A stretch of DNA of 37,249 bases from an uncultured delta proteobacterium (GTDB lineage Bacteria; Myxococcota_A; Polyangia; Polyangiales; JADJMO01): positions 1 through 37,249 of the forward strand of contig CAIXWQ010001339.1 in NCBI GenBank assembly GCA_903923175.1, given 5' to 3'. Positions within the stretch are counted from its first letter, which is position 1; every line of letters starts with the position of its first letter. Under the pieces are notes generated by a model, which had not been told where the DNA came from, searched no databases, and worked only from the letters and a program-made list of their open reading frames with translations. The translations under genes were made by a program, and so were the position numbers. Of this stretch, positions 1 to 37,249 are shown piece after piece.

Positions 1-253
1 CGCCACCACCGCTGCCACACCCGCCGCCGTCGCAGCCGCCGCCGCTCCCGCAGCCACCCTTGCCGTCGCACTTGCCGCCGCCGCAGCCGCCGCCACCGCA
101 GCCGCCGTGCGCGTGCTCCTCCTCCTCCTCTTCGGGGGGAGGGAGCGCCATGCCTCGGTAGGTCGCGCCGTCGTTCGCGGTCGCGGCCGCGGCCGCCAGC
201 GCCTCGGCCTTCACGCGCTCGATCACGATGCAGCGCTTGGGGGTCCGGGGATC
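1..253 (-). pseudogene. Gly/Cys-rich C-terminal half of an interrupted gene (runs off the left edge)
   Basis: Reading the minus strand on from the TAA at 256-254, the same frame stays open to the window edge for 84 codons. It begins DPRTPKRCIVIERVKAEALA, continues through an alanine-rich linker, Pro-Pro-Pro and six glutamates, and ends in a glycine/cysteine tail with CGGGGCGGGKCDGKGGCG-type repeats. The first residues are what a DUF3592-like protein would have after its Val-Leu-Val-Val strand (a Tyr-Asp-Pro-x-x-Pro motif). I therefore read this as the continuation of the gene at 254-664, cut off by a nonsense codon. Gly/Cys tails of this kind are seen in bacterial membrane proteins and may bind metal. 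Alternatively it is a separate gene starting at GTG 226, but no ribosome site is visible there. The 3' end lies outside the window. Confidence 0.5.
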
Positions 254-664
254 TTAGACCACCAGAACGTTCTCGCCGGGGCGCAGCCCGCGTCGCGCGA
301 GCGGCGCGCCGAAGACGACCCCCTGCACCTTGGCGTCGTCGACGAGGTACTCCACGCGCACCACGTGGTCGCGGCGCCCGGCGCCGGCCGGCTCGACGTC
401 GACCACGCGCGCGACGACCTCGCGCCCCTCGCGGTAGAGCTGCTCGCGACCGATCGCCTCGCGATGCTCGAACCAGCGGACGCTGGGGATGACCCCGAGC
501 ACGACCGCGAGGAACAGCGCGACGAACATCCACTTGCCCATGACGATCAAGGGGATCACGCCGAGCGCCGCCATCAGCAGGGCGATGCGCCAGGGGTAGG
601 GCTTGTAAGAGACGCGCGGAAGCCCAGTGAGCTTCCGGACTTCGGGCGTCAGCGCGCGGTTCAC
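254..664 (-). CDS. DUF3592-like membrane protein, ending at a probable premature stop
   Basis: The frame encodes 136 residues from a GTG start. Two hydrophobic segments lie at about residues 26-43 and 45-62, followed by a soluble beta-rich part with R-V-V-D-V-E, an Arg-Val-Glu-Tyr strand and G-E-N-V-L-V-V at the end. This layout, two membrane helices and then a small beta domain, matches DUF3592-type proteins of unknown function. In those proteins the last strand is normally followed by Tyr-Asp-Pro. Here the Tyr position is TAA and the frame continues with Asp-Pro (see 1-253). A TAATTC box lies 7 nt upstream of the GTG and no Shine-Dalgarno is visible. It lies 10 nt downstream of a possible tiny ORF (675-863). 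The coding region is clear; the function is unknown. Confidence 0.7.
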   Translation of the reverse strand: MNRALTPEVRKLTGLPRVSYKPYPWRIALLMAALGVIPLIVMGKWMFVALFLAVVLGVIPSVRWFEHREAIGREQLYREGREVVARVVDVEPAGAGRRDHVVRVEYLVDDAKVQGVVFGAPLARRGLRPGENVLVV

Positions 665-674
665 GGGGCGAGAA

Positions 675-863
675 TTAGCACGCGCCGGGCCGCCGCGCCG
701 GTGAGGCGGATCCGGCGTCCCCGGAGCGCGACGGAGCGAGGATTCCGTCGTGAGGCGATCGCACGGGAATCACCGCGCGCGCGTGCTCGCGGCAAGCGCG
801 CTGCCCACGGCTGCCGAGCCTTTCGCCGGCGGCCGGCGCGTGGCAGATCGCGCAGCGCATCAT
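675..863 (-). CDS. possible small zinc-finger protein, head-on with the serA start
   Basis: This small minus-strand frame (62 codons) starts ATG-ATG just after a good ribosome site (GGAGG). It begins MMRCAICHAPAAGERLGSRG and contains C-x2-C followed about 20 residues later by C-x2-H, a spacing seen in small bacterial zinc-ribbon proteins. Codons end in G/C in the first half but less so in the second half. It stops 10 nt before the GTG of the DUF3592-like gene, so the two could form an operon. Its first ATG overlaps the serA ATG by two bases on the opposite strand (CATCATGG), which argues for caution. No function can be assigned. It could be an accidental frame in the serA leader. Confidence 0.33.
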   Translation of the reverse strand: MMRCAICHAPAAGERLGSRGQRACREHARAVIPVRSPHDGILAPSRSGDAGSASPARRPGAC

Positions 864-2115
864 GGCCTCCTCCGACTCGAACCCCGCCCGCCCGAGCACC
901 TCGTTCCCCAAGGAGCAGATCCAGGTCCTGCTGCTGGAGAACATCCACCCGAGCGCGCACGCGCTCTTCCGCGCGGAGGGGTTCCAGCTCGAGGTGCTCT
1001 CGGGCGCCCTCAAGGAAGAGGAGCTCAAGAAGAAGATCGCGACCGCGCACGTGCTCGGCATCCGGAGCAAGACCTACGTGAGCGACGCGGTGCTCGCCGA
1101 GGGGCGACGGCTCCTCACCGTGGGCTGCTTCTGCATCGGCACCAACCAGGTCGAGCTCGAGAACGCCAAGCTGCGCGGCGTCCCGGTCTTCAACGCGCCG
1201 TTCAGCAACACGCGCAGCGTCGCGGAGCTGATGATCGCGGAGATCGTCGCGCTCGGGCGGCAGCTGGGCGATCGCTCGAGCGAGATGCACCGCGGCGTGT
1301 GGCGCAAGGTCGCGACGGCGTGCCACGAGATCCGCGGCAAGACCCTCGGCATCGTCGGCTACGGCCACATCGGCCGGCAGCTCGGCGTCATGGCCGAGTC
1401 GATGGGCCTGAACGTCGTCTTCTTCGACATCGCGACCCGGCTCCCGATGGGGAACAACCGCTCGCTCGGCACGCTCAAGGAGCTGCTGCAGGTCTCCGAC
1501 TTCGTGAGCCTGCACGTGCCGGCGACGACGCAGACGCACGAGATGATCGGCGAAGGGGAGCTCGCGGCGATGAAGAAGGGGGCATGCCTGCTGAACGCCT
1601 CGCGCGGCACCGTCGTGCAGATCGGCCCGCTCGCGGCGGCGCTGCAGTCCGGCCACGTGGCCGGCGCGGCGATCGACGTCTTCCCCGAGGAGCCCGAAGC
1701 GAACGGCGAGGGGTTCGCGACCGAGCTGCAAGGGCTGCCGAACGTCATCCTCACCCCGCACATCGGCGGCTCCACCGAGGAGGCGCAGGAGAACATCGGA
1801 CGCGAGGTCGCGACCTCGCTCATCAAGGTCGTCAACGCGGGCGCGACCGCCGGCGCGGTGAACTTCCCGCAGGTCGAGCTGCCGCCGCTGCGCGACGCGC
1901 ACCGCATCGTGAACGTGCACCGCAACGTCCCCGGCGTGCTCCGCGACATCAACAAGATCGTCTCGGACGCGAACGCCAACATCGAGGCGCAGGTGCTCGC
2001 GACCGATCCCAAGGTCGGCTACCTGCTCATGGACATCGACCAGGACGCCAGCGACGAGGTGCGCGCGGAGATGTCGAAGCTGCCGACGAACATCCGCACG
2101 CGGGTGCTGTACTGA
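862..2115 (+). CDS. serA: D-3-phosphoglycerate dehydrogenase, E. coli type with ACT domain
   Basis: This cytosolic enzyme oxidises 3-phosphoglycerate to 3-phosphohydroxypyruvate with NAD, the first step of serine synthesis. The 417 residues follow the E. coli SerA pattern closely. They include the substrate-domain motif GCFCIGTNQV at 88-97, NAPFSNTRSVAEL at 111-123 and the Rossmann loop GYGHIGRQLG at 166-175. Catalytic Arg248 lies in NASRGT, a Glu at about 277, and His300 in LTPHIGGST. A C-terminal ACT domain (about 347-417) is where serine feedback acts in the family. The length equals E. coli SerA (about 410), not the longer type with an intervening domain. The ATG is the first in frame; no strong ribosome site is visible. 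The gene is followed by three hairpins and then a D-2-hydroxyglutarate-dehydrogenase-like gene on the same strand. Confidence 0.96.
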   Translation: MASSDSNPARPSTSFPKEQIQVLLLENIHPSAHALFRAEGFQLEVLSGALKEEELKKKIATAHVLGIRSKTYVSDAVLAEGRRLLTVGCFCIGTNQVELENAKLRGVPVFNAPFSNTRSVAELMIAEIVALGRQLGDRSSEMHRGVWRKVATACHEIRGKTLGIVGYGHIGRQLGVMAESMGLNVVFFDIATRLPMGNNRSLGTLKELLQVSDFVSLHVPATTQTHEMIGEGELAAMKKGACLLNASRGTVVQIGPLAAALQSGHVAGAAIDVFPEEPEANGEGFATELQGLPNVILTPHIGGSTEEAQENIGREVATSLIKVVNAGATAGAVNFPQVELPPLRDAHRIVNVHRNVPGVLRDINKIVSDANANIEAQVLATDPKVGYLLMDIDQDASDEVRAEMSKLPTNIRTRVLY

Positions 2116-2127
2116 TGGCTTTGCAAC

Positions 2128-2206
2128 GGGCTCGCTTCGCGAGCCCTACGAGGGGGCGCGCCGCCGCTCCCCCTCGTGCTCCCCCACCGGGCGCGATGCT
2201 TCGCGC
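2128..2206. repeat. three tandem perfect hairpins between serA and the next gene
   Basis: Three inverted repeats follow one another in 79 bases. The first is GGGCTCGC-TTC-GCGAGCCC (2128-2146, 8-bp stem). The second is ACGAGGGGG (2148-2156) paired with CCCCCTCGT (2169-2177), a 9-bp stem. The third is GCGCGA-TGCT-TCGCGC (2191-2206, 6-bp stem). There is no T-tract. The element could be a terminator or attenuator, an mRNA-stabilising structure between cotranscribed genes, or a copy of a dispersed intergenic repeat. Only this one copy was seen in the window. Confidence 0.6.
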
Positions 2207-2236
2207 GCGGTGAACGGCGGTCACGAGGAACTACGG

Positions 2237-3634
2237 ATGGCGCTCCCCGAAGCCTTCACGCGCGCGATCGCGCAGGGATTCCCGGCCGATTTCGCGTCGA
2301 CCGATGCGAGCGATCTCGCCGAGTACGGCAAGGACTGGACGAAGGTCCACGCCCCCGCGCCGTCGCTCGTGTGCTGGCCGCGCACGACCGAGGAGGTGTC
2401 GAAGCTCCTCGCGCTCTGCAACGAGCACGGCGTCGCGGTCGTGCCCTCGGGGGGCCGCACCGGGCTCGCGGCGGGGGCGATGGCGGCGAGCGGCGAGGTC
2501 GTGCTCTCGCTCGCGCGCATGCGGCGCATCGATCCGGTCGACGTGCTCGGCAACACCGTGCGCGTGCAGGCCGGCGCGATCACCGAGGCGGTGCACGAGC
2601 ACTGCAAGGAGCACGGGCTCACCTGGCCGGTCGACTTCGCCTCCAAGGGGTCGAGCCACGTGGGCGGCAACATCGCCACCAACGCGGGGGGCGTGAAGGT
2701 CATCCGCTACGGGCTCACGCGCAACTGGGTGCTCGGGCTCGAGGTCGTGCTCGCGAGCGGCGAGGTGCTCGAGCTCAACGGCGCGCTCGAGAAGAACAAC
2801 ACCGGCGTCGACCTGCGGCAGCTGTTCATCGGCAGCGAGGGGACGCTCGGCGTGATCACCGAGGCGACGCTCAAGCTGCACAAGCTCCCGGGCAAGCTCG
2901 ACGTCTTCCTCTTCGCGGTGCCCGATCTCGCCGGCGTGCTGCGCCTCTTCCGCGAGGCGCGCAGCGCGGGGCCGTTCGTCATCAGCGCCTACGAGTTCTT
3001 CACCGATCGCTGCCTCGCGCGCATCGCGCGGCACCGGAGCGTGAAGCCGCCGTTCGCCACCGAGTCGTCTCACTACGTGCTGCTCGAGGTCGAGGCGCAG
3101 GACCAGGACGCGCTCGACGCGTGGCTCGGCTCGCTCTTCGAGCGCGAGCTCGTGCTCGACGGCGTCAAGGCGCAGCACGCCGGCGAGGCGGCGCAGCTCT
3201 GGGCGCTGCGCGAGGGGATCTCCGAGAGCCTCACGGCGACCGGGATGCCGCACAAGAACGACATCTCGCTGCCGATCGCCGGCCTCGAGGCGTTCTGCGG
3301 GGAGCTCGAGGTGCTCTTCGCCACCCGCTACCCCGAGTGGGAGATCTGCAACTTCGGCCACATCGGCGACGGCAACCTGCACGTCAACGTCATGAAGCCC
3401 GACGAGATGCCGAAGGCGGACTTCCTCGCGAAGACGAAGGAGGCCGATCGGCACATGTTCGAGCTGGTGCAGAAGCACCGCGGCTCGGTCTCGGCCGAGC
3501 ACGGCATCGGGCTGCTCAAGAAGGGGGCGCTCGGCTACTCGCGCACGCCGCGCGAGATCGAGATCTTCAAGGCGATGAAGCGCGCGCTGGATCCCAAGGG
3601 GATCCTCAACCCCGGCAAGGTGTTCGATCTCTGA
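2237..3634 (+). CDS. FAD-linked 2-hydroxyacid dehydrogenase, probably D-2-hydroxyglutarate dehydrogenase
   Basis: The 465-residue protein has the two-domain layout of the GlcD/D-lactate dehydrogenase family. The N-terminal FAD-binding domain carries VVPSGGRTGLAAGA, SSHVGGNIATNAGG and FIGSEGTLGVITEATLKL. The C-terminal FAD-oxidase domain carries FGHIGDGNLHVNV and SAEHGIGLLKKGALGYSR, and the protein ends DPKGILNPGKVF. The Leu-Gly-Tyr-Ser after Ser-Ala-Glu-His-Gly-Ile-Gly resembles D-2-hydroxyglutarate dehydrogenases more than GlcD. I chose ATG 2237 because GAGGA lies 7 nt before it; an in-frame start at 2210 adds nine unlikely residues. The position behind serA fits: SerA can reduce 2-oxoglutarate to D-2-hydroxyglutarate, and a coupled dehydrogenase recycles it, as described in Pseudomonas stutzeri. 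Glycolate or D-lactate remain possible substrates. Confidence 0.85.
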   Translation: MALPEAFTRAIAQGFPADFASTDASDLAEYGKDWTKVHAPAPSLVCWPRTTEEVSKLLALCNEHGVAVVPSGGRTGLAAGAMAASGEVVLSLARMRRIDPVDVLGNTVRVQAGAITEAVHEHCKEHGLTWPVDFASKGSSHVGGNIATNAGGVKVIRYGLTRNWVLGLEVVLASGEVLELNGALEKNNTGVDLRQLFIGSEGTLGVITEATLKLHKLPGKLDVFLFAVPDLAGVLRLFREARSAGPFVISAYEFFTDRCLARIARHRSVKPPFATESSHYVLLEVEAQDQDALDAWLGSLFERELVLDGVKAQHAGEAAQLWALREGISESLTATGMPHKNDISLPIAGLEAFCGELEVLFATRYPEWEICNFGHIGDGNLHVNVMKPDEMPKADFLAKTKEADRHMFELVQKHRGSVSAEHGIGLLKKGALGYSRTPREIEIFKAMKRALDPKGILNPGKVFDL

Positions 3635-3653
3635 CGCCCGGCGCGCGCGCGGA

Positions 3654-4277
3654 TCAGCGCGCGGCGCGCTTGCGGGGCGACGAGGACTTCGCGGCGAGCC
3701 GCGCGCTCACCGTCCGCGCGGCCTCCTCGATGGCCGCGTCGACGTCGATCGCGCCCGGCTCGAAGTAGTGCTGCGTGGCGATCCCGAGCACGAGCGCCAC
3801 CAGCAGCGCGCCCATCGTCGCGGGGTCTAGCTTGGCGATCTCGCCGGCGTCGCGCGCGCGCTTCAGCAGCTTGGTCGAGCGCGCGCGGTAGCGGCCGTAG
3901 AGCTCGGCGTTGAGTCGCCGCACCTCCGGGTCGGCCGAGAGGCGCCCCCAGAACGACAGGATCACGCGCCCCGCCTCGGCGCGATCGACGAAGCCGCGCA
4001 CGTTCGCGCGCAGCACCGCGCGCACCTTCTCGTCGATCGTGGCGCCCGCCTCGACCTCCGACTGCACGGCGGCGTCGATCTCCTCGATCGCGCTCGCGAA
4101 GACCGCGCGGACGATCTCGTCCTTGCTGGCGAAGTGGTAGGTGATCACGCCGCGGGTGAACGCGAGCCGCTCCTCGAGCGCGCCGAACGTCAGCGCCTCG
4201 AGCCCTTGCTCGGCCACGAGGCGCCTCGCCGCCGCGACGATCTGCGCGCGGCGAAAATCGCGGACCGTCTCAGACAA
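3654..4277 (-). CDS. TetR-family transcriptional regulator
   Basis: The protein has 207 residues. The N-terminal helix-turn-helix lies at about residues 8-55 (A-A-R-R-L-V-A-E-Q-G then T-R-G-V-I-T-Y-H-F-A-S-K-D-E-I), the TetR signature. The rest is an all-helical ligand-binding and dimerisation domain with no recognisable ligand signature. The start is TTG, overlapping the stop of the upstream FAD enzyme gene by 8 nt (TTGTCTGA). No ribosome site of its own is visible, so translation is probably coupled. It is the last gene of a two-gene unit and probably represses that unit through the palindrome at 6025-6054. Its 3' end faces the flavoprotein gene across 19 bp. Confidence 0.9.
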   Translation of the reverse strand: MSETVRDFRRAQIVAAARRLVAEQGLEALTFGALEERLAFTRGVITYHFASKDEIVRAVFASAIEEIDAAVQSEVEAGATIDEKVRAVLRANVRGFVDRAEAGRVILSFWGRLSADPEVRRLNAELYGRYRARSTKLLKRARDAGEIAKLDPATMGALLVALVLGIATQHYFEPGAIDVDAAIEEAARTVSARLAAKSSSPRKRAAR

Positions 4278-6006
4278 GCGCGGGCGTCTGCTTCGCCGCC
4301 GGCGCGAAGGCCTCCTTCGCGTCTCCTGCGTCCTGCGCCTCCTCGATCACGCTGCGCTTCAACAGGTGCTTGGGCCACGCCTCGGGGCGATCGCTCGGCA
4401 GCACGGTGACGTCGCCGCCGTCGTTCTTGAACAGCTCGGGGAGCTTGCAGCGGAGCAGCTGCGCCGCGACGACCAGCCCCGAGATGTGCGCCCCCATCAC
4501 GCCGTGGCTGAGCGTGCTCGCGCCGCACATCCAGAGCCCTTTGATCGAGGTCTTGAGCGGCTGCGCGAACGGGCCGATCTGCGCGAGGCTCTTCTCGGTG
4601 CCGTACAGGTTGCCGCGCGTCGCCGCGACGTAGTGCACGTTGGAGAGCGGCGTGCCGAGCTCGGCGAACGTGACGTGCTTCTCGAGGCCCGGGATGACGT
4701 GCGAGGCCATCTCGAGCATCCGGCCGAGCAGCTCGCGCTTCTGCGCCTCGTAGCTCTCGGGGCGCGCGCCGTACTTCGTGTCGGACCAGCTCTTGAACGC
4801 GTCGTAGCCCACGAACGCGAACGACTCGAGCGTGTGCTTGCCCGCGTACTGCTTGCTCGGATCCTTGAGCGTCGTGCAGGTGACGAAGCCGCCCGGGATC
4901 GGCCCCGATCCGGGGCCCCACGCCTCGAGCCCCTTCTTGTACGTCCCCTCGACGTCGCCGCCGCCGAAGTACCAGTAGTTGCCCGAGTCGAAGCCGCGCC
5001 CGCGCAGATCGAGATCGGTCGCCATGAACAGGCTGATGGCCGAGACCGACCACTTGGTGTGGGCGAGGCGCAGGCGCTCGACGGTCGAGAGGTGCTCGAG
5101 GCCCACGAGGCGTCGCAGCGTGACGTCCGGATCGGCGTTGCTGATGACCGTCTCGGCGCGGATCTCGGTGCCGTCGGCGAGGCGCACCCCGATGGCGCGC
5201 CCGGCTTCGACGAGGATGCGCGAGACCTCGGCGCGCACCTTGATCTCGCCGCCCGCCTTGCGAAGCGCGCGGAGGAACGCGCGCGGGAGCGAGGCGCCGC
5301 CGCCGCGCGGGTAGTAGCCGCCGCCGAAGTAGTGCGCCTGCACCGCGGCGTGGATCACCGCCGGCATCTGCGAGGGGGGGAGCCCCGTGTCGCCCGCCTG
5401 GGCGCCGAGCACCGCGCGGCAGCGAGGATCGCGCACGTGGTGCTCGATGAGGGCCTGCGCCGAGCGCACGACCCACCGCGAGACGGTGGGCGCGGTGAAG
5501 GGGAGCTTCGCCACGTCGGAGAGGCGCTCGAGGCTCATCAGCGCGTTGAGCTCGCGCGCGATGTTCTGGACGTCGTCGAAGTACGCGCGGAGACCTGCGC
5601 GCTCACGCGGGAAGTGCGCGCTCATCGCCTCGACGAGGCGGTCCTTTCCCTTCACGTAGTCGAAGCGATCGCCCGGGCCGTCGCCGAGCAGGATGTGGTC
5701 GTAGCCGTCGGGGTTGAGCTCGCAGAAGACGAGGTCGCCGCCGAGGCCGAGCCCCTCGTACATGCGCCGGGCCATGCCCCCTTCGCCGAGCTCGCCGAGA
5801 TAGTGCACGCCGGGGCTGAAGCGGTAGCCGCCGAGGCTGAACGAGTGGCACCAGCCGCCCGGCAGGTAGTGCTGCTCGAGCACGAGGACCTTCTTGCCGG
5901 CCCGCGCGAGCGCGACCGCCGCTGCGAGCCCTCCCGCGCCCGAGCCGATCACCACGACGTCCACGTCCGTTCGCCCTGCCTGCTTCGCGCTCGCCTGGTG
6001 ATCCAT
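4270..6006 (-). CDS. FAD-dependent oxidoreductase of the retinol saturase / carotenoid isomerase (CrtI-like) family
   Basis: The protein has 578 residues. A dinucleotide-binding motif GSGAGGLAAAVALARAG starts at residue 21, with the ribose-binding Glu at 44 (V-L-V-L-E-Q). Next come PGGWCHSF and GVHYLGELG, typical of the RetSat/CRTISO branch of phytoene-desaturase-like enzymes. The C-terminal FAD motif is G-L-W-M-C-G-A-S-T-L-S-H-G-V-M-G-A-H. Family members saturate or isomerise polyene chains or other isoprenoid or lipid double bonds; the substrate here is not known. The ATG at 6006 is preceded by GGAGGG with 7-nt spacing. It is the first gene of a unit with the TetR gene, driven by a TATAAT promoter inside a large palindrome. 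The final 40 or so residues are a low-complexity tail. Confidence 0.88.
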   Translation of the reverse strand: MDHQASAKQAGRTDVDVVVIGSGAGGLAAAVALARAGKKVLVLEQHYLPGGWCHSFSLGGYRFSPGVHYLGELGEGGMARRMYEGLGLGGDLVFCELNPDGYDHILLGDGPGDRFDYVKGKDRLVEAMSAHFPRERAGLRAYFDDVQNIARELNALMSLERLSDVAKLPFTAPTVSRWVVRSAQALIEHHVRDPRCRAVLGAQAGDTGLPPSQMPAVIHAAVQAHYFGGGYYPRGGGASLPRAFLRALRKAGGEIKVRAEVSRILVEAGRAIGVRLADGTEIRAETVISNADPDVTLRRLVGLEHLSTVERLRLAHTKWSVSAISLFMATDLDLRGRGFDSGNYWYFGGGDVEGTYKKGLEAWGPGSGPIPGGFVTCTTLKDPSKQYAGKHTLESFAFVGYDAFKSWSDTKYGARPESYEAQKRELLGRMLEMASHVIPGLEKHVTFAELGTPLSNVHYVAATRGNLYGTEKSLAQIGPFAQPLKTSIKGLWMCGASTLSHGVMGAHISGLVVAAQLLRCKLPELFKNDGGDVTVLPSDRPEAWPKHLLKRSVIEEAQDAGDAKEAFAPAAKQTPALV

Positions 6007-6024
6007 GGTGCTGCCCTCCGAACG

Positions 6025-6054
6025 GCGCGATTATAACACGCGTTCTAATCGCGC
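6025..6054. promoter_or_regulatory. 30-bp palindromic operator, probable TetR site
   Basis: The core ATTATAACACGCGTTCTAAT (6030-6049) is an imperfect inverted repeat with 16 of 20 positions symmetric. It is flanked by GCGCG and CGCGC, which extend the dyad to 30 bp. It stands out as an AT-rich patch in GC-rich DNA. It covers the -10 box of the minus-strand FAD enzyme gene, so binding would block transcription. The TetR gene in the same unit is the obvious binder (inference). Confidence 0.75.
6030..6035 (-). promoter_or_regulatory. -10 box (TATAAT) of the FAD enzyme-tetR unit
   Basis: On the minus strand TATAAT is a perfect -10 hexamer, preceded by TG-T. A weak -35 (TTGCGC or ATTGCG) lies 15-16 nt upstream. 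It would give a short leader carrying GGAGGG ahead of ATG 6006. Confidence 0.6.
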
Positions 6055-6105
6055 AATGGGCGTTATGTCCGCGACGCCGGGCTTCCCCCGCGGGGGGACC
6101 GCGGT

Positions 6106-6492
6106 ATGAAGCGCGGCGTGACCGCGCCGGCGCCTCCGTCCCCTCGCCGCGCAGGGCTGCGCCTCGCGCTGACCGGCGTCGTGACGCTCCTGCTGGGGGT
6201 CGGCCTGCTCGTCTTCATCGACGGCGTGACCGATCGCGCGCTGTCGTTCCCCGAGATCGGCTCCAGGCCGCCCATCGGCATCCAGTTCCTCGCCGGGCTC
6301 CCCGCGACGCTCGGCTACGTGATCGCCGCGCTCGGGCTCTACCGTTTCCTGACGAACCGCGCTCCCGACGCCGACGGCGAAGGGAAGGTGGCGCCGATGC
6401 TCTGGGCTGCGCGCGCCGCGCTCGGCCTGGCGCTCGTGCTCGTGTTCTTCGCGGGCGCGTACGGGATCACGATGCTGATGCGCATGCGTTGA
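6106..6492 (+). CDS. small three-helix membrane protein, unknown function
   Basis: The 128-residue protein has a basic, proline-rich N-terminus. It has three clear hydrophobic segments at about residues 18-41, 61-84 and 102-125, with an extracytoplasmic or cytoplasmic loop between the first two. No family is recognised. The ATG follows a GGGGGA stretch at 7-8 nt that may serve as ribosome site. It is divergent from the FAD enzyme unit and may share the control region at 6007-6105, including the palindrome. The next gene on the same strand begins 38 nt later. Confidence 0.65.
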   Translation: MKRGVTAPAPPSPRRAGLRLALTGVVTLLLGVGLLVFIDGVTDRALSFPEIGSRPPIGIQFLAGLPATLGYVIAALGLYRFLTNRAPDADGEGKVAPMLWAARAALGLALVLVFFAGAYGITMLMRMR

Positions 6493-6530
6493 GGCGAGCG
6501 CGCGGCACGCCGGATGCTCGTCCCTGGCGC

Positions 6531-7349
6531 ATGACGAGGTCCGGGAAGTTCGCGTACGTCACGATGCTCTGCGGTGGCGATCGGTACGTGCCGGGGGCCG
6601 AGGTGCTCGGGCGCTCGTTGCTCGAGACCGAGACGAGGGCGGAGCGGATCCTGCTGGTGACCGCGGACGTTCCGGAGGAGTCGCGCGTGCGCCTGCGCGC
6701 GCAGGGCTGGGCGGTCCGCGACGTCGAGCCGATCGTCAACCCGCGCCCGCAGCGGCAGATGCTGCCGCGCTTCGCGAACGTGTACACGAAGCTTCGCGCG
6801 TGGGAGCTCGAGGAGTTCGAGCGGATCGTGTTGCTCGACGCCGACACCCTGGTGCTCGACGACGTCGACGACCTGTTCACGCGGCCGGGGTTCGCGGCCG
6901 CGCCCGACTTCTTCTTCCCCGATCGCTTCAACTCGGGCGTGATGGTGCTCTCGCCCTCGCGCGACACCTTCGCGCGCATGGTCGCGGCGCTGGCCGACTC
7001 GCCGAGCTACGACGGCGGCGATCAGGGGTTCATGAACGAGTTCTTCGGCGGCTGGTACGGGATGCCGGCCGCGCACCGACTCCCCGTCGGCTACAACACG
7101 CCGAACTTCATCTTCCAGTTCATGCGCGGCCACGAGGCGGTGCGCGAGCGCATCGAGCGGGAGGTGAAGATCCTCCACTACCTCGTGCAGAAGCCGTGGC
7201 TCGCGGCCTCCACGCTCACCGGGGCCTCGGAGCCCTGGTGGCGGCGCTACCACGCCATCCACCCGGAGTCGGCCCTGGCGCTGCGCCAACGGCTGCACGA
7301 GGCCGAGGACTGGACCTTCGACCACCTGGCGAAGCTGGTGGTCGGGTAG
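6531..7349 (+). CDS. glycosyltransferase family 8 (glycogenin/galactinol synthase-like)
   Basis: The protein has 272 residues from ATG 6531. It opens directly with the GT-A strand K-F-A-Y-V-T-M-L-C-G-G-D-R-Y-V and G-A-E-V-L-G-R-S-L. The metal-binding Asp-x-Asp is DAD at residues 103-105 in V-L-L-D-A-D-T-L-V-L. Further family features are F-N-S-G-V-M-V-L-S-P, G-G-D-Q-G-F-M-N-E-F and a late K-I-L-H-Y. GT8 enzymes transfer a sugar from a nucleotide sugar with retention of configuration. The acceptor cannot be read here. An in-frame TTG at 6489 would add 14 arginine-rich residues that do not look like the family, so I prefer the ATG. Confidence 0.88.
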   Translation: MTRSGKFAYVTMLCGGDRYVPGAEVLGRSLLETETRAERILLVTADVPEESRVRLRAQGWAVRDVEPIVNPRPQRQMLPRFANVYTKLRAWELEEFERIVLLDADTLVLDDVDDLFTRPGFAAAPDFFFPDRFNSGVMVLSPSRDTFARMVAALADSPSYDGGDQGFMNEFFGGWYGMPAAHRLPVGYNTPNFIFQFMRGHEAVRERIEREVKILHYLVQKPWLAASTLTGASEPWWRRYHAIHPESALALRQRLHEAEDWTFDHLAKLVVG

Positions 7350-7375
7350 CGGGCTCCGCGCGCGCGCGGCCCTAC
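7346..7375. terminator. imperfect GC hairpin at a convergent gene junction
   Basis: GTAG-(C)-GGGC on the left can pair with GCCC-TAC on the right around a CCGCGCGCGCGCGG core. It spans the end of the GT8 gene and the stop codon of the porin gene. There is no T-tract. It may act as a bidirectional terminator, but (CG)n runs are common in this DNA. Confidence 0.3.
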
Positions 7376-8889
7376 AAGGGCACGGAGAGCGTCGCCACCG
7401 CGCCCCACACCCAGCCGTGGCTCGCGAAGCCGGGCCAGCCCGGGTTGTTGGTCTGCAGCCCCTTCGCGCCGGGGACCGGATCGTGGGTCGAGCCGTAGAC
7501 CGAGCCGTCGGGGAGCTCGTCGACGATCCGCGCGTCGTCCTTGGTGACGTGCCGCGGGAGCAGCCGGTTCACGAAGACGTTCACGCCCGGCCGGAGCTTG
7601 GTCTGGCCGAGGTTCCTGAGCACGTCGACGCCCGCCACCACGCCGATCTTGTCGTTGTCGACGTAGTTCGAGCGACCGACCTGATCCGGCACCGGGGAGG
7701 GGACGTACTGCAGGTCGAGCCACGCCCGCGCGCCGCCGAAGTGCTGGCGCACGCCCACGGCGACCGTGAGCGTGTCCTTCCATGCGAGGTCGCTGCCGTA
7801 GGAGCCGGGGCTGATGCCGTGGCGATCGACGTACGAGGACCACATCGCGTACTTCACCGAGCCGACCGCGGTCATCGACCAGTCGCCTCGGCGCGCGACG
7901 TCCGCTTCGGCGCCGAACGAGACGATCCACGGCATGTAGTCGTAGACGTCGTGGCGCGAGGTCGACGACTCGGTGCCCGAGGGCAGCGTCGCCGAGATGG
8001 TCGTGTCGACGATGAAGTGCTCGGGCGCGTGCACGGCGGCGCCGATGCGCAGCCACTTGGTCGCGAGCCAGCGCACGCCGACCGTCGGCGAGACCTCGAC
8101 CGTGGTCTTGATCGAGTCGTTGAGGAGCAGCGTGTCGTAGTTGGTCGAGTCGCGGACGTAGGTCGACGCGCCCGCCGAGTTGGTGAAGCCGAGCGAGAGG
8201 CCGGCGCCGAGCGAGAGCGTCGGCAGGATCTTGAACGCCGCGCCGAAGACGAACGACAGCGAGGTGAGCCGATCGCCCGTGAGCTCGGGGTGCAGGCTGT
8301 TCGAGAAGAGCGCCTCGCGCTCGTCGGCGTAGGACGAGCGCGCGCTGGTGAAGCCCGAGAACGGGATGAGGGCGTACATCCCGAGCGTGAAGCGATCGGG
8401 GACGAGGTGCTTCACGATGCCGAGCGCGAGGTAGGCCCGGTTCTTCTGGCCGGTGCCCTGCGCCTGCCGCGGGCGCGCCGCGAAGCCGGGCGGCGGGCAG
8501 TCGCCTGCGCCCGTGCCGCCGTGGCAGCCGCTGCGCAGCCAGTCGCTCGGCACGGTGCTGTTCGGGATCGGCGTGCCGTCGGGGCCGAGGATGTCGCGGC
8601 CGGAGACGAGCGTCGGCACGTCGCCGCCGCGCCGGCCGTCGAGCGTGACGCCGACCTGCTCGGAGATGCCGGCGAAGCCGACCAGCAGCTCCTCGTCGGC
8701 GTCGAGCAGCAGCGCGGGGTTGAAGTACGCGGACGACGCGGCGCCGCCGCTGACGACGCCCTGCGCGCCGCCCTCGCCGCCGATCGGGCCGACGAGGTCG
8801 ATGAGCGGAGAGGCGTCGGCCGCGGCCGGCGCGAGCACGACGAGCGAAGCGAGCAGCGCGGTGGAGGTTCGGCGGAGCAACGCGATCAC
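7372..8889 (-). CDS. FadL/OmpP1-like outer membrane beta-barrel protein
   Basis: The protein has 505 residues with a signal peptide (about 1-26, cut after A-D-A). The mature start G-G-E-G-G-A-Q-G-V-V-S-G-G is followed by A-Y-F-N-P-A-L-L, the Asn-Pro-Ala motif near the N-terminus of FadL-type transporters. The rest alternates polar and hydrophobic residues in short strands with Asp/Ser/Gly loops, as in a 14-strand barrel. The last residues are A-T-L-S-V-P-L. FadL proteins carry long-chain fatty acids or other hydrophobic compounds across the outer membrane. The GTG start directly abuts the stop codon of the upstream lipoprotein gene (TAG|GTG), so the two are cotranscribed and probably coupled. 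Confidence 0.82.
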   Translation of the reverse strand: MIALLRRTSTALLASLVVLAPAAADASPLIDLVGPIGGEGGAQGVVSGGAASSAYFNPALLLDADEELLVGFAGISEQVGVTLDGRRGGDVPTLVSGRDILGPDGTPIPNSTVPSDWLRSGCHGGTGAGDCPPPGFAARPRQAQGTGQKNRAYLALGIVKHLVPDRFTLGMYALIPFSGFTSARSSYADEREALFSNSLHPELTGDRLTSLSFVFGAAFKILPTLSLGAGLSLGFTNSAGASTYVRDSTNYDTLLLNDSIKTTVEVSPTVGVRWLATKWLRIGAAVHAPEHFIVDTTISATLPSGTESSTSRHDVYDYMPWIVSFGAEADVARRGDWSMTAVGSVKYAMWSSYVDRHGISPGSYGSDLAWKDTLTVAVGVRQHFGGARAWLDLQYVPSPVPDQVGRSNYVDNDKIGVVAGVDVLRNLGQTKLRPGVNVFVNRLLPRHVTKDDARIVDELPDGSVYGSTHDPVPGAKGLQTNNPGWPGFASHGWVWGAVATLSVPL

Positions 8890-10008
8890 CTAGGGAGTGG
8901 AGCCGTCATGGGGGAGGACGAGGCGGACGTTCGCGCAGGTCGTGAGATCGGCCGCCAGGCTGTCGCGGGGCTTGCCGGCGACGACGCGCGCGACCCGCTC
9001 GCTGCCGAACGTCTTGCCGATGAACGAGAGGGTGAGCCGGCCGTGCAGGTCGGACGCGGCGTGCGCCGCCGAGCCGATGAGGGCGCAGCCGCCGCCGCAG
9101 CCGGTCACGCGCAGCACGTTCTCCTGCAGATCGAACGCGCCGGGGATGGCGAGCACGAGCGACGCGGCGGGGAGCGAGGTGCCGGCCGGGGTCGCGTACT
9201 CCTTCCAGTCGCGCTGCGCGGCGTTGCGCGTGCCGTTCACGAAGCCGGTGATCGCGTAGGCGACGCCGGGGATGCCGTCGCCGTCGATGTCGACCGTGCC
9301 GTCGGGTATCTCGGTGCTCGTGACCGGGTTCGCGACCGACGGGAGCGGCGGGAGATCGGCGAGCGCAGGGTTCGTCGTGAAGTCGGCCGGGAGGTAGGCC
9401 TCGGTCACGCCGCGGATCTTGTAGCGGCGATCGAGGGTGATCGCGCACCCGCCGCTGGCGGGCTTCGAGGTGCCGTGGCGCGCGCCGTGGGGGCTCGGCG
9501 CGTCTTGCCGGTTCGCGTAGAGCAGGCCGCGCAGCGTGCCCGGCGTGCTGTCGACCACCGCGGAGCCGGTGACGTGCACGCCGCACTCGATCTCCTCGGC
9601 GATGTGGAAGTCGTCGCCCGTCTGCTCGAGGCGGTAGAGGTACCAGGTGCTCGAGGTCTGGATGCTCCCGAGCACGCTGTCGCGCGTGTAGTCGGTCTCG
9701 CGCGCCGCCCAGTAGCCGGTGAGATCGCAGTCGGTGTCGCGCTTGGGCGCGTCGCAGCTGCCTCCGACGGCCAGCACGCCGTCGCCGCAGAGCTGCGTGC
9801 AGCCGCTCGCGTCGCAGCTCCAGTTCGGGACGACGACGCACCCCTGGCAGCCGTCGGAGTCGACGTCGCAGGCCTCGCCGGGCTCCAGCTTGCCGTTGCC
9901 GCACTCCGAGTCGGCGCCGGTGTCGAGGAGCACCGCGTCGCTCTCGCACGCGGCGGGCACGAGCGAGGCGGCGAGACAGAGCGGGAGGAGGAGGCGGGCG
10001 AGCTGCAT
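8890..10008 (-). CDS. cysteine-rich lipoprotein with a DUF4215-like repeat
   Basis: The 373-residue protein starts at ATG 10008, where a signal peptide begins (M-Q-L-A-R-L-L-L-P-L). A lipobox-like V-P-A-A-C puts the cysteine at residue 21; Pro at -3 is unusual. An earlier ATG at 10062 would put 18 charged residues in front of the signal. Residues 35-90 hold C-G-N-G-K-L-E-P-G-E-A-C-D followed by spaced cysteines (C-Q-G-C, W-S-C, G-C-T-Q-L-C-G-D-G), like the myxobacterial Cys-rich repeat. Later a calcium-loop-like DIDGDGIPG occurs. It directly precedes the FadL-like porin gene with no gap and may be its surface partner (inference). Confidence 0.75.
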   Translation of the reverse strand: MQLARLLLPLCLAASLVPAACESDAVLLDTGADSECGNGKLEPGEACDVDSDGCQGCVVVPNWSCDASGCTQLCGDGVLAVGGSCDAPKRDTDCDLTGYWAARETDYTRDSVLGSIQTSSTWYLYRLEQTGDDFHIAEEIECGVHVTGSAVVDSTPGTLRGLLYANRQDAPSPHGARHGTSKPASGGCAITLDRRYKIRGVTEAYLPADFTTNPALADLPPLPSVANPVTSTEIPDGTVDIDGDGIPGVAYAITGFVNGTRNAAQRDWKEYATPAGTSLPAASLVLAIPGAFDLQENVLRVTGCGGGCALIGSAAHAASDLHGRLTLSFIGKTFGSERVARVVAGKPRDSLAADLTTCANVRLVLPHDGSTP

Positions 10009-10118
10009 CGTGCCGCGGCTGCCTTCGCACCGCGGGCGGTCGACGTAAACGCGCAATCGCATGACGCGAGCGGAACTTTCGGCGCAGGGCCTCCTCGTCT
10101 ATCGCCGCTGCGACCCTC

Positions 10119-12371
10119 GTGTTCGAAGCCCTCGGATCCTTCACCTACCGACGCCGCTGGCTCGTGCTGGCGCTGGCGGCGCTGTTCCTCCTCGGCTCGC
10201 TCGCGATGCTCGTGCGCGGCGGCGCCCTCACCAGCGGCACCATCCGCGACATCGAGTCGACGCGCGCAGAGCACCTCGTGACGCAGGTCACCGGGCACCC
10301 GCGGCAGACCGCGTTCGTGGCGATCTTCCGCAGCGCCTCGCCGGACACGCTCGATCCGCGCCGCGAGCCGTTCCGCGCGTCCATGCGCAGAGCGCTCGAC
10401 GGCGTACGTCACGACCCGGCCGTGCAGTCGGTCACCGGCCCCGACGACGCCATCTCGGTCATGGCCGCCGAGATGGTCGACGTCGACGCGCACGCCGCCT
10501 TCGCGATCATCGTGCTCTCGGGCGACGTGAAGGCGGCCCTGAAGAGCTATCCGAAGCTGCGCGCCAAGCTCGCCGCCGACGGGCTCGCCATCACCTGCAC
10601 GGGGCACGTGCCGTTCATGCACGACCTCGACACGACGCTCGAGCACGATCTCGTGCGCGCGGAGCTCATCTCGCTGCCGCTCGCGCTGATCGTGCTGCTG
10701 CTGGTGTTCCGCACCGCCGTCGCGGCGATCCTGCCGGTCGGGGTGGGCGCGCTCGCGGTGGTGGGCGGCGTCGCGATCGTCATGGGGCTGTCGCACTACA
10801 CGGACATGGCGCAGTACACGATCAACGTCTGCTCGCTGATCGGGCTCGGCGTCGCCGTCGACTACTCGCTCTTCACGGTGAGCCGCTACCGCGAGGAGCT
10901 GGCGGCCGGCTACGGCTACGAGGAGGCGCTCGTACGTGCGGTCGCCAAGGTCGGCCGCGTGGTCGCGTTCTCGGGCGGCGCGGTCGGCACGGGGCTCGCG
11001 GGGCTGCTCTTCTTCGAAGGGTCGTACCTGCTCGCGATGGGGCTCGGCGGCGCGATCGTGGTCGCGCTCGCCGTGATCTTCGCGCTCACGTTCCTGCCGG
11101 CGCTGCTCGCGGTGCTCGGCCCGCGCATCCACGCGGGCAAGCTGCCGACGTTCCGGCTCGGCCCCGGCGAGGGCTTCTTCCACCGGCTCGCCGGAGCGGT
11201 CATGCGGCGGCCGTTCGTGGTGCTGATCCCGACGCTCGGCGTGCTGCTCACGATGGGGGTGCCGTTCCTGCACCTGCAGATGGCGGCGACCGACGTCAAC
11301 GTGCTCGACGGCTCCTCCGAGGCGCGCCGCGGGATCGACGAGCTGCGCCGCGATTTCCCCCACGCCGCGCAGACGCGCATCACCGTGGCGGTGGAGTTCC
11401 CCGCGGGCTCGGCGCTCACGCGCGAGCGGCTCTCGGCGCTCTACGACTTCACGCACCGCCTCGGCGATCTGCCCGGCGTCTCGGAGGTCGAGAGCCTGGT
11501 CGACGTCGGCCTGCCGATCTCGAAGGAGCGCGTCGTCGGCGGGCTGCTGGAGCCGCCGGCGGCGTTCCGCGACGTCATCGAGGCGGGCAAGCGGCTGACG
11601 ACCAAGGACGCCGTGACGCTGGTGAACGTGGTCACGAGCCTCGCGCCGAACACCGACGCCGCGCGCGATCTGGTGCGCGCCATCCGGCAGGATCGCCGCG
11701 TCGGCGACGGCACGATCGTGGTCGGCGGCGAGATCGCGGCCGACCTCGACGCCACTGGTTACATGCGCTCGCGCGCGCCGCGGGCGATCGCGTTCGTGGT
11801 CTCGGTGACGCTGATCGTGCTGTTCCTGCTGCTCGGCTCGGTGGTGCTGCCGATCAAGGCGATCCTGATGAACTTCGTCTCGATCGCCGGCTCCTTCGGC
11901 GCGCTCGTCTGGGTGTTCCAGGACGGCCACCTCTTCGTGCGCGAGGGGCGCCCGATCGAGCCGACGCTCCCGGTGCTCCTGTTCTGCGCGCTGTTCGGGC
12001 TGTCGATGGACTACGAGGTCCTGATGCTCTCCCGGATCAAGGACTCCTGGGAGCGCACGCACGACAACACCCACGCGGTCGGCGAGGGGCTGGAGCGCAC
12101 CGCGGGGCTGATCACGAGCGCGGCGGCCATCATGGTGGCCGTGTTCGGCGCGTTCGCGCTCGCGCGCATCAGCGTCATCACCGCGGTCGGCTTCAGCATG
12201 GCGCTCGCGGTGGCGATCGACGCGACGCTCGTGCGGCTGCTCCTGGTGCCCGCGACGATGCGCCTCTTCGGCCACCTGAACTGGTGGGCGCCCTCGTGGA
12301 TGATGCGCCTGCGCTCGGCGCTCGGCTTCGGCCACCCGGGCGAGGGCGTGCCCAAGGAGCCGCGCGGCTAG
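10119..12371 (+). CDS. MmpL/RND-type membrane transporter
   Basis: The protein has 750 residues in two similar halves. Each half has one helix, a large periplasmic loop and a bundle of about five helices (helix 1 at about 13-34; bundles at about 170-320 and 560-725). The conserved proton-relay motif appears twice as Gly-x-x-x-Asp-Tyr: G-L-G-V-A-V-D-Y-S-L-F in the first half and F-G-L-S-M-D-Y-E-V-L in the second. This is the MmpL branch of the RND superfamily, which exports lipids, wax esters or hydrophobic compounds. It starts at GTG and follows the lipoprotein gene divergently across 110 bp. The acyltransferase 50 bp downstream fits a lipid-export role, though that gene may have its own promoter. 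Confidence 0.88.
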   Translation: MFEALGSFTYRRRWLVLALAALFLLGSLAMLVRGGALTSGTIRDIESTRAEHLVTQVTGHPRQTAFVAIFRSASPDTLDPRREPFRASMRRALDGVRHDPAVQSVTGPDDAISVMAAEMVDVDAHAAFAIIVLSGDVKAALKSYPKLRAKLAADGLAITCTGHVPFMHDLDTTLEHDLVRAELISLPLALIVLLLVFRTAVAAILPVGVGALAVVGGVAIVMGLSHYTDMAQYTINVCSLIGLGVAVDYSLFTVSRYREELAAGYGYEEALVRAVAKVGRVVAFSGGAVGTGLAGLLFFEGSYLLAMGLGGAIVVALAVIFALTFLPALLAVLGPRIHAGKLPTFRLGPGEGFFHRLAGAVMRRPFVVLIPTLGVLLTMGVPFLHLQMAATDVNVLDGSSEARRGIDELRRDFPHAAQTRITVAVEFPAGSALTRERLSALYDFTHRLGDLPGVSEVESLVDVGLPISKERVVGGLLEPPAAFRDVIEAGKRLTTKDAVTLVNVVTSLAPNTDAARDLVRAIRQDRRVGDGTIVVGGEIAADLDATGYMRSRAPRAIAFVVSVTLIVLFLLLGSVVLPIKAILMNFVSIAGSFGALVWVFQDGHLFVREGRPIEPTLPVLLFCALFGLSMDYEVLMLSRIKDSWERTHDNTHAVGEGLERTAGLITSAAAIMVAVFGAFALARISVITAVGFSMALAVAIDATLVRLLLVPATMRLFGHLNWWAPSWMMRLRSALGFGHPGEGVPKEPRG

Positions 12372-12409
12372 CGCGCGTGGCGCGTGCGTCGGGCGCGCGC
12401 GATCCGCGG

Positions 12410-12415
12410 TACGTT
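12410..12415 (+). promoter_or_regulatory. TACGTT box, putative leaderless -10
   Basis: TACGTT ends 6 nt before GTG 12422, with no ribosome site between. It fits the TANNNT pattern seen before several other starts in this window. Confidence 0.45.
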
Positions 12416-12421
12416 CGGGGC

Positions 12422-13252
12422 GTGCCGTCGTTCGCCCCTCCGTCGCCGCGCGAGCTCGAGCGCGCGTTCTCCCTGCTCGCGCCGTTCCGCGCGCTGACCG
12501 CGCCCAAGTTCTTCGGGCTCGAGCACGTGCCGGCCACGCGGCCTCTGCTGTTCGTCGGCAACCACACGGTGTGGGGCGTGCTCGACACGCCGTTCTTCTT
12601 CGCGGCGCTCTACGAGAAGAAGGGGATCTTCCTGCGCTCGCTCGGGGACCACGCGCACTTTCGCGTGCCGCTGTGGCGCGATCTCCTCTCGCGCTTCGGC
12701 GCGGTCGACGGCACGCGCGAGACGTGCGCGGCGCTCATGCGCGCCGGCGAGGCCATCCTCGTGTTCCCCGGCGGCGGGCGCGAGGTCGCCAAGCGCAAGG
12801 GCGAGCGCTACCAGCTGATCTGGAAGGAGCGCCTCGGCTTCGCGCGCCTCGCGATCGAGCACGGCTGCACCATCGTGCCGTTCGCCGCGGTCGGCGTGGA
12901 GGACGCGCTCGACGTGGTGCTCGACTCGGGCGACCTGCTGCGCACGCCGCTCGGCAAGGCGATGCAGCGCCTCGGCGTGCGCGTCGAGATCGTGCCGCCG
13001 CTCGTGAAGGGGATCGGGCCGACGCCGGTGCCGCGCCCCGAGCGGCTCTACTTCGAGCTGCGCCCGCCGGTCGATCCGCGCGCGTTCGGCGCCGATCCGA
13101 GCGACGACGTCGCCGCGCGCGCGCTGCGCGATCGCGTCAAGGGCGAGGTCGAGGCGGGGATCGCGAGCCTGCTCGCGCACCGCGAAGGCGATCCGAAGCG
13201 CGCGCTGCTGCCGCGGCTCCTCGGCGGGCTGCGACGCGCCGCAGGGCGGTAG
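12422..13252 (+). CDS. lysophospholipid/diacylglycerol acyltransferase, TMEM68/phytyl-ester-synthase-like
   Basis: The protein has 276 residues. The PlsC-type fold shows G-N-H-T-V-W-G-V-L-D (His48, Asp55; here His-x6-Asp instead of the usual His-x4-Asp). FPGGGREV at 115-122 is followed by KRKGERYQLIWKERLGFARL. This spacing and the Phe-Pro-Gly-Gly-x-Arg-Glu block are those of the DGAT-like/TMEM68 branch, whose members acylate diacylglycerol, phytol or lysolipids. The coding frame is open far upstream, but protein similarity begins at GTG 12422, which has a TACGTT box just before it. It follows the MmpL gene by 50 bp on the same strand. Membrane association is likely although no long helix is evident. 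Confidence 0.83.
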   Translation: MPSFAPPSPRELERAFSLLAPFRALTAPKFFGLEHVPATRPLLFVGNHTVWGVLDTPFFFAALYEKKGIFLRSLGDHAHFRVPLWRDLLSRFGAVDGTRETCAALMRAGEAILVFPGGGREVAKRKGERYQLIWKERLGFARLAIEHGCTIVPFAAVGVEDALDVVLDSGDLLRTPLGKAMQRLGVRVEIVPPLVKGIGPTPVPRPERLYFELRPPVDPRAFGADPSDDVAARALRDRVKGEVEAGIASLLAHREGDPKRALLPRLLGGLRRAAGR

Positions 13253-13328
13253 GGCGCGCGCCGAGCTGGTCGCGTCGAGGCGTCCGGCCGCGCGCGCCGG
13301 CGGCGGTGTCTTCGCGCTGCGCGGGGGC

Positions 13329-13334
13329 TATCCT
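13329..13334 (+). promoter_or_regulatory. TATCCT box, putative leaderless -10
   Basis: TATCCT ends 7 nt before GTG 13342 and no ribosome site is visible. Confidence 0.4.
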
Positions 13335-13341
13335 CTCGTTC

Positions 13342-13638
13342 GTGGCCTCGCTCCGCGTCGTCTTCCCGCGCCCGGGCTTCTTCCTCGTGGACGTCCGGGT
13401 GACGCTCACGCTCGACGGCCAGCCCGTGCACGACGGCACCTTCATGGCCGGCTTCGCGGTGGCGCTCGACGTCGCGCCGGGGCGGCACGTGCTCGCCTCG
13501 GTGATCGATCTCGGCCTCGCCCGGCGCACGCGCGAGTGGGTGCTCGAGGTGCCGGCGAGCGGCGGCGACGCGACGATCTCGTACAGCCGGTTCTGGGGGA
13601 ATTTCTCGAAGAAGCTCCCGCTCGTCGCGCGCGCGTGA
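13342..13638 (+). CDS. small beta-rich protein, unknown function
   Basis: The 98-residue protein has no signal peptide or membrane segment. Alternating hydrophobic strands (F-F-L-V-D-V-R-V-T-L-T-L-D-G, F-A-V-A-L-D-V-A-P-G-R-H-V-L) suggest a small beta-sandwich resembling a PEGA or carbohydrate-binding-like fold. It ends with a basic W-G-N-F-S-K-K-L-P. No family is recognised. The frame extends upstream, but GTG 13342 follows a TATCCT box by 7 nt and is where protein-like composition begins. It lies 89 bp after the acyltransferase and converges with an exported-protein gene. Confidence 0.6.
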   Translation: MASLRVVFPRPGFFLVDVRVTLTLDGQPVHDGTFMAGFAVALDVAPGRHVLASVIDLGLARRTREWVLEVPASGGDATISYSRFWGNFSKKLPLVARA

Positions 13639-13675
13639 GCGGCGCTCGCCGAAGCGGCGCAGGCGCGCGGTCGGC

Positions 13676-14335
13676 TCAGAAGGTCAGCCCCACGGTGCCG
13701 AACGCGCCCCCCTTGGTGGGCGCGACGCCGAATGCGACGCGCGGCGCGCTGAAGGCAGACGCCCTGCTCGCCGGCCCGACGTCGATCGTCGTGCCGGAGG
13801 CGCCGAAGAGCACCCAGCTGCCGATCGTCCCCCCGATGACCAGCGCGGCGACGACCGCGGCGCCGCCGTTGTCGTGCGAGGCGCAGCTCGTGCCGCCGTT
13901 GAGGGTCGAGCTGCAGCTGCCGCCGTCTCCGAGGTTGCCGGCGGAGTAGACCAGCAGGGCGAGCAGCCCGGCGGCCGGGAAGACGATCCCACCGGCGAGC
14001 CCGAAGCCACGCCCGGCGCTGCTCCCGCCCTCCACGTCGATGCGCGTCGACTCGTCGAAGGTCACCCGCTTCTTGCGCGAGGGCATCCCGGCGCCGTCCA
14101 CGAACACCACGTAGCGTCCGGCGCGCGGCAGCGAGACCGTGCAGCTGCCGATGCACCGACGGACCGGCTCGCCCTCGTAGAGGAACTCCGTGGTGATCTC
14201 GGAGCTCGCGTGGACGTCGACGTCGATGCGCTCGCTCGGCTCGATCGGGACCTCGCGCGCCCAGAGCGGCGAGGAGGCCGTGAGCAGCGTCAGGGTCGCG
14301 AGCGAAGCTGCGAGGGCGCGAGCGGGGCGGCTCAT
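13676..14335 (-). CDS. exported protein with two membrane segments, PEGA-like N-terminal domain
   Basis: The protein has 219 residues. A signal peptide (about 1-26, ending P-L-W-A) is followed by a beta-rich stretch containing C-I-G-S-C-T-V-S-L-P-R-A-G-R-Y-V-V-F-V-D-G, like the PEGA-type domains common in myxobacterial envelope proteins. Two hydrophobic segments follow (about 109-128 and 155-175), separated by a Gly/Ser/Cys-rich loop. The chain ends in F-G-T-V-G-L-T-F; a final Phe is common in outer-membrane proteins. The ATG is preceded by TAGCGC at 6 nt. Function is unknown. It is divergent from the lipoprotein gene at 14602 across 266 bp. Confidence 0.65.
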   Translation of the reverse strand: MSRPARALAASLATLTLLTASSPLWAREVPIEPSERIDVDVHASSEITTEFLYEGEPVRRCIGSCTVSLPRAGRYVVFVDGAGMPSRKKRVTFDESTRIDVEGGSSAGRGFGLAGGIVFPAAGLLALLVYSAGNLGDGGSCSSTLNGGTSCASHDNGGAAVVAALVIGGTIGSWVLFGASGTTIDVGPASRASAFSAPRVAFGVAPTKGGAFGTVGLTF

Positions 14336-14545
14336 GTCCGAGCGCTACAGCACGACGCGTGCCCAGCGCGCGCAGGCCGCGAATGGGCGTGCGTTCGCGG
14401 CGCAGGCCGGGCGGCGCGCGTCGAGGCCGGGCCGGCACGCCAGCGGCTTCGCCGCACACCGTGACGGAGCCGCACACCCGGCGCCGGGCTCGGCTCGTCG
14501 GCTCGCGCGTCTCGGAACGCGCCTTCGAGCGAATGGGACCGAGAG

Positions 14546-14575
14546 TTCGGCCCGCTCGTCGACCTCGCGTAGAGT
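14546..14575 (+). promoter_or_regulatory. possible promoter of the 14602 lipoprotein gene
   Basis: TTCGGC (14546-14551) and TAGAGT (14570-14575) are 18 bp apart. Together they would give a leader of about 20 nt containing GGAG ahead of the TTG start. The -35 match is poor. The rest of the 14336-14601 gap holds nothing else I recognise. Confidence 0.35.
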
Positions 14576-14601
14576 CGGGGCCCCGCCCTCCGGAGCCATC
14601 C

Positions 14602-15903
14602 TTGAAACGCCTTCGCATCACGCCTTTCTCCCGCTTCGCCCTCGCCGCCTCGCTCGCCTCGCTCGCCCCGATCGCGTGCTCGCGAAGCGACGCCCCATCG
14701 CCGTCCAAGGCGACCTCCGCGGCCGCCTCGTCCGCGGTCGCTTCCGCCGCGGTCGCTTCCTCCGCGCTCGCCGCGACGGCGCCGTCCGTCGCCGCGGACG
14801 GCTCGGGCGCCGCGGGGTCGAGCACGGGCGCCGCGAGCGCGGGCACGCGCCCGGTCGTCGGGGCGGGGCTGTGCGATCTGCGCTGGGGGTTCCACGGCAA
14901 GGTGGCCGGGCAGGAGGCCTACTTGCGCGTCGTGCGGGACGCGTCCGGCGGGGACGCGGTGGTCGGGCGCTACTTCTACGCCAAGCACGGCCTCGACCTC
15001 GGGCTGCGCGGCACGCTCGCCTCCTCGCTCGAGCTCGACCTCGTGGAGGGGGACGCGAAGGCGCCGAGCGGGCGCTTCAAGGGCAAGTGCGATCCGACGA
15101 CGGGCGCGCTCGACGGCACCTGGAACGGCGGCAAGGACGACGTGCCGTTCCACTTCGACCGCATCGACGCGCGCGACAAACCGCTCGTCGCGACCAAGCG
15201 CCTGGCGCTCGCGCGCAAGGCCAAGAAGAAGCCCGCCCCGGGCGGCCCGCCGGGCGCGGACGTCTGCGAGTACGCGCAGAAGCGCTTCGAGCTGTTCGGC
15301 GCCGGCACCCCCGAGGCCGAGCAGGCGCTCAACCAGCAGGACGCGCGGACCCTGAAGGCGCGCGTGCTCTCGAAGGACTTGTACGGCCAGACCGAGACCT
15401 GCGAGGAGGGGCTCAGCGCGACGTTCAGCGAAGGGATCGTCGCGATCTTCCACGGCCTCGCGACGATCGAGGCGAGCGGCACCTTCATGGTGTCCGGCGC
15501 GGCGCACCCGGCGAACGCGGTCGACTACGCGCGCCGCACGTTCGACCTGACGACCGGGCGCGCGGTCGAGGAGAAGGACCTGTTCGCGAAGTTCCCGAAG
15601 GAGCTCGTCGAGCGCTGCGTCGCGGCCTACGCGAAGGCGAACGACATGGACGACTTCGCGACGCAGATCACCGGCCACTCGTTCGATCTCACCGCGGCGG
15701 GGCTGCACGTCTTCGGCACCGACTACCCGCACGTCGCCGCCGCGCTCACCGGCGCGGGGCCGACGATCACCTGGGGCGCGCTGTTGCGAGACCACGCGCT
15801 GCGCGCCGACTCGCCGGTGAAGCGCGCGTGGGACGGCGTCGCGCCGTCGAGCGCGCCCGCGGGGCCGGGGGACTGCATCGGCGGGGTGGCTCTGCCGAAG
15901 TGA
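14602..15903 (+). CDS. lipoprotein with Ala/Ser linker and DUF3298-like C-terminal domain
   Basis: The 433-residue protein starts at TTG 14602, which has GGAG 6 nt upstream and begins a signal peptide (M-K-R-L-R-I-T-P-F-S). The frame is open for another 240 bases upstream, but that part reads as arginine-rich non-protein sequence. The lipid-attachment cysteine is probably residue 26 (A-P-I-A-C). An Ala/Ser linker of about 45 residues follows. The middle domain contains LCDLRWGFHGKVAGQEAY and repeated Gly-rich strands. The C-terminal part (V-D-Y-A-R-R-T-F-D-L-T-T-G-R, L-F-A-K-F-P-K) resembles DUF3298/RsiV-type periplasmic domains. Function is unknown. Confidence 0.75.
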   Translation: MKRLRITPFSRFALAASLASLAPIACSRSDAPSPSKATSAAASSAVASAAVASSALAATAPSVAADGSGAAGSSTGAASAGTRPVVGAGLCDLRWGFHGKVAGQEAYLRVVRDASGGDAVVGRYFYAKHGLDLGLRGTLASSLELDLVEGDAKAPSGRFKGKCDPTTGALDGTWNGGKDDVPFHFDRIDARDKPLVATKRLALARKAKKKPAPGGPPGADVCEYAQKRFELFGAGTPEAEQALNQQDARTLKARVLSKDLYGQTETCEEGLSATFSEGIVAIFHGLATIEASGTFMVSGAAHPANAVDYARRTFDLTTGRAVEEKDLFAKFPKELVERCVAAYAKANDMDDFATQITGHSFDLTAAGLHVFGTDYPHVAAALTGAGPTITWGALLRDHALRADSPVKRAWDGVAPSSAPAGPGDCIGGVALPK

Positions 15904-15965
15904 GCGGAGCGGAGGCCAGCCTCGCGCTCGCGTCAGAGATCCTCCCCTCGACGGCGGCGGCCGAA

Positions 15966-15971
15966 TACAAT
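15966..15971 (+). promoter_or_regulatory. TACAAT box, putative leaderless -10
   Basis: TACAAT ends exactly 7 nt before ATG 15979. The 7 nt are CGCGCGC, with no ribosome site, so transcription would begin at or next to the start codon. Confidence 0.55.
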
Positions 15972-15978
15972 CGCGCGC

Positions 15979-16617
15979 ATGAAGCTCGCTCGCACGGCCC
16001 TGCTGCTCGCCGCCCTCGGACTCGCCGCCTGTTCCAAGCCCTCGACCGGTGAGCCGGGCGCCGCCAAAGCCGACGAGTCGGCCAAGGCGGCCGCGGCGAA
16101 GGCGTCGGCGAGCGATCTCGCGGCCAGCGCGAGCGCGTCGAGCACCGTCGCGCCGGCGCCGCGGCCTGCGACGTCGGGCTCCGGCGCGGCCTCGAAGCAC
16201 AAGCTCGAGGGGCTCGGCGCCAACGAGGCCGACGTCTCGCGCTACGAAGACGAGAAGAAGCTCGCGACGCCCGCCAAGCAGAAGATCGTCGCCGCGTACT
16301 ACACCGCGCGCGTGGAGCCGACCGGCAGCGCGAAGTCGGTGGCGGTGCTGCCGAAGGACACGGAGGTCACGGTGGTGGCCGAGCGCGGCATGCACCAGCT
16401 GATCACGTTCGCGAACCCGGACAAGAGCAGCGAGACGCTCGTGGGCTGGATCTTCAAGATGGCCTTCGACGAGAAGTCGCTCGCCGGCTGCCCGTCGGCC
16501 GGCGTGATGGTCGACGCGCCCACCACCGGCGCGTTCTGCGCGAAGCCGTGCTCGCCCGACAAGGCCTGCCCCGCGGGCCAGAAGTGCTTCCACGGCGCGT
16601 GCATGAAGTCCGAGTGA
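15979..16617 (+). CDS. lipoprotein with SH3-like and Cys-rich C-terminal parts
   Basis: The protein has 212 residues. A classic signal peptide with lipobox L-A-A-C places the lipid cysteine at residue 18. A long Ala/Ser/Lys linker runs to about residue 75. The middle part (V-A-A-Y-Y-T-A-R-V-E-P, S-V-A-V-L-P-K-D-T-E-V-T-V-V-A-E, V-G-W-I-F-K-M) resembles bacterial SH3-type domains of envelope proteins. The end carries six cysteines (F-C-A-K-P-C-S-P-D-K-A-C-P-A-G-Q-K-C) in a pattern seen in myxobacterial secreted proteins. It stops 4 bp from the convergent ABC permease gene; both stop codons lie in the palindrome TGAGCGCTCA. It is probably outer-membrane anchored; function is unknown. Confidence 0.78.
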   Translation: MKLARTALLLAALGLAACSKPSTGEPGAAKADESAKAAAAKASASDLAASASASSTVAPAPRPATSGSGAASKHKLEGLGANEADVSRYEDEKKLATPAKQKIVAAYYTARVEPTGSAKSVAVLPKDTEVTVVAERGMHQLITFANPDKSSETLVGWIFKMAFDEKSLAGCPSAGVMVDAPTTGAFCAKPCSPDKACPAGQKCFHGACMKSE

Positions 16618-16621
16618 GCGC

Positions 16622-17782
16622 TCACGCGAGCGTGCGCCGGAAGCGCACGACCGCGATCGACATCAGCGTCACCGCGATCAGCGCGAGCCGGCCGAGCGGC
16701 TGCGCGATGTCGGCGAGGCCGGCGCCGCGCAGCAGGATCGAGCGCAGGATCTCGATGTAGTACCGCACGGGGTTCAGCCAGGTGATCGGCTGCACCCAGT
16801 CGGGCATCGCCTCGATCGGCGTCATCATCCCCGACAGGAGGAAGCACGGGATGATGATGAAGAACGCGCCCATCAGCGCCTGCTGCTGCGTGCGCGCGAG
16901 CGTGCCGACGACGAGCCCGAGGCCGAGCGTGCCGACCAGGTAGACGAGCGCGGCGCAGAACAGCAGCGGGATCGAGCCGCGCATCGGCACGTCGAAGACG
17001 AAGTTGCCGACCACGAGGATCAGCGCCTGATCGATCAGGCCGAAGATCGCGTAGGGGACCGTCTTGCCGATCATGAGCACGATCGGCCGGATCGGCGTGA
17101 CGAGCAGCTGCTCCATGGTGCCGACCTCGCGCTCGCGGGCGAGCCCCATCGCCGTGATGATGGCGGTGACGATCAAGAGGATCGACGCGCCGGTGCCCGG
17201 CACGATGAAGATGCGGCTCTTGAGCGACGGGTTGTAGAGCAGGCGCGGCTCCAGCGAGACGCGCGCGATCGACGCCACCGCGCCGGGCGGCAGGCGCGCG
17301 ACCTGGGTGCGGATCGAAGCGAGCGCCGCGTACTGCTCGATCGCGGCGCTGGCGGCGACGCCGCGCACGGGATCGGAGCCGTCGACCAGGACCTGCACGC
17401 TCGCGGGCACCGCGCTCGCGACGTCGCGCCCGTAGCCGCGGGGGATCACCACCGCGACCGTGGCCGTGTTGGCGCGCAGCGCCTCGCTCGCCTCGTCGAT
17501 CGTGCGCACGTACCGCAGCGTGAAGGTCTTGTCGGCCGAGAGCCCGTCGAGGAACGCGCGGCTCTCGGTGCTGCGGTCGTCGTCGAGCACGACGGTGTCG
17601 GCGTGGTTGAACTCGAGGTTCGCCGCGAAGCCGAGGATGGTGAGCTGCAGCACCGGGATGCCGAGCACCACCGCCATCATCCGCTTGTCGCGGAACGCCT
17701 GGAGGAACTCCTTGCGGATCAGTGCGAGGAGCGTCGTCACGAACGACGCGCCGAACGAGGGGGAGGGCGCGCGGGGGCTCAC
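16622..17782 (-). CDS. ABC-2 type exporter permease, YbhR-like
   Basis: The protein has 386 residues. One N-terminal helix (about 31-50) lies after K-E-F-L-Q-A-F-R-D-K-R-M, followed by a large extracytoplasmic domain (about 55-205) and then five or six helices. Family features are E-R-E-V-G-T-M-E-Q-L-L-V-T-P-I-R-P just after the first helix of the bundle and P-I-E-A-M-P-D-W-V-Q-P near the end. The GTG start overlaps the stop of the upstream permease by 4 nt (GTGA). It is the last gene of a five-gene exporter operon like E. coli ybhGFSR and pairs with 17779-18951 as the second half of the channel. Confidence 0.92.
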   Translation of the reverse strand: MSPRAPSPSFGASFVTTLLALIRKEFLQAFRDKRMMAVVLGIPVLQLTILGFAANLEFNHADTVVLDDDRSTESRAFLDGLSADKTFTLRYVRTIDEASEALRANTATVAVVIPRGYGRDVASAVPASVQVLVDGSDPVRGVAASAAIEQYAALASIRTQVARLPPGAVASIARVSLEPRLLYNPSLKSRIFIVPGTGASILLIVTAIITAMGLAREREVGTMEQLLVTPIRPIVLMIGKTVPYAIFGLIDQALILVVGNFVFDVPMRGSIPLLFCAALVYLVGTLGLGLVVGTLARTQQQALMGAFFIIIPCFLLSGMMTPIEAMPDWVQPITWLNPVRYYIEILRSILLRGAGLADIAQPLGRLALIAVTLMSIAVVRFRRTLA

Positions 17783-18951
17783 GCGATCCTCCGCCGGAAG
17801 CGCGCGGTGGAGATGGCGATGACCACCGTGGCGAAGATCGCGAGCGCGAGCGCGTCGCGCGCGAGATCCGCCGGCGCGACGTCGCGCAGCATGATGCCGC
17901 GCACCGCGTGCATGTAGTGCCGCACCGGCAGGACGTTCGAGAAGATCTGCAGCGGCCGCGGCATGTTCTCGATCGGCATGATGAAGCCCGAGAGGAGCAC
18001 CGCCGGCAGCATGGAGCTCACCGCCGCGACCTGCGTCGCGACCATCTGGTTCTTGGTGAGCACGCTGATCATGAGCCCCTGACCGAGCCCGGCCACGAGG
18101 AACAGGGACGAGAGCGCGAGCAGCAGCGGGATCGAGCCGCGGATCGGGACGCCGAAGAGCCAGGTGCCGGCCGCGAGCACCAGCAGCATCTGGATCATGG
18201 CGATGCCGAAGTAGGGGAGCAGCTTGCCGAGCACGATCTCGATGCGCCGCACCGGCGTCGCGAAGAGCTGCTCCATGCTCCCGCGCTCCCACTCGCGCGC
18301 CACGGTGAGCGCCGTCAGCAGCACCGACATCATCGTCTGGATGACCGCGACGAGCCCCGGCACCAGGTACAGCGCCGATTTCGACGAGGGGTTGTAGAGC
18401 GCGCGCACCCGCGCCTCGATGGCGTCGGGGCTCGGGCCGAGCGCCTTCTCTGCGAGGTCGTGATCGACCACCACGGTGAAGCGCGACGCCGACGAGAGCA
18501 CGGTCTGCGTGGTGGCGTTGTCGGCCGCGTCGATCAGCACCTGCACGGCGCCGGTCTCGCCGCGGCCGAGCGCGCGCGAGAAGCCCTTGGGGACGACCAC
18601 GCCGACGCTCGCGGCGCGGCGGCGGAACATCGGCTCGATCTCCTCGGCGGAGGCGACCTCGCCGACGCGCGTGAAGCTCGGCCCCGAGAAGAGCCGCGCG
18701 ACGATCTGGCGGCTCTCGGCGGTCTGGTCCTGATCGACGATCACGACCGGGATGTGATCGACGTCGAACGAGATCGCGTAGCCGAACAGGATCAGCATGA
18801 TCAGCGGCATGCCGACGGCGAAGTAGAGCGTGCCGAGGTCACGAAAGACGTGCATGACCTCCTTCAGCGCGATGGCCGCGATCCTTCGGAGCGCGCCGCG
18901 CAGCCCCGAGCCGCGACGCCGCGGCGCCGACGTGGAGGCCTGCGGGCTCAT
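17779..18951 (-). CDS. ABC-2 type exporter permease, YbhS-like
   Basis: The protein has 390 residues with the same architecture as its downstream neighbour. A basic N-terminus precedes helix 1 (about 41-60, after K-E-V-M-H-V-F-R-D), then a large external domain, then five or six helices starting near 240. E-W-E-R-G-S-M-E-Q-L-F-A-T-P and P-I-E-N-M-P are the equivalents of the other permease's motifs. The frame is open further upstream, but ATG 18951 overlaps the ATPase stop as ATGA and begins where family similarity begins. The two permeases have clearly diverged, suggesting a heterodimeric channel. Confidence 0.92.
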   Translation of the reverse strand: MSPQASTSAPRRRGSGLRGALRRIAAIALKEVMHVFRDLGTLYFAVGMPLIMLILFGYAISFDVDHIPVVIVDQDQTAESRQIVARLFSGPSFTRVGEVASAEEIEPMFRRRAASVGVVVPKGFSRALGRGETGAVQVLIDAADNATTQTVLSSASRFTVVVDHDLAEKALGPSPDAIEARVRALYNPSSKSALYLVPGLVAVIQTMMSVLLTALTVAREWERGSMEQLFATPVRRIEIVLGKLLPYFGIAMIQMLLVLAAGTWLFGVPIRGSIPLLLALSSLFLVAGLGQGLMISVLTKNQMVATQVAAVSSMLPAVLLSGFIMPIENMPRPLQIFSNVLPVRHYMHAVRGIMLRDVAPADLARDALALAIFATVVIAISTARFRRRIA

Positions 18952-19916
18952 GCGGCGACCACCTTTCGACCTGCGACCTCGAGGAACACGTCCTCGAGCG
19001 TCGGCGCGATCTCCTCGGCCACGGGCTGCTCGGCGCCGGCCTCGAGCGCCGCGCGCGCCAGCGCCTCGGCCCCGGGCGCGTCGTCGGCGCAGCGCACGTG
19101 CAGCCCCGCGCCGAACGGCTCGACCGCGCGCACCCACGGCAGGGCCGCGAGCGCCGCTTGCGGCAAGCGTCGGCCACGCAGGGCGAAGGTGCGCCCCGGC
19201 ACGAACTCGCGCTTGAGGCCGCTCGGCGTGTCGAGGGCCACGAGCGAGCCGTCGACCATGAGGCCGACGCGGGCGCAGTACTCGGCCTCGTCCATGTAGT
19301 GCGTGGTGACGAAGACCGTGGTGCCCGCGCTCGCGAGCGTGCGGATGATCCGCCAGAAGTTGCGCCGCGCCTCGGGATCGACGCCGGCCGTCGGCTCGTC
19401 GAGGAAGACGATCGGCGGCGCGTGGATGAGCGCGGTGGCGAGCGCGAGGCGCTGGCGCATGCCGCCCGGCAGCGCGCCGGCGGGGCGCGGATCGTCGGGG
19501 GCGAGATCGACGTCGCGCAGCAGCTCCTTCGCGCGCGCGAGGCGCGCCTTGCGCGGGATGCGATACGCGCCGCCGAAGAAGTCGAGGTTCTCCGCCGCCG
19601 TCAGGTCTGGGTACAGCGAGAACTTCTGCGACATGTACCCGACCGAGAGGCGCACCCCCTCGGGATCGCGCGCCACGTCGTGCCCGGCGACGATCGCGCG
19701 CCCCTCGGTCGGCGCGAGCAGGCCGCAGAGGATCCGGATCGTGGTCGACTTGCCGGCGCCGTTCGCCCCGAGGTAGCCGAAGATCTCGCCTCGCTCGACG
19801 GCGAACGAGACCGAGCGCACCGCGGTGAACGCGCCGAACCGCTTCACGAGCGACAGCGCCTCGAGGATCGGCGCGTGCTCGCCGCCGCCGCCGCCGTGCG
19901 CTTCGCCCGCGCTCAC
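18948..19916 (-). CDS. ABC transporter ATPase with intact H-loop and altered signature (LPGGM)
   Basis: The protein has 322 residues. Walker A is GANGAGKS at 50-57, the Q-loop is M-S-Q-K-F-S-L-Y, Walker B is I-V-F-L-D-E-P, and the switch histidine is His206 in V-T-T-H-Y-M-D-E-A-E. The signature reads L-P-G-G-M-R-Q-R, with Pro for the Ser that contacts ATP in the partner site. It corresponds to the second ATPase half of E. coli YbhF, which is one fused protein there but two genes here. The start is GTG, overlapping the previous stop as GTGA. The N-terminal G-G-G-G-G-E-H tail is a linker. It is part of the exporter operon from 21915 to 16622. Confidence 0.92.
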   Translation of the reverse strand: MSAGEAHGGGGGEHAPILEALSLVKRFGAFTAVRSVSFAVERGEIFGYLGANGAGKSTTIRILCGLLAPTEGRAIVAGHDVARDPEGVRLSVGYMSQKFSLYPDLTAAENLDFFGGAYRIPRKARLARAKELLRDVDLAPDDPRPAGALPGGMRQRLALATALIHAPPIVFLDEPTAGVDPEARRNFWRIIRTLASAGTTVFVTTHYMDEAEYCARVGLMVDGSLVALDTPSGLKREFVPGRTFALRGRRLPQAALAALPWVRAVEPFGAGLHVRCADDAPGAEALARAALEAGAEQPVAEEIAPTLEDVFLEVAGRKVVAA

Positions 19917-20872
19917 GCGGCCTCCGCCTCGCGCTGCTTGCGCGCGGCGAGCGAGAAGTAGAGGTCCTCGAAGTCCGGTACGCTGCGCACGACCGCCGCG
20001 CCGAGCGCCGCCAGCCCCGCGCGCACGGCCTCCTCGTGCGCAGGCTCGACCAGCGCGCGGATGCGCTCGCCCGCCGGGGTGACCGCGACCACGCCCGCGT
20101 GCGACTCCAGGAACGCGTCGAGCGGCGCGCGGTCGGACGAGGATGCGCGCGCCTCGAGCACCACGTCGATGCAGTCGCGCACGAGCGCGGTCGGCTCGCC
20201 CTCGGTCAGCACCCTGCCGCCCGACAGCAGGCAGACGCGCCCGCAGCGCGCCGCCTCGTCCATGTACGGCGTCGAGACGAGCACGCCCATGCCCTCCGCC
20301 ACGAACTCGTAGAGCAGCGCCCACACCTCGCGGCGGCTCACCGGATCGACGCCGTTGGTCGGCTCGTCCAGCACCAGCACGCGCGGCCGGTGCAGCAGCG
20401 CGCAGGCGATCGCGAGCTTCTTGTACATCCCGCCCGAGAGCGCGCCTGCGGGGCGATCGTGCGCCTTCTCGAGCTGCGTGATCGCGAGCAGGCGCGCGCG
20501 GCGCTCCTTGTAGTCGGCGCGAGACAGGCCGAAGAGGTGGCCGAAGAAGTTCAGGTTCTCGTCGATCGACAGATCGCCGTAGAGCGCGAACTGCTGCGGC
20601 ATGTAGCCGAGCTGCTCGCGCGCGTCGGCGGGGGCGCGGCGCCAGGGGACGCCGTCGACGAGCACCTCGCCCGCGTCGATGTCGATGAGCCCGGTGAGCG
20701 CGCGGATGAGCGTCGTCTTGCCCGCGCCGTCGGGGCCGACCAGGCCGAGCAGCTCGCCCGGGGCGACGGCGAGCGAGACGCCGTCGAGCGCGGTGACGCC
20801 CGGGAAGCGGCGCACCACGCGGCGCGCCTCGAGCAGCGGCGGGCTCGCGTCGCCGGGCGCCGCAGTGCTCAC
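19913..20872 (-). CDS. ABC transporter ATPase with normal signature but no H-loop histidine
   Basis: The protein has 319 residues. Walker A is GPDGAGKT at 46-53, the Q-loop is [10 protein letters not shown], the signature is L-S-G-G-M at 145-149, and Walker B is [12 protein letters not shown]. Where the switch histidine should be, the sequence is V-S-T-P-Y-M-D-E-A, so residue 202 is Pro. It corresponds to the first ATPase half of YbhF. Combined with the LPGGM signature of its partner, the heterodimer is expected to have one canonical site (this signature with the partner's Walker motifs) and one degenerate site. The start is GTG, overlapping the adaptor gene stop as GTGA. Confidence 0.92.
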
Positions 20873-21915
20873 GGGTTGGTCCCCGGGATCACGACTTCGG
20901 CGGGCATCCCGGCGCGCAGCTCCCCCTTCGCGTTCTCGAGCGCGATCTCGACGGCGTACACCAGCCGATCGCGGTCCTCGCGCGTCTGCACGTTGCGCGG
21001 CGTGAACTCCGCCTCGCTCGCCACGCGCCGCACGGTGCCGGTGAAGACGCGCCCCTCGTACGCGTCGACGCGGACCTCGGCCTTCGCGCCGATCCTGGCG
21101 CGCGACAGCTCCGCGTTCGGCAGGAAGAAGACCGCCTTCACGGTCGAGAGATCGATCATCGTGAGCACGCGCGCGCCGGGCGCGAGCACCGCGCCGGGCT
21201 CGTGCAGCCGATCGACGATCGTCCCCTGGCGCGGGGCCTTCAGCACGCACTCGGCCACCGCGAGCTTCGCGCGGCGCACGTCGGCCTGGGCCGCGTCGAA
21301 GCCGGTCCTGGCCACCTCGACCTGCGCGTCGGCGGTGCCGATGTTCGCGGCCTGCGCCTTCGCCGTGAGGGCCGCCGCGCCGACGCTGGCGCTCGCTGCG
21401 TTCTTCTCGGCCTCGAGCCCCTTCTGCGCCGTCTCGGCGCGATCGAGCTCGACCTCCGGCAGCGCGCCCGTCGCCGCGAGCGTGTCGGCGCGCTTGCGAT
21501 CGCGCTCCGCCTTCAGGCGCTGCACGTCGACCGTGCCCGTCTTCGCCGAGGCGACCAGGACCTGCGCGCGCGCGGCGTCGGTCGCCTCCTTCGCGCCGGT
21601 CACGCCCGCCTTCGCGACCGTGATCTGCGCCTCGGCCTGCTTGGCGCGCGCCTCGGCCAGCGCGAGCGCGGCCTCCTGATCGTCGCAGTCGAGCCGGGCG
21701 ACGATCTGCCCTGCGGTGACGGCGTCGCCCTCCTGGACGAGCACCTCCGCGAGACGACCGCCGACCTTGGTCGCGACGACCGACTCCGTCCCCTCGAGGG
21801 TGGCCGAGCCGCCCGACGGCGCGTGCTTGTAGGCGCCCTGCGCGCGGACGCGGAGCGCGATCACGATCGAGAGGGCGATCACGAGCAGCACCCCGGCGAT
21901 CAGCTGTTTCTTCAT
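20869..21915 (-). CDS. HlyD-family membrane fusion protein, YbhG-like
   Basis: The 348-residue periplasmic adaptor couples the inner-membrane ABC exporter to the outer membrane. An uncleaved N-terminal helix lies at about 5-24. A first lipoyl half follows (V-A-T-K-V-G-G-R-L-A-E-V-L-V-Q-E-G-D). A long Ala/Glu/Lys-rich coiled coil spans about 80-205. The second lipoyl half is L-K-A-P-R-Q-G-T-I-V-D-R-L-H-E-P-G, and a beta-barrel region ends the chain. The ATG is preceded by AAGGA at 7 nt. It is the first gene of the operon; a TTGACA -35-like hexamer on the minus strand (21970-21965) and the palindrome at 21932-21945 lie just upstream. Confidence 0.93.
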   Translation of the reverse strand: MKKQLIAGVLLVIALSIVIALRVRAQGAYKHAPSGGSATLEGTESVVATKVGGRLAEVLVQEGDAVTAGQIVARLDCDDQEAALALAEARAKQAEAQITVAKAGVTGAKEATDAARAQVLVASAKTGTVDVQRLKAERDRKRADTLAATGALPEVELDRAETAQKGLEAEKNAASASVGAAALTAKAQAANIGTADAQVEVARTGFDAAQADVRRAKLAVAECVLKAPRQGTIVDRLHEPGAVLAPGARVLTMIDLSTVKAVFFLPNAELSRARIGAKAEVRVDAYEGRVFTGTVRRVASEAEFTPRNVQTREDRDRLVYAVEIALENAKGELRAGMPAEVVIPGTNP

Positions 21916-21931
21916 CGCACGGTCCTTGGTT

Positions 21932-21945
21932 AGTAAGTACTTACT
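21932..21945. promoter_or_regulatory. perfect 14-bp palindrome AGTAAGTACTTACT, probable operator
   Basis: The sequence equals its own reverse complement and is AT-rich inside GC-rich DNA. It lies between the divergent exporter operon (start 21915) and the TetR gene (start 21982). A minus-strand TTGACA (21970-21965) places it over the expected -10 region of the exporter promoter, although no good -10 hexamer is visible. The neighbouring TetR protein is the likely binder. Confidence 0.75.
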
Positions 21946-21981
21946 TGCCTCTTGCGGTGCCGTGTGTCAAGGTCCCTGTCG

Positions 21982-22677
21982 ATGGCGAAACGAGCCGCCC
22001 CCGCTCGAACCGAAGAGGCTGCGCCGTGCGCGATCGCAGGGGCGAGCGCGGCCGCCGCGACCGGCCTGCCGGGCACGCCGACCGAGACGCAGCGCAAGAT
22101 CCTCGCCGCGGCGCTGGAGCTCTTCGCCGAGCGCGGCTTCGCGGCCACCACGACGGCCGCGATCGCGAAGCAGGCGGGGGTCGCCGAGAAGACGATCTTC
22201 GCCCACTTCGCCACCAAGGACCGGCTGTTCGAGGCGACGCTCAACCCCGCCGCGCTCGAGCTGCTGCTCCCGGAGGCGATGGGCGGCGTGCGCGAGACGC
22301 TGGCGCACGAGTGGACGTCGCTCGCCGACCTCTTCGCTGCGTTCATGCGCAACCGGCTCGCCTTCGTGCGCAAGAACCCCGCGAAGCTGAAGCTGATCGC
22401 GCAAGCGCTGATGCTCCACCCGGAGCTCGCCGAGCTCTTCGTGCGCGTGTTCCGCGAGCACCTGGAGCCGCGCCTCGCGCGGGTGACCGAGGGGCTCGAG
22501 GCGGCGGGCGAGCTGCGCAAGCTGCCGCGCACCTCGCTGGTGCGCATCGTGATGTCGATGACGGCGGGCTACATGCTCGCGCGCTTCGTGCTGCGCCCTT
22601 CGGCCGAATGGGACGACGAGGCGGAGCTCACGACGATGATCGACGTGCTGCTGAACGGGCTGCGGCCGCGGGCGTAG
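21982..22677 (+). CDS. TetR-family regulator, CecR (YbiH)-like
   Basis: The protein has 231 residues. An Ala-rich N-terminal extension of about 33 residues precedes the helix-turn-helix (I-L-A-A-A-L-E-L-F-A-E-R-G-F, then T-T-A-A-I-A-K-Q-A-G-V-A-E-K-T-I-F-A-H-F-A-T-K at about 57-79). The C-terminal helical domain resembles CecR/YbiH, which controls ybhGFSR in E. coli. Here the regulator is divergent from the exporter operon rather than in it. I chose ATG 21982; a TTG at 21952 would add ten residues. It ends 15 bp from the convergent lipoprotein gene. The inducer is unknown; CecR has been linked to antibiotic sensitivity. Confidence 0.9.
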   Translation: MAKRAAPARTEEAAPCAIAGASAAAATGLPGTPTETQRKILAAALELFAERGFAATTTAAIAKQAGVAEKTIFAHFATKDRLFEATLNPAALELLLPEAMGGVRETLAHEWTSLADLFAAFMRNRLAFVRKNPAKLKLIAQALMLHPELAELFVRVFREHLEPRLARVTEGLEAAGELRKLPRTSLVRIVMSMTAGYMLARFVLRPSAEWDDEAELTTMIDVLLNGLRPRA

Positions 22678-22692
22678 CGCGCCGCGGCGGCG

Positions 22693-23919
22693 TCAGTTCA
22701 GCCAGATGAAGTAGCGGAGCTTGTGCTCGAGGCTCTCCTCGCCTCGCTCGATCTCCTGCGACATGCGCAAGAGGCGTCGCGGCAGCCCGGACGCCTTCAT
22801 GCGCGCGACGTAGGCCTCGCCGAAGAGGCTCTTCAAGGCGCCGTCCGGATCGCGATCGGCGTGATCGAGCGCGCGCTCCGACAGCGACAGGTCGCGCGGA
22901 TCGGAGAGCAGCCGGCCGACGTCGACGAAGCCGCTCGGCGTCACCTTCAGGTGCGCGCCCGAGAGCCGCACGAGCTCCGCGACGTCGAGCCCCTCGTTGC
23001 CGCGCACGAGGCTCCGCACGTCGGTGATCACCTCTCGCCAGGTCGCGTAGAGCGCCTCGTCGACCGGCATCGGCAGCGGGTGGCTCGCCTGCCGAGGGCT
23101 CGGGACCCACTCGCGATCGTCGTCGGTCTCCGCGAGGTACGCCTCGCGCGTACGATCGGCGTGGTCGAGCCCCTCGAGGAGGCGGCGCTTCGCGTCCCGC
23201 ACGCGCGAGGCGTCCTGCAGGTGCACGACGAGCTCGCCGCTTCGCCCGCCGCGCCCGCCGCGCGCGTCGATCACGAGCTCCTCGAAGCGATAGGCGAGCG
23301 CGAGATCGAGCGCGGCGCGCTGGAACGACACCATCGCGCGCGCCCAGTGGACGTCGCCGACGTCGAAGCGGAACGTCGGCGTCCTTCGCGCGTCGCCCTC
23401 GGGCAGCTCCTTGCCGTCGGCGCCTTGCTCGATCTGCAGCAGGCGCTCGTCGTGCGGCTCGATCGCGCCGCTCTGATCCCAGTCGACCTTCCAGCAGGCC
23501 ACGCAGAGCTCGAGCGCGAGCTCCGGCGCCTCGGCCGCGACGGCGAGATCCTCGTCGATGCGCGCGAGCGACTCCTCCGCCCGCTCCAGCTCGGCGCGCA
23601 GGCGCGGGCCGTCGAGATCGCGCCGCGCGCGGCCGCGGGCGAACAGCGCGCCGTACAGGTGCTGCGAGCTCTGGACGTAGCGCGCGATCGCGCGCACGAG
23701 GCGCGCGGTGGCGTTGCGGCCGTTGCGATCGATCGCCGCCGTCGATCGCGCCTCGGCGTCGGCGAAGCGGCCGGCGCGCAGATCGTCGGTCGCGGCGGTC
23801 GCCTCCTCGCGCTGCTTGGGAAGTGGCATCGAGCCGCCGCAGCCCGCGCCCGGCAGCGCGAGGGTCGCGAGGAGCACCATCACCGTCGCCGAGACCCGCG
23901 TGCGGAGTCGCCTCATCAT
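22693..23919 (-). CDS. lipoprotein with an EF-hand-like calcium loop, unknown function
   Basis: The 408-residue protein has a signal peptide ending in the lipobox L-P-G-A-G-C (Cys27). The body is mostly helical and rich in Arg, Glu and Asp. Residues 36-85 (A-T-D-D-L-R-A-G-R-F-A-D-A-E-A-R) read like a TPR-type helix pair. Residues 146-157 (D-W-D-Q-S-G-A-I-E-P-H-D) fit the EF-hand loop D-x-D-x-S/D-G-x-I with Asp at position 12. Two cysteines (139, 142) lie just before it. No family is recognised. ATG 23919 has a second ATG directly after it and no clear promoter box. It lies 120 bp downstream of the PFK-2 gene on the same strand. Confidence 0.75.
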   Translation of the reverse strand: MMRRLRTRVSATVMVLLATLALPGAGCGGSMPLPKQREEATAATDDLRAGRFADAEARSTAAIDRNGRNATARLVRAIARYVQSSQHLYGALFARGRARRDLDGPRLRAELERAEESLARIDEDLAVAAEAPELALELCVACWKVDWDQSGAIEPHDERLLQIEQGADGKELPEGDARRTPTFRFDVGDVHWARAMVSFQRAALDLALAYRFEELVIDARGGRGGRSGELVVHLQDASRVRDAKRRLLEGLDHADRTREAYLAETDDDREWVPSPRQASHPLPMPVDEALYATWREVITDVRSLVRGNEGLDVAELVRLSGAHLKVTPSGFVDVGRLLSDPRDLSLSERALDHADRDPDGALKSLFGEAYVARMKASGLPRRLLRMSQEIERGEESLEHKLRYFIWLN

Positions 23920-24039
23920 GCGAGGAGTGTGTCACGGGCGGGGCGCGCGGCGTTTCGCGCCCGAACGAATGCCTACGGAGCGTCGCGGCGGCGGCGCCGC
24001 GCGCTTCTCGTCTCGGCAGGCGCGCGCGCGCGCGAGCCG

Positions 24040-25317
24040 CTACGGGCTCGACATGAACTTGTGCGGCACGTCGACGCGTGGCCCGAGCGCGTGGCGGCGC
24101 TCCGTCGTCGCCGTCGGCCCCGATTGCAGCTCGATGACCGTGTGCAGCGGGATGTCGTGGAACGGAGAGGCCTCGGGCGCGAGCTCCATCAGGTAGCCGT
24201 AGAGGACGCGCGCGACGGCCTGGTGGCTCACCACGAAGAGCGGCGTGCGCAGGCGCTCGAGCTCCAGGATGACCGGCTCGAGCCGCTCGATCAGATCCTG
24301 GTACGACTCGCCGCGCGGGTAGCGGTAGCGGAACTTGTCGCGCGCGCGCGCCTCGGCCTCGGAGGCCATCGAGACTCGGACCTCGTCGTAGGTCATGCCG
24401 TCGCACACGCCGGCGTCGATCTCGTCGAGCGCGCGCCAGGCGACCTTCGTGGTCGGGAGCTCGCGCGCGGTCTCGATCGTGCGCCGGAGCGTGCTGGTCC
24501 AGACCGCGATCTCTCCGTGCGCGCGCGCCTGCTCGTCGTAGAAGCCGCGCAGGCGCTCGGCGTACTGCGCGCCGAGCCGCGTGATCGACGCGTCGCCGCC
24601 GATGCGGTGGTGCAGGTTCGACGTGCTCTGCCCGTGGCGCGTGAGCCAGATCGTGCGCGGCTGCGCGTGCACGTTCAGCAGGAAGTAGACGAGGCGCGAC
24701 GGCAGGTAGCCCTCGATGCGGTGGAGCACCACGTCGCGGCCGAGATCGATGATCTTGATGTAGCGGAGCGCGTCCTCGTCGATCGGCTCGTAGGCGCGCT
24801 CGTACAGCGAGAGGCGCGCGCGGAAATCGCGCACGGCCTCCTCCGGGTCCTCCCCCTCGTAGTCGGGGCTCTCGAGCTTGGTCGCGCGGACGTTGGCCTC
24901 GACGATCGCCGGATCGTTGCAGATCGACTCGACGAAGATGACCTGGTGCCCCTCGCCCTCGAAGCGGCTCGCGATCGTGGCGCGCCGCTCGCGCGTCGTG
25001 TTGGTCGCGTCGTAGATGGCGACCGTCCCCTCGCCGCGCAGCCACTCGCACGCGTCGACGAGCGCCTCCTCGGCGACCTGCGCGCGCGCGGCGCTCCCCT
25101 CGCCGTCGGCGGGATCGAAGAACGACGCGCGCTGCCCCGCCCCGAGCCGCACGCGCCGGTACTGCCCGACGTTGAAGACCGCCGGGCTCTGCCCGCTCCA
25201 CGACAGGTAGCGTGACAGCTTGCGCGCGAGGTACGTCTTGCCGCGGGCCGGGAGCCCGACCATCGCGATCGCGAGCTTCTGGCGCGAGAGCCCGGTGCTC
25301 GCCGGCGAGCGCATCAT
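24040..25317 (-). CDS. bifunctional 6-phosphofructo-2-kinase / fructose-2,6-bisphosphatase (eukaryote-like)
   Basis: The 425 residues span both halves of the animal and fungal PFKFB enzyme. Kinase half: P-loop GLPARGKT at 21-28, VFNVGQYRR at 47-55, FFDPADGEG at 66-74, DATNTTRERR at 103-112 and ESICNDP at 130-136. Phosphatase half (histidine-phosphatase fold): RHGQS with His228, R-R-T-I-E-T-A, Glu299 in DEIDAGVCDGMTYDE, YRYPRGESY and His365 in V-V-S-H-Q-A-V-A-R. All the catalytic positions I know of are kept, so both synthesis and hydrolysis of fructose-2,6-bisphosphate are predicted. The metabolite is a eukaryotic glycolysis regulator with no established bacterial role. TATGCT lies 8 nt before ATG 25317; a second ATG follows at once. 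Orientation is divergent to the Lgt-like gene. Confidence 0.93.
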   Translation of the reverse strand: MMRSPASTGLSRQKLAIAMVGLPARGKTYLARKLSRYLSWSGQSPAVFNVGQYRRVRLGAGQRASFFDPADGEGSAARAQVAEEALVDACEWLRGEGTVAIYDATNTTRERRATIASRFEGEGHQVIFVESICNDPAIVEANVRATKLESPDYEGEDPEEAVRDFRARLSLYERAYEPIDEDALRYIKIIDLGRDVVLHRIEGYLPSRLVYFLLNVHAQPRTIWLTRHGQSTSNLHHRIGGDASITRLGAQYAERLRGFYDEQARAHGEIAVWTSTLRRTIETARELPTTKVAWRALDEIDAGVCDGMTYDEVRVSMASEAEARARDKFRYRYPRGESYQDLIERLEPVILELERLRTPLFVVSHQAVARVLYGYLMELAPEASPFHDIPLHTVIELQSGPTATTERRHALGPRVDVPHKFMSSP

Positions 25318-25325
25318 CGACCGCC

Positions 25326-25331
25326 AGCATA
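25326..25331 (-). promoter_or_regulatory. TATGCT box, putative leaderless -10 for the PFK-2 gene
   Basis: On the minus strand TATGCT ends 8 nt before ATG 25317 and no ribosome site is visible. It forms a divergent pair with the TACGAT box at 25357-25362. Confidence 0.45.
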
Positions 25332-25356
25332 GCGGGCGCGCCCGCCGTTCCGCGAT

Positions 25357-25362
25357 TACGAT
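25357..25362 (+). promoter_or_regulatory. TACGAT box, putative leaderless -10 for the Lgt-like gene
   Basis: TACGAT ends 8 nt before ATG 25371 and no ribosome site is visible. Confidence 0.5.
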
Positions 25363-25370
25363 CCGCGGCG

Positions 25371-26231
25371 ATGCGCAGGACGGTGATCGCGCTGCTCGCG
25401 CGCTGGCTCGGCGACGCCGCTGGCTGGCTCGTCCCCGGCTACGCGGCGATGCTCGCGATCGGCGCGCTGCTCGGCTCGGTCGTGGTGGTCGAGGCGGCCG
25501 CGCGCGCGGGCTACGCGCGCCGGCGCTCGCTCGAGGTCCTGATGGTCGCGTACGTCGGCGGGCTGCTCGGCGCGGCGTGCGTCCCGCTCGGGCAGGCGAT
25601 CGCGCACGCGCTCGCCGACGGCCGCTTCGTCGCGCGCTCTGGGCTCGCGGCCTACGGCGGGCTGCTCGGCGGCACGCTCGCGTCGATGGCGATACTGCGC
25701 CGGCTGAGGCTCCCCGTGCTGCCGTTCCTCGACGCCGGCGCGCCGGCCCTCGGCCTCGGCTATTTCTTCGCGCGCCTCGGCTGCTTCCTCGCCGGCTGCG
25801 ACTACGGCCGGCCGACCGCCTCGGCCTTCGGCGTGCGCTTCCCGCAGGGGAGCGCCGCGTGGGTCGATCACGTCGAGCGCGGGCTCGTGCCGCCCGACGC
25901 GCGCGCCTCGCTGCCGGTGCACCCGACGCAGCTCTACCTCGCGTTCCTGGGGCTCGCGCTCTTCGTCGCGATCTCGCGCCTCCGCGCGCCGCCGTCGCCC
26001 GTGCCGCCCGTGTCCGCGCCCGCGCGCGACGGCGCGCGCATCAGCGCCTTCTTCGCCGCCTACGCGGTCGGGCGCTTCGCCCTCGAGTCGCTCCGCGGCG
26101 ACGCCTCGCGCGGCGCCATCGGTCCGCTCTCCACGTCACAGGCCATCGCCGTCGTGACGCTCGCGCTGCTCGGCGCCCTCTGGTCGGCGCGCCTGCTCCG
26201 CGTGATACGCTCGCGCGCGGCTCTCTCATGA
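25371..26231 (+). CDS. prolipoprotein diacylglyceryl transferase-like membrane protein (divergent Lgt)
   Basis: The protein has 286 residues with about seven hydrophobic segments. Lgt landmarks are G-G-L-L-G-G after the third helix, A-R-L-G-C-F-L-A-G-C-D-Y-G-R-P in the place of the R-x-G-N-F-x-N-G-E signature, H-P-T-Q-L-Y, and a late R-F-A-L-E-S-L-R. Lgt transfers diacylglycerol to the lipobox cysteine of prelipoproteins. The essential His of the E. coli F-H-G-G-L motif is Tyr here (A-Y-G-G-L), and Asn/Glu of the signature are Cys/Asp. It may therefore be a paralogue with another lipid or acceptor rather than the housekeeping enzyme. Its stop overlaps the next gene's start (ATGA). Confidence 0.78.
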   Translation: MRRTVIALLARWLGDAAGWLVPGYAAMLAIGALLGSVVVVEAAARAGYARRRSLEVLMVAYVGGLLGAACVPLGQAIAHALADGRFVARSGLAAYGGLLGGTLASMAILRRLRLPVLPFLDAGAPALGLGYFFARLGCFLAGCDYGRPTASAFGVRFPQGSAAWVDHVERGLVPPDARASLPVHPTQLYLAFLGLALFVAISRLRAPPSPVPPVSAPARDGARISAFFAAYAVGRFALESLRGDASRGAIGPLSTSQAIAVVTLALLGALWSARLLRVIRSRAALS

Positions 26232-26773
26232 ACGCCATGAACGCCGCGCCGCCGATCGACGTCCCCGCGCCTGCGCACGCGGCCTCGTGGGCGCTCACGC
26301 CGACGCGCCTCGTCTCGGCGTTCGCCGCGTTCTCGGCCCTCGTCGTCGTCGTGCTGTGGGGCGCGATCGCGATGCAGGGGCCGACCAACCCGTTCGGTCC
26401 GCCGCAGGGGGGCGGCTACGGCGCGCCGCCGGAGAACCCGTACGGCGGTCCGGCCCCGGGACCTCGCGAGGCGCCGCCGCCCGGGGAGCCCAGCGCCCCG
26501 CCGCCTGAGCCTCCGACGGGCTCGGGAGGCTCCGGCTCCTCGCTCTGCAGCGGCTCCGACTGCGATGCGTGCGGGCCGTGCGGAGAGGTCCTCGGCTCGA
26601 TCGCGTGCGATGGGCTCTGCGAGGTGCTCTCGCTCTGCGAGATCTTCTCGGCGTGCTCGCGCGCGCCCGCTCGCGTCGGCTTCGTGGGGCTCGCGCTCGC
26701 CGAGCTGCTCGCGCCGGTCGCCGTCCTCGCGGCGTGGCGCAAGCGTGAGCGTCGGCGCGAGGCGAGCGCGTGA
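26228..26773 (+). CDS. Pro-rich/Cys-cluster membrane protein, unknown function
   Basis: The protein has 181 residues. One hydrophobic segment (about 29-49) is followed by a long Gly/Pro-rich stretch (N-P-F-G-P-P-Q-G-G-G-Y-G). Nine cysteines come next within about 40 residues (C-S-G-S-D-C-D-A-C-G-P-C-G, then A-C-D-G-L-C, L-C-E and A-C-S). A second hydrophobic segment (about 150-171) and a basic tail K-R-E-R-R-R-E end the chain. Both ends are probably cytoplasmic with the Pro/Cys region outside. ATGA overlap with the Lgt-like gene implies cotranslation and perhaps a shared task. A second in-frame Met lies three residues later. No family is recognised. Confidence 0.62.
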   Translation: MNAMNAAPPIDVPAPAHAASWALTPTRLVSAFAAFSALVVVVLWGAIAMQGPTNPFGPPQGGGYGAPPENPYGGPAPGPREAPPPGEPSAPPPEPPTGSGGSGSSLCSGSDCDACGPCGEVLGSIACDGLCEVLSLCEIFSACSRAPARVGFVGLALAELLAPVAVLAAWRKRERRREASA

Positions 26774-26892
26774 GCGCCGCGTAGCCGTCGCGAAATCACC
26801 CGGTAACCTCGCGCGCGACCGTTCGGGACGCTCGCGCGATCGTCACGGTCGGGCCGCTCGCCAACGAGGGTGATCCCGGGCACGCTCCTTCG

Positions 26893-27834
26893 GTGGAATC
26901 ACGCTGGCTCGTGCTCGAGGGGGGAAGCAGCGCGGGGCCGCTGCACTACGTCGACTTCGGCGGCTCGGGGGCGCCCGTCGTCCTCGTGCACGGCCTCGGC
27001 GGGTCGCACGCGAACTGGGGCGCCGTCGGGGCGCGGCTCGCGCGTCACGCGCGCGTGCTCGCCGTCGATCTGGCCGGGTTCGGCCGCACGCCGCTCGCGG
27101 GGCGCAGCGCCTCGATCGAGGCCAACGCCGGGCTGCTGGCGGACTTCGTCGCGCGCGCGGCCGGGCCGGGCGCGACGCTGATCGGCAACTCGATGGGCGG
27201 GCTCCTCTGCGCGATGGTCGCGGGGCGCGCGCCGTCGCTGGTCGATCGCGCGGTGCTGGTGAACACCTCGCTGCCGCGCGTGGCCGGCGTCGCCATCGAT
27301 CGCGAGGTCGCCGGCAGCTTCGCGCTCTACGCCATCCCCGGCGTCGGCGAGGCGGTCATGAAGGCGCGCGCCGCGCGCCTGTCGCCGGAGGCGCTGGTGC
27401 GCGAGACGCTGCGCGTGTGCTGCGCGAACCCCGAGGCGGTCGCGGCCGACGTGCTGGAGGCCCACGACGCGATCGCGCGCGAGCGCCGCGCCATGCCGTG
27501 GGCGCACGCGGCGTTCCTCGAGGCCGCGCGCTCGATCCTCAAGCTCGTCTTCCGACCGAAGGCGTTCCACGCGATCCTCGAGCGGCTCGGCGCGCCCACG
27601 CTGCTCGTCCACGGCACCGCCGATCGCCTCGTGCCGATCGGCCAGGCGCGCGCGGCCTCGCAGCGCTACGGCTTCGCGCTCGAGGTGCTCGAGGGGATCG
27701 GCCACATCCCGCAGATCGAGTGCCCCGCGCGCTTCGTCGAGATCGTGCGGGATTTCCTGGAGGGGGACGCCGCCGTGCGCACCTCGCTCGCGCCCTCGGT
27801 GCGCGCCCGCGCCGCCGTCGTGCCGGAGGCATAG
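26893..27834 (+). CDS. alpha/beta hydrolase (first of three)
   Basis: The protein has 313 residues. The oxyanion region is V-L-V-H-G-L-G-G-S, the nucleophile elbow is G-N-S-M-G-G with Ser100, the acid is Asp244 in H-G-T-A-D-R-L-V-P, and the base is His271 in G-I-G-H-I-P-Q-I-E. An alpha-helical cap lies between about 130 and 225. The substrate is unknown; the G-N-S-M-G-G elbow is common in lipid- or ester-cleaving members. It has no signal peptide. The start is GTG with no clear ribosome site, and the frame stays open upstream, so the N-terminus is uncertain. It is followed by the secernin-like gene (61 bp gap). Confidence 0.82.
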   Translation: MESRWLVLEGGSSAGPLHYVDFGGSGAPVVLVHGLGGSHANWGAVGARLARHARVLAVDLAGFGRTPLAGRSASIEANAGLLADFVARAAGPGATLIGNSMGGLLCAMVAGRAPSLVDRAVLVNTSLPRVAGVAIDREVAGSFALYAIPGVGEAVMKARAARLSPEALVRETLRVCCANPEAVAADVLEAHDAIARERRAMPWAHAAFLEAARSILKLVFRPKAFHAILERLGAPTLLVHGTADRLVPIGQARAASQRYGFALEVLEGIGHIPQIECPARFVEIVRDFLEGDAAVRTSLAPSVRARAAVVPEA

Positions 27835-27880
27835 CGCGCGCGTTCGTCCGGCTGGCTTCGCGCGCCTGCGCCGCCGTTGA

Positions 27881-27886
27881 TACGCT
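27881..27886 (+). promoter_or_regulatory. TACGCT box, putative leaderless -10
   Basis: TACGCT ends 9 nt before ATG 27896. No ribosome site lies in the gap. Confidence 0.4.
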
Positions 27887-27895
27887 CGCTCGCGC

Positions 27896-29107
27896 ATGTG
27901 CGACACGCTCGTCGTCGTCCGCGAGGGCGAGGTGCTCTTCGCGAAGAGCTCCGATCGCGATCCCAACGAGGCCCAGCTCCTCGAGTGGGTGGCGCGGCGT
28001 CGACACCTCGAGGCGAAGGTGCGCTGCACGCACGTCGAGATCCCGCAGGTGCGCGAGACGCACGCGGTGCTGCTCTCGCGCCCCTACTGGACCTGGGGGG
28101 CGGAGATCGGCGCCAACGAGCACGGCGTGGTGTGCGGCAACGAGACCGTGTTCACGAGGCACCGCGTGCCGCGCGCGGGGCTCACGGGGATGGATCTCGT
28201 GCGCCTCGCGCTCGAGCGCGGCGAGACGGCGGCGCGGGCCGTCGCGGTGCTCACCGACCTGCTCGACGCGCACGCGCAAGGGGGGCGCTGCGGGCTCGAG
28301 GACCCGTCGTTCCGCTACTTCTCGAGCTTCCTCGTCGCCGACGCGCGCGGCGCGTTCGTGGTCGAGACGGCCGGGTGCAACTGGGAGGTCGAGCGGATCG
28401 CGCGCGGCGTACGCACCCTCTCCAACGCGCTCTCGATCCGCGGCTTCGCCGAGGCGCACACGCCAGGCCCGCGCGGCGCGCTCCTGACGTGGGCCGCCGA
28501 GGCGCGCGCGCGCGCCGCGCGATCGCGCTCCCTCGCCGAGCAGGCGCGGGGCCCTGGCGATCTGTTCCGGGCGCTGCGCGATCACGGCGACGGGAACGTG
28601 GCGCCGCGCTACGGGCCGCTCACCGGCGCCATGGGCGGCCTCTGCATGCACCCCGGCGGGCTCGCGGCAGGCCAGCAGACGCAGGGCTCCTGGGTCGCCG
28701 CGCTGCGGGAGACCGGCGCGCGGCACTGGGTCACCGCCACCGCGTCGCCCTGCACCGCCCTGTTCAAGCCGGTCGACGTGCTCGAGCCGCTCGATCTCGG
28801 CCCGGTCCCGACCGATCGCGCCGATCGCGCCGACCGCGCCTCGCTCTATTGGCGGCACGAGGCGCTGCAGCGCCGCGTCGCGCGCAATCCGCAGGCGTAC
28901 CTGCCGCTCTTCGCCGGCGAGCGCGACGATCTCGAGGCGCGCTGGCTCTCGGCGCCGCCGATCCCTCGCGAGGCGTTCGACGAAGGGGATCGCCGCCTCG
29001 CCGACTGGACGGCTCGGCTGCAGACCCTCGACGCGCGTGACACGCGCCCGCCGTGGGCTCGCCTGCACGCCCGGATCCGCGCTCGGAGGGCCGGAATTCC
29101 GGCCTGA
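27896..29107 (+). CDS. secernin-like peptidase (C69 family, Ntn hydrolase)
   Basis: The protein has 403 residues. It begins Met-Cys-Asp-Thr, so removal of Met exposes Cys2, the expected catalytic N-terminal nucleophile of C69/secernin enzymes. The next blocks are characteristic of secernins: F-A-K-S-S-D-R-D-P-N-E, C-T-H-V-E-I-P-Q-V, H-A-V-L-L-S-R-P-Y-W-T-W-G-A-E and G-A-N-E-H-G-V-V-C-G-N-E. The C-terminal 100 residues are Arg-rich and less conserved. Bacterial C69 members are dipeptidases; the role of secernins is poorly defined. There is no signal peptide. The fixed Met-Cys start makes ATG 27896 secure. Confidence 0.9.
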   Translation: MCDTLVVVREGEVLFAKSSDRDPNEAQLLEWVARRRHLEAKVRCTHVEIPQVRETHAVLLSRPYWTWGAEIGANEHGVVCGNETVFTRHRVPRAGLTGMDLVRLALERGETAARAVAVLTDLLDAHAQGGRCGLEDPSFRYFSSFLVADARGAFVVETAGCNWEVERIARGVRTLSNALSIRGFAEAHTPGPRGALLTWAAEARARAARSRSLAEQARGPGDLFRALRDHGDGNVAPRYGPLTGAMGGLCMHPGGLAAGQQTQGSWVAALRETGARHWVTATASPCTALFKPVDVLEPLDLGPVPTDRADRADRASLYWRHEALQRRVARNPQAYLPLFAGERDDLEARWLSAPPIPREAFDEGDRRLADWTARLQTLDARDTRPPWARLHARIRARRAGIPA

Positions 29108-29140
29108 TCGCCCGACCGGTCGCCGAGTTGACAAGGCGTA

Positions 29141-29164
29141 TCACGACGTGTCACGGTGGATCAC
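29141..29164. promoter_or_regulatory. three TCAC direct repeats at exact 10-bp spacing before a hydrolase gene
   Basis: TCAC occurs at 29141, 29151 and 29161, so all copies face the same side of the helix. The last one directly abuts ATG 29165. CACG-A-CGTG (29142-29150) is also a short dyad. A TTGACA lies just upstream (29128-29133) but has no matching -10. Possible activator or repressor site. Confidence 0.3.
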
Positions 29165-30310
29165 ATGGAAGCACGCACCGGGCTGATGCGCGTGGGTGAG
29201 AGCGACCTGCACTGGACCGAGCTCGGCGAGGGGCGGCCGCTCGTCCTCCTCCACGGCCTCTGCGATTCGCACCTGACGTGGAGCCGGCTCGCCCCGCGCC
29301 TCGCCGAGAGGCGCCGCGTACTGATGCTCGATCTCCCCGGCCACGGGCTCTCCGGGCGCCCGGACGCCAGCTACGCGCTCGACTGGCACGCGCGCACCGT
29401 GGCCGCGTGGCTCGACGCGCTCGGCCTCGACGAGATCGATCTCGTGGGGCACTCGTACGGCGGCGGCGTCGCGCAGTGGCTCGTGCTGCTGCGCCACGAT
29501 CGCATCCGGCGCCTCGGGCTGGTGGCCGCGGGCGGCCTCGGTCGCGAGGTCTCGCCAGAGCTGCGCGCGGCGGCGCTGACCGGCGCGCTGAACCACGCGG
29601 ATCCGGTGCTCGGCATCGGCACGCACTTCGGCTTCCACGCGGCGGGCGGCGATTTCGACGCGCGCGAGATGGCGATGCTGCGCTGGATGAACGGCAAGCC
29701 CGGCACCGGCCGCGCGTTCGCGCGCACCGTCGACGACGTCATCGACTGGCGCGGCCAGAAGCGCGGGCTGCTCGACCGCGTGCACGAGGTCGCCGCGCTC
29801 CCGCCGACCGCGCTGTTCTGGGGCGATCGCGATCGCGTCATCCCGGTCAAGCACGGCATCGAGACCGCCCGCGTGATGGAGGGGGCCACGCTCGTCCGCT
29901 ACTCGGGCGTCGGCCATTTCCCGCACCGGCAGCGCGCCGAGCACATGGCCCGCGCGCTCGGGGCGTTCATCGACGCCGACACGCTGCCGCGCCCGTTCGT
30001 GCGCCGCTGGCTCGCGGTGCCCGTCGAGGTGCGCCGCGTCGGCTGGCTCACGCGCGCGATCCGCGCGATCCGCGCGACCGGGCGCTCGCTGGCCCGCGCG
30101 CTGAAGCGCTCCTCCGCCGCGACGCGGCGCGCCCAGAAGCCGGAGGAGCACGCCGCGGCGCTCGCCGTCGCGGGCGTGGACACCGCGAACGAGGCCGCCG
30201 AAGCCGCCGAAGCCGCCGCCGAGGCCGCAGCCACGAACGACGCCGAAGGCGCCGCCGGAACCGACGCGGCCGTCCTCTCTGCGGCACCGGCTGAGCGCCA
30301 AGCCACGTAA
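29165..30310 (+). CDS. alpha/beta hydrolase with an Ala/Glu-rich C-terminal tail (second of three)
   Basis: The protein has 381 residues from ATG 29165. The oxyanion region is L-V-L-L-H-G-L-C-D-S-H, the nucleophile is Ser97 in G-H-S-Y-G-G-G, the acid is probably Asp223 in W-G-D-R-D-R-V-I-P, and the base is His251 in G-V-G-H-F-P-H. After the fold ends (about 275) comes a basic segment with an R-A-I-R-A-I-R-A-T repeat, then a tail of E-A-A-E-A-A-E-A-A-A-E repeats and a final Ala/Asp/Glu stretch. That tail is not part of the enzyme and may mediate membrane or protein contact. GGTGGA precedes the ATG by 4 nt; an in-frame GTG at 29156 is the alternative. Confidence 0.83.
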   Translation: MEARTGLMRVGESDLHWTELGEGRPLVLLHGLCDSHLTWSRLAPRLAERRRVLMLDLPGHGLSGRPDASYALDWHARTVAAWLDALGLDEIDLVGHSYGGGVAQWLVLLRHDRIRRLGLVAAGGLGREVSPELRAAALTGALNHADPVLGIGTHFGFHAAGGDFDAREMAMLRWMNGKPGTGRAFARTVDDVIDWRGQKRGLLDRVHEVAALPPTALFWGDRDRVIPVKHGIETARVMEGATLVRYSGVGHFPHRQRAEHMARALGAFIDADTLPRPFVRRWLAVPVEVRRVGWLTRAIRAIRATGRSLARALKRSSAATRRAQKPEEHAAALAVAGVDTANEAAEAAEAAAEAAATNDAEGAAGTDAAVLSAAPAERQAT

Positions 30311-30324
30311 CATCCCTGCGCGGC

Positions 30325-31506
30325 ATGCCCCTCGAGCCCGCGCTCCGCGCCCGCTTCCAGAACCCCACGCCGCTCGCCGCCGGGCTCCGCGCGACGTTCG
30401 TCTTCGCGACCGGGCCGAGCGGCACCTACGCGGTGCGCCTGCGCGACGGCGTGGCGAAGGTCACGCGCGTGGAGCCCGGCGCCGAGCGCTCCGTGCGCGA
30501 CGCGAGCTGCACGATCACCGTCCCGGGGGCGGTGCTGAGCTCGATCCTCGCGGGCAAGCGCGCCGGGCTCGACTCCTTCCTCGACGGCTCGCTCACGGTG
30601 CGCGGCAACCTCGCGCTCGCGCTCCAGCTCGACGATCTCTTCGAGCACCCGCCGCGGCCGATCGCCTTTCCGCGCGCGCGCCGCATCGTCGCCCACGGCG
30701 TGGACACGTTCTACATCGAGGCGGGCGAGGGGTTCCCCGTGCTCTTCCTGCACGGCCTCGGCGCCACCAACTCGTCGATGCTGCCGTGCTTCGCCGGGCT
30801 CGCGGGGCAGTACCGCGTGATCGCGCCGGACAACCCCGGCTTCGGCGAGTCGGCCAAGCCGCTGCGCGCCTATCACCCGAAGTTCTTCGCGGAGTGGGTG
30901 GTCGCGCTCATGGACCGGCTCGGGCTCGAGCGCGCGCACCTCGTCGGCAACTCCATGGGCGGCAGGATCTCGCTCGAGGTCGCCCTCCGGTATCCGGATC
31001 GTGTCGGCAAGCTCGGGCTCCTCTGCCCCTCGATGGCCTTCCGCCGGCTCCGTCACGCGGTGCCGATCGTGAAGCTGCTGGCGCCCGAGCTCGCGCTCGC
31101 GGCGGCCGTGGTGCCGCGGGCGGTGGTCGCGAAGGTCCTGGACCTGCTCTTCCAGGATCCGCGCCGGATGCAGCCGAACCGCATGGACGCCGCGGTCGAC
31201 GAGTTCCTCCGCGTCTATCGCACCCCTCGCGGTCGCATCGCGTTCCTCTCGGCGACGCGGCAGATCTACCTGGAGGAGGCCTTCGGCGAGCACGGCTTCT
31301 GGGACCGGCTCCCCGCGCTCGCCCGCCCCTCGCTGTTCTTGTTCGGCGACTCCGATCTGCTCGTCCCCGACGCGTTCCTCAAGCACGTGCAGGACGCCGT
31401 CCCGGCCGCGCGCTGCGTGCGCCTGCACCAGTGCGGGCACGTGCCGCAGTTCGAGCATCCGGCGCTGACCAACGAGCTGCTGCTCGACTTCCTCCGCGAC
31501 GTCTGA
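30325..31506 (+). CDS. SCP2 lipid-binding domain fused to an alpha/beta hydrolase (third of three)
   Basis: The protein has 393 residues. Residues 1-108 are an SCP2-type sterol/lipid carrier fold (Y-A-V-R-L-R-D-G-V-A-K-V, then C-T-I-T-V-P-G-A-V-L-S-S-I-L-A-G and L-D-G-S-L-T-V-R-G-N-L-A-L-A). Residues 120-393 are a hydrolase: F-L-H-G-L-G-A-T, Ser210 in G-N-S-M-G-G, Asp344 in F-G-D-S-D-L-L-V-P and His372 in C-G-H-V-P-Q-F-E. The fusion suggests an enzyme that holds its own lipid substrate. The start lies 14 bp after the previous hydrolase stop. TAACAT ends 11 nt before the ATG and shares its TAA with that stop. No signal peptide is present. Confidence 0.85.
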   Translation: MPLEPALRARFQNPTPLAAGLRATFVFATGPSGTYAVRLRDGVAKVTRVEPGAERSVRDASCTITVPGAVLSSILAGKRAGLDSFLDGSLTVRGNLALALQLDDLFEHPPRPIAFPRARRIVAHGVDTFYIEAGEGFPVLFLHGLGATNSSMLPCFAGLAGQYRVIAPDNPGFGESAKPLRAYHPKFFAEWVVALMDRLGLERAHLVGNSMGGRISLEVALRYPDRVGKLGLLCPSMAFRRLRHAVPIVKLLAPELALAAAVVPRAVVAKVLDLLFQDPRRMQPNRMDAAVDEFLRVYRTPRGRIAFLSATRQIYLEEAFGEHGFWDRLPALARPSLFLFGDSDLLVPDAFLKHVQDAVPAARCVRLHQCGHVPQFEHPALTNELLLDFLRDV

Positions 31507-31554
31507 CTGGCACTCGGCCCGCCGCCGATCCCGAGTTCGCCCGGGGCTCCTCAC

Positions 31555-31580
31555 GCGCTTGCCCAATCCGCGCAAGGCGC
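31555..31580. terminator. weak hairpin downstream of the SCP2-hydrolase
   Basis: GCGCTTGC can pair with GCAAGGCGC (one bulged G) around a 9-nt loop and is followed by CATTTCTT. It lies 48 bp past the hydrolase stop. The remainder of 31507-31676 shows nothing else clear except the TAGCGT box. Confidence 0.3.
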
Positions 31581-31664
31581 CATTTCTTGGTCGCTCACGA
31601 CGTCCCGGCCACGGAGTCGCGCGGGCGCAGCCTCGCGCGCTTCGCGCTTTTCGGGGCGCGGCGC

Positions 31665-31670
31665 TAGCGT
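31665..31670 (+). promoter_or_regulatory. TAGCGT box, putative leaderless -10
   Basis: TAGCGT ends 6 nt before GTG 31677 and no ribosome site is present. Confidence 0.4.
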
Positions 31671-31676
31671 GGGCGC

Positions 31677-32516
31677 GTGCCGATCCGCGTGTTCGAGCTC
31701 GCCTGCCTCGTGGTCGTGGTCGCCACCCTCGCGGCCATGGCGCGCAGGACGGAGCCGCGCGGCCTGCTCGCCGACTACGCGCTGCTCGCGGTCGCCGCGT
31801 GGCTCGGCGAGGAGAGCTGCGTCGCGATCTACCACTTCTACGCCTACGGCCCGCACTGGGACGCGCGCCTCTTCGACGTGCCCGTGCTCGTGCCGCTCAT
31901 CTGGCCGCTGGTGATCCTCTCGGCCCGCGACGTCGCGAGCGGGCTGTTCCCGCGCGCGTCGCGCGGCGCGGGGCTCTCGCGCGCGGCCCTCGTCGGCGCG
32001 ATCGTCGCGTTCGACGCCTCGATGGTCGAGGTCGTGGCGGTGCGCGCGGGGCTCTGGTCGTGGGCCGAGCGCGGCCACTTCGACGTGCCGGTGATCGGCA
32101 TCCTCGGCTGGGGCTACTTCGCGCTCGGCGCCGAGCTCGTGCTCGCGCGCGCCAAGGGCGCCGCGCGGCTCGCGGTGCTCGTGGTCGCGCCGCTGGTCGC
32201 GCACGCGCTGATCCAGGCGACCTGGTGGGGGCTCTTCCGCTGGACGCTGCGCGGCGATCTCGGGCGCGCCTCGCTCGTCGGCTTCGTCGGGCTCGCGGCG
32301 CTCTGCTCGCTGCTCGCGGCGCTCGCCAAGCGTCGTGGCGCCGGGATCCCGCTCGGCGTGGCCGGGCCGCGCGTGCTCGCCGCCGGGCTCTTCTTCGTGC
32401 TGCTGGTGCGCGTCGCGCCGCGCGATCTCGGGCTCTGGACGCAGGTGGCGTGCGTCGCGATCACGTACTCGATCGCGACGCGCTGGCGGCTCGGAGAGGC
32501 GAGGTCGTCAGCGTAG
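31677..32516 (+). CDS. CruF-like (DUF422) carotenoid biosynthesis membrane protein
   Basis: The protein has 279 residues with about seven hydrophobic segments. The pattern recalls the DUF422/CruF family: an acidic G-E-E-S-C in an early helix, Y-H-F-Y-A-Y-G, V-P-V-L-V-P-L-I-W-P-L-V, F-D-A-S-M-V-E-V-V-A-V-R-A-G-L-W-S-W and H-F-D-V-P-V-I-G-I-L-G-W-G-Y-F-A. CruF adds water across the end double bond of linear carotenoids (C-1',2' hydratase). The assignment rests on pattern, not on an alignment, and another isoprenoid membrane enzyme is possible. The 3' end overlaps the convergent UbiA gene by 9 nt. The start is GTG with a TAGCGT box 6 nt before. Confidence 0.55.
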   Translation: MPIRVFELACLVVVVATLAAMARRTEPRGLLADYALLAVAAWLGEESCVAIYHFYAYGPHWDARLFDVPVLVPLIWPLVILSARDVASGLFPRASRGAGLSRAALVGAIVAFDASMVEVVAVRAGLWSWAERGHFDVPVIGILGWGYFALGAELVLARAKGAARLAVLVVAPLVAHALIQATWWGLFRWTLRGDLGRASLVGFVGLAALCSLLAALAKRRGAGIPLGVAGPRVLAAGLFFVLLVRVAPRDLGLWTQVACVAITYSIATRWRLGEARSSA

Positions 32517-33452
32517 GAACACGTTCACCGGCAGCCCCGCCTTCGCCCAGACCCAGGTGCCGACGATCCACGCGAGGACCTGCGCCGTGCCGAGGTGGGT
32601 GAGCGCGATGCAGTCGTGCGCGGTGAGCCCGCGGCGGAAGCGCGGGCGGTAGAAGGCGAGCTGCATCGCCGGCGCCGCGAGCATGAGCCCCTCGCGCAGG
32701 CCGATCGCGCCGGTGCCGAGGCCGATGGCGAGCGCGAGCGTCGCGACGAGCAGGAGCGCGTCGATGATCTGCCGAGCCCGCAGCGGGCCGTGCACGACGG
32801 GGTAGGCCGGCACCCGCTGCTGCCGATCGCCCTCGAGATCGCGCAGATCGTAGAGGATCTCGTAGCTGAGCTCGAAGGGGACGAAGAACGCGACGAGGCA
32901 CGCGATCGCGCCAAAGCTCGCGACGCGCGGCAACGTGGCGATCGGGTAGCAGAAGCACGTGAGCACGAAGAGCACCGAGGAGCCGAAGTTCTTGAAGAAG
33001 TACATCTCCTTGAACCGCCGCAGGCCGCGCGGCGTCGGCACGATCGCGTAGTTGTAACCGAGGCCGATCAGCTGCACGGCGACGCGCAGCGGCGTCAGCA
33101 GCGGCCAGATCGAGTGGGTGACGCCGAACGAGCCGATCAGCAGCACGGCCGAGCCCACCGTGAGCGCGTGCTTGCTCCGGACCACGCGCGCGGTGCCGGC
33201 GATGCCGTTCGCCTCGTCCTCGGCGACGTCGGTGATCCGGTTCATCAGGTTGATGAGGAACCAGTCGGTCCCGCACACCAGCGCGCACAGCCAGGTCCGC
33301 TGCCCGGTCTCCACGAAGCCGAAGGCCACGCACGCCGACATCGCCACCAGCACGATGTGGTAGCGACCGATCGCGAGCGCGTCGGCGACGAGCCCGCGCT
33401 CGTTCGCCGCTCCTTCGTTGTGCGCGGCCGGCTTCGCGACGTCGGAGGACAT
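32508..33452 (-). CDS. UbiA-family prenyltransferase
   Basis: The protein has 314 residues with eight or nine hydrophobic segments. Both metal-diphosphate motifs are present: N-R-I-T-D-V-A-E-D at 71-79 (Asn71, Asp75, Asp79) and Y-D-L-R-D-L-E-G-D-R at 201-210 (Asp202, Asp205, Asp209). UbiA enzymes transfer prenyl groups to aromatic or polyene acceptors (ubiquinone, menaquinone, chlorophyll, heme, lycopene elongation); the acceptor cannot be told from sequence. The convergent CruF-like neighbour recalls the archaeal bacterioruberin pair of lycopene elongase and CruF, a hypothesis only. ATG 33452 is preceded by AGGAGG at 14 nt and by TAGATC at 6 nt. Confidence 0.88.
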   Translation of the reverse strand: MSSDVAKPAAHNEGAANERGLVADALAIGRYHIVLVAMSACVAFGFVETGQRTWLCALVCGTDWFLINLMNRITDVAEDEANGIAGTARVVRSKHALTVGSAVLLIGSFGVTHSIWPLLTPLRVAVQLIGLGYNYAIVPTPRGLRRFKEMYFFKNFGSSVLFVLTCFCYPIATLPRVASFGAIACLVAFFVPFELSYEILYDLRDLEGDRQQRVPAYPVVHGPLRARQIIDALLLVATLALAIGLGTGAIGLREGLMLAAPAMQLAFYRPRFRRGLTAHDCIALTHLGTAQVLAWIVGTWVWAKAGLPVNVFLR

Positions 33453-33523
33453 GCGACCGATCTACTCCTCCTGCGTCGCGAGGCGTAGCCGCCCGCCCTC
33501 GCCCCGGTGCAGGGTGCGTCCCC

Positions 33524-34990
33524 GTGGACCTACTGACCCTCTCGGCCAGCGCGCTCGCCCGAATGATCCGCGCGCGCGAGGTGAGCTCGCGCGACGTGCT
33601 CGAGGCGCACCTCGCGCGCATCCGCCTCGTGAACCCGGGCCTGAACGCCGTGGTCCGCGAGCGGTTCGCCGAGGCGCGCCGCGAGGCCGACGCCGCCGAC
33701 GCGAAGGTCGAACGCGGCGAGGCGCTGCCGCGGCTGCACGGAGTCCCCTGCACCATCAAGGAGTGCTTCGCGCTCACGGGCATGCCGAACAGCTCGGGGC
33801 TGCGCTCGCGCGCGGGGGTCGTCGCCGCGAGCGACGCCACCGGCGTGTCGCGCCTGCGCGCGGCGGGCGCCATCCCGATGGGGGTCACGAACGTCTCCGA
33901 GCTGTGCATGTGGATGGAGACGAGCAACCTCGTCTACGGCCGCACCAACAACCCGTACGACCGCCGCCGCATCGTCGGCGGCAGCTCGGGGGGCGAGGGG
34001 GCGATCATCGGCGCCGGCGGCTCGCCCTTCGGCCTCGGCTCGGACATCGGCGGCTCGATCCGCATGCCGGCGTTCTTCTGCGGCGTGTTCGGCCACAAGC
34101 CGAGCGGCGGTCTCGTCCCCGGCACCGGGCAGTACCCGATGGCGCACGGGCGCGCGCGGCGCTACCTCACGACCGGCCCGCTCGTGCGGCGCGCCGAGGA
34201 TCTCTGGCCGCTGCTGCGCATCCTCGCGGGGCCCGACGACGTCGACGACGGCTGCACCGCCATCGCGCTCGGCGACCCCGCGAGCGTGCGCATCGAGGGG
34301 CTCGACGTGGTGACGATCGAGGACAACGGCGCGCTGGAGGTCGATCGGCACCTGGTCGACGCGCAGCGCCGCGCGGTCGAGGCGCTCCGCGCCCAGGGCG
34401 CGCGCGTGCGCACCGCGACGATCGAGCCGCTGCGGCACTCGCTCGAGGTCTGGTCGACGCTCCTGGCCGAGGCGGGCGGGCCGACGTTCGCGGAGCTGAT
34501 GGGCGACGGCGTCGCCATCCACGGGGTCGCCGAGCTCGGTCGCTGGCTGCGCGGCCGCGCCGACCACACGCTCCCCGCGATCGCGCTCGCCTTGATCGAG
34601 AAGCTCCCCGCGCTGTTCCCCGCGCAGGCCAAGAAGGCGCTCGCGCACGCCGAGCGGCTGCGCGCGGAGCTCGACGCCACGATCGGCGACGGCGTGCTGC
34701 TGTTCCCCTCCTACACCAAGCCCGCGCCCCGCCATCACACGCCGCTGCTCATCCCGGTTCAGTGGCAGTACACGGCGGTGCTCAACGTGATGGAGGTCCC
34801 TGCGACGCAGGTGCCGCTCGGGCTCGACGAGCTCGCGCGCCCGCTCGGCGTGCAGGTCGTCGCGCGCCACGGCGGCGATCACCTGACCATCGCGGTCGCG
34901 AACGCCCTCGAGCGCGCGATGGGCGGGTGGGTCCCCCCCTGGCGCGCGCCGCGACGCGGGCTCTTCGGACGTTTCGCGCGCGCGACGTGA
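33524..34990 (+). CDS. amidase-signature enzyme, FAAH2-like
   Basis: The protein has 488 residues. The Ser-Ser-Lys triad is complete: Lys79 in C-T-I-K-E, Ser154 in V-G-G-S-S-G-G-E-G and Ser178 in G-S-D-I-G-G-S-I-R. The block from 172 to 210 (G-S-D-I-G-G-S-I-R-M-P-A-F-F, G-V-F-G-H-K-P, then G-Q-Y-P) resembles fatty-acid amide hydrolase 2 of animals more than GatA. Expected chemistry is hydrolysis of an amide, possibly a fatty-acid amide; the true substrate is unknown. No N-terminal membrane helix is seen, unlike FAAH. It starts at GTG without an obvious ribosome site, 71 bp from the divergent UbiA gene. Confidence 0.9.
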   Translation: MDLLTLSASALARMIRAREVSSRDVLEAHLARIRLVNPGLNAVVRERFAEARREADAADAKVERGEALPRLHGVPCTIKECFALTGMPNSSGLRSRAGVVAASDATGVSRLRAAGAIPMGVTNVSELCMWMETSNLVYGRTNNPYDRRRIVGGSSGGEGAIIGAGGSPFGLGSDIGGSIRMPAFFCGVFGHKPSGGLVPGTGQYPMAHGRARRYLTTGPLVRRAEDLWPLLRILAGPDDVDDGCTAIALGDPASVRIEGLDVVTIEDNGALEVDRHLVDAQRRAVEALRAQGARVRTATIEPLRHSLEVWSTLLAEAGGPTFAELMGDGVAIHGVAELGRWLRGRADHTLPAIALALIEKLPALFPAQAKKALAHAERLRAELDATIGDGVLLFPSYTKPAPRHHTPLLIPVQWQYTAVLNVMEVPATQVPLGLDELARPLGVQVVARHGGDHLTIAVANALERAMGGWVPPWRAPRRGLFGRFARAT

Positions 34991-35107
34991 CCTGATCGCG
35001 CGCACCTCCGGGCGGCCCCGCTCGCCGCCGGACGCGCACAATTCCGCCGTGACCCGCGCGGTGCGTGTCGCACCCCGCACGACGTTCGCGCGGTCGCGAT
35101 CCTCGGC

Positions 35108-35113
35108 TACGTT
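35108..35113 (+). promoter_or_regulatory. TACGTT box, putative leaderless -10
   Basis: TACGTT ends 6 nt before ATG 35120. A weak -35 (TTCGCG, 35085-35090) lies 17 bp upstream. No ribosome site is present. Confidence 0.5.
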
Positions 35114-35119
35114 GCGAGC

Positions 35120-35638
35120 ATGAAGATCACGGGTGGAACGATCGTTCGGCTCGAGTACGAGCTGCGCGTGAAGGGGGGCGACGTCATCGAGTCGTCGGCG
35201 CGCTCGGGGCCGATCCAGTACGTGCACGGCGAGGGGAAGCTCCTGCCCGCGCTCGAGAAGCGGCTCGACGGCCTCGCGGCCGGGCAGTCGCTCGAGGGGA
35301 TCATCCCGGGCTCCGAGGCGACGCCGCCCGAGGACACGCTGCCGTCGCGCAGCATCCCGCGCGCCGAGTTCCCCAAGGACGCGGCGCTCGACGCGGGGAC
35401 GCTCTACGAGGCGCACACCGGCAACGGCGCGGTGGTGAACCTCCGCATCCTCTCGGTCGACGACAAGCACGTGGTCGTGCGCCTGCTGCCGCCGCTCGCG
35501 GGCAAGGACCTCGCCTTCAAGGTGAAGATCATCTCGCTCGAGGATCCGGTCAGCCACCTGCGCGAGATCGTGCTCAAGAAGCCGCCGCCGCTGCCCGCCG
35601 CCGCGCTGAAGATCGAGCTCGAGCCCGACGACGGCTGA
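35120..35638 (+). CDS. FKBP-type peptidyl-prolyl isomerase, SlyD-like
   Basis: The protein has 172 residues. The FKBP part opens with V-R-L-E-Y-E-L-R-V-K-G-G-D-V-I-E-S-S, then Y-V-H-G-E-G-K-L-L-P-A-L-E-K-R-L-D-G-L, the SlyD-type active-site region. An inserted segment (about 69-130) takes the place of the insert-in-flap chaperone domain. SlyD-like proteins assist folding by prolyl isomerisation in the cytoplasm. The histidine-rich metal tail of E. coli SlyD is absent; the chain ends in a short Pro/Glu/Asp tail. There is no signal peptide. It is followed by a strong hairpin and converges with the SDR gene. Confidence 0.85.
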   Translation: MKITGGTIVRLEYELRVKGGDVIESSARSGPIQYVHGEGKLLPALEKRLDGLAAGQSLEGIIPGSEATPPEDTLPSRSIPRAEFPKDAALDAGTLYEAHTGNGAVVNLRILSVDDKHVVVRLLPPLAGKDLAFKVKIISLEDPVSHLREIVLKKPPPLPAAALKIELEPDDG

Positions 35639-35659
35639 GCGGGTCGATTCGAATTACGA

Positions 35660-35687
35660 AGGCCCCGCGCGTCGCCGCACGGGGCCT
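35660..35687. terminator. hairpin between convergent FKBP and SDR genes
   Basis: AGGCCCCG (35660-35667) pairs perfectly with CGGGGCCT (35680-35687) around a 12-nt loop. It lies 21 bp past the FKBP stop and 44 bp past the SDR stop. There is no T-tract, so it may work bidirectionally with Rho or as a roadblock. Confidence 0.5.
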
Positions 35688-35731
35688 CGTCGCATCACGC
35701 GCGCGCGAAGGCGCTCGCGATGTCGGCAGCG

Positions 35732-36478
35732 TCACATCGACAGGCCGCCGTCGACGTCGATGGTGCGGCCGTTGAAGTAGTCGCACTCGAGCACGAACTT
35801 CACGCCGAGCCAGATGTCCTCGGGCACGCCCACGCGGCCGACCGGGATCGCGGCGACCAGCGCGTCGCGCGCCTTCTGGTTCATCCCCTGCGTCATCGGC
35901 GTCTCGATCATGCCGGGGGCGACGGCGCCCACGCGGATGCCGAACGCGGCGAACTCCTTCGACCAGGTCACGGTGTTGGCCGCGAGGGCCGCCTTGGCCG
36001 CCGTGTAGTTCGACTGGCCGCGGTTGCCGTGACGCGCGATCGACGAGATGTTCACGATGACGCCGGGCTTCTGCTCGGTCTCGACCATCTTGGCGACGAC
36101 CTCGCGCACCATCCAGGTCGCGCCCGTCAGGTTGACGCCGATGACGGCGTTCCACTGCTCGGTGGTCAGCTTGGTGACCGCGCCGGTGGCCCGGTCCTTC
36201 TTCACGAGGAGGCCGTCGCGCAGGATGCCGGCGTTGTTGACCAGGCCGTTGAGGCCGCCCATCTGCTCGTTGGCCCACGCGACGAAGGCGACGACGTCGG
36301 CCTCGTTGGAGACGTCGAGCTTGCGGCGGTGGATGCCGGCGGGGAGCTGCGCGAGCAGCTCGTCCTTCACGTCGCCGACGGCGACCTGCGCGCCCGCCTC
36401 GAGCAACTTGGTCGCGAAATAGGCGCCCATGCCCTGAGCGCCGCCCGTGATGATGATCTTGAGGTCGCTGAGCTTCAT
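35732..36478 (-). CDS. short-chain dehydrogenase/reductase (FabG-like)
   Basis: The protein has 248 residues, the classical SDR length. The NAD(P) loop is T-G-G-A-Q-G-M-G at 11-18, then N-N-A-G at 81-84. The catalytic Ser is in V-N-I-S-S-I (145/146), with Tyr158 and Lys162 in Y-T-A-A-K. The chain continues V-A-P-G-M-I-E-T-P-M-T and ends V-D-G-G-L-S-M. Asp36 in V-G-D after the second strand suggests a preference for NAD(H). Candidate substrates are 3-oxoacyl or other keto/hydroxy compounds; none can be fixed. TAGCGT lies 8 nt before the ATG with no ribosome site. It converges with the FKBP gene. Confidence 0.92.
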   Translation of the reverse strand: MKLSDLKIIITGGAQGMGAYFATKLLEAGAQVAVGDVKDELLAQLPAGIHRRKLDVSNEADVVAFVAWANEQMGGLNGLVNNAGILRDGLLVKKDRATGAVTKLTTEQWNAVIGVNLTGATWMVREVVAKMVETEQKPGVIVNISSIARHGNRGQSNYTAAKAALAANTVTWSKEFAAFGIRVGAVAPGMIETPMTQGMNQKARDALVAAIPVGRVGVPEDIWLGVKFVLECDYFNGRTIDVDGGLSM

Positions 36479-36486
36479 GGCCGCGC

Positions 36487-36492
36487 ACGCTA
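36487..36492 (-). promoter_or_regulatory. TAGCGT box, putative leaderless -10 for the SDR gene
   Basis: On the minus strand TAGCGT ends 8 nt before ATG 36478 and no ribosome site is visible. Confidence 0.45.
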
Positions 36493-36571
36493 GAAGCGGC
36501 CGCGCCGGGATGGCAACCGGGTCGGCTCTCGGTGCTCGGGGCGCGGCCCTCGCGAGGCGCCGAGCGGCACG

Positions 36572-37099
36572 TCACTCGCGGAAGTACGGCGAGTCCTCGC
36601 CCCCTTCGCACTCGCGGCGCAGGGCCTGGAGCTTCTCCTCCCAGGTCTCCGCCATCCACTCGTCGTAGGCCGCCCAGTCGCGCCCGTGGCGGGTCTCGGG
36701 CTGCTCGAGCGCGAGGTGCGTGGCCCCGTCGCGCTCGACGAGGCGGACCTCGATCTCGGTCGGTCCGTGCGGAGGCGCGAAGAGGTCGTCGAACTCGTGC
36801 TTGCCGCGCCACTGGAAGCGCAGGCGCTTGTTCGGCTCGACGGCGACGATGCGGCAGCCCTTGGTGTCGCCCGCCTCGCCCGCTTCTCCTGCGCCGCTCG
36901 TCGCCCCGCCTCCGGCGCTCGCCTCGCCTGCCGCGCGTGCCTCGCCGCCGGCTCCCCACGAGGCCTCGAACGCGCCCCCCTCGCGGAGCTCGATCTCCAC
37001 CTTCGGCGCCAGCCAGCGCTCGAGCTCCTCGACCGAGGAGAGCGCGCGCCACACGGCGTCGACCGGCGCGTCGATCGTGATCTCGCGGATGTACCCCAT
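36572..37099 (-). CDS. SRPBCC/AHSA1-domain protein with a Gly/Ala insertion
   Basis: The protein has 175 residues. The START-like helix-grip fold of the Hsp90-activator (AHSA1) group shows as I-T-I-D-A-P-V-D-A-V-W-R-A-L, E-R-W-L-A-P, G-C-R-I-V-A-V-E-P-N-K-R-L-R-F-Q-W, T-H-L-A-L-E-Q and a final W-A-A-Y-D-E-W-M-A-E-T-W-E-E-K-L. These proteins bind hydrophobic ligands or act as small enzymes; the ligand is unknown. About 27 residues of Gly/Ala/Glu (about 51-78) interrupt the fold between the second and third strands, where relatives have a short turn. GGAGG lies 6 nt before the ATG, one of the clear ribosome sites in the window. It precedes the SDR gene by 93 bp on the same strand. Confidence 0.87.
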   Translation of the reverse strand: MGYIREITIDAPVDAVWRALSSVEELERWLAPKVEIELREGGAFEASWGAGGEARAAGEASAGGGATSGAGEAGEAGDTKGCRIVAVEPNKRLRFQWRGKHEFDDLFAPPHGPTEIEVRLVERDGATHLALEQPETRHGRDWAAYDEWMAETWEEKLQALRRECEGGEDSPYFRE

Positions 37100-37249
37100 G
37101 AAGAGCCTCCGCTTCGAGCACGAGCAAGCGCGAGGCCACGTGCCCCTCGCGCGTGCAGCGCTCGCGATGCACGCCGCGGCGCCGCGGGCCGCCCGAAGCA
37201 GAGCTCGCGGCCGAGCGGGGCGCTCGCGTGCCGCGCCGCGCTTCGCAGC
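37100..37249. other. right edge, no gene recognised
   Basis: The 150 bases upstream of the SRPBCC gene contain only its ribosome site. Open frames here have no recognisable protein content. A gene starting beyond the edge cannot be excluded. Confidence 0.4.

Follow-up and report, generated by a model that had tools for sequence, protein, structure and literature searches.

The window, by which we mean the whole 37,249-nucleotide stretch of DNA that was analysed, carries at positions 24040 to 25317, read on the minus strand from a start codon at 25317, a pfkfb-like gene encoding a 425-residue protein, a fused 6-phosphofructo-2-kinase/fructose-2,6-bisphosphatase as judged from the open reading frame, Pfam and PDB matches and an AlphaFold2 model. 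An N-terminal 6PF2K kinase domain containing a P-loop (residues 9-220; 24658..25293, minus strand) and a C-terminal histidine-phosphatase (FBPase-2) domain (residues 223-399; 24121..24651, minus strand) occupy the same chain in one frame, the former scoring 253-255 bits over positions 8-223 of the 223 in its Pfam profile (E = 2e-75) and the latter 106-108 bits (His_Phos_1, E = 2.5e-30). When solved structures were searched, the top 12 matches were all PFKFB chains from human and rat reaching residues 10-398, with human PFKFB3 matched over residues 10-398 at 377 bits (E = 8e-112), and given E values of this order for both domains and for PFKFB3 the match is far beyond chance. The AlphaFold2 model, built from 30 homologous sequences, was confident, with a mean pLDDT of 88.6 and a pTM of 0.86. 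Stand-alone histidine phosphatases such as CobC and PspA have the same phosphatase fold and RHG chemistry, but the window protein differs from them by the 6PF2K fusion; identity as CobC (alpha-ribazole phosphatase) was considered and rejected, as TIGR03162 reached 74.3 bits against an NCBIfam equivalog cut-off of 162.9. Judged by its sequence, the window protein is predicted to have the PFKFB fold, and the gene product is a genuine PFKFB-type bifunctional enzyme of the known family.

An earlier, sequence-only reading had given exactly these coordinates, leaving the strand unstated, and had described both PFKFB halves and their motifs within the 425-residue frame, all of which we recovered. The P-loop GLPARGKT spans residues 21-28 (25234..25257, minus strand), with GLPARGK invariant and the final T present in 37/40; NVGQYRR follows at residues 49-55, and DATNTTRER at residues 103-111 (24985..25011, minus strand) contains the invariant D, T and R equivalent to D124, T126 and R132 of PFKFB3. 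In the phosphatase half the invariant RHG (residues 227-229; 24631..24639, minus strand) provides the phospho-accepting His228, and DEIDAG and SHQAVAR lie at residues 298-303 and 364-370. Glu299 (24421..24423, minus strand), the general acid of this half, and His365 (24223..24225, minus strand), its second catalytic histidine, are likewise invariant.

For the comparison of active sites we used the residue roles and numbering of human PFKFB3 and the rat liver enzyme, mapped through the alignment. The kinase positions for ATP and fructose-6-phosphate that match K47, R74, R75, D124, T126, R132, K168 and R189 show no variation in 39 bacterial proteins, nor does the C154 equivalent, and 38 of the 39 retain the equivalents of R98 and Y193. 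The phosphatase equivalents of R257, H258, N264, R307, E327, Y338, R352, K356 and H392 (rat liver numbers) are invariant in the same set, while the position equivalent to liver Gln393 (position 388) is Gln in 33/39, including the window protein, Asn in 5/39 and Leu in 1/39. The liver-type set of phosphatase catalytic and sugar-contact residues is complete in the window protein.

Compared with animal PFKFB1-4 (human PFKFB3, PDB 4d4j/2axn; rat testis enzyme, 1bif), the window protein has the same domain order and extent and the same catalytic and fructose-6-phosphate residues, with about 46% identity (386 aligned positions of human PFKFB3), but differs in its bacterial host and its short ends, with about 14 residues before the kinase core and about 25 after the phosphatase core. 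The long N- and C-terminal regulatory tails are absent from it; such extended tails are typical of many eukaryotic members of the family and do not define it. A second difference concerns human PFKFB3 in particular, which has Ser where the liver enzyme has the active-site Arg307, a substitution associated with the weakness of its phosphatase. The window protein keeps the arginine (Arg279; 24481..24483, minus strand), as do 39/39 bacterial sequences, and since Arg is present in all of them a working phosphatase half is to be expected in the window protein.

The genes surrounding pfkfb in the window are of varied kinds. Downstream by 120 bp lies a gene for a putative lipoprotein of 408 residues (22693..23919, minus strand) that had no Pfam match and showed no link to pfkfb in other families. 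On the other side, a divergent intergenic region of 53 bp (25318..25370) separates the start codon of pfkfb from that of an Lgt-like gene (25371..26231, plus strand) of the prolipoprotein diacylglyceryl transferase family, whose product falls far under the NCBIfam equivalog cut-offs, passing none, and is probably a divergent Lgt paralogue. Further along the plus strand, a 403-residue protein (27896-29107) matched nothing but the AAT acyl-transferase family, and that weakly and below threshold at 20 bits, and the second of two adjacent hydrolase genes (29156-30310 and 30325-31506) encodes an SCP2 sterol-carrier-like N terminus fused to an alpha/beta hydrolase. Neither these genes nor the ABC export genes that are also among the neighbours gave a metabolic hint, as the sequence-only reading had said; that statement holds for the window and fails for its relatives, in which a phosphofructokinase adjacent in some of them and the co-occurrence of a class I fructose-1,6-bisphosphatase (FBPase) both offer one.

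The enzymes on which fructose-2,6-bisphosphate (F2,6BP) might act are present in the source genome, which contains one pfkfb, one class I FBPase and three phosphofructokinases (PFKs), with no match to GlpX. The PFKs are of three kinds occurring together: a bacterial ATP-type enzyme (L013), a second (L014, 1276-2631) nearest the trypanosome ATP-PFK (334 bits to 2hig), and a PPi-type enzyme (L015) in which GGDD replaces GGDG (GGDDT) and whose nearest PDB entry, at 357 bits, is 9dqm, named PFP 1. The source genome therefore has every component that a plant-like F2,6BP circuit would need, although the genes are unclustered. F2,6BP activates plant PPi-PFK (PMC12203962), and the same enzyme set on which F2,6BP control of PPi-PFK and cytosolic FBPase rests in plants occurs in the source genome; the likeness is one of enzyme set, and the bacterial regulation is putative.

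We surveyed a sample of 379 genomes from the phylum Myxococcota, calling as carriers those in which 6PF2K scored above the cut-off of that family. The gene was found in 84 of them (two as short fragments), distributed over 13 bacterial families. No pfkfb neighbourhood was conserved across families of the phylum, gene order being kept among close relatives only. Within family f25, however, 6 of the 9 carrier genomes, belonging to genera g76 and g104, have a PFK gene divergently adjacent to pfkfb, the first matched bases of the two lying 91-293 bp apart. Between the two genera this pair represents the sole common genes within the approximately 8 kb compared on each side. Five of the six paired PFKs have the PPi-type motif GGDDT (L106, 7980-9215; L107, 8291-9475; L108, 5975-7120; L109, 8385-9566; L110, 4458-5678), and the sixth has the ATP-type GGDGT (L083, 8914-10131), so that the phosphate donor may have switched with the pairing kept. 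The conserved pair is good evidence of a functional link, and may trace to one ancestral event. The pairing is confined to this one family, and PPi-type PFK showed no association with pfkfb phylum-wide (25 of 84 carriers against 94 of 295 non-carriers), which rules it out as a general partner and makes it at most a lineage-specific one.

Class I FBPase, the target of F2,6BP inhibition in eukaryotes (PMC9721465), was present in 77 of the 84 carriers and 126 of the 295 non-carriers (Fisher p = 4e-17; family-stratified one-sided p = 0.002), and GlpX, the unrelated class II enzyme, in 1 of 84 and 66 of 295, respectively; we treat these associations as leads and not as proof, given that the genomes are non-independent and some are incomplete, and that the FBPase I link is partly phylogenetic. 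Across the phylum the two FBPase classes are nearly complementary. Several of the carriers that lack class I FBPase are incomplete genomes, and three are at least 95% complete. The correspondence is close in families that seldom carry the gene: in family f29 both pfkfb carriers are among the 3 class I FBPase genomes of 29, and in f41 both are among the 3 of 11; the carrier genus of f41 also has class I FBPase, which most others in that family lack. The class I FBPases of f25, f29 and f41 (L091-L105) form a distinct branch with 100% SH-aLRT, matching the way in which the three families come together in the pfkfb tree and reflecting either shared inheritance or joint transfer.

We consider it likely that the window protein makes and breaks F2,6BP. 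The N-terminal half would transfer a phosphate from ATP to O2 of fructose-6-phosphate, forming F2,6BP, and the C-terminal half would remove the 2-phosphate via a phospho-His228 intermediate. The balance of the two activities would probably be set by metabolites; because the protein is close to a bare catalytic core without long tails, control of this kind is probable and phosphorylation control of the animal kind unlikely. The most likely effect of F2,6BP would be to restrain class I FBPase, a target for which we judge the case to be evenly balanced. In at least one family it would also control the divergently encoded PFK, usually PPi-dependent, as in the plant cytosol, and for f25 we lean slightly towards PFK as a target; the F2,6BP site of eukaryotic PFK stems from a gene duplication and bacterial PFKs are without it (PMC12203962), which counts against this target.

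The sequence-only reading had left open whether the protein works on F2,6BP or on another sugar phosphate, and the active-site residues favour the former. An enzyme of PFKFB fold acting on a different sugar phosphate, with F2,6BP as a side product, would fit the fact that most carriers have no metabolic neighbour beside the gene, and the Asn and Leu residues found at position 388 in six of the 39 sequences; however, the fructose-6-phosphate contacts vary little or not at all in either active site, and the pairing in f25 with an enzyme that uses fructose-6-phosphate, like the co-occurrence with class I FBPase, argues against it, and we regard it as improbable. We likewise find it quite improbable that only one half works in vivo, the protein serving, for example, as a constitutive F2,6BP phosphatase or kinase. 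Monofunctional derivatives of PFKFB are known among eukaryotes, but 39 bacterial sequences from many families show no change at the catalytic positions of either half, and all of these sequences have Arg where human PFKFB3 has Ser.

With the window protein read as a bifunctional F2,6BP enzyme, its high similarity to and co-linearity with the animal enzyme could point to a eukaryotic gene having recently entered the source lineage, and the sequence-only reading had offered transfer from a eukaryote as one possibility. As a recent event this found no support. In a gene tree with 14 labels (the 13 families plus human as the eukaryotic label), one of several quick trees that we report, there were 15 label changes, where the minimum is 13 and shuffled labels gave 53; quick trees of the kinase and phosphatase halves taken separately gave 16 changes each, and both track bacterial family. 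The window gene clusters in the full-length tree with the two other members of its own family. Two placements are odd, G120 (f37) falling within f2 and G121 (f2) near f57, and these look like transfer or paralogy. Human PFKFB3 is roughly equidistant from all of the bacterial sequences (44-50% identity), and in a phosphatase tree rooted with outside histidine phosphatases, where the outgroups were too distant and the eukaryotic side was represented by mammalian sequence only, it was not placed. Nor did the kinase half group with unrelated kinases, its 253 bits to 6PF2K comparing with 29 bits to the generic AAA_33 model and its own tree following family.

The composition of the gene, with 71% GC and 97% GC at third positions, is like that of its neighbours. 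No pfkfb copies were found in phages, plasmids or viral contigs, where the plasmid matches were to generic histidine phosphatases only, and a search of E. coli DNA gave no match. With presence in 84 of 379 genomes from 13 families and a tree that tracks family, a recent transfer is very improbable; the gene is rather a long-time resident of the Myxococcota, old in the phylum, inherited mainly vertically and lost repeatedly. Contamination by, or mis-assembly of, a eukaryotic contig can be effectively discounted even though the source MAG is fragmented into 1422 contigs: the composition is host-like, the frame is uninterrupted and bacterial genes lie on both sides; an independent MAG (L001) has a copy with 89% identity, flanked on one side by matching genes; and the gene is also present in relatives whose assemblies consist of one or two contigs (G178, G357 and G341).

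The long residence of pfkfb in the phylum bears on a larger proposal, namely that the Myxococcota have an ancient, native F2,6BP circuit in which PFKFB governs class I FBPase and PPi-PFK, and that eukaryotic PFKFB derived from such a bacterial gene and not the other way round. We hold this to be unlikely as a whole, while noting that a descent of this kind has also been put forward for sterol synthesis genes of this phylum (PMC12004948).

F2,6BP control of PFK has been described as apparently eukaryote-specific in a 2026 preprint (PMC12873801), and a passage of PMC9721465 that cites Rider et al. 2004 gives F2,6BP as occurring in almost all eukaryotes, with Desulfovibrio desulfuricans as the sole exception among bacteria. 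According to that passage, then, there is one other bacterial occurrence, in a lineage different from Myxococcota. PFK control has a precedent in myxobacteria, in that Pkn4 of Myxococcus xanthus regulates PFK, as mentioned in PMC2887360 with reference to Nariya and Inouye 2002; there the means is protein phosphorylation, in contrast to the sugar-bisphosphate signal proposed here. We found no paper on a myxobacterial PFKFB in the literature searched, although the surveys of Rider (2004) and of Michels and Rigden (2006) may mention bacterial homologues.

What we describe is therefore a known enzyme family, with which animals, fungi and plants form and degrade F2,6BP, found in a soil bacterium, where the F2,6BP signal is usually called absent, and a switch of glycolysis usually regarded as specific to eukaryotes probably works in these bacteria too. 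With a complete, conserved and phylum-old PFKFB in about one fifth of the sampled Myxococcota, tied to class I FBPase overall and to PFK in some of them, F2,6BP signalling in bacteria becomes open to direct test, and the Myxococcota can be named as a candidate group when asking where eukaryotic PFKFB came from.
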